Shown piece by piece: positions 1 through 64,000 of a stretch of DNA of 64,000 nucleotides. Positions within the stretch are counted from its first letter, which is position 1. Each line of letters opens with the position of its first letter. The translations under genes and the position numbers were made by a program. The notes under the pieces were generated by a model. The model did not search any database. It had not been told where the DNA came from and worked only from the letters and a program-made list of their open reading frames with translations. Source of the DNA: Lacunisphaera sp. (GTDB lineage Bacteria > Verrucomicrobiota > Verrucomicrobiia > Opitutales > Opitutaceae); the NCBI GenBank assembly GCA_029945445.1, contig JAQSCO010000051.1, positions 1 to 64,000 on the forward strand. The letters run 5' to 3'.

Positions 1-265
1 CTCCGCCAGCTTCGCTCGCCGCGGCAGCGGCACGAAGACTGTCGCGGCGAAGCCCACGTCCAGCGGGCTTAGACGAGCCGGCACGCAAAGGAGCGAGCTA
101 CGACTTGGCAAGCCATTCAGGGAGGGGGATTTCAACCCCGCTTTTCGGTATTTTTCGCGTCCGCTTAATGATGACGCACATCGGCGCTCATATTGCACGC
201 GTTCCGAGCAAAAGCTCCTTGCGTGGGTTAGTCCGGATGGTAGCTTGCCTTGATTTTTTTACTAA
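1..265. other. gene-free stretch upstream of nuoB
   Basis: No reading frame here resembles a protein I recognise, and nuoA, which normally sits directly upstream of nuoB, is absent. The first 110 bases are GC-rich with short self-complementary words. The part after about 150 is more AT-rich and probably holds the nuoB promoter and leader, including a T-rich tract just before the nuoB start. I could not define convincing -35/-10 boxes. Confidence 0.4.
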
Positions 266-775
266 ATGGTCACCGCCAACACCGAGCTCGCCTATAACAG
301 TAAAATCGAGGGCGACGTCATTGTCACCCGGGCCGACGCCGCCATCAATTGGATCCGCACGAACTCGATGTGGCCGATGCCCATGGGCCTGGCCTGCTGC
401 GCCATCGAGCTGATGGCGACGGCCTCGAGCCGGTTCGACATCTCGCGCTTCGGCGCCGAGGTCATGCGCTTCTCGCCCCGCCAGTCCGACTGCATGATCG
501 TGGCCGGCACCGTCACTTACAAGATGGCTCCCGTGGTCCGCCGCATCTACGACCAGATGGCCGCGCCCAAGTGGGTCATCGCCATGGGCGCCTGCGCCAG
601 CTCGGGCGGCATGTATCGCAGCTACGCGACCTTGCAGGGCGTGGACCGCATCATTCCCGTCGATGTCTATGTCAGCGGCTGCCCGCCGCGCCCCGAAGCC
701 TTGCTGGACGCGCTGATGAAGCTCCAGGCCAAGGTCAAACGCGAGCCCTCGGCCTCCAAACTGCTCAGCGCCTGA
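266..775 (+). CDS. nuoB: NADH-quinone oxidoreductase subunit B
   Basis: This is the PSST-type subunit of complex I, in the peripheral arm next to the quinone site. It binds the terminal 4Fe-4S cluster N2, which passes electrons to quinone. The 169-residue protein has the ligand pattern of the family: adjacent Cys44-Cys45, Cys110 in GACASSGG and Cys139 in GCPPRPE. Length is normal. It is the first nuo gene in the window and is followed 17 bp later by nuoC, so it probably starts the visible transcription unit. The ATG at 266 directly precedes the conserved region and follows a T-rich leader. Confidence 0.97.
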
Positions 776-792
776 CCCGCCGCCCACCGCGC

Positions 793-1413
793 ATGACCAC
801 CGACGTCGACCTTCCGACCGCCGTTAGCCAGAAATTTCCCTCGGCCACGCCGCGCGCGAGCCTGGATTGCCCAGCGTTCAACGTGCCGCCGGGCGAAATC
901 CTCGCCGTGCTGGCGCACCTGCGCGACGCCCAGGGCTACGATTTCCTGATGGACCTGACCGCGATCGACTGGACCGCGGAGCAAGCCCCGCGCTTCACCG
1001 TTGTGTGGCACCTCTATTCGAGCACGAAGCACACCTACGTCCGCCTCGCCGCCGACTGCGTGGACGCCGCCGCGCCTGCGATGCCCAGCTCGACCGGCCT
1101 GTGGCCCGGCGCCGACTGGCTGGAGCGCGAAACCTACGACATGTTCGGCATCAAGTTCGACGGCCATCCCGACCTGCGCCGCATCCTGATGTGGGACGGC
1201 TACCCGTATTTCCCGCTGCGCAAGGAGTTCCCGCTCGCCGGCCTGCCCGCGGACCTGCCCGACGCCGAGGTCGCGGCCGAGACCAAGGCCGGCCTCATCG
1301 CCGCGCCGATGGCCGGCGGCCCGTTCGTCGCCACCCCGGGTGGGCCGATGGGCGACGCCGAGCCCCGCGCCAAAGACGAGGCGTGGAACGAGCAGACGGA
1401 GAAACCCGAATAA
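793..1413 (+). CDS. nuoC: NADH-quinone oxidoreductase subunit C
   Basis: This is the 30 kDa peripheral-arm subunit of complex I (206 residues from the ATG at 793). The family signature is present as ERETYDMFGIKFDGHP followed by LRRILM, around residues 113-135. The frame stays open upstream inside nuoB, but the conserved domain begins after 793 and the gap to nuoB is then a normal 17 bp. The C-terminal 50 residues are rich in Ala, Gly and Pro and probably form a flexible tail. It is separate from nuoD, unlike the fused NuoCD of enterobacteria, and lies 4 bp upstream of it. Confidence 0.96.
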   Translation: MTTDVDLPTAVSQKFPSATPRASLDCPAFNVPPGEILAVLAHLRDAQGYDFLMDLTAIDWTAEQAPRFTVVWHLYSSTKHTYVRLAADCVDAAAPAMPSSTGLWPGADWLERETYDMFGIKFDGHPDLRRILMWDGYPYFPLRKEFPLAGLPADLPDAEVAAETKAGLIAAPMAGGPFVATPGGPMGDAEPRAKDEAWNEQTEKPE

Positions 1414-1417
1414 CCGC

Positions 1418-2653
1418 ATGGCCGCCGACTTTTCCTTCCCCGACACCGCCGCGAAGACGGCCGCGAATCTCCCGCAGGAATTCGATCCCGAGAAGATGTC
1501 CCTCTCGATGGGCCCGTCGCATCCGTCCACCCACGGCGTGCTGCGCATCCAGTTCGAGCTCGACGGCGAGATCGTGACGAAGGCCGACCCGGTCATCGGC
1601 TACCTGCACCGCGGCGACGAGAAGATCGCGGAGAACATGACCTACAACCAGTTCGTGCCCTACACGGACCGGCTGGACTACATCGCGCCGCTCGCGAACA
1701 ACATGGCCTACGCCATTGCGGTCGAGCGGCTCGCGCAGCTCGAGGTGCCGGCGCGCTGCCAGGCCATCCGCGTGCTCACCGCGGAGATGGCGCGCGTCTC
1801 GTCGCACCTGATGGGCCTCGGCGCCTACGGCATCGATGTCGGCGCGTGGACGGTGTTCATGTATTGCTTCGAGGAGCGCGAGAAACTCTACAAGCTCTTC
1901 GAGGAGCTGACCGGCGCGCGCTTCACCACCAGCTACACCCGCATCGGCGGCTTGCAGCGCGACGTGCCGGAAGGGTGGGTGCAGCAGGTCGACGCGTTCT
2001 GCGACCAGTTCCTGCCGATCCTCGACGAGATTCTCTCGCTGCTCTCGCGCAACAAGATCTTCCTCGACCGCACCGTCGACATCGGCGTCATCTCGCGGGC
2101 CGACGCCATCGCCTACGGCCTGAGCGGCCCGAACCTCCGCGGCTCCGGCGTGGCGAACGATCTGCGCAAGGACCGGCCGTATTCCGGCTACGAGCAATAC
2201 GAGTTCGACGTGCCGGTCGGCGCGAAGGGCGACTGCTACGACCGCTACCTTTGCCGCGGCCAGGAGATGATGCAGTCCGTCAAGATCATCAAGCAGGTCG
2301 TGAAGAATTTTCCCGGCGGCGACTGGTATGCGAAGGACGCGCGCAAGATCTTCGCCCCGCCGAAGGACAAGATCCTCACGTCAATGGAGGAGCTCATCAA
2401 CAACTTCATGATCGTGACCGAGGGCCCGCAGATGCCGGCCGGCGAGGTCTACTTCGAGGCCGAGAACCCGAAGGGCGTGCTGGGCTTCTACATCGTGAGC
2501 AAGGGCGGCGGCGTGCCCTACCGCCTGAAGATCCGCAGCCCCTCGTTCTGCAATTTGTCCCTCCTCCCCAAACTCTGCGTCGGCAACCTCGTGTCCGACG
2601 TTGTCTCCATCCTTGGCTCGCTCGACTTCGTCATGGGCGAGTGCGACCGTTGA
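1418..2653 (+). CDS. nuoD: NADH-quinone oxidoreductase subunit D
   Basis: This is the 49 kDa subunit of complex I, related to the large subunit of NiFe hydrogenases, which with NuoB forms the quinone-binding pocket. The protein has 411 residues, near the family length. Visible hallmarks are MGPSHPSTHGVLR near the N-terminus, the GYLHRGDEKIAE segment, the SSHLMGLG stretch and the C-terminal LDFVMGECDR that ends most NuoD proteins. The ATG at 1418 lies 4 bp after the nuoC stop. An upstream in-frame ATG inside nuoC is not favoured. Confidence 0.97.
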   Translation: MAADFSFPDTAAKTAANLPQEFDPEKMSLSMGPSHPSTHGVLRIQFELDGEIVTKADPVIGYLHRGDEKIAENMTYNQFVPYTDRLDYIAPLANNMAYAIAVERLAQLEVPARCQAIRVLTAEMARVSSHLMGLGAYGIDVGAWTVFMYCFEEREKLYKLFEELTGARFTTSYTRIGGLQRDVPEGWVQQVDAFCDQFLPILDEILSLLSRNKIFLDRTVDIGVISRADAIAYGLSGPNLRGSGVANDLRKDRPYSGYEQYEFDVPVGAKGDCYDRYLCRGQEMMQSVKIIKQVVKNFPGGDWYAKDARKIFAPPKDKILTSMEELINNFMIVTEGPQMPAGEVYFEAENPKGVLGFYIVSKGGGVPYRLKIRSPSFCNLSLLPKLCVGNLVSDVVSILGSLDFVMGECDR

Positions 2654-2665
2654 TTTCCCGCGTCG

Positions 2666-3160
2666 ATGAACCTGAAACCCGCCACCCTGAAGCAGATCGA
2701 CGAGGTCATCACCCATTATCCGGTGAAACGCAGCGCCACGCTGCCGCTGCTGCACCTGGTTCAGGAGGACGCCGGCTGGATCTCGACCGAGGCCATCGAG
2801 TGGGTCGCGGCGAAACTCGAACTGCCGCCGATCAACATCTATGAGGTCGTCACGTTCTACCCGATGTTCCGGCAGAAGCCGATCGGCCGCCGCCACATCA
2901 AGGTCTGCCGCACGCTCTCCTGCGCGCTGACCGGCGGCTACAAGGTCTGCGAGCAGTTCCAGCAGGAGTTCGGCTGCCGCCCGGGCGAGGTCTCCGCCGA
3001 CGGCGAGGTGACCATCGAATTTGTCGAGTGCCTCGCGAGTTGCGGGTCCGGCCCGGTCGTCCTGATCGATGACGACCTGCACGAACGCGTCGATGCCGCC
3101 AAGGTGAAGGCCTTGAGCGACCAGATCAAAACCGCGGCCCAAGGCCGTCCGGCCACATGA
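2666..3160 (+). CDS. nuoE: NADH-quinone oxidoreductase subunit E
   Basis: This is the 24 kDa thioredoxin-fold subunit of the NADH dehydrogenase module, carrying the 2Fe-2S cluster N1a. The 164-residue protein shows the four ligands in the usual C-x4-C and C-x3-C pairs: Cys81 and Cys86, then Cys122 and Cys126. Its last four bases overlap the start of the small membrane protein gene downstream (ATGA), so the two are probably translationally coupled. NuoE partners NuoF, which follows after that inserted gene. Confidence 0.97.
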   Translation: MNLKPATLKQIDEVITHYPVKRSATLPLLHLVQEDAGWISTEAIEWVAAKLELPPINIYEVVTFYPMFRQKPIGRRHIKVCRTLSCALTGGYKVCEQFQQEFGCRPGEVSADGEVTIEFVECLASCGSGPVVLIDDDLHERVDAAKVKALSDQIKTAAQGRPAT

Positions 3161-3474
3161 AAAAATATCGCCTGCTCCAGATTCCCCCCATCCGCTTCGG
3201 CATCGTGCTCGGCCTGATCAACGGCGTCGTCGGCATGATCGTCGCGCCGCTCTTCCTCATCACGCTGGGCATCGCCTTCACCGCCGAGCAGACGGGACAC
3301 GCACCGGGTTTCTTCCCGGCCGTGCCGTGGTTCCTCGCCGGGGGCCTGGCGGTGTTCACGCCCGTCATCAACCTTCTCGGCGGCTTCCTCGCCGGCGTGC
3401 TCATCGCCATGGTCTACAACTTCGCCGCCCGCTGGACCGGCGGCATCGAGATCGTCCTCGACGAAAAGCACTGA
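3157..3474 (+). CDS. small membrane protein inserted between nuoE and nuoF
   Basis: I do not recognise a characterised family. The 105-residue product begins MKKYRLLQIPPIRFG and is followed by two long hydrophobic segments, about residues 14-42 and 55-88, with a short hydrophilic loop between them. A charged tail ends in LDEKH. The pattern resembles small bacterial membrane proteins of the DUF3566 type, but I cannot confirm that. The start overlaps the nuoE stop by four bases and nuoF follows after 49 bp, so it is co-transcribed with complex I. Position suggests an accessory or assembly role; this is inference only. Confidence 0.8.
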   Translation: MKKYRLLQIPPIRFGIVLGLINGVVGMIVAPLFLITLGIAFTAEQTGHAPGFFPAVPWFLAGGLAVFTPVINLLGGFLAGVLIAMVYNFAARWTGGIEIVLDEKH

Positions 3475-3523
3475 ACCTCGTCGCCCAAGCGAAAACCGAG
3501 AAGCCAAAACTGAAAACCTCCCG

Positions 3524-4879
3524 ATGCCCGCTCCCGTCCAACGCCGCCTGATCTTCGCTCACATCGACGAGCCGGGCTACACCAATGACCTCCCGTGCTA
3601 CCTGCAGCACGGCGGCTACGCGGTCATGAAGAAGGCGTTGGCCCGCAAGCCCGAGGAACTGATCGACGAGGTGAAGAAGTCCGGCCTGCGCGGCCGCGGG
3701 GGCGCGGGCTTTTCCTGCGGCCTCAAGTGGACGCTGGTCGATCGCAAGAGCGGCAAGCCGATCTATCTCATCGTCAACGCCGACGAGTCCGAGCCCGGCA
3801 CCTTCAAGGATCGCTACATCATCCACCAGGACCCGCACCAGCTGATCGAGGGCACGATGATCTCCTGTTTCGCGAACAACGTGAAGCAGGCCTACATCTA
3901 CATCCGCGGCGAGATGCCGCACGGCGCCCGCATTTTGGAGAAGGCCATCCAGGAGGCCCGCGCCGCCAACCTCGTCGGGAAAAACATCCTCGGCTCGAAT
4001 TACTCCTGCGACCTTTTCGTCCACCGCGGCGCCGGCGCCTACATCTGCGGCGAGGAGACCGGCCTGATCGAGTCGCTCGAGGGCAAGCGCGCCAACCCGC
4101 GCATCAAGCCGCCGTATTTTCCCGCCGTGCTCGGCCTTTACCAGTGCCCGACGATCGTCAACAACGTGGAGACGCTCTGCCACGTGAAGCACATCGTCGA
4201 CATGGGCGGCGAGGCCTACACGAAGATCGGCACGCCGAACAACACCGGCACGCGCATCTTCTGCGTCTCGGGCCACGTGCAGCGGCCGGGCTACTACGAG
4301 TTCGAGGCCGGCCGGATCACGATGGGCCAGCTGCTCAACGAGGTTTGCGGCGGCCCGCGGCCCGGGCGCACGTTCAAGGCCGTCATTCCCGGCGGCTCGT
4401 CGGCCAAGATCATGCGCTTCGGCGAGCGCTACAAGGGCAAGCGCAAGGTCGGCGCGGAGCTGGTCGACTACGACTGGGGTGTCGAGGACGTCCCGATGGA
4501 TTTCGATTCGCTCGGCATGATCGGCACGATGGGCGGCTCCGGTGGCGTCATCGTGATGGACGACTCGGTCAACATGGTCGAGGCGCTGGCCAACATCAAC
4601 GCGTTCTACTCGCACGAGAGCTGCGGCCAGTGCACGCCCTGCCGCGAGGGTTCGCTGTGGATGAAGAAGATCACCTCGCGCATGGTCCACGGCGAGGCGC
4701 GCGAGCAGGACGCCGCGCTGCTCAAGAATGTCGCCGACCAGATCCCCGGCCGCACCATCTGCGCGTTCGGCGAGGCCTGCTCGTGGCCGACGCAGAGCTT
4801 CCTCGCGAAGTTCGGCGACGAGTTCAAGGGCTACGCCGAGGCGAAGAAGACCAAGCCCGCCGCGATGCCGCTCATCTGA
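3524..4879 (+). CDS. nuoF: NADH-quinone oxidoreductase subunit F
   Basis: This is the 51 kDa NADH-oxidising subunit, which binds NADH, FMN and the 4Fe-4S cluster N3. The 451-residue protein has the glycine-rich nucleotide site GLRGRGGAGF near residue 55, the FMN-binding NADESEPGTFKDR region near residue 87, and four cluster ligands at Cys367, Cys370, Cys373 and Cys413. It lies between the small membrane protein gene and nuoG, with which it forms the dehydrogenase module. Its stop is followed within a few bases by an inverted repeat. Confidence 0.97.
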   Translation: MPAPVQRRLIFAHIDEPGYTNDLPCYLQHGGYAVMKKALARKPEELIDEVKKSGLRGRGGAGFSCGLKWTLVDRKSGKPIYLIVNADESEPGTFKDRYIIHQDPHQLIEGTMISCFANNVKQAYIYIRGEMPHGARILEKAIQEARAANLVGKNILGSNYSCDLFVHRGAGAYICGEETGLIESLEGKRANPRIKPPYFPAVLGLYQCPTIVNNVETLCHVKHIVDMGGEAYTKIGTPNNTGTRIFCVSGHVQRPGYYEFEAGRITMGQLLNEVCGGPRPGRTFKAVIPGGSSAKIMRFGERYKGKRKVGAELVDYDWGVEDVPMDFDSLGMIGTMGGSGGVIVMDDSVNMVEALANINAFYSHESCGQCTPCREGSLWMKKITSRMVHGEAREQDAALLKNVADQIPGRTICAFGEACSWPTQSFLAKFGDEFKGYAEAKKTKPAAMPLI

Positions 4880-4883
4880 AATT

Positions 4884-4960
4884 GCCCGCGAATCACGCTA
4901 ATGCACACGAATCAAACCCACGCTTTTCTTTATTCGCGTTTATTCGCGTGATTCGCGGGC
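4884..4960. repeat. long inverted repeat between nuoF and nuoG (CACGAAT family)
   Basis: Two perfect 15-base arms, 4884-4898 and 4946-4960, can pair, and the bases between them contain further imperfect complementarity built on the words CACGAAT and ATTCGCGT. The element nearly fills the 97-base gap between nuoF and nuoG. It has the style of the elements at 8048-8132, 11531-11650 and 53759-53832. It could form a hairpin in the nuo mRNA. Confidence 0.75.
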
Positions 4961-4976
4961 CAAAAGTATTCTTCTG

Positions 4977-6677
4977 ATGATTTCCGCTCCCAAACCCGAC
5001 CTCGTGACCGTCAACATTGACGGCCGGGAAATCGCCGTGCCGAAGGGCACGAACGTGATCGAGGCCGCCAAGCTCCTGGGCGTGGAAATCCCGCATTACT
5101 GCTACCACCCGAAGCTGACCGTCGCGGGCAACTGCCGGATGTGCCTCATCGAAATGGGCCTGCCGGCCGTCGATCCCGCCACCAAGGCGCCGATCATGGA
5201 CCCGGCCACCGGCAAGCAGAGGGTCAACTGGATGCCGCGCCCACAGATTGGCTGCGGCACCAACGCCTCGCCGGGCCTCCACATCCGCACGAACTCCCCG
5301 CTGGTGAAGGATTGCCGCGAGGGGGTGACGGAGATGCTGCTCATCAACCACCCGCTCGACTGCCCGATCTGCGACCAGGCCGGCGAATGCATGCTGCAGG
5401 AGCACTCGACCGCCTACGGCCGCGGCTACTCGCGCTTCGTCGAGCAGAAGAACGTGAAGCCGAAGAAGACCGAGCTCGGCCCGCGCGTCACGCTCGACGA
5501 CGAGCGCTGCATCCTCTGCTCGCGCTGCATCCGCTTCTCGAAGGAGATCGCGAAGGACGACGTCCTCGGCTTCATCGACCGCGGCAGCTACAGCACGCTC
5601 ACGTGCTATCCGGGCCGGAAGCTCGAGAACAATTACTCGCTCAACACCGTCGACATCTGCCCGGTCGGCGCGCTCACCTCGACCGACTTCCGCTTCAAGA
5701 TGCGCGTCTGGTTCCTGAAGGAGACGCCGGGCATCGACCCCGAATCCTCCGTCGGCGCGAACACCACGGTTTCCAGCCGCGAGGGCGTCCTCTACCGCAT
5801 CACCCCGCGCCGCAACGACGAGGTGAACGACACGTGGATGACCGACTCCGGCCGCGCGCTCTACAAGTCGGTGAAGGCCGGCAACCGCCTGCTTACTCCG
5901 ACCATCAACGGCGCGGCGACTGGCGCCGATATGGCGCTCAAGGCCGTGCGCGATCTTTTCACCGCCGGTTCCGTGGCCGTCGTCGGTTCGGGCCGCAGTT
6001 CCGTCGAGGAGCAGTTCCTGACCAGGAAGCTCGCCGACGCGCTCAAGGTTTCCGTCTCGCTCGTCAGCCGGGTGGGGGAGGGCGACCAGCTGCTGCTCTC
6101 CGCCGACCGCAACCCGAATGTCCGCGGCGCGCTCGTCACCGGCCTGATCTCCGCGCTGCCTGCGCGGAAACTCACCGCGCTCGCGGCCGACATCGACGCC
6201 GGCAAGGTGAAGACCGTCCTGACCGTCGGCGAGGATCTCACGGCCGCCGGCCTGAGCGCCGCGCAGCTCGCGAAGGTTTCCGTGATCTACCTCGGCACGC
6301 ACTCCAATGCCACGAGCGAGGCCGCCAAGGTCGTCTTCCCGACTCTCACTGTCTTCGAGAAGTCCGGCACGTTCGTGAACCAGCAGTTCCGGATCCAGAA
6401 ATTTGCCAAGGCCGTGCCCGGCCCGGCGGATGTCTCCGACGATCTCATCACGCTGGCCGAGCTCGTGGCGGCGGCGGGTGGCGGCATCATTCCGTTCGAA
6501 CTCGGCGCGCTGTGGGCCGCCATCGCCGCCGAGGTGAAGCCGCTCGCGACCGTCACCTACGCCAATCTGCCCGCCACCGGCCTGCTGCTCGACGCGACGC
6601 CGTGGGCCGCGCTGCCCTTCATCGAGGGCGAGACGCTCCACTACCAACCCGCCGGGCCCGCGGGGGCCACCGCCTGA
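4977..6677 (+). CDS. nuoG: NADH-quinone oxidoreductase subunit G, short form
   Basis: This is the iron-sulfur subunit that carries electrons from NuoF towards NuoB. The N-terminal 2Fe-2S domain has its Cys ligands around residues 41-95 (HYCYHP, NCRMC, IGCGT). It is followed by the HPLDCPICDQAGEC region and the CILCSRC and CPVGAL 4Fe-4S ligands. The 566-residue length is shorter than the roughly 700-900 residues of many NuoG proteins. The molybdopterin-oxidoreductase-like part after about residue 260 is reduced and weakly conserved. The ATG at 4977 lies just after the repeat. Confidence 0.95.
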   Translation: MISAPKPDLVTVNIDGREIAVPKGTNVIEAAKLLGVEIPHYCYHPKLTVAGNCRMCLIEMGLPAVDPATKAPIMDPATGKQRVNWMPRPQIGCGTNASPGLHIRTNSPLVKDCREGVTEMLLINHPLDCPICDQAGECMLQEHSTAYGRGYSRFVEQKNVKPKKTELGPRVTLDDERCILCSRCIRFSKEIAKDDVLGFIDRGSYSTLTCYPGRKLENNYSLNTVDICPVGALTSTDFRFKMRVWFLKETPGIDPESSVGANTTVSSREGVLYRITPRRNDEVNDTWMTDSGRALYKSVKAGNRLLTPTINGAATGADMALKAVRDLFTAGSVAVVGSGRSSVEEQFLTRKLADALKVSVSLVSRVGEGDQLLLSADRNPNVRGALVTGLISALPARKLTALAADIDAGKVKTVLTVGEDLTAAGLSAAQLAKVSVIYLGTHSNATSEAAKVVFPTLTVFEKSGTFVNQQFRIQKFAKAVPGPADVSDDLITLAELVAAAGGGIIPFELGALWAAIAAEVKPLATVTYANLPATGLLLDATPWAALPFIEGETLHYQPAGPAGATA

Positions 6678-6704
6678 GATGATTTACGACATGCCATTTC
6701 CGCA

Positions 6705-6759
6705 GGTAGGGGCCGTTGCCCCCAACGGCCCGAGGACGCTTGAGGGCAAGCGCCCCTAC
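6705..6759. repeat. REPIN-like element, first copy between nuoG and nuoH
   Basis: This is a pair of inverted hairpin units bounded by GTAG (6705-6708) and its complement CTAC (6756-6759). The left unit is GTAG followed by the stem GGGCCGTT/AACGGCCC. The right unit, read on the minus strand, is GTAG followed by the stem GGGCGCTTG/CAAGCGTCC with one mismatch. A GTAG tetranucleotide 5' of a hairpin is the hallmark of REP sequences handled by RAYT (TnpA-REP) Y1 transposases. No such transposase is encoded in the window. Confidence 0.8.
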
Positions 6760-6790
6760 CGGATTGCTGCGGCAACGTGCGAAACCAACT

Positions 6791-6850
6791 GTAGGGCCGC
6801 CGCTTGTCGGCGGGCCGGGAGCGAGGCATGGCGTCAAGCGCCAGCCCTAC
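6791..6850. repeat. REPIN-like element, second copy between nuoG and nuoH
   Basis: This second inverted pair lies 31 bases after the first. GTAG at 6791-6794 precedes the stem GGCCGCCG/CGGCGGGCC, and CTAC at 6847-6850 closes a matching unit on the minus strand (GGCTGGCG with CGCC-AT-GCC, imperfect). Both copies sit in the 186-base nuoG-nuoH gap, so this junction carries two REPIN-like elements in tandem. Their stems differ in sequence, which suggests separate insertions or divergence rather than one recent duplication. Confidence 0.78.
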
Positions 6851-6863
6851 AAGGTCTGCAGCC

Positions 6864-8045
6864 ATGAACGCCGTCGTCAATCTCTGGGAGGGCCTCCATC
6901 CGCTCGTGCAGATGCTCATCAAGGGCCTCTGCGTGATCGGCGTGCTGTTCCCCATTGGCGGCGCGTGCTCGCTGGTCGAGCGCAAGGTCTCCGCCGCGAT
7001 GCAGGGCCGGCCCGGCCCGAACCGCGCCATGCCGTTCTGGTTCGCGTGGGTGCCTATCCTCGGCCCGGCTTTGCAGCGGCTCGGCGTGTTCCACCTGATG
7101 GCCGATGGCCTCAAGATGTTCCTCAAGGAGGACCCGCTGCCGGGCCACGTGAACAAGGTTTATTTCCTGCTCGCGCCCGTGCTCGGCATGATCCCGGCGC
7201 TGACGACCGTCACCGTCGTGCCGTTCGGCGCCTACCTCGACGCGGCCGGGCACCTCGTGCCGCTCGGCCTCGCCAACCTCGACGTCGGCATCCTCGCGGT
7301 CTTCGCCGTGTCGTCGCTCGGTGTCTACTCGCTGATCATCGCCGGCTGGTCGTCGAACTCCAAGTATCCCTTCCTCGGCGGTGTGCGCGCCTCGGCCCAG
7401 CTCATCTCCTACGAGCTCTCGATGACGCTCTCCGTGCTGCCGGTTTTTCTTTGGATCAACGCCCCGGGCGGCGAGGGCACGCTCAGCCTCTTCAAGGTCG
7501 TGCAGGCCCAGTCCGGCTCGTGGCACGGCTTCAACCTGGCGAGCGCGCACGGCCTCTGGGGCATCATCTACCTGCCGGTCTCGGCACTGGTGTTCCTCGT
7601 CGCGCTGTTCGCCGAGACGAACCGCCTGCCGTTCGACATGGCCGAGGGCGAGGCCGACCTCGTCGGCGGCTTCCACACCGAATACGGCTCGATGAAGTGG
7701 GGCCTGTTCTTCGTGGCCGAGTATTCAAACATGATGATCGGCTCCGGCGTGTTCATTCTCCTTTTCCTCGGCGGCTGGAACCCGCTGCCGTGGGTGCCGC
7801 TGGCCGACCTCGCGCACTGGCTGCACCTCGGGCACCAGCCGATCCTGCTCGGCGCGCTATCCATCGTCATCTTCCTCGGCAAGGTGCTGGCCTTCATCTT
7901 CCTCTTCATGCTGGTGCGCTGGACGGTCCCGCGCTTCCGCTACGACCAGGTGATGAAACTCGGCTGGCAGAAGCTACTGCCGCTCGCCATTGGCAACCTG
8001 TTGTTCTATGCCCTGCTGATCGCGTGGCTCCAGCCCAAGCTTTGA
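6864..8045 (+). CDS. nuoH: NADH-quinone oxidoreductase subunit H
   Basis: This is the membrane subunit that joins the peripheral arm of complex I to the proton-pumping arm and lines the quinone chamber. The 393-residue protein is rich in transmembrane segments. It has family motifs such as ERKVSAAMQGRPGPNR near the N-terminus and the loop ETNRLPFDMAEGEADLV with its conserved acidic residues. I chose the ATG at 6864 because the 20 residues encoded upstream in the same frame come from the REPIN-like repeat and lack family character. Confidence 0.96.
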   Translation: MNAVVNLWEGLHPLVQMLIKGLCVIGVLFPIGGACSLVERKVSAAMQGRPGPNRAMPFWFAWVPILGPALQRLGVFHLMADGLKMFLKEDPLPGHVNKVYFLLAPVLGMIPALTTVTVVPFGAYLDAAGHLVPLGLANLDVGILAVFAVSSLGVYSLIIAGWSSNSKYPFLGGVRASAQLISYELSMTLSVLPVFLWINAPGGEGTLSLFKVVQAQSGSWHGFNLASAHGLWGIIYLPVSALVFLVALFAETNRLPFDMAEGEADLVGGFHTEYGSMKWGLFFVAEYSNMMIGSGVFILLFLGGWNPLPWVPLADLAHWLHLGHQPILLGALSIVIFLGKVLAFIFLFMLVRWTVPRFRYDQVMKLGWQKLLPLAIGNLLFYALLIAWLQPKL

Positions 8046-8047
8046 TT

Positions 8048-8132
8048 AACCACGAATGAACACGAATAGACGCGAATTCATTCCCGGCCGGACGCCGCTT
8101 TCATTGGTGTCCATTGGTGTCCATTCGTGGTT
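8048..8132. repeat. long inverted repeat between nuoH and nuoI (CACGAAT family)
   Basis: The arms AACCACGAATG (8048-8058) and CATTCGTGGTT (8122-8132) are perfect complements, with further imperfect matches inward (AACACGAAT against the GGTGTCCATT repeats). It fills the 102-base gap after nuoH. The outer arms are identical to those of the element at 11531-11650, showing that the two belong to one family. Confidence 0.8.
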
Positions 8133-8147
8133 CAACTGAATTTGTCC

Positions 8148-8687
8148 ATGCCCTACGTCGTCGAACGCAAACCCCTGACGCTCTCCGAGCGCCTCTACTT
8201 CCCGCAGATCCTGGCGGGCATGCGGGTGACGCTGCGGCATCTCTTCGCGAAGAACGTCACGATGGAGTATCCCGAGCAGCGCCCGGCGATCCCGGCCGGC
8301 TACCGCGGCGTGCCCACGCTCGTGATGGATCCGAACGGCCGCGAGAAGTGCGTCTCGTGCCAGCTCTGCGAGTTCGTCTGCCCGCCCAAGGCCATCCGCA
8401 TCACACCCGGCGAGATCCCCGCCGACCAACCGGACCACGCCCACGTCGAGAAGGGGCCCAAGACTTTTGACATCGACATGCTCCGCTGCATCTATTGCGG
8501 CCTGTGCCAGGAGGTCTGCCCCGAGGAGGCCATTTTCCTGCAGAACCAGTATTCGATGACCGGCTACACCCGCGCCGAGATGGTCAACGACAAGGCGAAG
8601 CTCTACGAGCTGGGCGGCACGCTGCCCGACGCGCACTTCAAGTGGGACAAGAAAAAGACCGCCGCCGAGCACGGCAACGCGCACTGA
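8148..8687 (+). CDS. nuoI: NADH-quinone oxidoreductase subunit I
   Basis: This is the ferredoxin-like subunit of complex I carrying clusters N6a and N6b between NuoG and NuoB. The 179-residue protein has two 4Fe-4S motifs, CVSCQLCEFVCPPKA near residue 69 and CIYCGLCQEVCPEEA near residue 116. The ATG at 8148 is preferred over a GTG at 8127 that lies inside the repeat arm and would add seven residues. The N-terminal helix before the first cluster matches the family layout. Confidence 0.96.
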   Translation: MPYVVERKPLTLSERLYFPQILAGMRVTLRHLFAKNVTMEYPEQRPAIPAGYRGVPTLVMDPNGREKCVSCQLCEFVCPPKAIRITPGEIPADQPDHAHVEKGPKTFDIDMLRCIYCGLCQEVCPEEAIFLQNQYSMTGYTRAEMVNDKAKLYELGGTLPDAHFKWDKKKTAAEHGNAH

Positions 8688-8702
8688 TGAAAACCAAGCA
8701 TT

Positions 8703-8802
8703 GGAGTGAGCAGCGAGTAGCGAGTAGCGGGCATCACGCCGGATCGGCGTTGGTCCGTGATCGCCTACTCACTACCCGCTACTCGCTACCCACTACTCAC
8801 TG
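8703..8802. repeat. long inverted repeat between nuoI and nuoJ (CGAGTAGC family)
   Basis: The left arm contains AGCGAGTAGCGAGTAGCGGG and the right arm contains the complementary words CTACCCGCTACTCGCTAC, giving a long imperfect hairpin that spans almost the whole nuoI-nuoJ gap. The right arm shares the phrase GTGATCGCCTACTC with the element at 31851-31947 in the nusB-ftsY gap, so the two are copies of one dispersed family, distinct from the CACGAAT family. Confidence 0.8.
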
Positions 8803-8804
8803 AG

Positions 8805-9311
8805 ATGGCTGACCTCCTCTTCTACACCTTTGCCTTCCTCACACTCGCGTGCGCCGCGCTGGTCGTGATCAACAAGAACGCGGTCAACGCCGCGATGTTC
8901 CTCATCGTGTCGCTCGTCGGCGTGGCGGGCCTCTTCGTGCTGCTCGACGCCGCGCTGCTGGCCTTCGTGCTCCTGTTGGTCTACGCGGGCGCCGTTGTCG
9001 CGCTGTTCCTCTTCATCATCATGCTGCTCGACACGACGCCGGGCGCAATGAAGCCCTTCAAGGCCGCGACCATGATCGCCTCGACCGTCGGTGGCGCGCT
9101 GCTCGTGGTCGGCGTGCTGTCCCTCTACCACCGGGCGCAGTTCCCCGCAGCCGCGGCTCCGGTCGCCGCCCCGACGCTCAAGGCCTATGCCGAGCAGCTC
9201 TTCACCACCTATCTGCTGCCGGTGCAGGTTGTCGGCTTCATGCTCCTCATCGCCATGCTGGGCGTCATCGTGCTCAGCAAGAAATTCGCCGTGCCGGAGG
9301 ACGTGTCATGA
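8805..9311 (+). CDS. nuoJ: NADH-quinone oxidoreductase subunit J
   Basis: This is the ND6-like membrane subunit of complex I, made of hydrophobic segments. The 168-residue protein is normal in length and has the typical [20 protein letters not shown] segment near residues 56-75. The ATG at 8805 falls directly after the inverted repeat; sixteen residues encoded upstream belong to the repeat and are excluded. The stop codon overlaps the nuoK start (ATGA), as is common for this gene pair. Confidence 0.95.
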
Positions 9312-9631
9312 TCACGCCTGTGCTCGCCGTCATCGGCCTCAACACCTACCTGCACGTCGCGGCGCTGCTGTTCGCCCTCGGCTTCATCGGCGTGCTGCTG
9401 CGCAAGAACACCCTCGTGGTCTTCATGTGCCTCGAGCTGATGCTCATCGCCTCGACGATTGCGCTGGCGGCATTCTCGAAGTTCAACGGCACGCTCGACG
9501 GCAATGTCTTTGTGTTCTTCATCCTGACCATCGCCGCGGCCGAGGTCGCCGTCGGCCTCGCCATCATCGTCGCCCTCTTCCGCCAGCGCCACACGGTGCA
9601 GCTCGAGGAGCTCAACCACCTGAAGCACTGA
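9308..9631 (+). CDS. nuoK: NADH-quinone oxidoreductase subunit K
   Basis: This is the ND4L-like membrane subunit, 107 residues with three hydrophobic helices. Two conserved glutamates lie in the membrane segments [10 protein letters not shown] and [11 protein letters not shown], as expected for the proton-translocating relay. The start overlaps the nuoJ stop by four bases. nuoL follows after 5 bp. Confidence 0.96.
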
Positions 9632-9636
9632 CGCCG

Positions 9637-11532
9637 ATGAGCATGCTCAAGCACTCCGTCCTCGTCCTGCTGCTGCCGCTGGTTTCCGCGGCGTTCATCG
9701 CCTTTTTCCTGCGCAAGCGCGGCGGCCTCGCCTCGGCGGTCTCCGTCGCCACCGCCACGGCCATCGCGGCGATCTCGATCATTCTCCTCAACCACGGCGA
9801 ACGCTTCGAGCGCTCCTGGGAATGGCTGACGCTCGGCAGTTTCACGGTGTCGCTGGGCGTCAAGTTCGACGACCTCGCGGCGCTCATGCTGGTCATCGTC
9901 GGCGTCGTCGGCCTCTGCGTGCACGTCTTCTCGCTCGGCTACATGCACGACGACCAGGCGCGGTCGCGCTTCTTCGGCGGCCTGTCCATCTTCATGTTCT
10001 CGATGATCGGCATCGTCCTCGCCGACAATCTTTTCATGATGTTCATTTTCTGGGAGCTCGTCGGTTTCAGCTCCTATGTGCTCATCAATCACTATCACGA
10101 GAAGCAGTCCGCGAGCGACGCCGCGAAGAAGGCCTTCATCGTGAACCGCGTGGGCGACTTCGGTTTCCTGCTCGGCATCATCATGTGCTACTGGCTGAAC
10201 GGCACGGTTAGCCTCACCGAGCTCGGCGCCCATCACGTCTTCAGCACGGCGATCCCGCTGCTGTTGTTCTGCGGCGCGGTGGGCAAGTCCGCCCAGATGC
10301 CGCTGCAGGTCTGGCTGCCCGATGCGATGGAGGGCCCAACACCCGTCTCCGCGCTCATCCACGCCGCCACGATGGTCGCGGCCGGCATCTACATGCTTTG
10401 CCGGATCGAGCCGCTGATGGTGCCGCAGGCGCTCACCGTCATCATGTGGGTCGGCACGATCACCGCGCTCTACGCCGCGCTCTGCGCCATTGTCCAGCGC
10501 GACATCAAGAAGGTGCTGGCCTACTCGACGCTCTCGCAGCTCGGCTACATGGTCGCGGCATTCGGGTTGGGGACACTTGTTCTTACGGATACTTCGATCA
10601 TCCCGGGGACAGGAAAGCACCCCGTAATGGAAACCAGTTATTGGATATTGGGAAATGGTGCCGGTGCCGCGATGTTCCACCTGACGACGCACGCCTTCTT
10701 CAAGGGCCTGCTTTTCCTTGGCGCAGGCTCTGTCATCATGGGCTGCCACCACGAGCAGGACATCTTCAAGATGGGCGGCCTGCGGAAGAAGATGCCCGTG
10801 ACCTTCTGGACGTTCACGATTGGTGTGCTCGCTATTGTCGGCATGCCCGGTCTCGCCGGGTTCTTCTCGAAGGACGCCATCCTCTATCTCGCGATGGAGA
10901 AGAATACCGCGGTCTTCGCTGTCCTCGCCTTCACCGCCGTGCTGACGGCGTTCTACATGGTCCGCATGTGGAAGATCACCTTCCTCGGCGAAGCGCGTTC
11001 TGACGAGGCCAAGCACGCCCATGAAAGCAGCCTCGTCGTCACCGGTCCGCTACTGGTGCTCGCCGTGCTCTCGGTTATCGGCGGCTACTCGGGCGTCTTC
11101 GCCAAACTCGCCGGCTCGGTCGCGCACCTCGTGCCCGAGGCCGAGGGTTCCGCGCACACGACCATCCTCCTTGTCTCCCTCGCCGTCATGACGCTCGGCG
11201 CCGGCTCGGCGCTGTTCTTCTACAAGTCTGCCGCGACCGACACGCTTGAGGAGAAGTTCCGCTTTGGGTTCAGCATGCTCATCTGGCTCAAGGAGTCGTT
11301 CGACCGCGCCTACGATTACTACGTCGCTAAGATCCAGCAGCGCTTCGCCATGGTGCTGAACTTCCTCGAGCAGATCGTGCTCGCCGGCGTCATCATCCGC
11401 GGGTTTGCCGGCTTTGTCGGCCTCGTCGGCTACGGCGCCCGCGCGTTCTACACCGGCAGCCTGCACACCTACGTCTACTGGTTCCTGCTCGGCGCCGCGG
11501 TGCTCTGGGCCTTCGCCGCCGGGGTTTTTTAA
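9637..11532 (+). CDS. nuoL: NADH-quinone oxidoreductase subunit L
   Basis: This is the distal antiporter-like proton-pumping subunit with the long lateral helix. The 631-residue protein has the core QMPLQVWLPDAMEGPTPVSA around residues 220-240 and the MFHLTTHAFFKGLLFLGAG motif near residue 345. The ATG at 9637 follows nuoK by 5 bp; longer upstream readings overlap nuoJ and nuoK. Residues of about 309-342, between the QLGYM and MFHL motifs, are coded by noticeably less GC-rich codons and look like an insertion (see findings). The stop codon overlaps the left arm of an inverted repeat. Confidence 0.96.
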   Translation: MSMLKHSVLVLLLPLVSAAFIAFFLRKRGGLASAVSVATATAIAAISIILLNHGERFERSWEWLTLGSFTVSLGVKFDDLAALMLVIVGVVGLCVHVFSLGYMHDDQARSRFFGGLSIFMFSMIGIVLADNLFMMFIFWELVGFSSYVLINHYHEKQSASDAAKKAFIVNRVGDFGFLLGIIMCYWLNGTVSLTELGAHHVFSTAIPLLLFCGAVGKSAQMPLQVWLPDAMEGPTPVSALIHAATMVAAGIYMLCRIEPLMVPQALTVIMWVGTITALYAALCAIVQRDIKKVLAYSTLSQLGYMVAAFGLGTLVLTDTSIIPGTGKHPVMETSYWILGNGAGAAMFHLTTHAFFKGLLFLGAGSVIMGCHHEQDIFKMGGLRKKMPVTFWTFTIGVLAIVGMPGLAGFFSKDAILYLAMEKNTAVFAVLAFTAVLTAFYMVRMWKITFLGEARSDEAKHAHESSLVVTGPLLVLAVLSVIGGYSGVFAKLAGSVAHLVPEAEGSAHTTILLVSLAVMTLGAGSALFFYKSAATDTLEEKFRFGFSMLIWLKESFDRAYDYYVAKIQQRFAMVLNFLEQIVLAGVIIRGFAGFVGLVGYGARAFYTGSLHTYVYWFLLGAAVLWAFAAGVF

Positions 11533-11650
11533 CCACGAATGAACACGAATACACACGAATGTAGGTCGGGCTTTATGCCCGACATGTCGGGGTTAAACCC
11601 CGACCTACAAACGTGCATGCCTTCGTGTCCATTCGGGTCCATTCGTGGTT
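11531..11650. repeat. nested repeat between nuoL and nuoM (CACGAAT family)
   Basis: The outer arms AACCACGAATG (11531-11541) and CATTCGTGGTT (11640-11650) are identical to those at 8048-8132. A complete REPIN-like element lies inside the interval (11561-11608). The outer repeat begins at the last two bases of the nuoL stop codon, and nuoM starts 20 bases after its right arm. Confidence 0.82.
11561..11608. repeat. REPIN-like element nested in the nuoL-nuoM repeat
   Basis: GTAG at 11561-11564 precedes the hairpin GTCGGGC/GCCCGAC, and CTAC at 11605-11608 closes the mirror unit with the stem GTCGGGG/CCCCGAC. The two REP units are separated by only a few bases. This is one of the cleanest examples in the window. 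It sits inside a larger inverted repeat, which implies that the REPIN arrived later or that the two act as a compound unit. Confidence 0.85.
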
Positions 11651-11669
11651 TCTCAGTCTTCCGTCTTTG

Positions 11670-13201
<1,532 letters not shown>

Positions 13202-13205
<4 letters not shown>

Positions 13206-14722
13206 CCACCCAGACCCTCCAAGCCATCGCCGACACCAACGAGTGGTGGGCCATCGCGCCGGAAATGCTCCTGGCGTGCTCCGCGCTGGCGCTGCTGGTG
13301 CTGGAGATCGTGCTGCCCCGGGCCCAGCACCGCTTCATCCCGCACTTCGCCTTCGCGACGCAGGCCACGATCTTCATCCTGCTGGTGGGCGGCGTCTACT
13401 CGGAATACGAGGGCCTGACGACCTTCGGCGGGCTGCTGCAACACTCGGCGACCGGGCACGTCGCCCGCGTATTCTTCATGCTCTCGTCGCTGCTGGTCTG
13501 CTTCCTCGCGACGATCTGCCTGCCGCGGACGAAAATGCCGCGCGTCGAGTTCTACCACATCCTGCTGGCGGTGACGGCGGCGCTGATGCTCCTCGCGCAG
13601 AGCAACCACTTCGTGATGTTCTTCGTCGCGCTCGAGACGGTGACCGTCGGGTTCTACATCCTCGTCAGCTATGGCCGCGAGAACGCCCTCACGCTCGAGG
13701 CCGGCCTGAAATACCTCGTCCTTGGCGCGCTCAGCTCGGCGATCATGCTCTTCGGCATCGTGCTGCTCTACGGCGCGGTCGGCCGGGTCGCCACCTTTGC
13801 CGGCGGGGTGCACAACGGCTTCGAGTTCGGCACGGTCGCGAATTTCCTCCACCAGCATCCTGACAACTTCCTCGCCACGGCCGGCGCGCTGCTCGTGCTC
13901 GGCGGCGTGGCCTTCAAGATCGGCGCGTTTCCCTTCCAGGTCTGGATCCCCGACGTCTACCAGGGGGCGCCGACGCCTGTGACCGCGTTCCTCGCCGTGT
14001 CGTCCAAGGCCGCGGGCTTCGCCGTGCTGCTGACGCTCGTGCTCAACGTCTTCTCGCCGCTCCAGGCCGTGCTCGTGCCGGTGCTGTCGTTGATGGCGGC
14101 GGCCACGATCATTTTCGGCAACCTTTCCGCGCTCACCCAGCGCAACACCAAGCGCCTCATGGGCCTCTCCGGCGTCTCGCACGCCGGCTACCTGCTGCTG
14201 GGCGTCACGGCCGCGCTCACCGTGCCGTGGGCCGCGGGCGCCGTGTGGTTCTACCTCTTCACCTACCTGTTGGCCTCGATGGCGGTCTTCGGCGTCATGG
14301 CCTACGTGGGCGGACCCGACGATGCCGGGCAGGAGCTCCAGCATTACGAGTATCTGGCGCGCAACCGGCCCTTCCTCGGCGGCGTGCTGGCGGTCGGCGT
14401 CGGCTCGCTCGCGGGCATTCCGCCGCTCGCCGGCTTCATGGGCAAGCTGCTGCTCTTCGTCGCGGCGTTCCAGGCGCACCTTTACTGGCTGCTGGCCGTG
14501 GCCGTCGGCGGCGTGGTCGTGTCCATCTATTATTACTTCGGCTGGATCAAGGCCGCCTACTTCGAGTCGTGGCGCCCGCCGGGGCCCAAGCCGGAAGCCC
14601 CCGCGCCCGTCCCCGCCGCCCCGTCCTGGGTCGGCGTGGTGACGCTGACCGCGCTTGCGCTGGCGACGGTGCTGCTCGGTTTCTACCAGGAACCGCTGAC
14701 CAGCTGGCTGCAGCTGAAGTAA
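13202..14722 (+). CDS. nuoN: NADH-quinone oxidoreductase subunit N
   Basis: This is the ND2-like antiporter subunit and the last gene of the operon. The 506-residue protein has family motifs such as FKIGAFPFQVWIPDVYQGAP (residues about 238-257) and LMGLSGVSHAGYLLLG. Length is normal. It ends only 4 bp before the stop of the convergent beta-lactamase-like gene, and I see no clear intrinsic terminator in that space. Confidence 0.96.
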
Positions 14723-14726
14723 GCGC

Positions 14727-15611
14727 TTATTTTTTCGCAGTCAGCAGGTCGTCCACCGCGGCGGCGAACTCCTCCAAGTAGGCATCGCCGTTGGCGTGAT
14801 GGGTGAGCGCGACGATCACATAATGCCGCCCGCCGCCCGTGACCACGGCCGTGTCGTGGAACCAGTCCTCCCACCAGCCGGCCTTGCGCCGCAGTTCCGC
14901 GCCGCGCCCGGCGAGGCCCTTCACAAACTTGTCCTCGACGGGCGCGATGTCGGGCGAGGCGAAAATCCCGCGCATCGCCGCCGAGGCCGCCCTTGACACG
15001 AGGCGGTCCTGCTCGAGCAGCAGGTAATACCGGAGCAGCTGCCGCGCGGTCGCGGCATGCGAATGGCCCCCGACGGGGTCGACGTAGCGCTCGGTGCCCT
15101 TGCCGTAGTGCTTGCCGACCCAGAGGCCGCCGCCGTGCGCCGCATCATAGAGGCCATGGGAATCGATCACCTGCTGGATGCTCTTCAGGCCGAGCTGCTG
15201 GGAAAACTTCGCCGCCATCTCGTTGTCCGAGACCTTGATCATCAACCCCAGTTCGTGACGCGTTGTCGGGTCGGGGCTCGTGGCGGCTTCAGGGTGCAGT
15301 TGGAACCACGCGAGCAGGATGCCGATCTTCGGCACGCTCGCACCGTAATAGATCTGGTCGGGTCGCACTAGGGCCAGCCGCAGGGTGGCCAGGTCGAGCA
15401 CGCCGACCGCGGTCTGCTCCTCCGTCATGCCGTGCTTGGCGCGCAGCCGGGCGTCGAGGGCCGCGATGGCCGCCTGCAGCGCCGGGTCGGTGGCCGTCTG
15501 GTAGTCCAGGGTGTAGTCGGCAAAGGGCGTTTTCACGGGGGCGGGGACGGTTTCAGCGGACGCAGGACCCAGCAACCCGGCCCCCGCCAGCACGGCCAGG
15601 GCGCGCCGCAA
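14727..15611 (-). CDS. class A beta-lactamase-like serine hydrolase
   Basis: The 294-residue exported protein has a signal peptide ending around ASA (residue 19). It carries the penicillin-binding-fold motifs in order: S-x-x-K at Ser92-Lys95 (SVPK), S-D-N at 128-130, and K-A-G at 243-245 in place of the usual K-T-G. The spacing fits class A beta-lactamases and related periplasmic serine hydrolases. A Glu166-type general base is not obvious in an ExxxN setting, so true beta-lactamase activity is uncertain; a role in peptidoglycan or ester hydrolysis is the alternative. It converges on nuoN and diverges from the ThyX-like gene. Confidence 0.8.
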   Translation of the reverse strand: MRRALAVLAGAGLLGPASAETVPAPVKTPFADYTLDYQTATDPALQAAIAALDARLRAKHGMTEEQTAVGVLDLATLRLALVRPDQIYYGASVPKIGILLAWFQLHPEAATSPDPTTRHELGLMIKVSDNEMAAKFSQQLGLKSIQQVIDSHGLYDAAHGGGLWVGKHYGKGTERYVDPVGGHSHAATARQLLRYYLLLEQDRLVSRAASAAMRGIFASPDIAPVEDKFVKGLAGRGAELRRKAGWWEDWFHDTAVVTGGGRHYVIVALTHHANGDAYLEEFAAAVDDLLTAKK

Positions 15612-15734
15612 GACGGTAAAGAGGAGCCGGGGTGGGAGTTTTATGCGGCGACGATACGACCGGCGCGCACCGATGCGATTCTTTGTTTATTTCCTTCGCA
15701 CCGGTCGGCGAAAGTGTTTCGTCTAGGCCCACGC

Positions 15735-17081
15735 ATGAAGGTCACCGGACTCGCCATTGTGCCGCCCCCCGCGGCCGCCAACCTGCCCAAGGTCACCCCT
15801 GAATTGCTCGCCTCCGTCCTCGCCCGCTACTCGCGGAGCAACGACGGCCTCGCGAAGATCCTCGAGAAGGTCGACATCGCCAACCCCGACGAGTCCATCG
15901 ATCGCATCCTGAAGTTCGTCGACTACGGCCACGCGTCCATCGGCGGCCTGACCGGCGGCCTCGCCCTCGCCCTCGACAACGTCTCGATGTGGCTGGCGTA
16001 TAAAATCTTTGAGATCGCCCAGATGGCCGACGGCCAGGAATCGAGCACGCGCTACATCACGATGGACGCGACGAACCTCCCGTCGCCCGAGGAACTCGGC
16101 ATCCCCGCCGACCTCGCGCCGCGCTGGTCCGCGGTGATGGCGCAGGCCTTCGCCGCCTATCACGCCGAATACACGCGCCTCGACCAGGCGGCGCTGGCCA
16201 ACCCCGGCCTCGTGCGCCTGCCCAAGGACGCCAAGCCCGCCGTCGTCACCCGCCTCCGCAAGAACTACGCCCTCGACCGCGCGCGCTACTTCATCCCGCT
16301 CGCCACGCGTACCAACCTCGGCCTCGTGCAGAGCTCGCGCATGTGGGCGGCGACGGTCAAGCACCTCGACTCACTCGGCATGCCCGAGGCGCAGCTGGCG
16401 GCGAAGCTCATCCGCGACGAGCTGCTCAAGTCCTCGCCGCGCCTCATGCGGCACAGCTCCGCCGAGAAATCCTTCCAGGCGCAGGCGTCGCAGGAACTCG
16501 CCGCGAGCCTCGCGCTCGGCCTCGCCCGGCTCTCGACCAAGCCGCTGGCCGACGAGGTGTGGGTCAAGGTCGACCGCGACGCCCCGCCGTGGCTTCGCGA
16601 GGAGCAGCCGGTCGCCGAGGCCCTCCGGCACCGCGCCAACCGCTACGGCTACCAGGGCAAGGCCACCCGCCGCATGCGCGTGGGTTTTGCCTGGAACAAC
16701 ATGGCGATCGCGGAACTGCGCGACCTCAACCGCCACCGCACCGGCCACCGTTACACGCCGCTGATCCAGGCCGGCTTTTATCTGCCGCCCGAGATCGCCC
16801 CCGCCCCGCACCAGCCCCTGCTCGACGAGCAGGCGGCCCTGACGCGCGAGCTGATGACGCGGGGCACGCCGGCCTATGTCTATTCGCTGTTGCTGGGCGC
16901 GCAGACGCCGTTCGAGCACAGCACGCACGCGGACAAGTTCATTTATGAAGCCGAGCTGCGCACGGGGATGGGGGCGCACTACCGTTACGCCGAGCATTTG
17001 AGCGCGGCGCTGCGCGAGTTTTTACGCGCCGTGCCAGAGGCCAAAGACTGGGTCGTTGAGGGCACCGCCGAGCCAGAATAG
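15735..17081 (+). CDS. double-length ThyX-like (FAD-dependent thymidylate synthase family) protein
   Basis: The 448-residue protein is about twice the length of ordinary ThyX (roughly 220-250 residues), which methylates dUMP to dTMP using FAD. Both halves look ThyX-related. The N-terminal half has YGHASIG (about residue 64), SSTRY (103-107) and ARYFIPLATRTN (about 183-195). The C-terminal half has RHR (333-335) followed by GHRY, then FYLPPEI and a helical ending. The classical RHRx7S motif is split: the first half keeps the S-x-R-Y end and the second keeps RHR. The ATG at 15735 removes an upstream extension that overlaps the divergent promoter. Activity is plausible but not shown. Confidence 0.75.
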   Translation: MKVTGLAIVPPPAAANLPKVTPELLASVLARYSRSNDGLAKILEKVDIANPDESIDRILKFVDYGHASIGGLTGGLALALDNVSMWLAYKIFEIAQMADGQESSTRYITMDATNLPSPEELGIPADLAPRWSAVMAQAFAAYHAEYTRLDQAALANPGLVRLPKDAKPAVVTRLRKNYALDRARYFIPLATRTNLGLVQSSRMWAATVKHLDSLGMPEAQLAAKLIRDELLKSSPRLMRHSSAEKSFQAQASQELAASLALGLARLSTKPLADEVWVKVDRDAPPWLREEQPVAEALRHRANRYGYQGKATRRMRVGFAWNNMAIAELRDLNRHRTGHRYTPLIQAGFYLPPEIAPAPHQPLLDEQAALTRELMTRGTPAYVYSLLLGAQTPFEHSTHADKFIYEAELRTGMGAHYRYAEHLSAALREFLRAVPEAKDWVVEGTAEPE

Positions 17082-17129
17082 GCTTGCCGCTTTTTCGGTG
17101 CGGGTGAACATCTGGCCAGCCTGACGCAC

Positions 17130-17252
17130 ATGTTACGCCGAGCGAAAATCAGTGCCTTTCTACCCCTGGCCGGCGTCTTCGCGGCCACCGCCGCGTCGCT
17201 TGATCCGGCACCCGGAAACCACGCCCTCCCGCCCGCGGGAGGTTCGCGCTGA
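17130..17252 (+). CDS. possible 40-residue signal-peptide-like ORF
   Basis: A short frame encodes MLRRAKISAF, a hydrophobic stretch and a small-residue region resembling a Sec cleavage site (TAAS). It stops 2 bp before the endonuclease-fold gene, in a different frame. It may be a leader peptide, the frameshifted former signal peptide of the downstream gene, or chance. Evidence is weak. Confidence 0.25.
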   Translation: MLRRAKISAFLPLAGVFAATAASLDPAPGNHALPPAGGSR

Positions 17253-17254
17253 CC

Positions 17255-18034
17255 ATGGCCGCCCATTTCAAAGTCCTGCAGTTTAACATGCAGTTCGGGC
17301 AGATCTGGGACGACGCCTATCCCGACCACGCGCCGATCAAGATCGAGGCCACCATCGCGGAGATCCGCGCGCACAACGCCGACATCATCATGCTGCAGGA
17401 GGTCGAGCACAGCCTGCCCGGCGGCCAGCAGGCCCAGCCGCCGCCGCACTACACGCGCCTCAAGCAGGAGTTCAAGGAATACGACAGCTACTTCAGCTAC
17501 CCCAAGCCCGACCCGCGCGAGCTGCCCTTCGGCATCGGGCTCGCGATCCTGTCGAAGACCCCGCTGCGCGAGCACATCTGCCTGAACCTGCCGTCGCCCC
17601 CGGTGGAATTCGATTTCTTCGGCGAGAAGAAGACCCCGACCGACCGCCTCCTCATCGGCGCCACGACCAAGATCGCCGGGCACGACGTGCGCATCATGAA
17701 CACCCACCTGCTCGCGTTCTTCATGCTGAACTCGACCAGCGAGGTGCACCGCAGCCAGCGCGAGCTCGTCGCCCAGCAGCTCACCATCCATCGCGACATG
17801 CCGACGCTGCTGTGCGGCGACTTCAACGTCAGCAAGCACGAGTCGCTGATCTCGCAGTTCGGCGACGCCGGCTACCAGACCGTCCAGTCCAAGGAGATCA
17901 CCTGGCGCCGGCGGCCCTACGTGCTGGACCATATTTTCTACAGCCCGTGGCTCAAGCCCGCGGGCTGGTCGGTGAAGCCCACGCCGGCCTCGGACCACCA
18001 CACGCTGACCGCTGAGTTCGGGTTCACGAAGTGA
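17255..18034 (+). CDS. endonuclease/exonuclease/phosphatase family protein
   Basis: The 259-residue protein has the metal-dependent phosphohydrolase fold shared by DNase I, exonuclease III and sphingomyelinases. Family motifs appear in order: Asn11 in QFNMQ, the catalytic glutamate in MLQEVEH (about residue 50), NTHLL (about 150), GDFNVSKHE (about 188) and the terminal SDHHTL (about 249). No signal peptide is encoded from this start, although a signal-like ORF lies just upstream in another frame. The substrate (nucleic acid, phospholipid or inositol phosphate) cannot be told from sequence. Confidence 0.85.
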   Translation: MAAHFKVLQFNMQFGQIWDDAYPDHAPIKIEATIAEIRAHNADIIMLQEVEHSLPGGQQAQPPPHYTRLKQEFKEYDSYFSYPKPDPRELPFGIGLAILSKTPLREHICLNLPSPPVEFDFFGEKKTPTDRLLIGATTKIAGHDVRIMNTHLLAFFMLNSTSEVHRSQRELVAQQLTIHRDMPTLLCGDFNVSKHESLISQFGDAGYQTVQSKEITWRRRPYVLDHIFYSPWLKPAGWSVKPTPASDHHTLTAEFGFTK

Positions 18035-18058
18035 TTGGTGGGGGCACCCCGCCCACCG

Positions 18059-18340
18059 TCACTTTTTCCGCCGCACGCGCTCCTTCTCGTCCTCGCGTTC
18101 CTCCTCGAGCCGGGCCTTCTCGCCCACCATCTGTTTCCGGATCTTGTCGGCGTCGTCGTACTTCTGCGCGCCCAGCGCCGCCTCGAGCTGCTGCCTGAGG
18201 AAGATCTCCCGCTCGGCGATCTTGCCCTGGTAGACGCGGTCGATCTCGGCGAGCCGGGCCTTCTGCCCCGCGTTCAACGGCGTGGCGGCGGGGTCGCTCT
18301 TCGCGAGGCGTTCCATGGCAAGTTCGTAGGCGCTCTTCAT
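18059..18340 (-). CDS. small charged coiled-coil protein, unknown function
   Basis: The 93-residue protein is almost entirely helical and charged, with a heptad-like pattern from about residue 25 to the end and a basic C-terminus (RVRRKK). I do not recognise a family. It has no signal peptide or membrane segment. It lies downstream of comEC on the same strand, separated by an imperfect inverted repeat. Confidence 0.6.
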   Translation of the reverse strand: MKSAYELAMERLAKSDPAATPLNAGQKARLAEIDRVYQGKIAEREIFLRQQLEAALGAQKYDDADKIRKQMVGEKARLEEEREDEKERVRRKK

Positions 18341-18351
18341 GGAGAACAGTT

Positions 18352-18428
18352 AAACCACGGAACGCATGGAATACACAGAAAATTTCCGGCCGGGTGGATT
18401 GGAAACCCTTCGGTGTATTCTGAGGTTT
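18352..18428. repeat. imperfect inverted repeat between the coiled-coil gene and comEC
   Basis: The words AAACC and GAATACAC (18369-18376) on the left are complementary to GTGTATTC (18413-18420) and GGTTT on the right, forming an interrupted hairpin. It fills most of the gap between the two minus-strand genes. It resembles the CACGAAT family in design but not closely in sequence. Confidence 0.55.
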
Positions 18429-18434
18429 CCCGAC

Positions 18435-20078
18435 TCACCCAAACTTCACGCCCAAAATCAATATCACCGCCAGCACCGCCACCGGCGGCCAGTAACCCCC
18501 GCGGCGGCGCGCCCAGTGGCCCGAACCGCCCGCCAGCAGCACCGCGGTCATGAGCACCAGCGAGACCGGCGCCATCCAGGCGTGGGTGAAATGCGCCGGA
18601 TAATACACACCCGGCAGCCCGGTGCCGTGCTGCGCCAGCCAGTCCATGACGATCAGCGTCAGCGCCGCCGCGGAGTTGAAGACCACGCTCAGCGCCGCCA
18701 GCCCCACCAGTCCCGTGAGCAGCGACAGGAAGCCTGCAACAATCGCCAGTGACGACAGCGGGATGATGCCAAGGTTGGCCACGAGCGAGCCCGGCGAGAA
18801 CAGCTGGAAGTAGCCGATGCCCGCTGGCGCGCTGGCGAGGAACGCCGCCCAGCTCACCGCCAGCGAGCCCACCAGCCAGCGCCCGCCCCAGTCGACCGTG
18901 TGGTGCCACCACCGCCAGTCAGCCTTCGGCCGCAGCGCGAACGGCCGCCACGCCGCGCGCCATTTCTCCCCGAGCGGCACGCCCATCACCACCAGCGCGA
19001 CGACAACCGAATAGGACATCTGGAACCCCGTGCTGAACAACTGCACCGGGTCGAGCAGCAGCGTGACCAGCGCCGCCGCGGTGAGCGCCGCCAGTCCGTT
19101 GCCCGGCAGCCGGAATACCTGCGTGGCCGACAGGAACGCGATCATCAGGAACGAGCGCACGGCGGGCGAACTCGCGCCGGTGATCTGCACATAGAGCCAC
19201 AGCACCAGCAGGCCGGCGACCACCGCCGGCCGGCGCGGGAGCCGCAGCAGGTTGCATACGCCGTAGATGGCCAGCGCGATGACGCCGACGTGCAAACCCG
19301 AGATGGAGAAGATATGAAACGTCCCGCTCCGCATGAAGGCGTTCTGCTGCTCCGCGGACAGCACGGCCTTTTCGCCGAGCAGCATCGCCAGGTAGAGCGA
19401 GAGCGTCTGCGGGTGCTTCTCCAGCCCGCGGCGCAGGATGCCCTCGAGCCGGTTCTCCGCCGCGGCGCAGAAGCGCTGGAACCATCCGGGCGGCCGCGCC
19501 TCGGCCATGATCTGCGCGCGCGTCAGCCGCTGGCGGATGCCGAGGTTTTCCAGGTAATCATTGAAGCCCGTGCCCGTGGGCTCAGGCGGCAAGGGCTCGA
19601 TGACCCCCCGCACCGTGTAGCAGCCCGAACGCTGCGGCGGGACGCTGATCTTGCGGATGGCGGAGAAATACACGCGCCGGCCCGGCAACTCGCGGTCACC
19701 CTCGCCGCTGGCGGTGATCCGCGCCAGCCCCGTCAGGTTGCGCGCCGCCGGCGCGGGCGGAAAAGCCTGGAAAACCTCGATCGTCACCGTCACCTCGCGC
19801 GGCGGCCGGTTCAGCGGCTCGTGCAGCTCCGGCACGGTGAGGTGCAGCAAGGCGAAACCACTCAGCCCGCCCGCGAGCGAGATGCACACGGCCCACCCAA
19901 TCCGCGACGATTTCAAGGCCAGCGCCGCGGCCGCGACGCTCAGCCCGCCGGCACCGATGACCAGCGGCCACAAGCCGCCGGCGGGCACCGCCCAGAGCTT
20001 GGCGGCGGTGAGTCCGGCCATGAGCGGCAGCAACAGCCACAGGAGCGGCGCACGGAGATGCGTGGCGGGCGAAGGCAT
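18435..20078 (-). CDS. comEC: ComEC/Rec2-type DNA uptake channel, short form
   Basis: This is the inner-membrane channel family that moves transforming single-stranded DNA into the cytosol. The 547-residue protein has an N-terminal membrane part with a DUF4131-like soluble region (about residues 80-190). The competence core follows with FSISGLHVGVIALAIYG (about 255-270) and ITGASSPAVRSFLMIAFLS (about 290-310). It ends after the membrane core, so the C-terminal metallo-beta-lactamase domain found in the roughly 750-residue forms is absent. Divergent from rarA, with a 111-bp shared upstream region. Confidence 0.88.
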   Translation of the reverse strand: MPSPATHLRAPLLWLLLPLMAGLTAAKLWAVPAGGLWPLVIGAGGLSVAAAALALKSSRIGWAVCISLAGGLSGFALLHLTVPELHEPLNRPPREVTVTIEVFQAFPPAPAARNLTGLARITASGEGDRELPGRRVYFSAIRKISVPPQRSGCYTVRGVIEPLPPEPTGTGFNDYLENLGIRQRLTRAQIMAEARPPGWFQRFCAAAENRLEGILRRGLEKHPQTLSLYLAMLLGEKAVLSAEQQNAFMRSGTFHIFSISGLHVGVIALAIYGVCNLLRLPRRPAVVAGLLVLWLYVQITGASSPAVRSFLMIAFLSATQVFRLPGNGLAALTAAALVTLLLDPVQLFSTGFQMSYSVVVALVVMGVPLGEKWRAAWRPFALRPKADWRWWHHTVDWGGRWLVGSLAVSWAAFLASAPAGIGYFQLFSPGSLVANLGIIPLSSLAIVAGFLSLLTGLVGLAALSVVFNSAAALTLIVMDWLAQHGTGLPGVYYPAHFTHAWMAPVSLVLMTAVLLAGGSGHWARRRGGYWPPVAVLAVILILGVKFG

Positions 20079-20189
20079 GTTTTTAAAAACTGCGCCTCGG
20101 CCCGGCGGAGCAGGTGAGGGGAGCGAATAGGTTTCCCCGCCGCCTTCAAACTTGTTTCTCCCGCCGCCGCGGCCCAGTCTGCCGGACTC

Positions 20190-21542
20190 ATGGCCCGCCC
20201 CACCGACGATTCCGATTCACTCTTTGGCGAGGAAGCCCCCCACCGCGTGACGGAACTGCCGGCCATGCCCTCCGCCCACCAGCCGCTCGCGGCCCGCATG
20301 CGCCCGCGCACCTTGGCGGAGATCGCGGGCCAGGCCCACATCCTCAAGCCCGGCAACCTCCTCCCGCGCCTCATCGCCAGCAACCGTTTCGGCAGCCTCA
20401 TGTTCTACGGCCCGCCGGGTTGCGGCAAGACCAGCCTCGCCGAGGTCATCGCGCGCGAGACCAAGAGCCGCTTCGTCCGCGTCAACGCCGTCATGTCCAA
20501 CGTCGCCGAGCTGCGCGAAATCCTCGCCTATGCCCGCCGGCGGCCCGAGGACGCCACCATCCTCTTCATCGACGAGCTTCACCGTTTCAACAAGTCGCAG
20601 CAGGACCTGCTGCTGCCCGACGTGGAGGAGGGTAACGTCCGGCTCATCGGCGCCACCACGCACAATCCCGGTTTCTACGTCAATCCGCCGCTGCTCAGCC
20701 GCAGCCACCTGTTCCGGCTCGAGCCGCTCGCCACCAGCGAGGTCGCCGGCGTGCTGCGCGCGGCGTTGACCGACACCGAGCGCGGACTCGGCACGCGCGG
20801 GCACACGGTGGACGACAAGCTCCTCACCGCGCTCGCGGTCCTGTGCGACGGCGACCTGCGCCGGGCGCTCAACGCCCTCGAGGTCATCGCGCTCTCGCTG
20901 CCGGAAAAGGCGCCCATCACGGAGCAGGAGCTCGAGCTCTTCGCCCGCGAGCGGCGCATCCGCTACGACGCCGACGAGGACGAGCACTACGACACCATCT
21001 CGGCCTTCATCAAGAGCTGCCGCGGCAGCGACCCCGACGCCGCGATGTATTGGCTGGCCAAGATGCTCGCCGGCGGCGAGGACCCGCGCTTCATCGCGCG
21101 GCGACTCGTCATCCTCGCCAGCGAGGACGTCGGCCTCGCCGACCCGCAGGCGCTGCCGCTCACGGTCGCGGCGCACCACGCGTGCGACTTCATCGGCCTG
21201 CCCGAGGCCGAGCTGACGCTCGCGCACGCCACGCTTTATATCGCCACCGCGCCGAAAAGCAATTCCGCCACCCTGGCCCTCGGCGAGGCGCACCGCGTGC
21301 TCAAGGAGCAGCCCGTGCAGGCCGTGCCGCCGCCGTTGCGCGACAAGAGCGGGATGGCCAGCAAGCAGGCCGGCCACGGCAAGGGTTACCTGTATTCGCA
21401 CGACTACCCCGAGAACATCTCCGGCCAGGTTTATTTGGAAAAGCCCCTCACGCTCTACACGCCGAAGACCGCCGGCTGGGAGGCCAAGGTCGCCGAGCGG
21501 CTTGCGCGATGGCGTGAATTGCGCGCTAAATCGTCCCAATAA
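20190..21542 (+). CDS. rarA: replication-associated recombination protein A, AAA+ ATPase
   Basis: RarA (MgsA) acts at stalled replication forks and gaps. The 450-residue protein has the Walker A motif GPPGCGKTS (Lys80), Walker B with Asp128-Glu129 (ILFIDELHRF), sensor 1 in GATTHNP and the C-terminal clamp-loader-like and MgsA domains ending in a LYTPKTAGWE-type segment. Length is typical. A run of charged residues precedes the AAA domain, including DSDSLFGEE, a likely clamp-binding type segment. It diverges from comEC. Confidence 0.94.
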   Translation: MARPTDDSDSLFGEEAPHRVTELPAMPSAHQPLAARMRPRTLAEIAGQAHILKPGNLLPRLIASNRFGSLMFYGPPGCGKTSLAEVIARETKSRFVRVNAVMSNVAELREILAYARRRPEDATILFIDELHRFNKSQQDLLLPDVEEGNVRLIGATTHNPGFYVNPPLLSRSHLFRLEPLATSEVAGVLRAALTDTERGLGTRGHTVDDKLLTALAVLCDGDLRRALNALEVIALSLPEKAPITEQELELFARERRIRYDADEDEHYDTISAFIKSCRGSDPDAAMYWLAKMLAGGEDPRFIARRLVILASEDVGLADPQALPLTVAAHHACDFIGLPEAELTLAHATLYIATAPKSNSATLALGEAHRVLKEQPVQAVPPPLRDKSGMASKQAGHGKGYLYSHDYPENISGQVYLEKPLTLYTPKTAGWEAKVAERLARWRELRAKSSQ

Positions 21543-21599
21543 CCCGGGAGCGCGCCACCCCGGGCTTGCGCCCCGCGGCCGTCCGGCTAAATTGCTCGC

Positions 21600-22103
21600 A
21601 TGAAGATCATCGCCGTTCCCTTCGCGCTTCTTTTCACGGCCAGTCTAATGTCGGCGGAGCCCGCGCCCGTGCAGCCTGCCGATGCCGCGAAGCCCGTTGA
21701 TCCCAAGGCGGTTTCGGCAAAGACCGTTGACCCGAAGGCCGCCAAGACTGTCCCCAAGAAGGACGAGAAGAAGAAGGAAGAGGAGCCGAAGATCCCTGGC
21801 GTGCTCATTCCCCGCGCCGGTGGCACCTGGCTCGCGATCGAGGTGATCGGCGGCCAGTTCAAGCTCTCGTTCTACGACAAGAAGAAGAAGCCCGCGCCGG
21901 TGGACGTCACGCGCGCCATCGCCGTCTGGCCCAATCCCCGCGCCCCCGGCAACAACCGCACGGTGCTCAACGTCAGCGGCACGGCCCTGGTCGGCTCGAA
22001 GCCCGTGGTGCCCCCGTATACCTTCATCGTCCGCCTCACGCTGCTGAAAGGCGACGGCGACAACGCCGTGGCGGTGGAGAACTACGCGGTGCAGATGCAC
22101 TGA
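21600..22103 (+). CDS. exported protein of unknown function with Lys/Pro-rich linker
   Basis: The 167-residue product has a clear signal peptide (cleavage near SAE, residue 19), then a low-complexity region of Pro, Ala and Lys (about residues 20-65), then a compact beta-rich domain (about 66-167). I do not recognise the domain. No hydrophobic segment follows, so it is probably periplasmic. It starts 57 bp after rarA but its function seems unrelated. Confidence 0.7.
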   Translation: MKIIAVPFALLFTASLMSAEPAPVQPADAAKPVDPKAVSAKTVDPKAAKTVPKKDEKKKEEEPKIPGVLIPRAGGTWLAIEVIGGQFKLSFYDKKKKPAPVDVTRAIAVWPNPRAPGNNRTVLNVSGTALVGSKPVVPPYTFIVRLTLLKGDGDNAVAVENYAVQMH

Positions 22104-22126
22104 CCGCTCGGCAGGTAATTTAAAAA

Positions 22127-22149
22127 AACCGCCCTAAAAAAAGGCGGTT
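22127..22149 (-). terminator. hairpin with T-tract on the minus strand
   Basis: The arms AACCGCC (22127-22133) and GGCGGTT (22143-22149) form a seven-base-pair stem. Read on the minus strand the stem is followed by seven T residues, the layout of an intrinsic terminator. No minus-strand gene lies upstream of it. A second perfect hairpin (CGCGGAA/TTCCGCG, 22150-22168) is directly adjacent, so the pair may instead be a boundary or leader structure for the downstream cassette. Confidence 0.45.
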
Positions 22150-22193
22150 CGCGGAATCAGTTTCCGCGGAGAACTGTGGCACTCTCCGGCCGC

Positions 22194-23993
22194 ATGAGAC
22201 AGCCGCAGTTACACAAAACGAGGTCAGGCATTGTCGGATTGGTCCTATTAGTCGTATCCGTCCCAGCCTCCGCTTCCGCCCAACCCTACACCGGCACCGC
22301 CCTCGTCCGCCACGCGCCCACTCTGAACGGCACCGTCGAGGGCTCGATCCGGCAAATGACGGCCGAGAGCACCACGCTCACTGGCAATGCCGGCGTCACC
22401 GGCGACCTGCTCGTTCCCGGCACCCCGACCGTGCGGCTCAACGGGTCGCCGAATTACGGCGGCACCCAAGACGGCACCGGCAGCGCCACGCCGATAAACC
22501 ACACTGTCACGCTCAACGGCGGCGCGTCGCTGCGGCATATCATCCGGCGGACGGATGGTGAAGCGCTGCGCACGGTGGCCGCACCGCCGCAACCGGCCGG
22601 CACGCGCAGTGTCTCGCTGAACAACACCAGTCAGTCGCCGGGCGATTTCACCACGCTGAAGAACCTTACGCTCAACAGCAACGCCGGCCAGATCGTCGTG
22701 CCGCCCGGCACCTACGGCAATTTCACCGCCAACTCCGGCAGCGGCTTTGTGTTCGGAGCGGCTGGCGCCAACACTCCAGCCGTCTACAATTTTCAAAATC
22801 TCACCCTGAATGGCAACAGCCCGTTGGCCGTGATCGGTCCGGTGGTGGTGACGATCAACGGCGGATTCTCGACCAACAGTGACATGGGCGCATCCGCCCA
22901 CCCGGAGTGGTTGGAACTGCGCATCGCCGGCGGTGGGCTTTCGCTCAACGGCAACGCCTTGGTCTATGCCAAGCTCGCGGCGCCGGACGGCACGCTCGCG
23001 CTCAATGGCAACACCGCATTAACCGGCTCAGCGACCGCCGATCAGCTGATCATTAACGGCAAGGCCGTGCTGCGATTGGTCGAGCGGTCTGTTGAACCTC
23101 CACCCTTTCCGGACGCCGACCATGACGGAATGGATGATACTTGGGAAACGGCCTATGGGCTGAACCCAATGATCGATGATAGTAATTTTGATAACGATAA
23201 TGACGGTGTTCCCAACAGTGTTGAATTTCGGCTGGGACTTAAACCGAATAATCCCGACACCGACGGAGACGGGCTCTATGATGGTGATGAACTTGCCCTG
23301 GGCCTCGACCCGACGGTTTACAGTCCCGATAATCAATCCCCCACGGTGCCGACTGGTTTGACAAAAGGACCGGTCACCACGGATAGCATCACCCTTTCAT
23401 GGCAAGCGGCTAGCGACAATCTTAAGGTGTCAGGATATATCGTCTATCGTGACGGCCAGCCGATCACAACAGATCTGCCAATCCGTGAGACCACTTTCAC
23501 GGACACTAATCTTCCTGACGGGGAGGAGCTAACCTATCAGGTGCGGGCCTTCGATTTTGCCGGCAACCTGTCGCCCCTTGGTGCCGAGATAAGTGTCACC
23601 ACGATTCCCACGGACACCGACCACGATGGGCTGCCCGACGAGTGGGAGCAGAAGTATTTCGGCGAGGAGCCATGCACGCCGGGTGATGATCCCGATGGCG
23701 ACGGCCAGACAAATTTGCAGGAATTTCAGGCCGGCACGAACCCGAAGGACTTTTATAATGGCGTCAAGCCGGTCACAGAGGCCCTGAATGGAGAGCCCGG
23801 CAATCAGCTCGCCACTAAGGTGCTGAAGCCGGACGGGACCCCGTGGATTAACGCACCGGTAAGTTTCGATAGCAGCAAGAGCCGACGCCAGCTCTCGCTC
23901 ACTCCGGGAGGGCCGTTTGATGCATACCAAATAGAAGCGCGCACGGGGCCCGACGGCATAGCGCGCTGCTACCTTGAGCCACTTCAACCTTGA
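22194..23993 (+). CDS. secreted protein with TSP3-like calcium repeats and a fibronectin type III domain
   Basis: From the ATG at 22194 the protein has 599 residues; a GTG at 22176 would add six. A signal peptide ends around ASAQP. The first 290 residues are a repetitive Asn/Gly/Thr-rich beta region. Then come two aspartate-rich calcium-type repeats (DADHDGMDDTWE, DTDGDGLYDGDE and similar), a fibronectin type III domain (about 385-475), and two more calcium repeats (DTDHDGLPDEWE, DPDGDGQTNLQE). The C-terminus looks like the start of an Ig-like domain that is cut short. It is the first of three genes probably forming one unit. Base composition drops in its second half. Function unknown; extracellular or surface placement is inferred. 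Confidence 0.75.
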   Translation: MRQPQLHKTRSGIVGLVLLVVSVPASASAQPYTGTALVRHAPTLNGTVEGSIRQMTAESTTLTGNAGVTGDLLVPGTPTVRLNGSPNYGGTQDGTGSATPINHTVTLNGGASLRHIIRRTDGEALRTVAAPPQPAGTRSVSLNNTSQSPGDFTTLKNLTLNSNAGQIVVPPGTYGNFTANSGSGFVFGAAGANTPAVYNFQNLTLNGNSPLAVIGPVVVTINGGFSTNSDMGASAHPEWLELRIAGGGLSLNGNALVYAKLAAPDGTLALNGNTALTGSATADQLIINGKAVLRLVERSVEPPPFPDADHDGMDDTWETAYGLNPMIDDSNFDNDNDGVPNSVEFRLGLKPNNPDTDGDGLYDGDELALGLDPTVYSPDNQSPTVPTGLTKGPVTTDSITLSWQAASDNLKVSGYIVYRDGQPITTDLPIRETTFTDTNLPDGEELTYQVRAFDFAGNLSPLGAEISVTTIPTDTDHDGLPDEWEQKYFGEEPCTPGDDPDGDGQTNLQEFQAGTNPKDFYNGVKPVTEALNGEPGNQLATKVLKPDGTPWINAPVSFDSSKSRRQLSLTPGGPFDAYQIEARTGPDGIARCYLEPLQP

Positions 23994-24002
23994 GCATCTA
24001 GC

Positions 24003-27000
24003 GTGAAAACCGCGGTTACATTATCTGTCGGTATGGTTGCCGGGGTCATTGGTTGGACGGTTGGAGTCGCGCAGACCACCACAGTAAGCAGCCTTGCGGC
24101 CGCCACGGCCGCTGGGCCGCTATCGGAGTTTTCCGTCGAGCCGAAGGAGACCGGGATCTCGGTGACGGCCGATTATGTTCCAGTTCCGATCAACGTTGGA
24201 TTCCCGATGCGGGTTTTGGACGATGGCACGGTGATTTTAGGCAATAATTCGAACAATATTTATGCCTATCGCTGGCGACAGGGTGTGGCGACCGCATTGT
24301 CCTTTGTCCGGCCCACCGGAACGCGTTTCAGAGTTCAGGTCGCGAATCGAAATGGAATGGTGGCCGCGGTCTTTGAATACCCAACCGCCATTTTTATTGA
24401 CGGAGTATATACCAAGCAGGTTGTAGCCGTCTGGCTGCCGAATGCCTCCACTCCAACAGTATTGAATGTGCCGGTTGCCAGGGCGACGGTCTGGCCCAGT
24501 CAACATGCCGAGAGAACCGTGGAATTTAAGTATTTGGATGATTTGAACCGCATCTGGGCGAACGTTGCATACGAAGTTTCGAGCGAAGAGGGGACGAACA
24601 CCGCGAAGGAGCTGGCCCGTTGGGACGATCCTACTGCGGCCCCGCAGCTCATCGGGCATGGGAAATTCGGGCAACCTTCGGTGCTTTTATTGGGAGTGAG
24701 CAGTGGGGGTGGGGAGCCTTTTGGATATTATGCGCCGCCGGATGGAGAGTGGAATGCGTTCGTGCCATTTGCCGGTGAGCTGACAAATACGCTGAACTTC
24801 ACCCCATCCATGATGAACAGCCAAGGTTGGGTGCTGGGGAAAAGGGGCTCTGCCCCGGTGCTTTATCGGAGCGGAGCAGAGTATGCCCTGCCGGCCGACA
24901 ATTCCATCGAAGTCCTGGATGATCGAAACAACGTATATGATTGGAATAGGTTGAGGTTGTGGACCACGGACCCGCAGACTCTGATCAGCACACCTGAAAA
25001 TCCCCAAACGCCTTTCCGCCTCGTGCCCTTCCAGCCTATCGTGCTGCCGGAGGGATATTCATCCAACCACCGGGTGGTCCCAGGAGACAGCTCCTTCGAA
25101 TTGGATTATGTCATCCGGAATGGCGTGGGTAGCCCCGCGCTGATGGTTCCGGCGGAGCTTCGGCCGGATGCAAACCGCGATGGAGTAATTACTGTCGGGC
25201 GGGGGGCCAGTGATCCGGACCGCGCCTTGGCGGAAGCGGGCCTGCCCTGGCACTTCTGGCTTAATGACGATGATGACTCTGGCGAAACGGACGGGACCGA
25301 TATTCCGGGCAAGGGTTCCAATGGCGCGGACGGGGCCGTGAATGGCGTGCGTGATTTGGTGGATTTCTTTCCAGTGCATCTGGACATCAGGAGTCTGCTG
25401 AAAATATTTCCAGCGGACGATGCCGCCATCTCCTACAAGCTGGTCCAGGCCGACGGCGCCGCCAATTATCTCACCACCGATCTCACGGCCGACACGGCCG
25501 GCATCTATCAGCGCGATGCTGAAAAAGCCAAGCTCCTAGGTGGCGCCCCCGTCACGCCGATCACGGCGGAAGGCGTGGCGCTCGACCGGGCCTTTCTCGG
25601 CAAGGTTGGCACCGCCGGCATCATTCTGATCGAGGCAGGCAAGGCCACGGACAAGCCGCTACGCTTGGAGGCTTGGCGCGGCGCGGAACAGTTGGCTAGG
25701 CTCGAGTTGCCCTTGAAATTCGGTGGTGTGGAAACGATGTTCCGGCACGTCAATCTCGCCCGTGCCGTCGGTATTGCGTGCGAAACCCCGAATCGTGGCG
25801 GCGCCCCGAATTGGCCGGATGCGCTAAATAACAAAAAGGCGTTCCTTTTCGTTCACGGCTATAACGTGAACCAGCAACAGGCTCGCGGTTGGGAAGCGGA
25901 GATTTTCAAGCGCCTTTGGTGGAGTGGCTCCCGGGCGCAATTTTGGGGCGTCACTTGGTGTGGCTACGAGTCGCAGGTGCCGGTGGCTCGATTTACCCCA
26001 AACTACCAGCAAAACGTCATTCATGCTTTTGGCACAGCTCCCCAGTTGGCCAATTTTATCGGGAAACTGCGCGCAGATCAACCGGGCTTGATCGAAGTCG
26101 GCGTGGCCGCGCACAGCCTGGGCAACATGGTGGTGTCGTCGGCGATCTCCGATTATCAGGCGCCTATTGACCGTTACTTCATGATCGATGCTGCGGTGGC
26201 GGCCGAAGCCTATGACGGCGGCCAGGACAGCCAGGTGGTGCAGTCAGATGATGGGACCGCTTTCCTGCCCCATACCGAATGGAACAAGCAGTTCGACGGA
26301 GTCTATCCGGCCCGGCTTTGGGCCACCAATTGGCACAAGCTTTTTCTGTCCACTGATGCGCGATCCAAGCTCACCTGGCGCGACCGTTTCGCGCCACACG
26401 GCGGCACCGTTTACTACGATTTTCATTCCACGGGAGAGGAAGTGTTGGGCTACGATGAAACCCATGCGGACAACACGCCCAGTCTGGCTGGTGTGCTAGC
26501 TGCTGAGATTAAAATCTATCTCCACAGCCTGATATCGGGCCAGAAGGGCCAGCCCGCAGGTTATCAGACGTGGATCTATCAGGAGCAGTTGAAAGGCCGG
26601 ACCATTACCGGCAAGGTCCTGGGTTCGAACTTTGGCGGATGGGGTTTTAATATCTTTCACTTTCGGAAATTCCCCGGCGGTTTCGGGAAGGGACCGGTGG
26701 AAACTCCGACGGTGCTGACCCCGGCTGAGGCGGCCAGCCGTGAATCAACCCTGTTCACGGATCAGGCCCTGCGCGAGGCGCCGTTTTTCCGTCCAGGTGG
26801 TTTCTTCACGAAAGCGGGAAGCTGGGTGCCGGATGGCAATGGGGGCCGCAGGTTCCTCGCTGAGCGCATCGGCCAGCTCTATGGGATCAACGGATCCGAC
26901 TTCGCCGCCCGGCAACGTGATGCCTTGCTTGCCCGTATGATACCCGCCATGAGTCCGGCAACGGGAAGGATACCGGTGTTACGACTGGGGCAGATTAATC

Positions 27001-27191
27001 TATTTAATTTTGATATGAACTCTGACAGCATCCGACCGAGAAAGGCGGGTGAGGCAAATCCACCGTGGCCCTCTACAAGGGCTACTCCGAATTGGTGGCA
27101 CAGTGACTTGCGAGAAGTCGCCTACCCATATGTCAGGGGCGTATATGACCGTATTGCTGCAATGGGTGGCCTAAATACAGTGGCTCCATGA
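24003..27191 (+). CDS. large exported alpha/beta-hydrolase-domain protein
   Basis: The 1062-residue protein starts at a GTG 9 bp after the previous stop and has an N-terminal hydrophobic signal. Residues of about 50-370 look like a beta-propeller or repeat region, followed by an Asp-rich calcium-like segment (about 400-450). A hydrolase domain follows, with the oxyanion-type motif FVHGYNVN (about residue 617) and a nucleophile elbow AHSLGN with Ser705. The remaining 300 residues are unfamiliar. The substrate is unknown; an esterase, lipase or thioesterase role is possible. Codons are less GC-rich than in neighbouring regions. Its last four bases overlap the lipoprotein gene. Confidence 0.7.
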   Translation: MKTAVTLSVGMVAGVIGWTVGVAQTTTVSSLAAATAAGPLSEFSVEPKETGISVTADYVPVPINVGFPMRVLDDGTVILGNNSNNIYAYRWRQGVATALSFVRPTGTRFRVQVANRNGMVAAVFEYPTAIFIDGVYTKQVVAVWLPNASTPTVLNVPVARATVWPSQHAERTVEFKYLDDLNRIWANVAYEVSSEEGTNTAKELARWDDPTAAPQLIGHGKFGQPSVLLLGVSSGGGEPFGYYAPPDGEWNAFVPFAGELTNTLNFTPSMMNSQGWVLGKRGSAPVLYRSGAEYALPADNSIEVLDDRNNVYDWNRLRLWTTDPQTLISTPENPQTPFRLVPFQPIVLPEGYSSNHRVVPGDSSFELDYVIRNGVGSPALMVPAELRPDANRDGVITVGRGASDPDRALAEAGLPWHFWLNDDDDSGETDGTDIPGKGSNGADGAVNGVRDLVDFFPVHLDIRSLLKIFPADDAAISYKLVQADGAANYLTTDLTADTAGIYQRDAEKAKLLGGAPVTPITAEGVALDRAFLGKVGTAGIILIEAGKATDKPLRLEAWRGAEQLARLELPLKFGGVETMFRHVNLARAVGIACETPNRGGAPNWPDALNNKKAFLFVHGYNVNQQQARGWEAEIFKRLWWSGSRAQFWGVTWCGYESQVPVARFTPNYQQNVIHAFGTAPQLANFIGKLRADQPGLIEVGVAAHSLGNMVVSSAISDYQAPIDRYFMIDAAVAAEAYDGGQDSQVVQSDDGTAFLPHTEWNKQFDGVYPARLWATNWHKLFLSTDARSKLTWRDRFAPHGGTVYYDFHSTGEEVLGYDETHADNTPSLAGVLAAEIKIYLHSLISGQKGQPAGYQTWIYQEQLKGRTITGKVLGSNFGGWGFNIFHFRKFPGGFGKGPVETPTVLTPAEAASRESTLFTDQALREAPFFRPGGFFTKAGSWVPDGNGGRRFLAERIGQLYGINGSDFAARQRDALLARMIPAMSPATGRIPVLRLGQINLFNFDMNSDSIRPRKAGEANPPWPSTRATPNWWHSDLREVAYPYVRGVYDRIAAMGGLNTVAP

Positions 27192-28207
27192 AAAACAGCT
27201 TTAGGATAGGTCTGTTTTCGATGGTGTTTACGCTCGCGGCATGTCACAGCGTTGGAAATGACGCCTTGTTTCGTCTCACGTTGCATGCCGTTGATGACGA
27301 AGGTCGTCCAGTGCAGGGAGCAATTGCACAAGTGGCTGCAGATCGTCGTCCCAAAGATGGAGAATCTGCCGGGAAGGGAGTTTTCGTCGAAGGCGAAACT
27401 GATCAAAATGGCTACTTCAGTGGTGAGGTAGAAGCGTGGAATGCAAAGCAGGCCGGATACCGCCTAGCAAAAGCAGGTTACTATAATGTATGGTCGACCT
27501 ATCGCGCAAAGGCGCCTGTTCGTGGGAAATGGCAGCCATGGAATCCGACAATCGAGGTGCTGCTCAAACGCGTTAAGAATCCGGTGCCAATGTATGCGAA
27601 GTGGCTGAGCGCCGACATTCCCGTTTCTGGCATCGATGTGGGTTACGATTTGGTGGTGGGCGACTGGGTGGCTCCATTTGGGAAGGGCAAAACCTCGGAC
27701 ATGCTTTTTCATAGCGAGGGCGAAGTGCAGGGAGATCGCGATTACCACGGCACACTGAAGGTGACGTTTCCCGGTCAAGGTAACGGCCTGATTTCCTTTG
27801 AGGCGCCACAACCGCAATCCAGTCCGCTTCGCCTGCCTTATGAAGCGCCGACAGACGCCTATCAATCATCGTGGGCCTGGCGATCGGTGAGACGGTATAA
27901 CACTCAGGAAATGAAGAACGAGGAATACATCGATGATTCCAGCAAGACGCGGAATTTTTTCATTCGGGTTCGGACGGAGTCGGACGCAGAAGGGAAGATC
28001 GTGAGGGCCATGTATGGCAAGATTCACGCTCCGTTTGTCTTTGATGCCCGGGGATCAGACCCATGGGGGCGCACCAAGAAACAATATGTCGCTTTCACCT
28101 ACTACCTGAACCCCGATGGCACACGGAATGTGGAATACGATCCCAAGCGCAATCTACTCAAGTCGCCCAAGCCCTACGACCCGGACTACGAAAATCTAGC
28201 GCCGTAA
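27188..28207 (+). CDS. lipoprotein of unknown function, third gene of secreted cassette
   Basis: The 339-residue protein has a lipoprotein signal with lipobox LAAC (Cys19). An N-terminal domain (about 28-115) resembles carboxypeptidase-regulatory-like or Ig-type folds (LHAVDDEGRPVQGA ... TDQNGYFSGEV). The rest is a beta-rich domain ending in a YYLNPDGTRNVEYDPKRNL motif. It overlaps the hydrolase gene by four bases (ATGA), which implies coupled translation. An inhibitor, chaperone or immunity role for the hydrolase would fit the arrangement but is inference. Confidence 0.7.
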   Translation: MKNSFRIGLFSMVFTLAACHSVGNDALFRLTLHAVDDEGRPVQGAIAQVAADRRPKDGESAGKGVFVEGETDQNGYFSGEVEAWNAKQAGYRLAKAGYYNVWSTYRAKAPVRGKWQPWNPTIEVLLKRVKNPVPMYAKWLSADIPVSGIDVGYDLVVGDWVAPFGKGKTSDMLFHSEGEVQGDRDYHGTLKVTFPGQGNGLISFEAPQPQSSPLRLPYEAPTDAYQSSWAWRSVRRYNTQEMKNEEYIDDSSKTRNFFIRVRTESDAEGKIVRAMYGKIHAPFVFDARGSDPWGRTKKQYVAFTYYLNPDGTRNVEYDPKRNLLKSPKPYDPDYENLAP

Positions 28208-28600
28208 TTTCAGCACCTGGCAACCCGAGGGAGGATCAACCAGCGTTAGGCTTTGGGGTTTGGGGTCGAGCCAAGCAAAATGGGTCAGGTCGGGGGTCTA
28301 GCCGTGGACCCAAGGCCGATCCAAGCCTGAAGGTGGCTTGGCACCAGGCGGTGATTTGTGCTTCCCGCGGCATCGAGGAGCGCGGCAGCCAGGTAGCTAA
28401 GCAACGGAGGCGGTGATAGATGAACGTTTACAGTATGCTCAACTACCCGTTTCTGCCCTGAGCGAAACCTCTGCCTTTATTAGGGCCGAATGCCTCTGCG
28501 AGGGAGAGGAGGCTATTGTTTTCTAGCTTTGTAGGACGGCACCCTACATAACGGGGCCCGTTAGGCATACTATAAACAATAAGCACATACCCGAAATACA
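28208..28600. other. gene-free stretch before the pilin gene
   Basis: No supported gene. The stretch is mixed in composition and may hold decayed coding DNA: one frame continues out of the lipoprotein region to about 28416 without family character. A short palindrome (GTAGG/CCTAC, 28531-28547) and the AT-rich 28560-28600 segment, including TATAAA at 28571-28576, probably include the pilin promoter. Confidence 0.4.
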
Positions 28601-28948
28601 ATGAATACACGTTCCAACAAGGGCTTCACGCTCGTCGAAATCATGATCGTCGTGGTTATCATCGGCCTCCTCGCCGCCATGGCCATTCCCGCGTTCCAGA
28701 AGGTCCGTCAGTCCTCCCAGGACAAAGCGGTGCTGAACAACGCCCGCCAGCTGTCGGCGGCCTCTGACCAGTATTATCTGGAAAACGGCGTCTCCACGGT
28801 GGCCTCCGCCGACCTCGTCGGTGCGACCAACTACGTGAAGGTCGTCAACACCGTGGCCTCCGAGACCTATCCGGCGAACCTCACCCAGGGTATCACCATC
28901 ACGATTGATGGCATCGCGGGGGTCCGCACGGTGACTTACTCGCCCTGA
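28601..28948 (+). CDS. type IV pilin / pseudopilin-like protein
   Basis: The 115-residue protein has a classic type III prepilin signal: short basic leader, cleavage between Gly8 and Phe9 (NKG/FTLVE), Glu at mature position 5, and the hydrophobic helix IMIVVVIIGLLAAMAIPAF. The remaining domain is small (about 70 residues), so it could be a minor pilin or a GspG-like pseudopilin as well as a major pilin. No pilus assembly gene is nearby. A terminator follows directly, so it is probably a single-gene transcript. Confidence 0.88.
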   Translation: MNTRSNKGFTLVEIMIVVVIIGLLAAMAIPAFQKVRQSSQDKAVLNNARQLSAASDQYYLENGVSTVASADLVGATNYVKVVNTVASETYPANLTQGITITIDGIAGVRTVTYSP

Positions 28949-28974
28949 CCCAAGTTTTGTTCGTGTTAGGATAC

Positions 28975-29005
28975 AGCCGCACTCCGCAAGGTGGGCGGCT
29001 TTTTC
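28975..29005 (+). terminator. intrinsic terminator after the pilin gene
   Basis: AGCCGC (28975-28980) pairs with GCGGCT (28995-29000), extended by an AC/GT pair around a CCGCAAG loop region, and is followed by a T-rich run (TTTTTCTT). It lies 27 bp after the pilin stop and fits a Rho-independent terminator. Confidence 0.75.
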
Positions 29006-29092
29006 TTGTCAGGAAAGCCGCGTAAGAACGCCCCGCCGCCGGGGCCCGCAAAAAGGGCCAGGTCGAATATATCCCGCGGCAGGCGGCCTCCC

Positions 29093-29575
29093 TCAACCGC
29101 CCGCCGGGCGGTCCGGCCGGCGGATGACGCTGATCGCCCCGTTGTTCTCCAGCATCGCCATGTGCACTTCCTCGGCGCAGGAACAGCCGGCGGCGCGCAG
29201 GGCGGCATCGAGCTCGTGCTGCGTGAGCTGGGACTCTTGCATGATATCACGGTGGATCCTGCCGTTGTGGATGAGCACCTGCGGCCGGCCCTCGACAATG
29301 GCCTCGATTTTCTTGCTGCGGAAAGTCACGTAACCGAGCGCGTAGTTGAGGCCGACCAGGGTGGTCGCGGTGATGAGTCCGCCCAGGACCGAGTTGTCGC
29401 CGGCATTCATCGCGTTCTGCACGGAGTTCGAGAGCACCAGCAGGAGCACGAGGTCAAAGGGCGCCAGCTGGCCCACCTGGCGCTTGCCGGTGAGCCGCAG
29501 GAGCACGATCAGGAAGACGTAAACGATTAATCCACGGACGAGTAGTTCCCACCAGGGGATGGAGAGGGTCCACAT
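29093..29575 (-). CDS. DUF421 (YetF-type) membrane protein
   Basis: The 160-residue protein has an N-terminal membrane part of about three helices with the family motif RLTGKRQVGQLAPFDLVLLLVLSN split around residues 27-50. A small soluble domain (about 85-150) containing VEGRPQVLIHNGRI and QLTQHELDAALR follows. This matches the DUF421/YetF family of inner-membrane proteins, whose biochemical role is not established. It faces away from ribB. Confidence 0.85.
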   Translation of the reverse strand: MWTLSIPWWELLVRGLIVYVFLIVLLRLTGKRQVGQLAPFDLVLLLVLSNSVQNAMNAGDNSVLGGLITATTLVGLNYALGYVTFRSKKIEAIVEGRPQVLIHNGRIHRDIMQESQLTQHELDAALRAAGCSCAEEVHMAMLENNGAISVIRRPDRPAGG

Positions 29576-29793
29576 AAGGCAGCAGAGGTAAGGGGGCGGG
29601 AAGAGCCGCCCGGGTTCGCCCAGGAACCGGACGGGCTGGTGAACTGGCTGGCAGGGAGATGAGTGGACCCGCGACCCGACCTCAATGCGAAAGAGTCCGG
29701 GCGGCGCCGGGCCCTGCCTGGAGGGGCTGATTTCCGCCGAGGGCAGGATTTGACAGGGCGGCGGGGGCGGAGGATGCTTCCGACCCTTTCGCC

Positions 29794-30885
29794 ATGACTG
29801 CCCATGCTCCGTTCGACTCCGTTGAGACCGCGATCCAGGCCATCGCGGCCGGCGGCATGGTCATTGTGACCGACGACGAGGGCCGCGAGAACGAGGGCGA
29901 CCTCGTCATGGCCGCCGAGAAGGTCACGCCCGAGCTGGTCAACATGATGATCCGCCACGCGCGCGGCCTCATCTGCGTGCCGATGACCGAGCCGCATCTG
30001 AAGCACCTGGGCATCAATCCCATGGTCCAGCAGAACCGCGAGGCCATGCGCACGGCGTTCACGGTCTCGGTCGACGCCGCCGTGGGCATCACCACCGGCA
30101 TCAGCGCCTTCGACCGCGCGCACACGATTTCCTTGCTGGCCAATCCCGCCACCAAGCCCGACGAACTCGTGCAGCCGGGCCATATCTTCCCGCTCTGCTC
30201 GCGGCCGGGCGGCGTCCTCGAACGCGCCGGCCACACCGAGGCCGCCGTCGACCTCGCGGCCCTGGCCGGACTCAAGCCGGTCGGCGTCATCTGCGAAATC
30301 CTCAGCGAGGACGGCACGATGGCGCGCCTGCCCGAACTGGTGGAGTTCAAGCAGCGCCACCAGCTGCCGCTCATCTCGATTGCCGCGCTCATCGAATACC
30401 GCCACCAGCGCGAGCAACTCGTCGAGCGCCTGACGACGCGGCCGTTCGCCTCGGAATACGGCGAGTTCCAGCTCCACATTTTCCGCAGCAAGGTGGATGG
30501 CCGCCACCACCTGGCCTTCACCAAGGGCACGCTCGACGCCTCGCCGACCCTCGTGCGCGTGCACACCGAGAACCTGCTGAGCGATGTCTTTCACGCGAAG
30601 GACATGGACAGCCACACCTCGCTCATGGCGTCGCTCGCGCACGTGGCCCGGGCCGGCCACGGCGTCATTGTCTACATGGAGCAGAACGGCCGCATGCAGG
30701 AGGCCCTCCTCGGCGAGGGCCAGCCGGCGAAAGGCGTCCGCAACAACCTCCGCGACTACGGCATCGGTGCCCAGATCCTGACCGCCCTCGGCCTGCGCAA
30801 GATCCGCCTGCTCGCGCACTCCCAGCGCCGCGTCGTCGGCCTCGACGGCTACGGGTTGGAAATCGTGGAGCAAATTCAGGTGTGA
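29794..30885 (+). CDS. ribB: 3,4-dihydroxy-2-butanone 4-phosphate synthase with a degenerate GTP cyclohydrolase II domain
   Basis: The N-terminal domain (about 1-205) makes the four-carbon riboflavin precursor from ribulose 5-phosphate; DDEGRENEGDLV and RAGHTEAAVDL are intact. The C-terminal domain (about 206-363) has the GTP cyclohydrolase II fold. Its three zinc-binding cysteines are replaced: Asn260, Met271 and Ser273 stand where the C...C-x-C ligands belong. That makes cyclohydrolase activity very unlikely and matches the RibBX-type variants described in Proteobacteria. A functional ribA must exist elsewhere. ribH follows after 46 bp. Confidence 0.92.
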   Translation: MTAHAPFDSVETAIQAIAAGGMVIVTDDEGRENEGDLVMAAEKVTPELVNMMIRHARGLICVPMTEPHLKHLGINPMVQQNREAMRTAFTVSVDAAVGITTGISAFDRAHTISLLANPATKPDELVQPGHIFPLCSRPGGVLERAGHTEAAVDLAALAGLKPVGVICEILSEDGTMARLPELVEFKQRHQLPLISIAALIEYRHQREQLVERLTTRPFASEYGEFQLHIFRSKVDGRHHLAFTKGTLDASPTLVRVHTENLLSDVFHAKDMDSHTSLMASLAHVARAGHGVIVYMEQNGRMQEALLGEGQPAKGVRNNLRDYGIGAQILTALGLRKIRLLAHSQRRVVGLDGYGLEIVEQIQV

Positions 30886-30931
30886 GATTGGGGTTGCCGC
30901 GCCTGCGGTTCTTTCCTGCCTTTAACCTTCC

Positions 30932-31411
30932 ATGAGTCTCGACGCGCCCAAGTCCTCCCTGATCAACGGGGCCCCGTTCTCCATCGGCATCGTGGCGGCG
31001 CGTTTCAATGCCGCGCTCGTGGACGCCCTGCTGCACACCGTCTTTGAAAATCTGACCGCGGCGGGCGTGAAGGAGAAGTGCATCCGGATCATCCGGGTGC
31101 CGGGCTCGCATGAGGTGCCGTGGGCCGCCCAGGCGCTGGCGGGCAAGCCCACCGACTGCGTCATCGCGTTGGGCGTGCTGATCGGCGGCGACACCAATCA
31201 CCACGAGATGGTCGGCACCAGCGTATCACACGCGCTGCAGCAGGTTGCCCTCGCCACGCGCACGCCCGTCATCAACGGTGTCATCGTGACCGACAACCTG
31301 AAACAGGCGGAGGCCCGCTGCCTCGGGGCCATCAACCGCGGCGGGGAATTCGCGCGCGCGGCGCTCGAGATGGCCGCCTTGAAGCGCGGCCGGATGAGGG
31401 GAAGCCCATGA
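30932..31411 (+). CDS. ribH: 6,7-dimethyl-8-ribityllumazine synthase
   Basis: This is the penultimate enzyme of riboflavin synthesis, joining the RibB product with the pyrimidine intermediate; it forms icosahedral or pentameric shells. The 159-residue protein has the family motifs ARFNAALVDALL, VPGSHEVPWAAQ, ALGVLIGGDTNHHEMV (substrate and catalytic His region) and TPVINGVIVTDNLKQAEAR. It is co-directional with ribB and overlaps nusB by four bases. Confidence 0.95.
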   Translation: MSLDAPKSSLINGAPFSIGIVAARFNAALVDALLHTVFENLTAAGVKEKCIRIIRVPGSHEVPWAAQALAGKPTDCVIALGVLIGGDTNHHEMVGTSVSHALQQVALATRTPVINGVIVTDNLKQAEARCLGAINRGGEFARAALEMAALKRGRMRGSP

Positions 31412-31854
31412 CCAGCCAGTTCCACCAGCGCCGGGAGTGCCGCGCCGCGGCCTTCCAGTATCTCTACGCGTGGAGCGTCAACCATCCGGCGCACCTGCCG
31501 ACGGACCTGGAGTTGTTCTTCGAGCACCTCGACCACCCGCGCGACTACTACGCCTTCGCCGACGAGCTCATCCACGGCGCCATCGAGCACGTGGCGGAGC
31601 TCGATGAGAACATCAAGGCGCTCGCGCACAACTGGGAGTTCGACCGCATCGCCAAGATCGACCTCGCGATCCTGCGGCTCGCGATGTTCGAGATGCTGCA
31701 CCGGAAGGACATCCCGCCGGTCGTCTCGATCAACGAGGCCATCGACCTGAGCAAGCAATATTCCAGCGCCGACGCGAAGCGCTTCATCAACGGCATCCTC
31801 GACCGCATGAAGGACAAGCTCGGCCGCGACTCACGGAAGCCATCCACGGAGTAG
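31408..31854 (+). CDS. nusB: transcription antitermination factor NusB
   Basis: This is an all-helical RNA-binding factor that with NusE binds boxA in rRNA leaders. The 148-residue protein has the family signature near the C-terminus, IAKIDLAILRLAMFEML followed by VVSINEAIDLSKQY and RFINGILD. The start overlaps the ribH stop; the ribH-nusB pairing is common in bacteria. Its stop codon TAG lies inside the first word of a long inverted repeat. Confidence 0.95.
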   Translation: MTSQFHQRRECRAAAFQYLYAWSVNHPAHLPTDLELFFEHLDHPRDYYAFADELIHGAIEHVAELDENIKALAHNWEFDRIAKIDLAILRLAMFEMLHRKDIPPVVSINEAIDLSKQYSSADAKRFINGILDRMKDKLGRDSRKPSTE

Positions 31855-31947
31855 CGGGCATCGAGTAACGAGCAGTGGGCATGATCAACCGAGGGCGGGC
31901 AGAAATTTCGCAGTGATCGCCTACTCGCTACCCGCGACTCGCTACTT
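31851..31947. repeat. long inverted repeat between nusB and ftsY (CGAGTAGC family)
   Basis: The left arm begins GTAGCGGGCATCGAGTAACG and the right arm contains the complementary CTACTCGCTACCCGC and GACTCGCTAC. It fills the 98-base gap and shares GTGATCGCCTACTC with the element at 8703-8802. The nusB stop codon is supplied by the GTAG word of the repeat. Confidence 0.8.
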
Positions 31948-31952
31948 TCCAC

Positions 31953-32873
31953 ATGCTTTCCCTATTCAAGAAATTCAAGGACGGGTTGACGAAGACCGTC
32001 TCGGCCATCGCCGCGCAGACCCACGGGCTCTTCGGCGGGCGTAAGATCGACCCCGCCTCGCTCGCGGAGCTGGAGGAGGCGCTCTACACGGCCGACTTCG
32101 GCGTCGCGACGACGACCGAGATCCTCGAGGAAATCAAGACGGCCTACCGCCAGGACGCCGACCTCAAGGGCCAGCAGGCTGCGAGCATCGGCGCGGCCGT
32201 GCTGCGGCGCGTGCTGGCGGGCAGCGAGGGAATACTTGAGCGGCCCACGACGAAGCCGACCGTCATCTGCCTGATCGGCGTCAACGGCTCAGGCAAGACG
32301 ACCACGACCGCGAAGCTCGCGCACAAGCTCAAGGGCGACGGCCAGTCCGTGATCGTCGCTGCGTGCGACACTTTTCGCGCGGCGGCGGTCGAGCAACTGC
32401 GCAGCTGGACCGAACGGTTGCAGATCGACCTCATTGCGAGCCACAGCGGCGCGGATTCCGCGGCGGTGGCGTTCGACGCATGGCAGGCGGCGAAGGCGCG
32501 TGGCCATGACTGGCTGATCGTCGATACCGCCGGCCGGCTGCACACCAAGGGGAACCTCATGGAGGAACTCGCGAAGATCCGGCGCGTGCTGCAGAAGAAC
32601 GATCCGGCCGCTCCGCAGCATCGCTGGCTCGTCGTGGACGGCAGCCTCGGCGCCAACTCCATCGAGCAGGCGAAGGTGTTTCATGCGAGTTTCGGACTCA
32701 CGGGGCTCGTCGTGACGAAGCTGGACGGCACGAGCCGCGGCGGGGCCTTGGTCGGCATCTACCGGCAGTTGAAGATTCCCATCTACTTCATCGGACTCGG
32801 TGAGCAGCCGGACGACCTGCAGCCGTTCTCGGTTGAGAACTACGCGAAGGCCGTGTTTGGTCTGGAGGCGTGA
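31953..32873 (+). CDS. ftsY: signal recognition particle receptor FtsY
   Basis: This GTPase docks SRP-ribosome complexes at the inner membrane. The 306-residue protein has the NG domain with GVNGSGKTTTTAKLA (P-loop, about residue 110), DTFRAAAVEQL, VDTAGRLHTKGNLMEEL and TKLDGTSRGGALVGI. The long acidic A domain of enterobacterial FtsY is missing; only a short amphipathic N-terminus (LFKKFKDGLTKTV) precedes the N domain, as in many non-proteobacterial forms. Confidence 0.96.
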   Translation: MLSLFKKFKDGLTKTVSAIAAQTHGLFGGRKIDPASLAELEEALYTADFGVATTTEILEEIKTAYRQDADLKGQQAASIGAAVLRRVLAGSEGILERPTTKPTVICLIGVNGSGKTTTTAKLAHKLKGDGQSVIVAACDTFRAAAVEQLRSWTERLQIDLIASHSGADSAAVAFDAWQAAKARGHDWLIVDTAGRLHTKGNLMEELAKIRRVLQKNDPAAPQHRWLVVDGSLGANSIEQAKVFHASFGLTGLVVTKLDGTSRGGALVGIYRQLKIPIYFIGLGEQPDDLQPFSVENYAKAVFGLEA

Positions 32874-32915
32874 GTTTTCGCCACGGATGAACACGTTTGA
32901 GTCCACTGAATTACT

Positions 32916-32964
32916 GCAGGGTCGGTCTCCCGACGGACCACGACCGGCCGGGAGGCCGGTCCTC
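32916..32964. repeat. REP-like hairpin pair upstream of the DUF4864 gene
   Basis: Two adjacent hairpins are visible: GTCGG/CCGAC (32921-32934) and the perfect GACCGGCC/GGCCGGTC (32942-32961). Their stems resemble those of the REPIN-like element at 51043-51110, but the GTAG word has decayed (GCAGG). A further phrase, TTCTTCGCTGCGCTCAGAAT, with its own TTC/GAA symmetry follows at 32971-32990. Confidence 0.6.
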
Positions 32965-32988
32965 CATGGATTCTTCGCTGCGCTCAGA

Positions 32989-33420
32989 ATGACAGTATGG
33001 GTGGGATTATGCCTGGTATGTTTGATCAACCGAGCCGGCGCCGCCGAGCCGGAGTTGCGGCTGAGCCCGAAGAAAATCCGCGACGAAGTGCGCGCGGTGG
33101 TGGAAGCACAGCTGGCGGCACTGCGCACGGGGGATTTTGAGACGGCCTATGGTTTTGCGGCGGAAGGCATCCGCCGGCAGTTCGACGCGCGGCTCTTCGC
33201 CGCGATGATCAAGCGCGGTTATCCGGCGCTGCTGCGGCCGGGACAATCCGACCTCGGCGTCGTGCGCGACAATGGCGCGGGCCTCGCGCAGATCCTCGTG
33301 ACGGTGACGGACCGGCAGAATCGCAGCACGGTCTACCGCTACATCCTGGACAAGGCAGAAGCCGGCTGGCGGATCAGCGGCGTGGTGCTCGAGCAGCGGC
33401 CGCCGCGCGGCGACACCTGA
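32989..33420 (+). CDS. exported DUF4864-type protein
   Basis: From the ATG at 32989 the product has 143 residues with a signal peptide (VWVGLCLVCLINRAGAA) and one small alpha+beta domain, including LRTGDFETAYGFAAEGIRRQF, then GYPALLRPG and a GWRISGVVL ending. This matches the DUF4864 family, whose function is unknown. The frame stays open upstream through a REP-like repeat into the end of ftsY; that part is not protein-like, so I start after it. Confidence 0.75.
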   Translation: MTVWVGLCLVCLINRAGAAEPELRLSPKKIRDEVRAVVEAQLAALRTGDFETAYGFAAEGIRRQFDARLFAAMIKRGYPALLRPGQSDLGVVRDNGAGLAQILVTVTDRQNRSTVYRYILDKAEAGWRISGVVLEQRPPRGDT

Positions 33421-33712
33421 TCAGGGCGCCGCTCGGGCGCGCCCGGAGACTTTTGCGCGCCGCCTTGTTGGGCAAGCCAAGCGCAGCCCGGATGGGAGTT
33501 GTCCCGGGACGATGAAATCCCACGTCAGTAATCCCACCTGAATTTAGGTCCTTTGATTTCTCCGCCTATAGCGCGGGATATGCTTTTATCCCGTTGCAGT
33601 TTTTCGCGTCCGACGGCGGATGCGAGAGGTGACCAAAAGGGGCTCGCGTGCATCTGACTGGCCCGTTGTGTGTGCGCGAGCCCCGACCCTTTTTTGATCT
33701 GTTGGGTTCATT
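33421..33712 (+). ncRNA. candidate structured small RNA, unassigned
   Basis: No protein gene is supported here. Three successive stable hairpins occur on the plus strand: CGGGATA/TATCCCG (33574-33593), an eight-pair tetraloop hairpin (33605-33624), and a ten-pair stem GGGGCTCGCG/CGCGAGCCCC (33639-33684) followed by six T residues (33690-33695). The last resembles an intrinsic terminator, so a transcript ending near 33695 is likely. It does not contain the conserved cores of SRP RNA, RNase P RNA or tmRNA that I know. It could be a 6S-like RNA, another sRNA, or only a long trailer of the upstream gene. The 5' end is undefined. Confidence 0.4.
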
Positions 33713-33750
33713 AAAAAGAAGGCGCGGAGCGATCCGCGCCTTTCTTTTTT
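33713..33750. terminator. bidirectional intrinsic terminator
   Basis: A strong stem (AAGGCGCGG with CCGCGCCTT, extended by A/T pairs) around an AGCGAT loop is flanked by A residues on the left and T residues on the right, so it can end transcription from either side. It separates the plus-strand unit from the minus-strand peptide transporter, whose stop lies 16 bp away. Confidence 0.88.
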
Positions 33751-33765
33751 AATGGCAGGGATGGG

Positions 33766-35271
33766 TCAGTGCACTCCGCCCATGAGCTTCTTCACCCAGG
33801 GGGCGAGGGCAAACAGGACCAAGGTGCAGGCGCCGACGGCCAGGGCCTGGTGCCAGAAGAAAGTGGCGAGGACGTTGGCATCGGTGGCTTGGAATTCCCC
33901 CGCGAGGACGCCGGCGAGCTTGTTGCCCAGGGCGGCGGCGAGAAACCAGATGCCCATCACCATGCCCAGCAACCGGGGTGGGGCGAGCTTGGTCATCGTG
34001 CTCAGACCGACGGGGCTCAGGAGCATCTCGCCCACGGTCTGCAGGAAATAAAGCGCGACGAGCCACATCGGGCCGACCTTGCCCTCGGCCGTAAGCTTGG
34101 CGGCTGGCACCATGAGCACGAAAGATAGGGCAACAAAGAGGAGGCCCAGCGCGAACTTCACGGGACTGGACGGCTGCTTGGAGCCGAGTTTGATCCAGAG
34201 AAAGGCAAAGACGGGGGCGAGCAGGATCACCCAGACGGAATTGACCGACTGCCACCAGGAGGAGGGGAAGGCGTGGCCGAAAAACTCGTTGCGGGTCAGC
34301 TGGTCGGCGAAAAGCGTGAGAGTGGAGCCGGCCTGCTCGAAGATGGCCCAGAAAATCTCCGCCGCGAAGAAGAACACGAGGATGGCGGCGATGCGCTTGC
34401 TGTCGGGGTTGGGCTTGAAGGCGAAGAAAGCGATCGCCGCGATCTGCAGGGCGAAGAGCACATAAACGAGCGCGGGATGATCATCGCTCGCCTTCATCGC
34501 CGCGATGAGCGCGAGCGAGCCGAGGGCGACCAGCCCAAGCCGGCCCCAGGGCCGGGCCCCGGCCGCCGGCGCGTGGCCGACATGGGCGAGGCGCTGGCGC
34601 TGGAGCAGGTAGTTCAGCAGGCCGAAGGTCATGCCGACGCCGGCGGCGGCGAAGCCCCAGTGCCAGCTGTGCAGCGGGTTCAGGCCCCAGGCCGCGAGCT
34701 GGTTTTTCCAAGCGTCGCTTTGCGCCAGCCAGCCGGTGACGAGCGGCGAGGCGAAGGCCCCGAGATTGATGCCCATGTAGAAAATCGAGAAACCCGCGTC
34801 GCGCCGCTGATCGGCCGGCGAGTAAAGGCTGCCGACCATCGTGCTGATGTTGGGCTTGAGCAGGCCGGTGCCAATGGTGATGAGCACGAGGCCGGCGAAA
34901 AAGGTGACCTCGGAATTGAAGGCCATCGAAAAGTGGCCGGTCGCAATGACGATGCCGCCGATCAGCACGGCCCGGCGCGCGCCGATGAAGTTGTCGGCGA
35001 TGAAACCGCCGAGGATCGAGAGCAGGTAGACGCTCATCGTGTAGGTGCCGTAGATCGCCGCGGATTTCTTGGTGTCGAAGCCCAGGCCGCCTTCCGCGGC
35101 GGTCTTCACCATGAAAAGAATGAGCAGCGCCCGCATGCCATAATAGGAGAACCGTTCCCACATCTCGGTGAAGAACAGGGTGGTGAGGCCGCGCGGGTGA
35201 CCGCCGAGTCCGCCGGTTTCCATGACAGTGGGCACCGGGATCTCGGCCGAGGGGGAGGTCGGGGGATTCAT
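33766..35271 (-). CDS. POT/PTR-family proton-coupled oligopeptide transporter
   Basis: This is an inner-membrane importer of di- and tripeptides or similar small molecules, of the major facilitator superfamily. The 501-residue protein has many hydrophobic helices. It has the family motif E-x-x-E-R-F-x-Y-Y-G (EMWERFSYYG, about residue 36) on helix 1 and the signature region GTGLLKPNISTMVGSLY (about 137-153) followed by FYMGINLGAF. A bidirectional terminator follows the stop. Substrate preference cannot be read from the sequence. Confidence 0.9.
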   Translation of the reverse strand: MNPPTSPSAEIPVPTVMETGGLGGHPRGLTTLFFTEMWERFSYYGMRALLILFMVKTAAEGGLGFDTKKSAAIYGTYTMSVYLLSILGGFIADNFIGARRAVLIGGIVIATGHFSMAFNSEVTFFAGLVLITIGTGLLKPNISTMVGSLYSPADQRRDAGFSIFYMGINLGAFASPLVTGWLAQSDAWKNQLAAWGLNPLHSWHWGFAAAGVGMTFGLLNYLLQRQRLAHVGHAPAAGARPWGRLGLVALGSLALIAAMKASDDHPALVYVLFALQIAAIAFFAFKPNPDSKRIAAILVFFFAAEIFWAIFEQAGSTLTLFADQLTRNEFFGHAFPSSWWQSVNSVWVILLAPVFAFLWIKLGSKQPSSPVKFALGLLFVALSFVLMVPAAKLTAEGKVGPMWLVALYFLQTVGEMLLSPVGLSTMTKLAPPRLLGMVMGIWFLAAALGNKLAGVLAGEFQATDANVLATFFWHQALAVGACTLVLFALAPWVKKLMGGVH

Positions 35272-35419
35272 GGAGGCGGATTCGGGCGATGAAACATGTC
35301 GAGTGCAAGCGCGGAGCCGGCTCGTCCGAGAGTCGACAAATCACCGGGAAGCCGCCAATCAGGGCGCAGATGTCCCGCTTTCCACGAATCCTTCGCGCCG
35401 CACCGGCTGCGGCCGAGCC

Positions 35420-36265
35420 ATGAGCAGCGCGCGCAAGTGGTGGTCTTGGCGGCCGGGCGACCGGACCGTCGTCGAGCAAACGGAACCGCTCGAGGTGCGC
35501 GAGGTGACGCCACGCCGCGTGAGCGTCTACCTGCCGCCGCACTACGACGCCAATCGCGCCCGGCCGTATCCGCTGCTGCTCGCGCTCGATGGGCAGACGA
35601 TGCCGCAGTGGCGCCTGGCCGAGACGCTCGATGAGCTGGTCGGAGCGCAACAAATCGAGCCGTTGGTGGTTGCGGCGGTGCCCGCTTCGCCGGAACGCAT
35701 CGACGAATACGGCACCGCGGGCATGCTCGACTACGCGGGCCGGGGCCGGCGGGCGAAGGCCTTCCAGGAATTGCTGGCGGGTATGGTGCTGCCGACGGTG
35801 CGCGAACTTTACCATGTGGCTGACACGCCGGCGCACACGGGGATTTTCGGGGCCTCGATGGGCGGGCTGTGCGCCTTCGATTCGGCGTGGCGCCGGCCAC
35901 AGGTCTTCGGCACGGCGGGGATTTTTTCCGGCTCACTCTGGTGGCGGGCTGATGATGTGGGGCCGGATTCGCAGCAAACCAGCCGCATCGCGCACCGCAG
36001 CGTGCGCGAGGCCGCGGGCCGGCCAGCGCTGCGCCTGTGGTTCCAGGCCGGCACGCGCGATGAGGCCGAGGATCGCGACGGCAATGGCGTCATCGACGCG
36101 ATCCAGGACACGACCGAGCTGATGGGCGAGCTGGCGGCGAAAGGTTTCCGGTCCGGGGCGGACATGACCTATCACCAAATCGAGGGGGGCGAGCACCACG
36201 AGTCCACCTGGGCGAAGGCCCTGCCGGAATTTCTCCGCTGGGCCTTGCCACCGCGCGGGCGCTAG
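35420..36265 (+). CDS. esterase of the enterochelin-esterase (Fes/putative esterase) family
   Basis: The 281-residue protein is an alpha/beta hydrolase without a signal peptide. The nucleophile elbow is GASMGG with Ser146. LLALDGQTMP near residue 53 fits the oxyanion region, and GGEHHESTW near the C-terminus (about residue 258) supplies a likely catalytic His. The substrate is unknown; siderophore esters, acetylated sugars or phenolic esters are all hydrolysed by relatives. The ATG at 35420 starts the conserved region. Its last four bases overlap the stop of the convergent S24/S26-like gene. Confidence 0.82.
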   Translation: MSSARKWWSWRPGDRTVVEQTEPLEVREVTPRRVSVYLPPHYDANRARPYPLLLALDGQTMPQWRLAETLDELVGAQQIEPLVVAAVPASPERIDEYGTAGMLDYAGRGRRAKAFQELLAGMVLPTVRELYHVADTPAHTGIFGASMGGLCAFDSAWRRPQVFGTAGIFSGSLWWRADDVGPDSQQTSRIAHRSVREAAGRPALRLWFQAGTRDEAEDRDGNGVIDAIQDTTELMGELAAKGFRSGADMTYHQIEGGEHHESTWAKALPEFLRWALPPRGR

Positions 36266-36762
36266 GGCCGGCCCGCGGACGCGACCTGCACGGAACGGTC
36301 GCCGCGCGTCGGCCGGAAGGCGGCGATGACCACGCCGACGAAATTTTCCTCCACCACCGGCTCCATGTCGTGAAGGTGGTTGTTCAGGCCCGTCGCGCGC
36401 CAGCCGTCACGCGCCTTGGCGACGAGGACATGGGCGACGACCTTGCCGGCCTTGTTGCGGTAGAGGGCGGTCTGGCCGGGCTGCAGTTTTTCGTAGGCGC
36501 ATAGCTGCATCACCAGGATGGTATTGGGCGCGTAGAGCGGCTGCATGGATTCACCCGAACCCACGAGCGCGAAGGCGCCGGGGGTCAGGGCGGCGAGTTC
36601 GCCCGCCTGCTGCCAGGCCTCAGTTTCCTTCGCGACAACGGGGCGGGGAGACCGCCCGGTGAACACGCCGCGAATCCACGGGTCATCAGTTTCCCGTGCG
36701 GAGCCGACGAGGCCGGATAAAATCACCAATCCGCTGAAAATCCACGGCGCGCGACGGAACAT
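36262..36762 (-). CDS. S24/S26 signal-peptidase-like protein
   Basis: The 166-residue protein has an N-terminal hydrophobic segment (about 8-21) and a single domain with the LexA/signal-peptidase pattern: Ser72 in GSGESMQPLY, His111 in VVAHVLVA, and a GLNNHLHDMEPV segment with Asp132 followed by GVVIAAF. A histidine instead of lysine as general base is the arrangement in SipW/eukaryotic-type signal peptidases. It lies 54 bp downstream of the flavin cassette on the same strand and may be part of it. Whether it cleaves preproteins is unknown. Confidence 0.65.
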   Translation of the reverse strand: MFRRAPWIFSGLVILSGLVGSARETDDPWIRGVFTGRSPRPVVAKETEAWQQAGELAALTPGAFALVGSGESMQPLYAPNTILVMQLCAYEKLQPGQTALYRNKAGKVVAHVLVAKARDGWRATGLNNHLHDMEPVVEENFVGVVIAAFRPTRGDRSVQVASAGRP

Positions 36763-36816
36763 GCAGCCAGATTCTGCTCGCGGTGGCCCATTGCGAGCCG
36801 CCGTTTCTAAGGTTGA

Positions 36817-37320
36817 TTACCTATCGCGGCTTGGAGGGATTTGCGAAGAGGCAAGGGGGCCGGGAGGATTCATGGAGGCCAGTCGGCGGGCTCGGCGGCC
36901 GCGGGCGATGTGCCAGACCAGCACCACCGGCAGCAGAAATCCGAGCAGGGTGTGCGCGTGGCTGGCAAAACCCCGGGGCCCTTCGCCCCCGGCATAATAT
37001 AACGCATAACCACTGAGCGTGAGCAGGGCGACAAAGCTGATCAGCAGGACCCCGTTACGGCGGTTGAACCGCGCGCGCCAGCCTCGCCTCATGTGCAGAG
37101 GCAAGAGCGTGCCGACGAGGAGGAGCGCCAGCATCGCCGCACCTCCATGGATCATCATCAATCCAGGCTGCCACGGATGAGGCCGCGGGCCGAACTCCCC
37201 GTTAACCGGAAAGAAGCGGTGCAATATCCACCAGCCGGCACCGCTGAGAAAGAGCAGGCCAAACGTGCCGTGGAACCACCCGCGATGCCATCCGCTTAAC
37301 CTCATGCCGTCAGGCCGCAT
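36817..37320 (-). CDS. four-helix membrane protein, DUF4405/PepSY-associated type
   Basis: The 167-residue protein has about four membrane segments with histidines placed near helix ends (WHRGWFHG, MMIHGGAA, SHAHTLLG, VVLVWHIA), a pattern compatible with haem b or quinol binding. The start at 37320 is supported by an AAGGAGG ribosome-binding site six bases upstream; an ATG at 37305 is the alternative. It overlaps the end of apbE by 11 bases. In the flavin cassette it is the likely electron-carrying membrane partner of the flavinylated protein, by inference from context. Confidence 0.7.
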   Translation of the reverse strand: MRPDGMRLSGWHRGWFHGTFGLLFLSGAGWWILHRFFPVNGEFGPRPHPWQPGLMMIHGGAAMLALLLVGTLLPLHMRRGWRARFNRRNGVLLISFVALLTLSGYALYYAGGEGPRGFASHAHTLLGFLLPVVLVWHIARGRRARRLASMNPPGPLASSQIPPSRDR

Positions 37321-38209
37321 GGTTGACCTCCTTCGGCCGGGATGGCCCTGCACCGGCGTCGAATACCCAGGCGCGGGCGCCATGGGCGTGCAGCAGCGGG
37401 AGCGCGGCCGCACCGGCCAACCACACGACCTTGCACAGCGCGTCGGCTAGCCAGCACTCGGCGGCCTGCACGGTCACGCTGCGGGTTTCACCGGCCAATT
37501 GCCGGCTGAGCGGGTGGAAGATCGGCGACCGAACGGCCCCGTTAACGCGACGCTGGGCGAAGTAATGGGCGGACGTCGCGATGGCGGCGTCGCGCACGGC
37601 AACAAGCGGCACAAGCGAGCCGGGCGACTCAGGCAGGCGCACGTGAACGGCTTCGGGCAACGAGCCGAAGACACGCAGGTCCCCGCCGGCGTTGACGGTG
37701 CCGGCGGTGGCGCCCGCGCCGCAAAGCGCAGCGACGGCTTGGTCGACCGCGAAGCCCTTGGCGATGCCGCCGAGATCGACAAGCAGCGGGCGGCGGAAAC
37801 GCAACCGGTTACCTGAGAGCAGCAGGATGTCGGCGGCGGTGGCGGCGCCGCGCGGCAGCGGCACACCGGCACGCGGAAGCCAACCGCCGCGGATGAGCGC
37901 GGGCGCGCTGGCGATGTCGAAGAGCCCGCCGGTGGCCGCGTGAAGTTTTTGGGCGCGACGGAGCACAAGGTGGGTCCACGCGTGGACGCGCACGGCCCGG
38001 CGGGCCGCGGCCCGGTTGAGCCGGCTGAGATCACTGGCCGGGTCGTGAAAACTCATGAGCTCCTGCACGCGGGCGACCGCGGCGAACGCCGCGTGCAGGG
38101 CCCGCTCTGCCTGCGCGGACGTGGGTGCGGTGGCGCGCACCTCGACGAGCGTGCCGAGCAGCGGCCGGCAGCGGCGGAGTTCAGCGGAAGGTTTTGAGCA
38201 CGAGCTCAT
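37310..38209 (-). CDS. apbE: FAD:protein FMN transferase
   Basis: ApbE attaches FMN from FAD to a threonine of target proteins through a phosphoester bond. The 299-residue protein shows the family motifs MSFHDPASDLSRLN, VDLGGIAKGFAVDQ (about residue 145) and GTVNAGGDLRVFG, and a TSAHYF segment near the Mg/FAD site. No signal peptide or lipobox is visible, which is unusual because most ApbE proteins act in the periplasm; a different start or cytosolic action is possible. It overlaps the FMN-binding gene (its likely substrate) by 29 bases and the membrane protein gene by 11. Confidence 0.9.
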   Translation of the reverse strand: MSSCSKPSAELRRCRPLLGTLVEVRATAPTSAQAERALHAAFAAVARVQELMSFHDPASDLSRLNRAAARRAVRVHAWTHLVLRRAQKLHAATGGLFDIASAPALIRGGWLPRAGVPLPRGAATAADILLLSGNRLRFRRPLLVDLGGIAKGFAVDQAVAALCGAGATAGTVNAGGDLRVFGSLPEAVHVRLPESPGSLVPLVAVRDAAIATSAHYFAQRRVNGAVRSPIFHPLSRQLAGETRSVTVQAAECWLADALCKVVWLAGAAALPLLHAHGARAWVFDAGAGPSRPKEVNHAA

Positions 38210-38714
38210 ACGTGGTGAGGAGGCGTTTCACGCCGTCAGTGATATGGCGGCAGGAGAGCGTGGCCCCGGAGATGTTTTTGATATCGCCGTCGAGCTTCAG
38301 CGCATTAGCGGCCGTCTTGCCGGGAAACTGCCCGCGCCACTTTCCGTTGCGCACCTCGCCACCATAGGTCTCGCGGTAGGAGAGGATCTCAAGGCCGACG
38401 ACCGCGCCCCGGAGATCGAGGCCAAGGGCGAAGGTGATGAACTCGTGCTTGCCGAGGACCTCGTCCACGATAAACCAGCCGCCGGCCCCGGTCCGCCAAG
38501 CGCGCAGTTCGGAAGCACGCACGCGCACGCCGGAGCTTTGTGCGATGGCCTGGCGCTGCTCCGCTGTCAGCCGGACTGGCACGGCGGTGAGCGCCGTGCC
38601 TGGAAAGAGCGCCTGCTGGGCCTGTTCCACGGTGAGATATTCCGTGGCATAGCCGGACGTCGAAGCCGCCAGAACAGCGGGCGGCAGCAACCAGGCGGTG
38701 GATAGGCGCGACAT
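38181..38714 (-). CDS. exported FMN-binding-domain protein, likely covalently flavinylated
   Basis: The 177-residue protein has a signal peptide (cleavage around residue 23) and a C-terminal FMN-bind domain. The flavinylation site is visible as SGATLS with Thr152 as predicted acceptor, and the GGEVRNGKWRGQFPGK segment (about 118-134) fits the NqrC/RnfG-like fold. The adjacent apbE strongly supports covalent FMN. It should shuttle electrons between the membrane and an extracytoplasmic acceptor or donor. It begins 2 bp after the outer-membrane protein gene ends. Confidence 0.88.
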   Translation of the reverse strand: MSRLSTAWLLPPAVLAASTSGYATEYLTVEQAQQALFPGTALTAVPVRLTAEQRQAIAQSSGVRVRASELRAWRTGAGGWFIVDEVLGKHEFITFALGLDLRGAVVGLEILSYRETYGGEVRNGKWRGQFPGKTAANALKLDGDIKNISGATLSCRHITDGVKRLLTTYELVLKTFR

Positions 38715-38716
38715 GC

Positions 38717-39577
38717 TCAGAAGTTAAGGCCGACTTTCAACCTGATTTCCAGTTTTTCAAAATGCTCGAGGTCGTGCGCGCCGGAATTTTCCGGCCAGCC
38801 GGTGAGCTGCGGGAGGGCAGTGAGCGTTGCCCACCAACGCTTGCTGGCATAGTGCAGGTTCGGGCCGAGGAACAGGGCGTATTCCCCCAGCTTGCCGAGA
38901 TCGGCCCGCTCGAACGCCGACACGGCGACAGCCTCGGCGCCGATGAACCAGCGTGGGGCAATCCGGTAGCTGAAGCCGGTCGAAAGCGTGAGCTCAAGTT
39001 CGGTTTCCCACTCGCGTTCCTCCAGATTGTGCTCGCGCTCCAGTTCCGCGGAGAAGTTGGTGGCCCAGATGAGCGTGTCCTCAAGGTAGTTCTTCTGGGT
39101 GATGACCTTGGTCTCGAAGAAAAAGGTGTCCTGGCGGTCGCCGCTCTTGCCACTGTAACGCTTGTAGCCCGGCTCAGCATAGAGGGCCAGACCGTAGCCG
39201 TCCTTGTAAGGGCTCCGCAGGTTGTATTTGAGCGAGCCCTGAAGGCCATTGAAACGGAACTGATCGCGACTGGTGAAATCAGAGACCCCTGAGATGTTGT
39301 GTTGGATCGCGTTCAAATAGATGGAGCCCTGCAGGTGATCGGTGAAACCGTGCTCAATTTCGGTCTGGAGATCGACGGCCTTGTAGCTGCCGTCGGCCTT
39401 GCCGGTGCGAACGGTCACCCATTGGTAGATCTCGGAGCCGCCTTTGGGCAGGGTTTCGGCGCCATAGGTATAGCCGAAGTAGTTTTCATCGGCACGGGAT
39501 TGGTGCGCAGCCAGACCGGACAGAAGGGTGGCGCAAAGTAGCAGGCGAATACGCTTCAGGGGTTTCGATGTTTTCAT
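38717..39577 (-). CDS. outer-membrane beta-barrel-like protein, DUF6662 type
   Basis: The 286-residue protein (start ATG 39577; ATG 39583 and GTG 39589 are also in frame) has a signal peptide ending near SRA. It is made of amphipathic beta strands with aromatic girdles, including LPKGGSEIYQWVT, and ends in KVGLNF with a terminal Phe, the usual outer-membrane protein signal. Its style fits DUF6662 proteins. It is the first gene of the flavin cassette and lies directly downstream of the twin palindromic operators. It may be a pore or a redox-protein scaffold; no haem motif is present. Confidence 0.75.
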   Translation of the reverse strand: MKTSKPLKRIRLLLCATLLSGLAAHQSRADENYFGYTYGAETLPKGGSEIYQWVTVRTGKADGSYKAVDLQTEIEHGFTDHLQGSIYLNAIQHNISGVSDFTSRDQFRFNGLQGSLKYNLRSPYKDGYGLALYAEPGYKRYSGKSGDRQDTFFFETKVITQKNYLEDTLIWATNFSAELEREHNLEEREWETELELTLSTGFSYRIAPRWFIGAEAVAVSAFERADLGKLGEYALFLGPNLHYASKRWWATLTALPQLTGWPENSGAHDLEHFEKLEIRLKVGLNF

Positions 39578-39591
39578 GAGCATAATCACGA

Positions 39592-39620
39592 GTTAGTCAT
39601 GAGACGCAGTCTCATGTCAA
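39592..39620 (-). promoter_or_regulatory. candidate promoter of the flavin cassette
   Basis: On the minus strand TTGACA (39620-39615) is followed after exactly 17 bases by ACTAAC (39597-39592). The -35 box is perfect and the -10 box weak. The 17-base spacer is almost exactly the palindrome ATGAGACGCAGTCTCAT, so a bound regulator would block RNA polymerase. The start site would lie close to the first codon, giving a very short leader. Confidence 0.45.
39599..39615. promoter_or_regulatory. palindromic operator 1
   Basis: A perfect 7+3+7 palindrome, ATGAGAC-GCA-GTCTCAT, with centre at 39607. It lies within the candidate promoter of the flavin cassette. The shape fits a dimeric helix-turn-helix repressor; the family cannot be named from sequence. 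Confidence 0.7.
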
Positions 39621-39628
39621 TGATTTAT

Positions 39629-39645
39629 GTGAGACAATGTCTCAT
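39629..39645. promoter_or_regulatory. palindromic operator 2
   Basis: A near-identical palindrome, GTGAGAC-AAT-GTCTCAT, with centre at 39637, exactly 30 bases from operator 1. The spacing is close to three helical turns, so two dimers could bind the same DNA face cooperatively. It could act on the flavin cassette and possibly on divergent aroB. Confidence 0.7.
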
Positions 39646-39699
39646 TAATAAGAAATAACCGCCATTGACCTGTGCAAGTAGCTGGTTTTAAACATCTCC

Positions 39700-40785
39700 A
39701 TGATACGCGCGCTCACAGTCGAATTGGGGGCGAGGAGTTATCCGATTCATTTTCCCGGCGATGCCGATGCGGCCATCCAAGCGGCCTTGGCTGAAACAGC
39801 CATGGCGGGCCGCGTCTCCGTGCTGCTGACCGACGAGGGCGTGGCGCAGGCTCAGGCGAAATTTCTGGCCAGGGGCTTCGGTTCGATACCGCGGCTGGTT
39901 CTAGCCGCCGGTGAGAAAACCAAGTCACTGGAATCCTTCGGCCGGGTGCTGGATTTTCTGGCAGCCAACAAGCTCACCCGCCAAGGGGTGCTGTGGGTGC
40001 TAGGCGGGGGTGTGACGGGGGATCTTGGCGGCTTTGCCGCGGCGTCCTACCTGCGCGGTATCGACTGTGTGCAGATGCCGACGACCCTGCTGGCCATGGT
40101 GGACAGTTCCGTCGGAGGCAAAACCGGCATCAATCTCTCCGCGGGGAAAAATCTCGCGGGCGCTTTTCACCATCCGCGGGCGGTCTATGTCGCGACAGAA
40201 TTCCTGCAGAGTTTGCCGGCCCGCGAATTCGCCGCCGGCATGGCCGAGGTGATCAAATACGGCCTGCTCGGGGATGCGGCGCTTTTTGCCCAATTGGAAA
40301 AAACGGTCCTGACGGCCAGTCACGCGGAATTGCCCGCCATCATCCGCCGTTGCTGCCAGCTGAAGGCCGAAATCGTGCGGGCGGATGAGCATGAGACCGC
40401 GGTCGAAGGCGGCCGGGCGCTCTTGAACCTCGGCCACACTTTCGGGCATGCCATCGAGCAGGTCACCGGTTACAGTGCCTACCTGCATGGCGAGGCGGTG
40501 GCGGTCGGCCTCGTGGGTGCGGCCCGGCTATCGCAAAAACTCGGTCTGCTGCCGGCGGGCGATGCGGCGCGGATCGGGCACGTGCTTGCCGCCCACCAGT
40601 TGCCGGTGCGGCTGCGGTCACCGTTGTCCGTGGCGGAGTTGCAGGCCGCCACGGCCCATGACAAAAAGAATCGCGCCGACGGGGTGCGCTTTGTCGTGTT
40701 GAATGCCCTCGGCGTCGCGGCGACCCGTTCGGGGATCCCGCCGGCGCTGGTCGAGGCGGTCTGGCGCGAGCTGGGCGCGGCCTAG
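39700..40785 (+). CDS. aroB: 3-dehydroquinate synthase
   Basis: This is the second step of the shikimate pathway: DAHP to 3-dehydroquinate, with NAD and a divalent metal. The 361-residue protein has the NAD-binding VLGGGVTGDLGGFAAA (about residue 104), PTTLLAMVDSSVGGKTGIN, the metal-ligand Glu region in AGMAEVIKYGLLGD, and the histidine ligands NLGHTFGHAIE and YLHGEAVAVG. Length is typical. It diverges from the flavin cassette across the twin operators and is followed 44 bp later by an unrelated conserved gene. Confidence 0.95.
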   Translation: MIRALTVELGARSYPIHFPGDADAAIQAALAETAMAGRVSVLLTDEGVAQAQAKFLARGFGSIPRLVLAAGEKTKSLESFGRVLDFLAANKLTRQGVLWVLGGGVTGDLGGFAAASYLRGIDCVQMPTTLLAMVDSSVGGKTGINLSAGKNLAGAFHHPRAVYVATEFLQSLPAREFAAGMAEVIKYGLLGDAALFAQLEKTVLTASHAELPAIIRRCCQLKAEIVRADEHETAVEGGRALLNLGHTFGHAIEQVTGYSAYLHGEAVAVGLVGAARLSQKLGLLPAGDAARIGHVLAAHQLPVRLRSPLSVAELQAATAHDKKNRADGVRFVVLNALGVAATRSGIPPALVEAVWRELGAA

Positions 40786-40829
40786 ATTTGGGGTGCTATC
40801 CGGGCGCAAACCCCTAAGTTGTCAGACCC

Positions 40830-41471
40830 ATGTCAGCCATCGACGAAGGCATTGTCCGCGAGTATTTCGAGCAAAACGGCTTCCTGGTCCGACAGGTGCG
40901 CAAATACCAGGTGCAGGCGCGCCGCAAGACCGGCGATGAGGAGGTCGATCTGGTCGTCTACAACCCGGCCTACGCCCGCAGCTCGCGCCGCCCGGAGTTT
41001 TTCCTTTTCGCCAACGAGCTGGCTTACATCCACCGCGCCATCGTCGTCGTGAAGGGCTGGCACACCGGCAAATTCACGCCGAACATGCTGAAGAGCAGCC
41101 CGGAGATCTTCCGCTTCCTCGAGGAGAATGTGCTCAAGGAGATCACCCGCTTCTTTCCCGTCGACCCCGAGGAGCCCGGCAACGCACCCGACGTGACCAA
41201 GATCCTCGTTCTCCCGAGTCTGCCGACCGCCGAGCCGTTCCGCTCGCAGAGCGTGGCCATGCTCAAGGAACACGGCGTCGACGCGATCATTTCCTTCCGC
41301 TCCATGCTGCTCGACATCATCGAGCGGGTCGAAATCAACAAGAGCTACGGCAAGTCCGACACCCTGCAGGTCATCCGCATCCTGAAAAACTACGACCTGC
41401 TTAAGGACGCCCAACTCGATCTCCTTGCCGAGCGCCAGCCCAGCCAGCGGAGGAACAACCCGAAGGCATGA
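40830..41471 (+). CDS. conserved protein of unknown function, possible restriction-endonuclease-like fold
   Basis: I do not recognise a named family. The 213-residue soluble protein is alpha/beta with an N-terminal helix (MSAIDEGIVREYFEQNGF) and strands GDEEVDLVVYN and RAIVVVKGWHTGKF. The acidic residue in VDLVV and the lysine in VVVKG are placed as in PD-(D/E)xK nucleases, but the acidic residue of the E-x-K pair is not evident, so catalysis is doubtful. The start context resembles nuclease-like proteins that open with a helix and QVRxYQV. It overlaps lpxA by four bases (ATGA). Confidence 0.6.
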   Translation: MSAIDEGIVREYFEQNGFLVRQVRKYQVQARRKTGDEEVDLVVYNPAYARSSRRPEFFLFANELAYIHRAIVVVKGWHTGKFTPNMLKSSPEIFRFLEENVLKEITRFFPVDPEEPGNAPDVTKILVLPSLPTAEPFRSQSVAMLKEHGVDAIISFRSMLLDIIERVEINKSYGKSDTLQVIRILKNYDLLKDAQLDLLAERQPSQRRNNPKA

Positions 41472-42226
41472 GCATCCATCCGACGGCCATCATCGAGGAG
41501 GAGGTCCAGCTTGGCGCCGGCTGCGTGGTGCACGCCTACGCGGTCGTCAAACGGCATTCGGTCCTGGGCGACGGAGTCATCATTCACCCGTTCGCGGTCA
41601 TCGGCGGCGACCCGCAGTATCTCAAGTTCGATCCGGCCACGAAATCCGGCGTGCGCGTCGGCGCCGGCACGGTGATCCGCGAGCACGTCACCATCAACCG
41701 CTCCATCCATGCCGGCCAGGCCACCACGGTGGGCGCGCGCTGCTTCCTGATGGCGAACTCGCATGTGGGGCACGATAGCGCGGTGGCCGACGATGTGGTG
41801 CTGGCCAACAACGTCATGCTCGCCGGCCACGTCACGGTCGGCGGCCACACCTTCCTCGGCGGCGGCGCGGGCTTCCACCAGTTCTGCCGCGTTGGCGAGG
41901 GCGTCATCGTCAGCGGCTTGGCGCGCATCGCGCAGGACATCCCGCCGTTCACGATGGCGGCCGAGCGCAACGAGGTCATCGGCCTCAATCTCGTCGGCCT
42001 GAAGCGCCGCGGCTTCAGCCGGGAAACCATCCGCGAGATCAAGGACGCGTTCCGCGCCGTCTATTTCACTTCGGGCAATATCCGCGCCGTGGCCCGCGCC
42101 TCGCTCGAAGGCGGCGCGTTCAAGTCGGCCGAGGCGCGGCAGTTCCTGACCTTCTTTACTGAGGGCAAACGCGGCTTTGCGCGCGCGCGGCGCGAGGGCC
42201 TGGCCGGAGAGGACGATGCCGGGTAA
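41468..42226 (+). CDS. lpxA: acyl-ACP--UDP-N-acetylglucosamine O-acyltransferase
   Basis: LpxA carries out the first step of lipid A synthesis, adding a 3-hydroxyacyl chain to UDP-GlcNAc. The 252-residue protein has left-handed beta-helix hexapeptide repeats through residues of about 1-180, the catalytic His in NSHVGHDSAV, the GGDPQYLKF and REHVTINR segments, and a C-terminal helical acyl-carrier-binding domain with NLVGLKRRGFS. Its presence shows the host has an outer membrane with LPS. It is not next to lpxD, fabZ or lpxB. It overlaps pdxA by 11 bases. Confidence 0.95.
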   Translation: MSIHPTAIIEEEVQLGAGCVVHAYAVVKRHSVLGDGVIIHPFAVIGGDPQYLKFDPATKSGVRVGAGTVIREHVTINRSIHAGQATTVGARCFLMANSHVGHDSAVADDVVLANNVMLAGHVTVGGHTFLGGGAGFHQFCRVGEGVIVSGLARIAQDIPPFTMAAERNEVIGLNLVGLKRRGFSRETIREIKDAFRAVYFTSGNIRAVARASLEGGAFKSAEARQFLTFFTEGKRGFARARREGLAGEDDAG

Positions 42227-43139
42227 GCTCGCATTTACCTGCGGTGATCCCGCGGGCATCGGCCCGGAAATCATCGCCAGCTGGCTCGCGGCCAACCCGG
42301 CCGACGCGCCCCGCGTCACGGTGATCGGCCCGGCCCGCTGGCTGGAAACATTGAAGACCCCGGCGAAAAAAGTCGCCGTCGGCTTGGAGGAATTTTCCGC
42401 GGCCGCCGGCCAGCCCGACGGGGAGGGTGCGCTCGTGGCCTGGGCCGCGATGGAACGCGCCGCGCAAGGCTGCAAGTCCGGCGAGTTCACCGGCGTGGTC
42501 ACCGGACCGGTGAGCAAAGCCGGTCTCGCGAAGATCGGCTATCCCTATCCCGGCCAGACGGAGTTTTTCGCCGCGCGCTGGGGCGGCGACCCCGTGATGG
42601 CCTTCTGCGGCGGCAAGCTCCGCGTCGTGCTCGCGACGTGGCATGTGCCGCTGCACCAGGTCGCGGGGCTGCTCGGCCCGCACTTGTTGCAGCGCACGGT
42701 CGCGGCCGCGGACCAGCTGGCCCGCGCCGACGGCATCACCGCGCCGCGCATCGGCGTGTGCGGCCTCAACCCGCACGCGGGCGAGGACGGGCTGCTCGGT
42801 TACGAGGAAAAGGATCTCCTTAATCCCGCGTTGCAGCATTTGCGCGCGGAGTTTCCCGGCCTCACGCTGTGCCAGCCGGGCGACACGCTTTTCGCGCGCG
42901 CCCTGCACGGCGAATTTCACGTCGTGATCGCGCTCTACCACGACCAGGGCCTCGCGCCGCTCAAGGTGATTGATTTCGACGAGGCGGTGAACGTCACGCT
43001 CGGCCTGCCGTTCGTGCGCACGAGCCCGGACCACGGCACGGCGTTCGGGATCGCGGGGCAGGGGAAGGCCAGTCCGCGCAGCTTCGCCAACGCCGTAGCC
43101 GTCGCGCGCCGCTTGCTAAAATTCCGCGCCGGGCAATAA
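42216..43139 (+). CDS. pdxA: 4-hydroxythreonine-4-phosphate dehydrogenase
   Basis: PdxA oxidises 4-phosphohydroxy-threonine in the DXP-dependent vitamin B6 pathway. From the ATG at 42216 it has 307 residues. Motifs include GDPAGIGPEI, TGPVSKAGLA, metal-binding histidines in ATWHVPLHQV, the NPHAGEDGLLG segment, YHDQGLAPLKV and TSPDHGTAF. It overlaps the end of lpxA by 11 bases. The 13 in-frame residues upstream of 42216 lack family character. Confidence 0.95.
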   Translation: MPGKLAFTCGDPAGIGPEIIASWLAANPADAPRVTVIGPARWLETLKTPAKKVAVGLEEFSAAAGQPDGEGALVAWAAMERAAQGCKSGEFTGVVTGPVSKAGLAKIGYPYPGQTEFFAARWGGDPVMAFCGGKLRVVLATWHVPLHQVAGLLGPHLLQRTVAAADQLARADGITAPRIGVCGLNPHAGEDGLLGYEEKDLLNPALQHLRAEFPGLTLCQPGDTLFARALHGEFHVVIALYHDQGLAPLKVIDFDEAVNVTLGLPFVRTSPDHGTAFGIAGQGKASPRSFANAVAVARRLLKFRAGQ

Positions 43140-43147
43140 GTGTCGCT

Positions 43148-43525
43148 GTGAACGCATCCGCTACAGTCCAGCCCCCCGAGGGCGTCCGCGAGGGCAATGA
43201 GAACCTCGTCCGCCTCACCGGGGCCGCGGGCGGGAAGGTCGCGGCGCTCATCGCGCGGGAAAAATCGGGGGATTTCCTCCGTATTGCCATCACCGGCGGC
43301 GGCTGCAACGGCCTGAGCTACAAGCTGAAGTTCGTGCCCGAGCCGCGCAAGGGCGACATCCTCGTGCGCTCCGCCGGCGTGCCGGTCGTCGTGGATCCCA
43401 AGACCGCCCTCTACCTCAAGGGCACGCAGCTCGACTACTCGGCGAAGATGGTCGCGGGCGGGTTCAAGTTCTCGAACCCGAACGCCAAGGCGAGCTGTTC
43501 CTGCGGGGAGAGTTTTAGCGTCTGA
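43148..43525 (+). CDS. A-type iron-sulfur carrier (HesB/IscA/ErpA family)
   Basis: This small protein hands 4Fe-4S or 2Fe-2S clusters to target enzymes. The 125-residue product starts at a GTG 8 bp after pdxA. It carries the three family cysteines: one in GGGCNGLSY (about residue 59) and two in the C-terminal CSCGESF motif. The N-terminus is about 20 residues longer than in E. coli IscA. No isc or suf gene is adjacent, so which A-type carrier it is cannot be decided. Confidence 0.9.
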   Translation: MNASATVQPPEGVREGNENLVRLTGAAGGKVAALIAREKSGDFLRIAITGGGCNGLSYKLKFVPEPRKGDILVRSAGVPVVVDPKTALYLKGTQLDYSAKMVAGGFKFSNPNAKASCSCGESFSV

Positions 43526-43621
43526 GGCCCGGTTTTCCCTCTGAATAATAGGTGTTGTCATCCTGCGCCATAGAGGCAAAAACAGCGCCCGACCAACTTC
43601 CTCGCAATCCCTTACACCTGA

Positions 43622-44278
43622 ATGGCACTTCCTTCCTCTTCGCCCGGCGGCCGCCCTCCCTATAATCGCGACAATCGTCGCAACAACGACCCCTTCGCCG
43701 CCATCCGCCGCAACATGCGGATCAAGTCGCTCCAGGTGCGCGTGATCAGTCCCGAAGGCCGCCAGCTGGGCATCATGGACACGCCGAAGGCCATCGCCCT
43801 CGCGCTCCAGTTCAACCTCGACCTCGTGGAGGTCGCCGCCGCCGCCGTGCCGCCCGTGTGCCGCATCATGGATTTCGGCAAATACGTCTACGAGGAGCAG
43901 AAGAAGCACGCCCACAGCAAGCCGGCCGGCGCGAAGCTCAAGGAGATCGAGTTCACCGTCCGCATCGAGAAGGGCGATTTCATCACGAAGGTCCGCCACG
44001 CCGAGGAATTCCTCGACCACGGCAACAAGGTGAAGCTCCGCCTCAAGTTCCGCGGCCGCGAGATGGCCCACACCGAGATGGGCTTCGAGGTGATGAAGCG
44101 CGCGCTCACCGATCTTGAGACCATGGGCACGCCCGACTCGCCGCCGAAACTGAACGGCAAACAGATCAACGTCATGCTCTCGCCGCTCCCGGTCAACAAG
44201 CGCAAGCCCAAGTTCCACGTCCGCGAGCACGCTCCGGCGCAGCCCCCGGCTCCGGCCACGCCGCCCGCCGCGAGCTGA
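43622..44278 (+). CDS. infC: translation initiation factor IF-3
   Basis: IF-3 binds the 30S subunit and checks start-codon pairing. The 218-residue protein has the N-domain (RRNMRIKSLQVRVISPEGRQLGIM), a Lys-rich linker around residue 100 and the C-domain with KEIEFTVRIEKGDFITKVRH and KLRLKFRGREM. A Pro/Ala-rich tail of about 15 residues follows. It starts with ATG rather than the rare AUU of many infC genes. The usual partners rpmI and rplT do not follow. Confidence 0.95.
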   Translation: MALPSSSPGGRPPYNRDNRRNNDPFAAIRRNMRIKSLQVRVISPEGRQLGIMDTPKAIALALQFNLDLVEVAAAAVPPVCRIMDFGKYVYEEQKKHAHSKPAGAKLKEIEFTVRIEKGDFITKVRHAEEFLDHGNKVKLRLKFRGREMAHTEMGFEVMKRALTDLETMGTPDSPPKLNGKQINVMLSPLPVNKRKPKFHVREHAPAQPPAPATPPAAS

Positions 44279-44293
44279 GCCGGGCTTCCCCCG

Positions 44294-45463
44294 ATGGCGC
44301 GTCTCCCCGCCCGCGGCCTGCTGGTGTTGCTCACCTTGCTGCCGGCGTGCTCCGTCCCGGCGCAACAGCCGGTCGCGCCCAAACCCGCGCCCACCGCGCC
44401 CGACCCCGTCGTCGCGTCCGCCAAGGGCGCAGTTCCGCCGGCCCCGCCGCCCGGGCGCCCCGCCCCCTCGCGGCCGGCTCTGACCATCCTGTGGCCGACG
44501 ACCAGGCTGCGGAACATCGAATACGTGAGCCTGCGCGACGTGGCGAAAAACTTCGACCTCAAGCTGGTCTGGTCCAAGGCCGACATCGCGATGACGCTCA
44601 GTGACGCGCGCGGCGGGCGGTTCATCTTCGAGGGCAACCAGAAGGATTTTTATTTCGACAACCTGCGGGTGTTCCTCGGGGTGCCGGCGATATTCCACAA
44701 GGACAGCCTTTGGGTCAGCCAGCTCGATGTCATCAAGATCATCGCGCCGCTGTTCCGTCCGGCCGACCACCTCGCGTTCCTGCCCGCGGCCGCGCCCCGG
44801 CTGATCGTGCTCGACCCCGGCCACGGCGGCATCGACCCCGGCACGCAGAACCTGAGGGTGGGGGTGAACGAGAAGACCTTCACGCTCGATGTCGCGCTGC
44901 GGCTCCGGAAAATCCTCGAGCTCGGCGGCTGGCGCGTCTTGCTCATCCGCGACAAGGATCTCGAGCTCTCCAAGGATAAGAAGACCGACCTGCTCATGCG
45001 CAACGAGTTTGCCAATCGCAACAAGGCCGATCTTTTCCTAAGCATCCATTTCAACGCCGCGCCCGAGGCCATCTCCGGCGTGGAGACCTACAGCCTCGCG
45101 CCGCAGTTCATGCACTCGGCCGGCGACGACCAGGGCGACGACATGACGAAGGTGGCCTTCCCCGGTAACAAACTTGACTACGCCAACCTGCTTTTCGGCG
45201 GCCAGCTGCACCGCGCCATGATCACGGGCCTCAAGGCGCCGGACCGCGGCTACAAGCACGCCCGCCAGGCGGTGCTCCGGTTGCTCGACTGTCCCGGGGC
45301 GCTGGTGGAGTGCGCCTATCTGTCCAACGACGCCGAGGCCCGCCGCGTCGCCACGCCCGAGTATCGGCAGCAGCTCGCCGAGGCGCTTGCCACCGGCGTG
45401 CAGAACTACGCCGCGGTGCTCGCGGCCCTGCAGCCCGCGCCCGCGGCACCCGCGGCGAAATAA
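44294..45463 (+). CDS. N-acetylmuramoyl-L-alanine amidase lipoprotein (Amidase_3)
   Basis: It cleaves the bond between muramic acid and the peptide stem of peptidoglycan. The 389-residue protein has a lipoprotein-like signal (LLTLLPAC) and a Pro-rich linker to about residue 60. A small stalk domain follows, with YVSLRDVAKNFDLKLVW and related strands, then the catalytic domain from about 170. Zinc ligands are visible in LDPGHGGIDPGT, the NEKTFTLDVA glutamate and LFLSIHFNAA, with the catalytic Glu in GALVECAYLSN. It follows infC by 15 bp. Confidence 0.92.
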   Translation: MARLPARGLLVLLTLLPACSVPAQQPVAPKPAPTAPDPVVASAKGAVPPAPPPGRPAPSRPALTILWPTTRLRNIEYVSLRDVAKNFDLKLVWSKADIAMTLSDARGGRFIFEGNQKDFYFDNLRVFLGVPAIFHKDSLWVSQLDVIKIIAPLFRPADHLAFLPAAAPRLIVLDPGHGGIDPGTQNLRVGVNEKTFTLDVALRLRKILELGGWRVLLIRDKDLELSKDKKTDLLMRNEFANRNKADLFLSIHFNAAPEAISGVETYSLAPQFMHSAGDDQGDDMTKVAFPGNKLDYANLLFGGQLHRAMITGLKAPDRGYKHARQAVLRLLDCPGALVECAYLSNDAEARRVATPEYRQQLAEALATGVQNYAAVLAALQPAPAAPAAK

Positions 45464-45514
45464 ACTGTCTTCCGGGCTTCGCTCGGAATCGCAAAACTGC
45501 TAGTCTTTTTCCCC

Positions 45515-46567
45515 ATGGCAAAGTCACCGCTCGTCCCCTTCCTGTTCGCCGCCCTCCTGTTCGCCGCGCCCGCCGCCCGGGCTTGGGATTACGAAGGCCA
45601 TCGCATGGTCAACCAGCTGGCGCTCGCCGCGCTGCCGCAGGATTTCCCGGCGTTCGTGCGCGAGCCGGCCAACGCCGAGCGCGTCGCCTTCCTGGCCGGC
45701 GAGCCCGACCGCTGGCGCAACGTGGATCCCTGGCTCAGGCAAGTCGGTCCGAGTTGGACGGACCATTTCCTCGATCTGGAGCAACTGCCGGCGGCCGGGC
45801 TGGATCCGCGCACCGTTTCCTCCTACCGCTATGATTTTGTGGTCGCGTTTGCCGCTGGCCGGGCCGCCCATCCGGAACATTTCCATCCGGTCGACCCGGC
45901 GAAAAATATCGACCATGTCCGCGAATGGCCGGGCTTCGCCCCTTGGGCCATCGCCGAGTGGTGTCAGAAGCTTCGCTCCGCGTTCGCCTATCTCAAGGCC
46001 TTCGAGGAGATGGGCGGCACGCCGGAGGAGATGGCGAATGCGCGCGCGGATATCATCTATGTGATGGGCGTGCTCGGCCACTATGTCGGCGACAGCGCCC
46101 AGCCGCTCCATACGACCGACAACTACAACGGCTGGTTCGGTCCCAACCCGAAGGGGTATACGACTTGGAACGGCTTCCATAGTTGGATCGATAGCGGGCT
46201 GATCACCAAGGCCGGCATCACGGCCGCCGGGCTGAAGCCGCGGATGATCCCGGCGGAAGCCCTGCCCGTGACGAATCCCCCCGACGGTCGCGATCCGATT
46301 TTTATCGCCGCGATGGACTATCTCATGGCGAGTCACGAACTGGTCGAGCCGCTTTACGCCATGGAGAAAGCCGGGTTGCTCGGCAACGGTGACAAGCCGG
46401 TGGCGCGGGAAGGCCGGGCGTTCATCGAGGGAAGGTTGGTGGCCGGCGGGACGATGCTGGCCAAACTGTGGGTCACGGCCTGGAAGTCCGCCCCGATCGA
46501 CGCCTACCTGCGGTCGCAGCTGGCCAAGCGCCAGATGGCAACGCAGCCCGCCCCGCCCAAGCCATGA
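45515..46567 (+). CDS. S1/P1-family zinc nuclease
   Basis: This is a secreted enzyme of the trinuclear-zinc S1/P1 nuclease and phospholipase C superfamily, which degrades single-stranded nucleic acids or 3'-nucleotides. The 350-residue protein has a signal peptide with predicted cleavage ARA/W, leaving Trp24 as the mature N-terminus that must coordinate zinc. His29 (DYEGHR) and the HYVGDSAQPLHTTDN zinc motif (about residue 189) are present. It ends with ATGA overlap onto fluC. Confidence 0.88.
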   Translation: MAKSPLVPFLFAALLFAAPAARAWDYEGHRMVNQLALAALPQDFPAFVREPANAERVAFLAGEPDRWRNVDPWLRQVGPSWTDHFLDLEQLPAAGLDPRTVSSYRYDFVVAFAAGRAAHPEHFHPVDPAKNIDHVREWPGFAPWAIAEWCQKLRSAFAYLKAFEEMGGTPEEMANARADIIYVMGVLGHYVGDSAQPLHTTDNYNGWFGPNPKGYTTWNGFHSWIDSGLITKAGITAAGLKPRMIPAEALPVTNPPDGRDPIFIAAMDYLMASHELVEPLYAMEKAGLLGNGDKPVAREGRAFIEGRLVAGGTMLAKLWVTAWKSAPIDAYLRSQLAKRQMATQPAPPKP

Positions 46568-46929
46568 ACGTGATGACACTCTGCCTGGTGGCGGCCGGGG
46601 GTGCCCTTGGCTCCGTCGCCCGGCTGCTCATGAGCTGGGCGTTGCCCGCGGGCCGTCTGCCCTGGGCCACGATCATCACGAACATCCTCGGCTCGCTGCT
46701 CATCGGCTGGCTGCTCAGCCGGCTGGGGCCGTTGACGGGCGAGAACTGGCGCGCCCACGGTTTCTGGGTCGTCGGCCTCTGCGGCGGTTTCACCACGTTC
46801 TCCGCGTTCAGCCTGCAGACCTTCGAGCAGATCCAACGGGGCGACTGGCCGGCCGCCGCCGCCAACGTGCTGCTCTCCGTGGGGCTCTGCCTGCTTGCGA
46901 CCTGGGCCGGCTGGCGAATTGGAAAGTGA
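46564..46929 (+). CDS. crcB: fluoride ion channel (CrcB/Fluc)
   Basis: This is a dual-topology dimeric channel that exports fluoride. The 121-residue protein from the ATG at 46564 has four membrane helices, the GGALGSVARLLMSW and TIITNILGSLLIGW segments and the signature GLCGGFTTFSAFS around residue 74. A frame extending upstream into the nuclease gene is not protein-like. It overlaps the nuclease stop by four bases. No fluoride riboswitch is recognisable, perhaps because it is read from the upstream promoter. Confidence 0.93.
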   Translation: MNVMTLCLVAAGGALGSVARLLMSWALPAGRLPWATIITNILGSLLIGWLLSRLGPLTGENWRAHGFWVVGLCGGFTTFSAFSLQTFEQIQRGDWPAAAANVLLSVGLCLLATWAGWRIGK

Positions 46930-46958
46930 AAGTGAGAGTGAAAGTGCCCAGGGGTCGG

Positions 46959-48611
46959 ATGCTGTTTATCCGGACCTTGGGTTGGTTGCTGTTCACCTTC
47001 GCTTTCAACCTCACTCTCCGGGCCGAAGGCCCGGAGGCCCGCGTGATGATCGTGGCCAATTCCCGGCAGGCCGACTCGGTCCGGCTCGCGGAATTCTACG
47101 CCGGGCAACGCGGCATCCCGGCCGCCAACATCATCGCGCTGCCGCTGCCCGAGGCCGAGGACATCACCTGGCGCGAGTTCATCGACCAGGTCTACCAGCC
47201 GCTGCAGGACGAACTCTACCGGCGCGGCTGGCTCGAGGGCACGGCCACCAGCCTGCTCGATAAGCTCGGCCGCACGCGCTACGCTTTCACCGGCCACCAT
47301 CTCTCTTATCTCGTCGTGTGCCGTGGTGTGCCGCTGCGCATCTACAACGACCCGACGCTGATCGAGGAAAATCCGGCGAAGAAAATCGCCGCCCAGTTCG
47401 CCCGGAACGAGGCGGCGGTGGATGCCGAGCTCAGCCTGCTGGCGCAAAGCGGTTCCGAGCTCACGGGCCCGATCACCAATCCGCTTTACGGCAACGACCA
47501 CCCGTCCTCGCTCGACGCCGAGCTGGTCGTCAAGGTCTCGCGCCTGGACGGGCCGACCTTCGAAAGCGCGCGCCATCTCGTGATTTCGGCGCTGGCCGGC
47601 GAGAGCCACGGCCTGCTCGGGCGCTACTATGTCGATTTCGAGGGGCCGCATCCGGACGGCGACGGGTGGTTGCAGTCGACGCTCACCCAGTTGCAGGACC
47701 TGGGGTTCGACGGTGATGCCGATCGCAACAGCGGCACCTTCGGGGCCGATGCCCGGTTCGACGCGCCGGTGCTCTATTTTGGTTGGTATGCCGGCGCGCT
47801 GAACGGGCCGTTCGACGCGCCCGGCTTTGTGTTTCCGCCGGGCGCGATCGCCCTGCATATCCACAGCTTCTCGGCCCAGACGCTGCGTTCCGCCGCCGCC
47901 GGCTGGTGCGGACCGCTCGTGGCGCGCGGCGTGGCGGCCACCGTGGGCAATGTCTTCGAGCCCTACCTGCAGCTCACGCACCGGCCGGACCTGTTGCTGC
48001 GCGCCCTCCGCCAGGGCAAAACCTTTGGCGACGCCGCCTACTACGCGCTGCCTGTGCTGAGCTGGCAGGCCGTGGCCATCGGCGACCCGCTTTACCGGCC
48101 GTTCAAGGTCACCGTTGAGCAACAGGGGCAGGCGGGGGCAAACCTGCCGCCGGCGCTCGCGCCCTACGCGCTCATCCGGCGCGCCAATCTCCTGGTCCGG
48201 CAAAATGACCGCGGCGCGGCGTTGGCCATCTTGCAGGCCGGCTGGAAAGAGCAGCCGGGCTTCGCGCTCGCACTGGCGCTCGCCAAATTGCAACTGGCCA
48301 CGGGCGACTCCCAGGCCGCGACCGGCACACTCGGCTTTGCCGCTGCCGTGAAGCAATTCCGCGCCCAGGACTGGCCGCTGATCCGCGAGATCGCCGGCCT
48401 GCTGGCGGCGCACGGTGCCCGCTCCGCGGCCCTGCAGGTCTACGGTACATTGGCCCGCACCCCGGCGCCGTTCCTCGCGGCACAAAAAGCCCTCCTCACG
48501 GAGGCGCGCACGACGGCCGACGCCGCGGGCGACTTCGCGCGCGCGCTTGAATTTTCCAAGCAGCTCAACGCCCTCGCCACGGCGGTGCCGGCGGCAGAGG
48601 GGCACAAATAA
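46959..48611 (+). CDS. exported TIGR03790-family protein, unknown function
   Basis: The 550-residue protein has a signal peptide (WLLFTFAFNLTLRA) and a long alpha/beta domain. Segments such as VMIVANSRQADSVRLAEFY, IPAANIIALPLPEAEDITW, LSYLVVCRGVPLRI and ATVGNVFEPYLQLTHRPDLLL match my memory of TIGR03790, an uncharacterised family found sporadically in Verrucomicrobia, Acidobacteria and Cyanobacteria. The C-terminal 150 residues look like helical TPR-type repeats. It starts 29 bp after crcB. Confidence 0.75.
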   Translation: MLFIRTLGWLLFTFAFNLTLRAEGPEARVMIVANSRQADSVRLAEFYAGQRGIPAANIIALPLPEAEDITWREFIDQVYQPLQDELYRRGWLEGTATSLLDKLGRTRYAFTGHHLSYLVVCRGVPLRIYNDPTLIEENPAKKIAAQFARNEAAVDAELSLLAQSGSELTGPITNPLYGNDHPSSLDAELVVKVSRLDGPTFESARHLVISALAGESHGLLGRYYVDFEGPHPDGDGWLQSTLTQLQDLGFDGDADRNSGTFGADARFDAPVLYFGWYAGALNGPFDAPGFVFPPGAIALHIHSFSAQTLRSAAAGWCGPLVARGVAATVGNVFEPYLQLTHRPDLLLRALRQGKTFGDAAYYALPVLSWQAVAIGDPLYRPFKVTVEQQGQAGANLPPALAPYALIRRANLLVRQNDRGAALAILQAGWKEQPGFALALALAKLQLATGDSQAATGTLGFAAAVKQFRAQDWPLIREIAGLLAAHGARSAALQVYGTLARTPAPFLAAQKALLTEARTTADAAGDFARALEFSKQLNALATAVPAAEGHK

Positions 48612-48636
48612 AAAGCCCACCGGGTCCGGCGGGCTG
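48607..48636 (-). terminator. intrinsic terminator of clpP
   Basis: On the minus strand the stem AGCCC-x-CCGG/CCGG-x-GGGCT is followed by a T-rich run (TTTTTATTTG). It lies about 25 bp beyond the clpP stop. The same DNA overlaps the end of the convergent TIGR03790 gene. Confidence 0.75.
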
Positions 48637-48658
48637 AGTGGCGGGGCGGGGCGCGCCC

Positions 48659-49312
48659 TCAGATCTTGTCGACGATCTTGTCGGCCAGCCCGTAGGCGAT
48701 GGCCTCCTCGGCGTTGAGGTAGAAGTCGCGGTCAGAATCCTTGGCGACCTTGTCGAAGGGCTGGCCCGAGGCCGTGGCGAGGATCTGGTTCAGCTCGGTG
48801 CGGAGCTTCTCCATTTCCTTTGCCTGGATGTTGATGTCCGAGGCGGGGCCGACCATCCGGCCGGTGATGAGCGGCTGGTGGATGAGCACGCGCGCGTGCG
48901 GGAAGATGTAGCGGTTGCCCTTCTTCGCGGCGGACAGGAGGATCGAGCCCATCGAGGCGGCCATGCCGGTGACCACGATCTTCACCGGGGAGGTGATGAT
49001 CTTGATGGTGTCGTAGACGGCCATGCCGGCGGTGATGGAACCGCCCGGGGTGTTCATGTAGAAGGTGATCTCCTTGCCCGGCCCGGTCGTCTCGAGGTAA
49101 AGCAGCTTTTCCGTGAGGTCCTTGGCGGTCTCGTCGGTCACCGCGCCCCAGAGGAAAATCTTCCGCTGCTCCAGGAACTTCTTCTGGATGAGGGCGCCGA
49201 CTGGCGTGACCGTGGGCTTCGGCACGGCTTCTTCGCGCTCGTCGTCGTCCTCGTCGTCGAAACGGGGCGTGACCGGGTTCTGGTATTCGCGGGTGAGATT
49301 GTGGGCTGACAT
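48659..49312 (-). CDS. clpP: ATP-dependent Clp protease proteolytic subunit
   Basis: This is the tetradecameric serine protease that works with ClpX or ClpA. The 217-residue protein has the catalytic triad in context: Ser120 in GMAASMGS, His145 in LIHQPL and Asp196 in DRDFYLN. An acidic N-terminal extension (DDEDDDEREE, about residues 19-28) precedes the core and may be a propeptide. The ATG at 49312 is the start; the frame continues upstream for 468 codons antisense to ade and is not coding. clpX does not follow. Confidence 0.93.
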   Translation of the reverse strand: MSAHNLTREYQNPVTPRFDDEDDDEREEAVPKPTVTPVGALIQKKFLEQRKIFLWGAVTDETAKDLTEKLLYLETTGPGKEITFYMNTPGGSITAGMAVYDTIKIITSPVKIVVTGMAASMGSILLSAAKKGNRYIFPHARVLIHQPLITGRMVGPASDINIQAKEMEKLRTELNQILATASGQPFDKVAKDSDRDFYLNAEEAIAYGLADKIVDKI

Positions 49313-49405
49313 GGATTCGAAACGTGCACCGGTCGGGCCGTTTTGCGAGTAGTTTTTGTTCACAGGGATTGCCAAGGGAAACCGGCCCGGCAGGCTGAAT
49401 CCGCG

Positions 49406-51046
49406 ATGAAAAACCGCGTGCACCGCCTCTCCGGCAACATCGTCGACCTCCACGCCCGCCGCATTTATCCGGGCACGGTCGAATGGACGGGGGGCCGCAT
49501 CACGCGGCTCACGGCCGCGCCGGGCCAACGCTACCCGCAGTTCATCGCCCCGGGCTTTGTCGACGCCCACATCCACATCGAGAGCTCGCTGCTGCCGCCG
49601 GCGGAGTTCGCCCGCTGGTCGGTCGTGCATGGCACGGTCGCGACCGTGTCCGACCCGCACGAGATCGCCAATGTCCTCGGCGTGGCGGGTGTCGACTACA
49701 TGATCCGCGACGGCCGGCGCACGCCGTTCAAGTTCAACTTCGGCGCGCCGTCCTGCGTGCCGGCCACTAGCTTCGAGACCGCCGGCGCCGCGCTCGACGC
49801 CAAGGCCGTCGCGAAACTGCTCGCACGAAAAGACATCAAATACCTCAGCGAGGTCATGAATTTTCCCGGTGTGCTGGCCCGCGACCCGTCGCTGCTGGCC
49901 ATGATCGCCGCCGCGAAAAAGCTCGGCAAGGCGGTCGACGGCCACGCGCCCGGCCTGCGCGGGAAACTCGCGGCGCGCTACGCCGCCGCCGGCATCACGA
50001 CCGACCACGAGTGCTTCACGCTGCCCGAGGCGAGGGACAAGCTGAAGGCGCGGATGAAGATCCTCATTCGCGAGGGCTCGGCCGCGCGCAACTTTGCCGC
50101 GCTGGCGCCGCTGCTGAAGTCTCACCCCGCGGCCTGCATGTTCTGCTGCGACGACCTGCACCCCGATCTCCTGATGGTGCGGCACCTCGATGAGCACGTG
50201 CGCCGCGCGCTCCGCGGCGGGGCGGACAAGTTCGATGTGCTGCGCTGCGCGTCGGTCAATCCGGTGAAACACTACAAGCTCGACGTCGGCCTGCTGCGCG
50301 CGGGCGACCCGGCGGACTTCATCGTGTTCGAGGGCTGGAGGGATCTGAAAGTTCGCCGCACCTATCTGCGCGGCGAACTGGTCGCGCGCGATGGCCGCAG
50401 CCTGCTGCCGCGCCAGCCGTCGAGGACGCCGAATAATTTTAAGGCAGGGGTGAGGCAGGTTGAGGACTTCCGCGTGCCGGCAGGCGAGGGCAAGCTCAAC
50501 GTCATCGCAGCGATCAGCGGGCAGCTCATCACGCGCCACCTGCGCGAAGCGCCGCTCGTAAGGCATGGCGCGCTCGTCGCTGATCCGAAGCGCGACATCC
50601 TCAAGATCGCCGTCGTTAACCGCTACGCGCCGCGCGCCCCCGTCGCGGTTGGTTTCATTCGTGGCTTCGGCCTCAAGGCCGGTGCCCTGGCCTCGTCCGT
50701 TGCGCACGATTCGCACAATGTCGTGGCCGTCGGCGTGGACGACGCCTCGCTCTGCGCCGCGATCAACCTCGTCATCCGCTCACGCGGCGGCATCAGCGTC
50801 GCCGGCCGCGGCAAGCGCGCCGTGCTGCCGCTGCCCATCGCGGGCCTGATGTCTGATCGCGACGGCCGCGCCGTGGCGCGGCGCTACACCGCGCTCGACG
50901 CGCAGGCGAAGCAGCTGGGCTCGAAGCTCGACGCGCCGTTCATGACGCTGTCCTTCATGGCGCTGCTGGTCATCCCCGACCTGAAGCTCAGCGACCGCGG
51001 GTTGTTCTCCGCGACGAAGTGGGGCTTCGTGCCGGTGGTTGAGTAG
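49406..51046 (+). CDS. ade: adenine deaminase
   Basis: Ade converts adenine to hypoxanthine and ammonia; it is a metal-dependent amidohydrolase. The 546-residue protein has FVDAHIHIESS (metal histidines, about residue 52), HGTVATVSDPHEIANVLG, the VDGHAPGL and TDHECF histidines, CDDLHPDLL, and the C-terminal SSVAHDSHNVVAVG and MALLVIPDLKLSDRGLF blocks. The ATG at 49406 starts the family region; an upstream ATG at 49343 would extend into the clpP promoter. Its stop codon TAG is shared with the GTAG of a REPIN-like element. It starts the purine-catabolism region. Confidence 0.94.
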   Translation: MKNRVHRLSGNIVDLHARRIYPGTVEWTGGRITRLTAAPGQRYPQFIAPGFVDAHIHIESSLLPPAEFARWSVVHGTVATVSDPHEIANVLGVAGVDYMIRDGRRTPFKFNFGAPSCVPATSFETAGAALDAKAVAKLLARKDIKYLSEVMNFPGVLARDPSLLAMIAAAKKLGKAVDGHAPGLRGKLAARYAAAGITTDHECFTLPEARDKLKARMKILIREGSAARNFAALAPLLKSHPAACMFCCDDLHPDLLMVRHLDEHVRRALRGGADKFDVLRCASVNPVKHYKLDVGLLRAGDPADFIVFEGWRDLKVRRTYLRGELVARDGRSLLPRQPSRTPNNFKAGVRQVEDFRVPAGEGKLNVIAAISGQLITRHLREAPLVRHGALVADPKRDILKIAVVNRYAPRAPVAVGFIRGFGLKAGALASSVAHDSHNVVAVGVDDASLCAAINLVIRSRGGISVAGRGKRAVLPLPIAGLMSDRDGRAVARRYTALDAQAKQLGSKLDAPFMTLSFMALLVIPDLKLSDRGLFSATKWGFVPVVE

Positions 51047-51110
51047 GGCCGGTCTTTGACCGGCCTGCTTGGGGCGTTAATTCCAATGGCCGGTCAGAGA
51101 CCGGCCCTAC
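51043..51110. repeat. REPIN-like element between ade and guaD
   Basis: GTAG at 51043-51046 precedes a perfect stem GGCCGGTC/GACCGGCC. CTAC at 51107-51110 closes a second perfect stem of the same sequence on the minus strand. The two units face each other across about 24 bases. The ade stop codon lies in the first tetranucleotide and the guaD stop is 1 bp past the last, so the element exactly fills the space between convergent genes. Confidence 0.87.
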
Positions 51111-51111
51111 C

Positions 51112-51582
51112 TTAATACTTCACTTTGTCTGTCTTCTTCGCCCAGGCTTGGAAAGTCGCCTGCGCGGCGTCGCGCAGCAGGGGCGACATCCTGATCGCGC
51201 GTTTCTCGGGCGGCAGCGGCACCTGCTGGTAGATGAAGTCGTCGTCGAAGCCGATGGCCGCCGCGTCCGCGCGGGTGTTGCCATAATAGACGGTCGGGAT
51301 CCGCGCCCAGTAGATCGCGGCCAGGCACATCGGGCACGGCTCGCAGCTGGTGTAGAGCTCGCAGTCCGTCAGCTGGAAGGTCTCGAGGTTCGCGCAGGCG
51401 TCGCGGATGGCCGTGACCTCCGCGTGCGCCGTCGGGTCGTTGGTCGAGGTCACGCGGTTGTGGCCCCGGCCGACGATCTCGCCCGCCCGGACGATGACGC
51501 AGCCGAACGGCCCGCCGCGGCCGGTGTTCATGCCCTGCTCGGCGAGCTTGACGGCCTCGTGCATGAAATTTTCGTGACTCAT
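51112..51582 (-). CDS. guaD: guanine deaminase (CDA-fold) / tRNA-type nucleoside deaminase family
   Basis: The 156-residue zinc enzyme has the cytidine-deaminase fold with HAEVTAIRDAC (His and Glu) and CEPCPMC. The first part GGPFGCVIV and the C-terminal YQQVPLPPEKR region fit Bacillus GuaD-type guanine deaminases better than TadA. The purine-catabolism setting, between ade and the allantoin genes, supports conversion of guanine to xanthine. It converges on ade and diverges from aceB. Confidence 0.85.
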   Translation of the reverse strand: MSHENFMHEAVKLAEQGMNTGRGGPFGCVIVRAGEIVGRGHNRVTSTNDPTAHAEVTAIRDACANLETFQLTDCELYTSCEPCPMCLAAIYWARIPTVYYGNTRADAAAIGFDDDFIYQQVPLPPEKRAIRMSPLLRDAAQATFQAWAKKTDKVKY

Positions 51583-51644
51583 GGGATGCCGCGCAGCCTG
51601 AATATCATGCTGACACCTGACAATGCCATAACCACGCTGCGGCC

Positions 51645-53237
51645 ATGAGTCATCCCGTCATTTCGGGCCTGGAGATCCGGGGCCCGATGAATCCCGGCTA
51701 TGCCGAAATCCTCACGCCGGCGGCCGGTGCGTTCATCGCCGGCCTGTTCGTGAAATTCGACCCGCGCCGCCTGGAACTGCTCGCGAAACGAGTCGAGCGC
51801 CAGCACGCCATCGACGCCGGCAACCTGCCCGATTTTCTGCCGGAAACCGCCGCCATCCGCGGGGGCAACTGGAAGGTCGCGCCGATTCCGCCCGACCTGC
51901 TCGACCGCCGCACCGAGATCACCGGGCCCGTTGACCGCAAGATGGCCATCAACGCCCTCAACTCCGGCGCGCAGTGCTGGATGGCGGACTTCGAGGACGC
52001 CAACTCACCCACGTGGGAGAACGTCATGGAGGGCCAGATCAACATGCGCGACGCCGCCCGCCTCGCGCTCACCTACACCTCGCCCGAGGGCAAGAAATAC
52101 GCGCTGAAGGAGAAGATCGCCGTCATCATTGCCCGGCCGCGCGGCTGGCACATGGAGGAGAAGCACGTGCACTTCCAGGGCCAGCGCGTCTCGGCGTCGT
52201 TGTTCGACTGGGGCCTCTATTTTTTCCACAACGCCAAGGCCCTGCTCGCCCGCGGCTCCGGGCCCTATTTCTACCTGCCGAAGCTCGAGAACCACCTCGA
52301 GGCGCGCCTCTGGAACGACGTCTTCGTCCACGCCCAGGCCGCGCTCGGGATCCCGCGCGGCACCATTCGCTGCACGATGCTCATCGAGACGATCACCGGG
52401 GCGTTCGAGGCGGAGGAAATCCTCTACGAGCTGCGCGAGCATGCCTCGGGTCTCAATTGCGGCCGCTGGGACTACATGTTCAGCATGGTCAAAAAACTCC
52501 GCAACCGGCCGGGCTACATGTTCCCCGACCGCACGCTCATCACGATGGAGGTGCCGTTCCTCCGCGCCTACGTCACGCACGTCATCAACGTCTGCCACCG
52601 CCACGGCGCCTACGCCATGGGTGGCATGGCGGCGCAGATCCCGATCAAGAACGACCCGGCGGCCAACGCCGCCGCGCTCGCCAAGGTCCGCGCCGACAAG
52701 GAGCGCGAGGCCCGCGCCGGCCATGACGGCACCTGGGTCGCGCACCCCGGCCTCGTGGCGACCGCGCTCGAGGCGTTTGCCGAGCACATGAAGGGGCCCA
52801 ACCAGCTGTCGGTCATGCACGACGACGTCCAGGTCACCGCCGCCGATTTGCTCGCGCCGCTGCACGGCCCGATCACCGAGGGCGGCGTCCGTTGGAACCT
52901 GCACGTCGGCGTACGCTACCTCGAGGCCTGGCTGGGTGGTTCCGGTGCCGAGCCGATTCACAACCTCATGGAGGACCTCGCGACTTCCGAGATTTCCCGC
53001 TCGCAGCTCTGGCAGTGGCTGAAGTTCGGCGCGAAGCTCGACGACGGCCGGCCGGTCACGGCCGCGCTCTACGACCAGTTGCTGCCCGACGAGCTCGCCA
53101 AGATCCGCGCCGAATACGGCAACGAGCGCTACAACAGCGGACACTTCACGGAGGCGGTTGGGCTCTTCATGCGCATGTCGAAGAGCGCGGAGTTCGACGA
53201 GTTCCTGTCGCTCCCCGCCTACGAGCTGCTGCCGTAG
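51645..53237 (+). CDS. aceB: malate synthase A
   Basis: AceB condenses glyoxylate with acetyl-CoA to malate. The 530-residue protein has the form-A layout: GPVDRKMAINALNSGAQ, WMADFEDANSPTW, the IARPRGWHMEEKHV active-site Arg, PKLENHLEARLWNDVF, the Mg-binding IETITGAFEAEEILYEL, and MGGMAAQIPIK. No isocitrate lyase gene is nearby. Its location directly before uraD and the allantoin genes suggests that it takes up glyoxylate made by purine breakdown rather than serving an acetate shunt. Confidence 0.95.
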   Translation: MSHPVISGLEIRGPMNPGYAEILTPAAGAFIAGLFVKFDPRRLELLAKRVERQHAIDAGNLPDFLPETAAIRGGNWKVAPIPPDLLDRRTEITGPVDRKMAINALNSGAQCWMADFEDANSPTWENVMEGQINMRDAARLALTYTSPEGKKYALKEKIAVIIARPRGWHMEEKHVHFQGQRVSASLFDWGLYFFHNAKALLARGSGPYFYLPKLENHLEARLWNDVFVHAQAALGIPRGTIRCTMLIETITGAFEAEEILYELREHASGLNCGRWDYMFSMVKKLRNRPGYMFPDRTLITMEVPFLRAYVTHVINVCHRHGAYAMGGMAAQIPIKNDPAANAAALAKVRADKEREARAGHDGTWVAHPGLVATALEAFAEHMKGPNQLSVMHDDVQVTAADLLAPLHGPITEGGVRWNLHVGVRYLEAWLGGSGAEPIHNLMEDLATSEISRSQLWQWLKFGAKLDDGRPVTAALYDQLLPDELAKIRAEYGNERYNSGHFTEAVGLFMRMSKSAEFDEFLSLPAYELLP

Positions 53238-53243
53238 TCCGCC

Positions 53244-53756
53244 ATGCCGACCACGCTCGCCGCGCTCAATGTTGCCGATCGCGGCGCGTTCACCGCCGCA
53301 CTCGGCCACCTGTTCGAGCACTCGCCATGGGTGGCGGAGCAGGCGTGGCTGCGGCGGCCCTTTGCCGACGCCGCGCAGCTGCACGCCGCGCTGTGCACCG
53401 CGATGCGCACGGCGCCGCCGGAGTGGCGGATGGCGCTCATCCGCGCGCATCCCGACCTCGCCGGCCGGCTGGCCCGGCAGAAGCAGCTCACCGCCGAGTC
53501 CACCCGCGAACAGGCCAGCGCGGGGCTCGACCAGCTCACCGATGCCGAACTGGCCGAATTCACGGGAAACAACGACGCCTACCAGGCGAAATTCGCCTTC
53601 CCTTTCATCATCTGTGCCCGGCTGAACGCCAAGGGTGACATCCTGGAGGCGATGCGGGCCCGCCTGCCGAACCGGTGGGTGGACGAGCGCGACACCGCCC
53701 TGGCCGAAATCGAAAAAATCGCCTGGCTGCGCCTGCAGGATGCCCTCAAGGGCTGA
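53244..53756 (+). CDS. uraD: 2-oxo-4-hydroxy-4-carboxy-5-ureidoimidazoline decarboxylase
   Basis: UraD decarboxylates OHCU to S-allantoin. The 170-residue helical protein has the catalytic His69 in AHPDLAGRLA, the QASAGLDQLTDAELAEF segment, NDAYQAKFAFPFIICAR and the RLPNR region. It starts 6 bp after aceB. The next gene, uraH, makes its substrate. Confidence 0.93.
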   Translation: MPTTLAALNVADRGAFTAALGHLFEHSPWVAEQAWLRRPFADAAQLHAALCTAMRTAPPEWRMALIRAHPDLAGRLARQKQLTAESTREQASAGLDQLTDAELAEFTGNNDAYQAKFAFPFIICARLNAKGDILEAMRARLPNRWVDERDTALAEIEKIAWLRLQDALKG

Positions 53757-53758
53757 AT

Positions 53759-53832
53759 GGCCCACGAAATGCACGAAAGGGCGCGAACCCTGTAAGTTTC
53801 TTTTTTTAGTGTGATTCGTGTGTTTCGTCGGC
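53759..53832. repeat. imperfect inverted repeat between uraD and uraH (CACGAAT family)
   Basis: The words CCCACGAAATGCACGAAAG on the left and GATTCGTGTGTTTCGTCGG on the right are partly complementary around a T-rich centre. It fills the uraD-uraH gap and resembles the repeats in the nuo operon but is more degenerate. Confidence 0.6.
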
Positions 53833-53844
53833 AAAGCTACTCCC

Positions 53845-54189
53845 ATGCCCGGCAAACTCAGCACCCACGTCCTCGACCTCACCAGCGGCCGGCCCGCCGC
53901 CGGCATGCGCATCGAGCTTTGGAGCCTCGATGGCAAACCCACGATGCTCAAGGCCGTCACCACCAACCTCGACGGCCGCCCTGAGGAGCCGCTGCTCGCC
54001 TCCGCCACGATGGCCGTCGGCACCTACGAGCTGCTCTTCTTCGTGAAGGATTACTTCGTCGCGCACCACAAGGACAGCCCCTTCCTCGACCGCGTCCCGG
54101 TCCGCTTCGCGATCGCCGATCCCAAGGCCGGCTATCACGTCCCGCTGCTCGTCACCCCCTGGGCCTACAGCACCTACCGCGGGAGCTGA
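53845..54189 (+). CDS. uraH: 5-hydroxyisourate hydrolase
   Basis: UraH is a transthyretin-fold enzyme that hydrolyses 5-hydroxyisourate to OHCU. From the ATG at 53845 the protein has 114 residues with His8 in STHVLDLTSG, the AGMRIELW strand, FHK-type loop HHKDSPFLDRVPVRF and the conserved C-terminal YRGS. An upstream in-frame ATG at 53818 lies inside the repeat and is not favoured. Confidence 0.94.
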   Translation: MPGKLSTHVLDLTSGRPAAGMRIELWSLDGKPTMLKAVTTNLDGRPEEPLLASATMAVGTYELLFFVKDYFVAHHKDSPFLDRVPVRFAIADPKAGYHVPLLVTPWAYSTYRGS

Positions 54190-54193
54190 GCGC

Positions 54194-55459
54194 ATGCCGA
54201 ACGCCGCGCAGCTTCTCGTCTCGATGTTGGACGAGCTCGGTCGTATCACGGACGAGCCGGGGCGGCTGACGCGGACATTTTTGTCGCCGGGCATGCAACG
54301 GGCCAACGAGCTCGTTGGCGACTGCCTGAAAGCCGCCGGCTTGAAAGTCCGGGTCGACTCCGTCGGCAACCTCATCGGCCGGCTTGAAGGCGCGCAGCGC
54401 GGCGCGAAAACTCTACTGCTCGGCTCGCACCTCGACACCGTACGCGATGCGGGCCGCTTCGACGGGCCGCTCGGCGTGCTGCTGCCGATCGTGGCGCTCG
54501 CGGAGTTGCAGCGCCGCGGCGTGCAGCTGCCGTTTGCCGTCGAGGTGCTGGGTTTTTCCGAGGAGGAGGGCGTCCGTTTCGGCAGCGCCTACCTCGGCAG
54601 CGAAGGCTATACCGGCCGGTTGAAGCCGGCCACGCTCAAGCTGCGTGATGCCGATGGCGTCAGCGTGCTGGAAGCACTGCAAAGGTGGAACGGCCTGACC
54701 TCAGGACGTTCAAAGCGCGCTGGGGTCAGCGCGCTCCACCTCAAGGCCACCCACGAGCCAAGTAACCTAATAGGTTACATTGAGGTGCACATCGAACAAG
54801 GGCCGGTGCTGGAGGCGAGGAAGCTCGCGGTCGGGGTGGTCTCAGCCATCGCGGGCCAGAGCCGCTTCAAACTGACTTGGACGGGCCAGGCCGGGCACGC
54901 GGGCACGACGCCGATGGCGCTGCGGCGCGATGCGCTGGCCGGCGCTGCGGAATTCATCACCGGAGTCGAGGCCATCGCCCGCCGCACGCCGGGCCTGGTC
55001 GCCACAGTCGGGGCACTTACGGTTTCACCCGGCGCGGCCAATGTGATTCCCGGCGCGGCCACTCACACGCTCGATGTCCGCCATGCGAAGGATTCCGTCC
55101 GGCGTTCCGCCCTGATGCGGATCGGACGGCTGGCCACGCAGATCGCCATCAAACGCGGGCTTGAGCGCCGCTGGCAGCGGACGCAGGAGAACGGCGCGGT
55201 GGATTGTTCAGTGAAACTGACCGCGCGGCTCGCCCGCAGTGTGCAGGCCGTGCAGGGCAAGGCTCTCTCGCTCGTCAGCGGCGCGGGTCACGACGGCGTG
55301 GTGATGTCCACGCTCACGCCCGTGGCGATGCTGTTCGTCCGCTGCCGGGACGGGCTGAGCCACCATCCCGATGAATACGCGTCGCCCAAGGACCTCGCGG
55401 TCGCGCTGCGGGTGATGGTTGATTTTCTGGAACGGCTGGCCGCGGAGTATCGCGGATGA
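54194..55459 (+). CDS. allC: allantoate amidohydrolase (M20-type)
   Basis: AllC removes ammonia and CO2 from allantoate, giving S-ureidoglycine. The 421-residue protein is a dinuclear metal amidase: GSHLDTVRDAGRFDGPLG (metal His and Asp), FSEEEGVRFG, HIEQGPVLE, and the dimerisation-domain GQAGHAGTTPM. The catalytic C-terminal GAGHDGVVMS and LSHHPDEY are present. Residues of about 164-183 are coded by an in-frame REPIN-like repeat (54685-54739) that adds roughly 11 residues to a surface loop. It is 4 bp after uraH and overlaps allB by four bases. Confidence 0.92.
   Translation: MPNAAQLLVSMLDELGRITDEPGRLTRTFLSPGMQRANELVGDCLKAAGLKVRVDSVGNLIGRLEGAQRGAKTLLLGSHLDTVRDAGRFDGPLGVLLPIVALAELQRRGVQLPFAVEVLGFSEEEGVRFGSAYLGSEGYTGRLKPATLKLRDADGVSVLEALQRWNGLTSGRSKRAGVSALHLKATHEPSNLIGYIEVHIEQGPVLEARKLAVGVVSAIAGQSRFKLTWTGQAGHAGTTPMALRRDALAGAAEFITGVEAIARRTPGLVATVGALTVSPGAANVIPGAATHTLDVRHAKDSVRRSALMRIGRLATQIAIKRGLERRWQRTQENGAVDCSVKLTARLARSVQAVQGKALSLVSGAGHDGVVMSTLTPVAMLFVRCRDGLSHHPDEYASPKDLAVALRVMVDFLERLAAEYRG
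54685..54739. repeat. REPIN-like element inside the allC coding sequence
   Basis: GTGG at 54685-54688 is followed by a stem AACGGCCTG/CAGGACGTT (one mismatch). Read from the other side on the minus strand, GTGG (54739-54736) is followed by a perfect nine-base stem AGCGCGCTG/CAGCGCGCT. This is the same inverted two-hairpin plan as the intergenic elements but with GTGG instead of GTAG. The reading frame stays open through it. Confidence 0.82.
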
Positions 55460-56856
55460 AGCGTCGTGGCCGCAATATCGTCGAGGCGACCGAACCCGAG
55501 ACGCTCGATCTCGTCGTCCGGGGCGGCCGGGTTGTGACGCCGGAGGGTGTGCACGACCTAGAAATAGGCATCCTCGAGGGGAAAATCGTGCGCTTGGCGC
55601 CGGAGGTCACCGACCCAACGCACGCCGAGCTCGATGCGGCCGGCCGCTACGTGTTTCCGGGCATCCTCGATGCCCACGTCCATTTCAACGAACCTGGCCG
55701 GGCGGAGTGGGAGGGATTGGCCCACGGTTCGCTCGCGCTGGCGGCCGGCGGGGGCACCTGCTTCTTCGACATGCCACTCAACTCCGAGCCGCCGGTGCTC
55801 GACGCGGCCGGTCTGCGCACGAAGCGCGAGCTGGCCGAGCAGCAGTCGTGCACGGACTTCGCGCTCTGGGGCGGGCTGGTGCCGGGCAACCTCGACAAGC
55901 TTGCCGGCCTGCGCGATGCGGGCGCGATCGGCCTGAAGGCTTTCATGTGCGACAGTGGCATCGCCAGTTTTCCGCGGGTCGACGGCGCGTCACTCCTCGC
56001 GGGCATGAAGCGCGCCGCCAAGCTCGGCTTGCTCGTTGCGGTGCACGCCGAGGACGAGGCCCTCGCCGCCAAGTTCACCCTGGCGCAGAAAGTCCGCGGT
56101 CGCCACGACGCGAAGGCCTTCCTCGCGTCGCGCCCGGTCGAGGTTGAACTCGCCGCCATCCGCCAGGCCCTGGAATTCGCCGGCGAGACCGGCTGTGCGC
56201 TGCATATCGTCCACGTGAGCAGCCCGGAGGGCCTCGCGCTCGTCACCGAGGCGCGGGCGCAGCGCGTCGACGTGACGGCGGAGACCTGCCCGCATTACCT
56301 GCTGTTGAACGACAAGGACGTCGTGAAGACCGGCGCACTGGCCAAGTGCGCGCCGCCGGTGCGCGACGAACTCAGTCGCCAGGCGATGTGGCGGGAGTTG
56401 CGCGCGGGCAACATCCAGACCGTGGGCTCCGACCATTCGCCGGCGCCGCCGGAGATGAAGACCTCGGAGAATTTCTTCGGGATCTGGGGCGGCCTCGCCG
56501 GGGTGCAGCATGGCTTCCAGCTGCTGTTCAGCGAATGCGCCGACACCCTCGCCAAGGACCTGCCGCTGCTCGCCGCGGTGCTGGCGCGCAATGTCGCCCG
56601 CCGCTTCCGCCTCGAACACCGCAAGGGCCTGCTGGCCGAGGGGCGCGATGCGGACTTCACGCTGCTGGAGTTCGGTCCGCCGCGCACGATCACCGCCCGG
56701 GAATTGTGGACCCGGCATCCCCTCAGCGCCTATACCGGCCGAAAGTGCCGGGCGCGTGTGACCCACACTTATGTCCGCGGCTGCCCGGTCTGGGCCGACG
56801 GCGGGGTTGCATCCGGCTCCCCGAAAGGTCAGTTTCTCCGGCCAAACACCACCTGA
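55456..56856 (+). CDS. allB: allantoinase
   Basis: AllB opens the ring of allantoin to allantoate. The 466-residue amidohydrolase has DAHVHFNEPGR (metal ligands), the likely carbamylated lysine in GLKAFMCDSG (about residue 160), VAVHAEDE, LHIVHVSSPEG, ETCPHYL and SDHSPAP. Related dihydroorotases share these motifs; neighbours and the MCDSG segment favour allantoinase. It overlaps allC by four bases and lies 5 bp before allE. Confidence 0.93.
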   Translation: MKRRGRNIVEATEPETLDLVVRGGRVVTPEGVHDLEIGILEGKIVRLAPEVTDPTHAELDAAGRYVFPGILDAHVHFNEPGRAEWEGLAHGSLALAAGGGTCFFDMPLNSEPPVLDAAGLRTKRELAEQQSCTDFALWGGLVPGNLDKLAGLRDAGAIGLKAFMCDSGIASFPRVDGASLLAGMKRAAKLGLLVAVHAEDEALAAKFTLAQKVRGRHDAKAFLASRPVEVELAAIRQALEFAGETGCALHIVHVSSPEGLALVTEARAQRVDVTAETCPHYLLLNDKDVVKTGALAKCAPPVRDELSRQAMWRELRAGNIQTVGSDHSPAPPEMKTSENFFGIWGGLAGVQHGFQLLFSECADTLAKDLPLLAAVLARNVARRFRLEHRKGLLAEGRDADFTLLEFGPPRTITARELWTRHPLSAYTGRKCRARVTHTYVRGCPVWADGGVASGSPKGQFLRPNTT

Positions 56857-56861
56857 CGCCC

Positions 56862-57605
56862 ATGCCTGAACTCTTCGGACACACCCGCGCGCACGTCGGC
56901 CCCCGCCACGCGCTCCTCACCCCCGCCAACCACGTCAACAGCTCCGTGCCGGGCATCACGGGCGCCACCGCGGTCGTGCTGATCAACGAGGCGATGGGCG
57001 CGAAGTTTGCGCAGACCCTTGTGACCTTTCAGGAAGGTGGCCGCGCCGGCCAGCCCGCGGGCGGCACGCAGACCTTCGGCTACATCATGGGCGGAAGCGG
57101 CACGGTGGCGGTTGGCAAGGAGAAGGCCAAGTGCGGCGCCGGCGGGTATTTTTATGCGCCGGCCGGGCACGCCTGGTCGATCACCGCGCCGAAGGCCGGC
57201 ACGCAGATTACGCTTTTCCAGAAAAAATACGTGCCGCTCGCCGGCACGGCCTCACCCAAGCCGATCATCAGCGACGCCGCGAAGGTGAAGGGCACGCCGT
57301 TCCTCGGCGACCCGGCGGCCAACCTGCAGGTGCTGCTGCCTGACGATCCCTCGTTCGACATGGCGGTGAACGTCTTTGCCTACCAGCCTGGCGGCCACCT
57401 GCCGTTCGTCGAGATCCACGTCATGGAGCACGGCCTCGTGATGCTCGGCGGCGCGGGCGTCTACCGGCTCGAGGACAGTTGGTATCCGGTGCAGGCGGGC
57501 GACGCGATCTGGATGGGCCCGTATTGCCCGCAGTGGTTCGTGGCGATGGGCAAGGTCCCGGCGAGCTACCTTTATTACAAGGATGTCAACCGTCCGGCCA
57601 TCTGA
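56862..57605 (+). CDS. allE: (S)-ureidoglycine aminohydrolase
   Basis: AllE is a bicupin manganese enzyme that turns S-ureidoglycine into S-ureidoglycolate with release of ammonia. From the ATG at 56862 it has 247 residues. The N-terminal part has GHTRAHVGPRHALLTPANHV, and the two cupin cores include QTFGYIMGGSGTV and PGGHLPFVEIHVMEHG, with AGDAIWMGPYCPQWF after the second. It overlaps the start of xdh by 23 bases. Confidence 0.92.
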   Translation: MPELFGHTRAHVGPRHALLTPANHVNSSVPGITGATAVVLINEAMGAKFAQTLVTFQEGGRAGQPAGGTQTFGYIMGGSGTVAVGKEKAKCGAGGYFYAPAGHAWSITAPKAGTQITLFQKKYVPLAGTASPKPIISDAAKVKGTPFLGDPAANLQVLLPDDPSFDMAVNVFAYQPGGHLPFVEIHVMEHGLVMLGGAGVYRLEDSWYPVQAGDAIWMGPYCPQWFVAMGKVPASYLYYKDVNRPAI

Positions 57606-60600
57606 TCCCTTCGCGCCGGCCACGCTCGACCTCATCGTCAACGGCCGCGCGGTCTCCACGGCGGGCGTGGCGCCCACGACCACGTTGCTGGCGTGGCTGC
57701 GCGCGAACGGCCTGACGGGCAGCAAGGAAGGCTGCGCTGAGGGCGACTGCGGCGCGTGCAGCGTGGCACTCGTCGACCGCGACGCGAACGGCAAGGCGAC
57801 CTACCGCGCCTTCAACAGCTGCATCGCGCTGGTGCCGATGTTCGCCGGCCGCGAGATTGTCACGGTCGAGGGCCTCGCCCAGTGCGGCGCCGACCGGAAG
57901 CAGCTCCATCCCGTGCAGGCCGCGCTGGTCGAGCACTACGGTTCGCAATGCGGCTACTGCACACCCGGGTTTGTCGTCTCGATGTTCGAAGCCTACTACC
58001 GCGACGGCTGCAAGGCGCCTTGGCAGGTGAGCGACCAGCTTTGCGGCAACCTCTGCCGCTGCACCGGCTACCGGCCGATCCGCGACGCGGCGGTCACGGC
58101 CCTGGCGCAGCGCCCGCCGGCGGCCGACGATGCTTTTGCCCAGCGGCTCACCGTGCCGGTGCGTCCGCCCGGCGCGCTCAATTACGTCGAGGGCGGCGGA
58201 AAGTTCTTCCGGCCCACGTCGCTGCCCGGGCTCTTCACGCTGATTGAGACTTACCCGACCGCGCAGCTCGTCGCCGGCGCGACGGAGATCGGCGTGGAGC
58301 TGAATAAGAAGTTCAAGGCCTTCCCGATCCTCATCTCGACCGAGGGCCTGCCCGAGCTGACGCGTATCAGTTCAACGGCCGAGGCCTGGCACATCGGTGC
58401 GGCGGCCACGCTGACGAATATCGAGGAGGCGCTGGGCAATGAATTTCCCTCCATCGCGAAGATGCTACGCGTCTTTGCCGCGCGCCAGATCCGCAACCGC
58501 GCCACGCTCGGCGGCAACCTCGTGACGGCCTCGCCCATCGGCGACAGCGCGCCAGTGCTGCTGACACTTGACGCGAGCGTCGTGCTCACCTCGGCCAAGG
58601 GTGAGCGCACGGTGCCGCTGGCCGACTTCTTTGTCGCCTACCGCAAGACCATCCTCAAGCCGGGCGAGATCATGCGCGAGATCGTGCTGCCGCGCGGCGG
58701 GCCGTTCCGCGAACTGACCCGCCGGGTGGATTTCCTGAAGGTCTCCAAGCGCCGCGAGCTCGACATCAGCATCGTGGCCGGGGCGTTCTGCGTGGACCTC
58801 GACGCCGCGGGCCAGGTGCGCAAGGCCCGCATCGCCTACGGCGGCGTGGCCGCCATGCCCCTGCGCGCCCTCAAGGCGGAGGCGGCACTGGTGGGGAAAA
58901 AGCTCGACGACCCGGCCGTTGCGCAGGTGCTGCGCGAGACTTTCCAGCCAATCGACGATGCGCGCGGCGGTGCCGAATACCGGCGCGGGCTGGTCGTCGG
59001 CCTCTGGGAGAAATTTGTCTCGGGCGAGCAGAGCGAGGCGCAGGACGCCGACCTCGGGTTCGCCGGCGACGCCAAGTGGCCGGTGGAAGATCCTTCGCGG
59101 GCCCTCGGCCACGAAAGCGCGGTCGGGCACGTCACGGGGCGGGCGATGTATGTCGACGACACGGCGCAGCGCCGGAAGATGCTCGATTGCTGGCCGGTGT
59201 GCGCGCCGCACGCCCGGGCAAAGATCCTGCGCCGCGAAGCCACGCAGGCCCGGCAGGCGCTTGGCATCCACGCGGTGCTGCTGGCCGAGGACATTCCCGG
59301 CGAAAACAACACCGGGCCGGTGCGGCACGACGAGCCGTTGCTGGCCCAGGACGAGATTCTTTTCCACGGCCAGATGGTGGCGTGGGTCGTGGGTGATTCA
59401 CTGGCCGCCTGCCGCGCGGCGGCGGCGCTGGTCGAGGTGGACTACGCGCCGCTGCCCGCGGTCATTGGCCTGCCGGCGGCCATCGCGCAGGACAGTTACC
59501 ACACCGAACCCCATGCGCTGGCGCGCGGGGATGTCGTGGCGGCGCTGGCGGCGGCGCCGGCAAAGCTCGAGGGCGAGTTCGAGTTCGGCGGGCAGGAGCA
59601 TTTTTATCTGGAAACCCACGCGGCGTGGGCCGAGGCAGGCGAGGACGGCAGCGTGTTGGTCAATTCTTCCACGCAGCACCCGGCGGAGATCCAGGCAATT
59701 GTCGCCGAGGTGCTGCATGTGGCGCGGCACAAGGTCGTCGTGCAGGCGCCGCGCATGGGCGGCGGCTTCGGCGGCAAGGAGACGCAGGGCAACGCCTTTG
59801 CGGCGCTGGTGGCGCTGGCGGCGGTCAAGACCGGCCGGCCGGTGCGCGTGCAGCTCGACCGCGACCTCGACATGAAGCTGACCGGCAAGCGGCATCCGTT
59901 CCATGCGAGGTTCTCCGTCGGCCATGACCACGAGGGCCGGTTGCTTGCCGCGCAGGTGGCACTGGTGTCGGACGGCGGCTGGTCGCTCGATTTGTCCACG
60001 GCGATCAACGACCGTGCGCTGTTCCACCTCGACAACGCCTACTACATCCCGGCGGTGCATTTCAGCGGACGCGTGGCAAAGACCAACGTGACGTCGCACA
60101 CGGCCTTTCGCGGCTTCGGCGGGCCGCAGGGCATGATTGTCATCGAGGAGATCGTCGACCGCATTGCCCGCCGGCTCGGGTTGCCGCCGGAGGTCGTGCG
60201 CGAACGCAACCTCTATCATGGGACCGGTGAGACGAATAGGACCCATTACAACGAGGACATTGGCGATAATCGCATCCAGGACCTCTGGCAGCAGGTGCTG
60301 GCCAAGGCAGACTTCGCGACGCGGCGCGCCGAGGTGGCGGCTTGGAACCGGGCGAATCCGCACATGAAGCGCGGGCTGGCGGTGACGCCGGTGAAGTTCG
60401 GCATTTCTTTCACACTGGCGCACTACAATCAGGCCGGGGCGCTCGTGCACATCTACCAAGACGGCTCCGTGCAGGTGAACCATGGCGGCACCGAGATGGG
60501 CCAGGGGCTGCACACCAAGATCCTCGGCGTAGCCATGCGCGAGCTGGGGCTGCCGGCGGCCAGCATCCGCCTGATGACGACGAGCACGGACAAGGTGCCG

Positions 60601-61377
60601 AACACGTCGGCCACGGCGGCGTCGAGCGGCGCGGATCTGAATGGTGCCGCAGTTGCGGCGGCCTGCGTAACGCTGCGCGAGCGGTTGCTGCCCGTCGCGG
60701 CGGCACTGCTCGACACGACGGTGGACCAAGTGGAATTTGCGAACGGCGAGGCGCGCGTGAAAGGCGCGGCGACCGGCAGCCCGTTCGCCAAAGTGTGCGC
60801 CAAGGCCTACACGGAGCGGATCAGCCTTTCGACCACAGGATTCTACAAGACACCCGGTGTGAAATGGGACTGGGCGAAAGCCGAGGGCCGCCCGTTCCAC
60901 TACTTCGCGTGCGGCGCCGCCGTGGCCGAGGTGGAGGTGGACGGTTTCTCCGGCATGCACCGCGTGCGGCGCGTGGACATTGTCCATGACGTTGGTGACT
61001 CGCTGAACCCCGGCGTGGACCGCGGGCAGATCGAGGGCGGCTTCGTGCAGGGCATGGGCTGGCTGACACGCGAGGAGCTGCGCTGGGACCAGGACGGCCA
61101 GCTGCTCACGCACAGCGCCAGCACCTACCAGATCCCCGCGTTCAGCGACGCGCCGGTCGAGTTCAACGTCACGCTGCTGCCCAAGGCGGCGCAGCCAAAT
61201 GTCATTCACGGCAGCAAGGCCGTGGGCGAGCCGCCGCTGATGCTCGCTTTCTCCGTGCGCGAGGCGCTGCGCGACGCGGTCGCGGCGTTCGGCCCGCCCG
61301 GCGGCGAGGTGCGGCTGGCGTCACCGGCGACGGGCGAGGCAATCTTTGCGGCGATTCAGGTGCGGGTGGCGCGCTGA
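57583..61377 (+). CDS. xdh: xanthine dehydrogenase, single-chain form
   Basis: It oxidises hypoxanthine and xanthine to urate. The 1264-residue protein joins three parts usually separate in bacteria. The 2Fe-2S domains have C51, C56, C59, C80 and C123, C126, C158, C160. The FAD domain is about residues 190-470, with the IRNRATLGGNLVTASPIGD segment. The molybdopterin domain runs from about 500 to the end, with QEHFYLETHAAWAE, GGGFGGKE, TAFRGFGGPQGM and the catalytic-Glu motif GEPPLMLAFSVREAL near 1215. This fused order is like eukaryotic XDH. It overlaps allE at its start and the convergent xdhC at its end by 22 bases. Confidence 0.93.
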   Translation: MSTVRPSDPFAPATLDLIVNGRAVSTAGVAPTTTLLAWLRANGLTGSKEGCAEGDCGACSVALVDRDANGKATYRAFNSCIALVPMFAGREIVTVEGLAQCGADRKQLHPVQAALVEHYGSQCGYCTPGFVVSMFEAYYRDGCKAPWQVSDQLCGNLCRCTGYRPIRDAAVTALAQRPPAADDAFAQRLTVPVRPPGALNYVEGGGKFFRPTSLPGLFTLIETYPTAQLVAGATEIGVELNKKFKAFPILISTEGLPELTRISSTAEAWHIGAAATLTNIEEALGNEFPSIAKMLRVFAARQIRNRATLGGNLVTASPIGDSAPVLLTLDASVVLTSAKGERTVPLADFFVAYRKTILKPGEIMREIVLPRGGPFRELTRRVDFLKVSKRRELDISIVAGAFCVDLDAAGQVRKARIAYGGVAAMPLRALKAEAALVGKKLDDPAVAQVLRETFQPIDDARGGAEYRRGLVVGLWEKFVSGEQSEAQDADLGFAGDAKWPVEDPSRALGHESAVGHVTGRAMYVDDTAQRRKMLDCWPVCAPHARAKILRREATQARQALGIHAVLLAEDIPGENNTGPVRHDEPLLAQDEILFHGQMVAWVVGDSLAACRAAAALVEVDYAPLPAVIGLPAAIAQDSYHTEPHALARGDVVAALAAAPAKLEGEFEFGGQEHFYLETHAAWAEAGEDGSVLVNSSTQHPAEIQAIVAEVLHVARHKVVVQAPRMGGGFGGKETQGNAFAALVALAAVKTGRPVRVQLDRDLDMKLTGKRHPFHARFSVGHDHEGRLLAAQVALVSDGGWSLDLSTAINDRALFHLDNAYYIPAVHFSGRVAKTNVTSHTAFRGFGGPQGMIVIEEIVDRIARRLGLPPEVVRERNLYHGTGETNRTHYNEDIGDNRIQDLWQQVLAKADFATRRAEVAAWNRANPHMKRGLAVTPVKFGISFTLAHYNQAGALVHIYQDGSVQVNHGGTEMGQGLHTKILGVAMRELGLPAASIRLMTTSTDKVPNTSATAASSGADLNGAAVAAACVTLRERLLPVAAALLDTTVDQVEFANGEARVKGAATGSPFAKVCAKAYTERISLSTTGFYKTPGVKWDWAKAEGRPFHYFACGAAVAEVEVDGFSGMHRVRRVDIVHDVGDSLNPGVDRGQIEGGFVQGMGWLTREELRWDQDGQLLTHSASTYQIPAFSDAPVEFNVTLLPKAAQPNVIHGSKAVGEPPLMLAFSVREALRDAVAAFGPPGGEVRLASPATGEAIFAAIQVRVAR

Positions 61378-62159
61378 CGGTCCCGCTCAGTCAGCAGCTG
61401 CGCGGCGATGCTGAGGGCAATCTCGCGCGGGTCGTTGTTGCCAAAGGGCAGGCCGACGGGGCAGTGGAATGCCTTCGCGCGCTTGGCCGGCAGGCCGGCG
61501 GCGACCAGCTCCTTTTGCAGCACCTTTGCCTTCGAGTCGCTGCCGATGACGCCCACGAAGGGGAAGTTTCGCCCGGCCAGCGCGCGCTGGAGCACGGGCC
61601 GGTCGGAGGCGTGGCCCTTGGTCAGGCAGAGCAGGAAGGCGTGGTCGGGCATCGTCGGCACGAGGTCGGCGGGCTCCGCGGCCTCGACGTAGCGGACGTT
61701 GCGGGCGCGCGGCAGGCGGTCGAGCCATTCGCGGCGCGGGTCGACGATAACGAGCTGGCAGTCCAGCGGCGCGAGGACGGGCACGAGCGCCTGCACGACA
61801 TGGCCGGCGCCGAAGATCCAGATGGGCCACGCCGCGCCCGCGCCGCCGGCCACATGCGGCTCGAAGTAGAGCTTCACCGAGCCGCCACACGTCATGCCGA
61901 CGTCGGTCTTGAGCGCCCAATTGACGAAACGCGGCGCGGCGGCGTGGGTGACGAGCATCTCCTGCGCGAGGGCAATGGCCTTGGCCTCGACTTTGCCGCC
62001 GCCGATGGTGCCGGCGTGCAGACCCGCGGCGGTGACGAGCATCTTGGCGCCGGTGTCCTGTGGCGTGCTGCCGAGGGACTCGGTCAGCACGACGAGGACA
62101 AAGCCGGTGCCGTCGCGCGCGAGGGCCGTGAGCAGCTCGTAGATAGTGGCGCCGTTCAT
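61356..62159 (-). CDS. xdhC: XdhC-type molybdenum cofactor sulfuration/insertion protein
   Basis: XdhC binds and protects the molybdenum cofactor so that it is sulfurated before insertion into xanthine dehydrogenase. The 267-residue protein has the XdhC/CoxI N-terminal domain (TGFVLVVLTESLGSTPQDTGAKML, HAGTIGGGKVEAKA, CGGSVKLYFE) and a Rossmann-like C-terminal domain (WIFGAGHVVQALVPVLAPL, PFVGVIGSDSKA). It is convergent with xdh and overlaps it by 22 bases, so the two genes are on opposite strands although functionally linked. Confidence 0.92.
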   Translation of the reverse strand: MNGATIYELLTALARDGTGFVLVVLTESLGSTPQDTGAKMLVTAAGLHAGTIGGGKVEAKAIALAQEMLVTHAAAPRFVNWALKTDVGMTCGGSVKLYFEPHVAGGAGAAWPIWIFGAGHVVQALVPVLAPLDCQLVIVDPRREWLDRLPRARNVRYVEAAEPADLVPTMPDHAFLLCLTKGHASDRPVLQRALAGRNFPFVGVIGSDSKAKVLQKELVAAGLPAKRAKAFHCPVGLPFGNNDPREIALSIAAQLLTERDRQRATRT

Positions 62160-62221
62160 GCGGCCTGCATCGTGGCCCGGCGTCCGTGGCGCGCAAGCCC
62201 GCCTTGGGCGGACAAGCCCCC

Positions 62222-62851
62222 TCAGCCAGTGAAGGACGTGCGGCGCTGTTCCTGCCAGCGTTCGCGGCCGGCGAAGAGCGGCAGCGAGTCGGCCACAGCC
62301 TGGTCCTTGGTGAGGATGAAGTGGCGCGCGAAGAGTTCGTCGGCGGTGCCCCAGGCGAAGCCGTAGGGCGGGCCGTTTTCCAGCACGGGGATCTGGTAGT
62401 AGAAATACCCGATGAGGTGGCCGCCGGGTTTGAGCAGCGAGAACACGCGGTTGCGGTAGGCCTCGCGGCGGTCAGGCGTCAGCGAGCAGAGGAAGGTGCG
62501 CTCGTAGACGTAGTCGAAGGAGCCGGCGGGCAGGTCGTGGGTGAAGAAATCCCCGAGCACAATGCGGTCGGCGAAACCCGGGCCCGCGAGCTGCCGGGCG
62601 CGCTCGACGCCCTTCGCGGCGAAATCGAGGCCGAGGACCTCAAACCCGGCGTCCAGGAACGCGCGGATCTCGTGGCCCGAGCCGCAGCCGGGGATGAGCA
62701 CGCGGCCGCGGCTGGCGGCGGCCGAGGTCGATCCCTTGGATTTCTGCTTCAGGAATTTCTGCAGGTCGGCCGGCACGCCGGCAAATTCCCACGGCATCTG
62801 GCCTGCCTCGTAGCGGCTGTTCCAGAATTCCGGTTGGGAGGGGTGACTCAT
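62222..62851 (-). CDS. SAM-dependent methyltransferase, TPMT-like
   Basis: The 209-residue class I methyltransferase has the opening EFWNSRYEAGQMPWEF typical of thiopurine/thiol methyltransferase-like proteins, motif I in VLIPGCGSGHEIRAFL, VLGLDFAAKGVERAR, GDFFTHDLPAGSFDYVYERTFLCSL and a KPGGHLIGYFYY strand. The substrate is unknown; relatives act on thiols, thiopurines, thiocyanate or selenium and tellurium species. It lies 62 bp upstream of xdhC on the same strand and may be co-transcribed with it. Confidence 0.85.
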   Translation of the reverse strand: MSHPSQPEFWNSRYEAGQMPWEFAGVPADLQKFLKQKSKGSTSAAASRGRVLIPGCGSGHEIRAFLDAGFEVLGLDFAAKGVERARQLAGPGFADRIVLGDFFTHDLPAGSFDYVYERTFLCSLTPDRREAYRNRVFSLLKPGGHLIGYFYYQIPVLENGPPYGFAWGTADELFARHFILTKDQAVADSLPLFAGRERWQEQRRTSFTG

Positions 62852-62951
62852 GCAACGCCAAGAACCGCATCCCGCGGTTTTAGTGCCAAGCTTATTTCAA
62901 CCAAGGGGCGCATTTCTTACGCGGAATTGATGCCCGGGTGCGGCCGCCGAC

Positions 62952-63599
62952 TCAATCGAGCGGGGTGAGGCGCACCTGGCGCAGCTCGAACGGCACACCC
63001 TCGAGCTGGAAACCCACGCGGCCGGCCGCGGGAGCGGCGTGCGTCACGGTGTTCTGCCGCACGCCGTTGACCACGACCTCGATCGTGTCGCCGCGGCAGG
63101 TGATGTCGCAGGTGTTCCATTCACCGGCCGGCTTCTCGCTGGAGTCGGCGGCGCGGTCCAGCTGGGGGGTCTTCGCGCCGGGCGCGGTGGAAAGCTTCTC
63201 CGCGAAAGTGGCGCCGTTCATCGGGAGCAGATCCCCGGCGCGCGTGGCTTTGAGCTGGGCCTGGAAGCAAAGCGGCCAGGCCGTGCCGTTGGCCGGGGCA
63301 CCCGTGATGTGCACGAGCACGCCGCTGTTGCCGGGCTTGTCCGACCAGCGCCACTCGGCGTGCAGCCGGTAGTTGGCGTGGGTCGCGGTGGTGGCGAGGA
63401 AGCCCACGGACTTGCCGGCCACCGCGATCACGCCGCCGGGCTTGAGGGCGCAGGCTTCCTTGATGTCCATCGCCGGCACGGCGACGAATTCCCAGCCGGC
63501 GAAATCGCGGCCGTTGAACAGTCCGGCCCCGGGCGCGGCGCAACCGGCCGTGGCGAACAGGCTCAGCGCGAAAAGCAGGGTGGCGGGGAAACGCATCAC
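62952..63599 (-). CDS. DUF1080 (concanavalin-like) lipoprotein
   Basis: The 215-residue protein has a lipoprotein signal with lipobox TAGC (Cys20) and a single beta-sandwich domain of the DUF1080 type, with GLFNGRDFAGWEF, YRLHAEWRWSDKPGNSGVLVHI, GEWNTCDITCRGDTIEVVVNG and VGFQLEGVPFELRQVRL. Relatives are reported as 3-keto-disaccharide hydrolases or carbohydrate-binding enzymes and are abundant in Verrucomicrobia and Planctomycetes. It diverges from the GH43-like gene. Confidence 0.88.
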   Translation of the reverse strand: MMRFPATLLFALSLFATAGCAAPGAGLFNGRDFAGWEFVAVPAMDIKEACALKPGGVIAVAGKSVGFLATTATHANYRLHAEWRWSDKPGNSGVLVHITGAPANGTAWPLCFQAQLKATRAGDLLPMNGATFAEKLSTAPGAKTPQLDRAADSSEKPAGEWNTCDITCRGDTIEVVVNGVRQNTVTHAAPAAGRVGFQLEGVPFELRQVRLTPLD

Positions 63600-63694
63600 G
63601 CCTACGCTAGCAGGTTTGCCCGGCAGTGGGAGAGATATTTTCTGGAAAGAGTCCCGGCTTGTGCCGCGGCGGGCCGGGCCGCATTTTCGCCGGC

Positions 63695-64000
63695 ATGAAA
63701 CCCCTCATGCTGGCCCGGCTCGGGCTGTTCCTGGCCGTGCTCGGCGTGCGGGGTTTCGGCGTCCCGGTTGACGACAGCGTTTATCTTTTCAGCTATTTCG
63801 TCCGGAACGGCGAGGACGGCCTGCATCTCGCGGTGAGCGAGGATGGCTTGAAGTGGGTGGCGCTGCACGAGGGGAAATCGTTCCTCACGCCGGTGGTCGG
63901 CGAGAACAAGCTGATGCGCGACCCGTGCCTGCTGTGCGGTCCCGACGGGGTTTACCGGATGGTGTGGACGACGTCGTGGACGGGCGGGACCATCGGCTAC
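63695..64000 (+). CDS. N-terminal part of a GH43-like glycosidase (runs off the window)
   Basis: The frame starts at the ATG at 63695 and is open for 102 codons to the window end. After a signal peptide, the sequence YLFSYFVRNGEDGLHLAVSE, then KLMRDPCLL and GVYRMVWTTSW, matches the first blades of a five-bladed beta-propeller glycosidase (GH43/GH32/GH68 superfamily). The MRDP segment is typical of the family. Which polysaccharide it acts on cannot be told from this fragment. Confidence 0.75.
   Translation, partial: MKPLMLARLGLFLAVLGVRGFGVPVDDSVYLFSYFVRNGEDGLHLAVSEDGLKWVALHEGKSFLTPVVGENKLMRDPCLLCGPDGVYRMVWTTSWTGGTIGY

Follow-up and report, generated by a model that had tools for sequence, protein, structure and literature searches.

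The locus described here raises the question of how a mobile repeat came to lie in frame within the gene for allantoate amidohydrolase (allC), and whether the residues that it encodes serve the enzyme. The repeat is a REPIN, a non-autonomous unit of two REPs in inverted order, presumably mobilised by a RAYT transposase. The window, that is, the whole stretch of 64,000 nucleotides from Lacunisphaera sp. that was analysed, is located on contig C51 of a 66-contig genome assembly of 4.17 Mb. The features concerned are the following.

54194–55459, plus strand: allC, allantoate amidohydrolase, 421 amino acids; the reading frame runs uninterrupted through the REPIN.
54389–54409, plus strand: AllC loop 1 (residues 66–72), free of inserts here; other palindromic inserts are found there in relatives.
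54685–54739, plus strand: REPIN of 55 bp (GTGG...CCAC), encoding AllC residues 164–182 (RWNGLTSGRSKRAGVSALH).
54685–54711, plus strand: 5′ REP, with a GTGG tag and, in the predicted fold, an imperfect hairpin (GAACG-G-CCTG ACCT CAGG-A-CGTTC); exact core match at 54685–54702.
54707–54733, plus strand: codons of residues 172–180 (coordinates computed from the allC start), the sole AllC residues with pLDDT <50, entirely within the REPIN.
54714–54739, minus strand: 3′ REP, inverted, with a perfect 9-bp hairpin (AGCGCGCTG/CAGCGCGCT) and a CCAC tag.
54762–54778, plus strand: a further palindrome, GTAACCTAATAGGTTAC, covering the codons SNLIGY; this 17-mer is a repeat in its own right and leaves the length of AllC unchanged.

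The element starts with GTGG at 54685 and closes with CCAC at 54739; in the predicted fold these two termini are paired, with the two hairpins lying between them. The single-stranded DNA of 54683–54742 folded with −23.8 kcal/mol, compared with −9.65 ± 1.94 kcal/mol for 200 shuffled sequences (z −7.29), none of which (0/200) reached this energy. At each end, a GTGG tag adjoins a short hairpin and lies outside it, as in GTRG-type REPs, except for the final G of the 5′ tag, which extends the first hairpin. The cores (54685–54702, plus strand; 54722–54739, minus strand) form an inverted pair with a short spacer. The element is also dispersed in multiple copies: a search of its own genome for other GTGG-type copies yielded 20 BLAST matches and 29 exact REP cores, compared with none for a reversed control pattern. 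When one mismatch was allowed, 41 cores spread over 23 loci were found; at two mismatches the count (70) was little above that of the control (45), so that only matches with zero or one mismatch were used. Of the 21 genomes compared within the genus, 14 (the present one included) contain exact cores, with a maximum of 99 copies. The 64-kb window holds no second copy of the REPIN at up to three mismatches. The preliminary description of this DNA, which had reported a complete two-hairpin element with GTGG ends that lies within the coding sequence of allantoate amidohydrolase and keeps its frame open, was thus correct.

Twenty-two of the 23 loci of the family in this genome were examined (the exception is a lone REP with one mismatch, at C57:457168), and an insertion was counted as in frame if one coding frame was found on both sides together with a spanning open frame. 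This was the case at eight of the 22 loci, seven of them with Pfam support (L018, where a Pfam family was absent, was dropped). The seven host genes encode AllC, an OGG-type glycosylase, a methylmalonyl-CoA mutase, an HI0933-like oxidoreductase, a 5′-nucleotidase-like protein, and two kinases; the mutase match (L014) starts just past the element, and its Pfam support is one-sided. Two loci remained uncounted, one whose two sides share their best frame but which has no spanning frame (L026) and one with the element upstream of a prepilin-like start (L019). In the two look-alike kinases, L015 and L017 (G000:C60), a REPIN separates the kinase domain from a stretch that resembles, by eye, a membrane anchor. 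In a relative (G018), in-frame insertions were much rarer: among 22 clusters in 20 regions, which are part of its 77 exact cores, there was one clear case (MnmA) and one probable case (amidase). Locus L247 was flagged automatically; L252 fell below the score and is called probable, with an Amidase match that starts at residue 95, near where the element ends. Seven of the nine in-frame cases are read in the VERAD-/VERLD-type frame, and allC and the amidase in the RWNGLT-/GWSGLT-type frame; in the remaining frame, the REP core has a TGA.

REPs that lie in frame within ORFs have been reported before, and the GTAG type is most numerous in Opitutus terrae (PMC3733652). According to the part of that paper covered here, the tags of O. 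terrae GTAG-20 are mostly GTGG, dimers and grouped REPs in ORFs encode 20–30 residues, and some intragenic REPs in repair genes were suggested to have altered protein activity; the link of RAYTs to REPs is also told there. The O. terrae elements resemble the present ones in coming from the same phylum and in consisting of tagged hairpins that occur singly or paired and keep the frame of their host ORFs, and several relatives in our comparison bear the name Opitutus; the likeness to GTAG-20 is one of description. The same part of the paper does not mention allC among the hosts of intragenic REPs, and it reports REPs at approximately the same site in two species only for recB, in two Xanthomonas species. 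In view of these reports and of the seven in-frame cases among 22 loci in the genome studied here, the earlier statement that a REP inside a gene is unusual is not supported for this lineage. Since in-frame intragenic REPs are already published, the allC copy is a further example and not a new kind; what is added to PMC3733652 is a cross-species view of one insertion site. In searches of the open-access literature, no paper pairing Opitutaceae with REPINs was found, PMC3733652 was the only paper found on intragenic REPINs or RAYTs in coding sequences, and among the matches listed it alone combines RAYT, in-frame and tRNA synthetase.

Other known systems are similar in part. The REPIN–RAYT systems of Pseudomonas and E. 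coli share the inverted REP pair, and relatives of the present species have REP-flanked transposases that match NF047646; they differ in that the copy in the window is intragenic and that a cognate RAYT was not found in its genome. Rickettsia palindromic elements (RPEs), according to the covered part of PMC3733652, are palindromes in frame within ORFs whose protein products are likely functional, and in-frame insertion into protein genes is likewise found for this REPIN family; they belong to another phylum, and the likeness is one of description. The RU repeats of enterobacteria, in the part of PMC2759123 covered, are also small mobile repeats inside genes, but are MITE-like units of 103–168 bp, again likened by description.

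The host protein is identified as AllC by its family model and its fold. It scored 516.3 bits with NCBIfam model NF006775 (cut-off 479), and its AlphaFold model, which was built from a 50-sequence alignment (A1) and had a mean pLDDT of 93.5, matched the fold of 3n5f (Z 47.5) and of E. coli AllC (2imo; Z 45.3). The Pfam matches at E ≤0.01 were Peptidase_M20, M20_dimer and Peptidase_M28 only, with no protein-splicing domain; an intein-like insert, considered as a candidate, was ruled out by this absence and by the size of the insert (only 19 codons). In the model, the low-confidence segment (residues 172–180), which lies inside the element, sits between helix 158–165 and strand 192–200, and the inserted residues are predicted to be disordered. 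The HIEQGP block is a metal-site block in M20 enzymes. Loop 1 is a turn that joins strands 60–64 and 73–79.

The effect of the element on the length of the loop was measured in orthologues. The AllC set comprised 57 of 80 loci (54 from Opitutaceae and near relatives according to the tree, and three outgroup loci) and five further rows, with one titled Acidobacteria; the comparison is based on 58 rows from Opitutaceae and near relatives (the 54 loci plus the five rows, minus the truncated L090, which was excluded from the tree and the counts), and most of the Opitutaceae relatives are metagenome assemblies. Between V156 and G194, the AllC of the window (L032) has 37 residues, and those of L033 and L063 have 38. 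A palindrome in this loop (loop 2) is absent from 45 of the 58 rows, which have 27 residues (37 rows), 29 (six rows), 26 (one row) or 22 (one row). Orthologues without a repeat that share the longer loop, which would have spoken against an insertion, were not found, all 45 having at most 29 residues. The alignment confirmed that the lengthened loop lies between the DADGVSVLEAL and GYIEVHIEQGP blocks; the gain had been put at roughly 11 residues, and the measured net gain of 10 is close to this. Because native FNGGKFSLP-like residues are missing in the carriers, the 19 inserted codons yield a net gain of only 10, and the REPIN was apparently not just added but took the place of about nine native residues. 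There is no clean empty site among the AllC rows, since the insertion coincides with the loss of native residues.

The allC copy is not private to the window genome but common to it and four relatives (L033, L063, L064 and L080). The left border is identical in all four, and the right border in three, being one codon short in L064; L080 has a further insertion nested inside the element. Different REP subtypes are found at the identical left border of loop 2 in L079 and L105, and the right border of L079 also matches that of the window-type element. In L065 and L103, the loop-2 element has a decayed or mixed appearance. The neighbour of L033 on the tree, L062, has a native loop. On the AllC tree, which was built without loops 1 and 2, the nine carriers require seven changes, the seven clear carriers six, and the five closely similar ones four. 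A single group of the five closely similar carriers was weakly rejected (AU p 0.032); this test was run once the tree had been inspected, and the element itself defined the group. The scatter of carriers could also come from several insertions at a single site, or from an erroneous tree.

Within the core of the element, the allC genes of the window and of L033 differ by no synonymous and four non-synonymous substitutions, compared with 159.5 synonymous and 108.5 non-synonymous ones in the flanks (Fisher p 0.028; p 0.022 when pooled with L063–L064, with one synonymous and two non-synonymous substitutions). The test is based on few substitutions, and L080 was excluded from it because of its nested insert. 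The contrast between core and flanks becomes weaker when neighbouring codons are included: over 26–27 aligned codons, there were 4.2 synonymous and 8.8 non-synonymous substitutions between L032 and L033, and 3.0 and 2.0 between L033 and L063. Two of the four core differences of L033 constitute a coupled stem change (GCT...AGC vs GTT...AAC), in which each substitution alters a residue; both stem types are present in the window genome. At the DNA level, the element is identical at 56 of 60 positions between L032 and L033 and at 62 of 63 between L033 and L063, compared with about 77% and 81%, respectively, in the flanks. Since the core changes are mostly non-synonymous and the stems remain matched, the element appears to drift, or to be converted, as a DNA hairpin, unlike a protein under selection. 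These small numbers give no sign of selection at the protein level, which is consistent with neutrality.

Palindromes of other kinds occur in the same gene. The 17-mer GTAACCTAATAGGTTAC overlies the conserved LIGY codons and has ten exact copies in the window genome; among the 21 genomes of the genus, 11 contain exact copies (middle A or T), compared with none for the control. It occupies the same AllC codons, as AT-rich codons, in L068, L077, L084 and L089. Elsewhere, a 1.8-kb stretch (L182; G000:C14:4500–9500) contains six copies of the GTAACC palindrome, which lie partly in tandemly repeated DNA and are surrounded by small ORFs that look, by eye, like toxin–antitoxin genes. The allC of L078 (2001–3386) carries an insert in each loop; the two come from separate repeat families in the genome of L078, one found at 25 places and the other with 54 matches, many of them representing one place on both strands. 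The latter type has 71 matches in the genome of L079 and 26 in that of L080; it has none in that of L065. In loop 1, GTAG-type palindromes that are unlike one another are found in L065/L080, L078/L079, L068 and L118; in loop 2, L066, L074 and L085 have another palindrome (type B). For type B, and in loop 1 for L065/L080, L068 and L118, the inverted repeats alone were the basis of judgement. The string 'CHCEE' is a familiar repeat translation.

A likely transposase for the family was found in relatives. The RAYT at L199/L279 (G020:C316:2585–3064) is flanked by GTGG REPs and scored 77 bits with NF047646, below the cut-off of 80. A search with L199 provided 30 fetched loci, which are part of all matches. 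At all six fetched loci with at least 57% identity (query included), GTGG REPs with no more than one mismatch lay within about 75 bp of the matched stretch, on at least one side; among the remaining 24, only one was flanked, a partial match of 67 residues at 47%, giving a total of seven of 30 (query included). A scan of 30 Y1_Tnp loci, drawn from six genomes, found L199 alone to be flanked by GTGG REPs. The L199-like subgroup, with its flanking REPs, is likely the transposase of the GTGG REPs. In the window genome, none of the five Y1_Tnp loci scanned had a REP with one mismatch or less nearby (one two-mismatch REP near L027 was taken as chance), and the list of such cores shows none near a sixth place (C60:227020). 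A REP-flanked RAYT was not found there; the best homologue of L199 has 32% identity and is unflanked, so that the REPIN copies of this genome may be immobile at present.

In G018, a whole RAYT lies in frame within alaS, the sole alaS found in that genome (L206/L218; G018:C5:41820–45083, minus strand). The open frame encodes 1164 amino acids, and the insert has a perfect terminal inverted repeat of 14 bp. The fusion scored 75.6 bits with NF047646 (cut-off 80), 25.3 bits with Y1_Tnp (cut-off 23) and 773 bits with TIGR00344; it is known from one metagenome assembly. Other alaS rows shown have 0 to 60 extra residues at this position, and the longest exact inverted repeat in the rows tested was nine bases.

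The observed identity of the REPIN, its frame, shared borders and net length, the other genes hit, and the association with RAYTs in relatives are, in our judgement, very probably explained by a copy that landed in frame in allC and has been tolerated as a neutral passenger that evolves as DNA; the transposition event, the neutrality and the mode of spread are what we infer. A REPIN copy would have inserted into an ancestral allC, in the loop between the helix and the strand of the HIEQGP block, with the loss of about nine native codons. The insert would have survived because the loop accepts extra disordered residues, one frame of the REPIN (RWNGLTPG...GVNALHL) is free of stops, and the reading frame was maintained. 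Afterwards, the arms of the hairpins would have stayed matched while the residues drifted, and the loop allele would have spread among relatives by recombination, or have been gained and lost repeatedly. That a cognate RAYT was not found in the window genome counts against this explanation as far as present mobility there is concerned. The proposal of the preliminary description that the element could have created new protein sequence is true literally, since new residues are encoded; as to function, no test points to one for these residues, which are predicted to be disordered, and the few core changes are mostly non-synonymous.

The readings that compete with a tolerated passenger are less probable. 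That an ordinary variable loop contains an inverted repeat by chance, a reading for which no supporting point was found, is ruled out for practical purposes by the multi-copy family with its zero exact control matches, the stability of the fold (z −7.29), and a loop longer than in all 45 non-carrier rows. Recruitment of the inserted residues to serve AllC, in dimer contact, stability or substrate access, would agree with an enzyme that looks intact by NCBIfam score and fold and with the retention of the insert at about the same borders in the window gene and four relatives; we consider it improbable, given the pLDDT below 50 at residues 172–180, the mostly non-synonymous core differences, the native loop of the close relative L062, and the extra insertion within the element of L080. 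Scarcely more probable is that the hairpin is kept for a role of DNA or mRNA in allC (binding of gyrase or another protein, or pausing or processing of RNA). The greater similarity of the element than of its flanks and the pairing preserved by the coupled stem change are in line with such a role, but recent exchange or gene conversion gives the same pattern, both stem types exist in the window genome, and 45 of 58 AllC rows do without a loop-2 palindrome.

A further alternative concerns only the history of the element and is compatible with a tolerated passenger: recurrent independent insertion of REPINs at one allC site, as opposed to a single insertion spread by recombination. The other REP subtypes of L079 and L105, at the same left border and elsewhere on the AllC tree, the six changes required by the seven clear carriers, and the unlike palindromes at a single position in loop 1 make recurrence a possibility to be taken seriously, yet we doubt it. 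The element is closely similar and the same native residues are lost in L032, L033, L063, L064 and L080, which favours a common origin, and the matching right border of L079 fits transfer as well as repeated insertion.

More broadly, we tentatively suggest that REPINs and RAYTs of Opitutaceae repeatedly land in tolerant loops of housekeeping proteins without splicing, that such loops act as archives of insertions whose alleles are exchanged, and that alaS–RAYT is, in one relative, a transposase-bearing AlaRS fusion. At least three different palindromes in loop 2 and at least four in loop 1 of AllC could be read as such an archive, two and one of which, respectively, were shown to be multi-copy. 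The comparison provides a view across many species of small mobile DNA becoming protein sequence, a question raised by the RPEs and the REPs of O. terrae. With loops that carry different inserts or none, AllC offers a ready natural experiment on loop tolerance, and the RAYT subgroup tied to GTGG REPs is a candidate for their likely transposase. The alaS fusion, if true, would mean that an essential enzyme tolerates a whole transposase domain.
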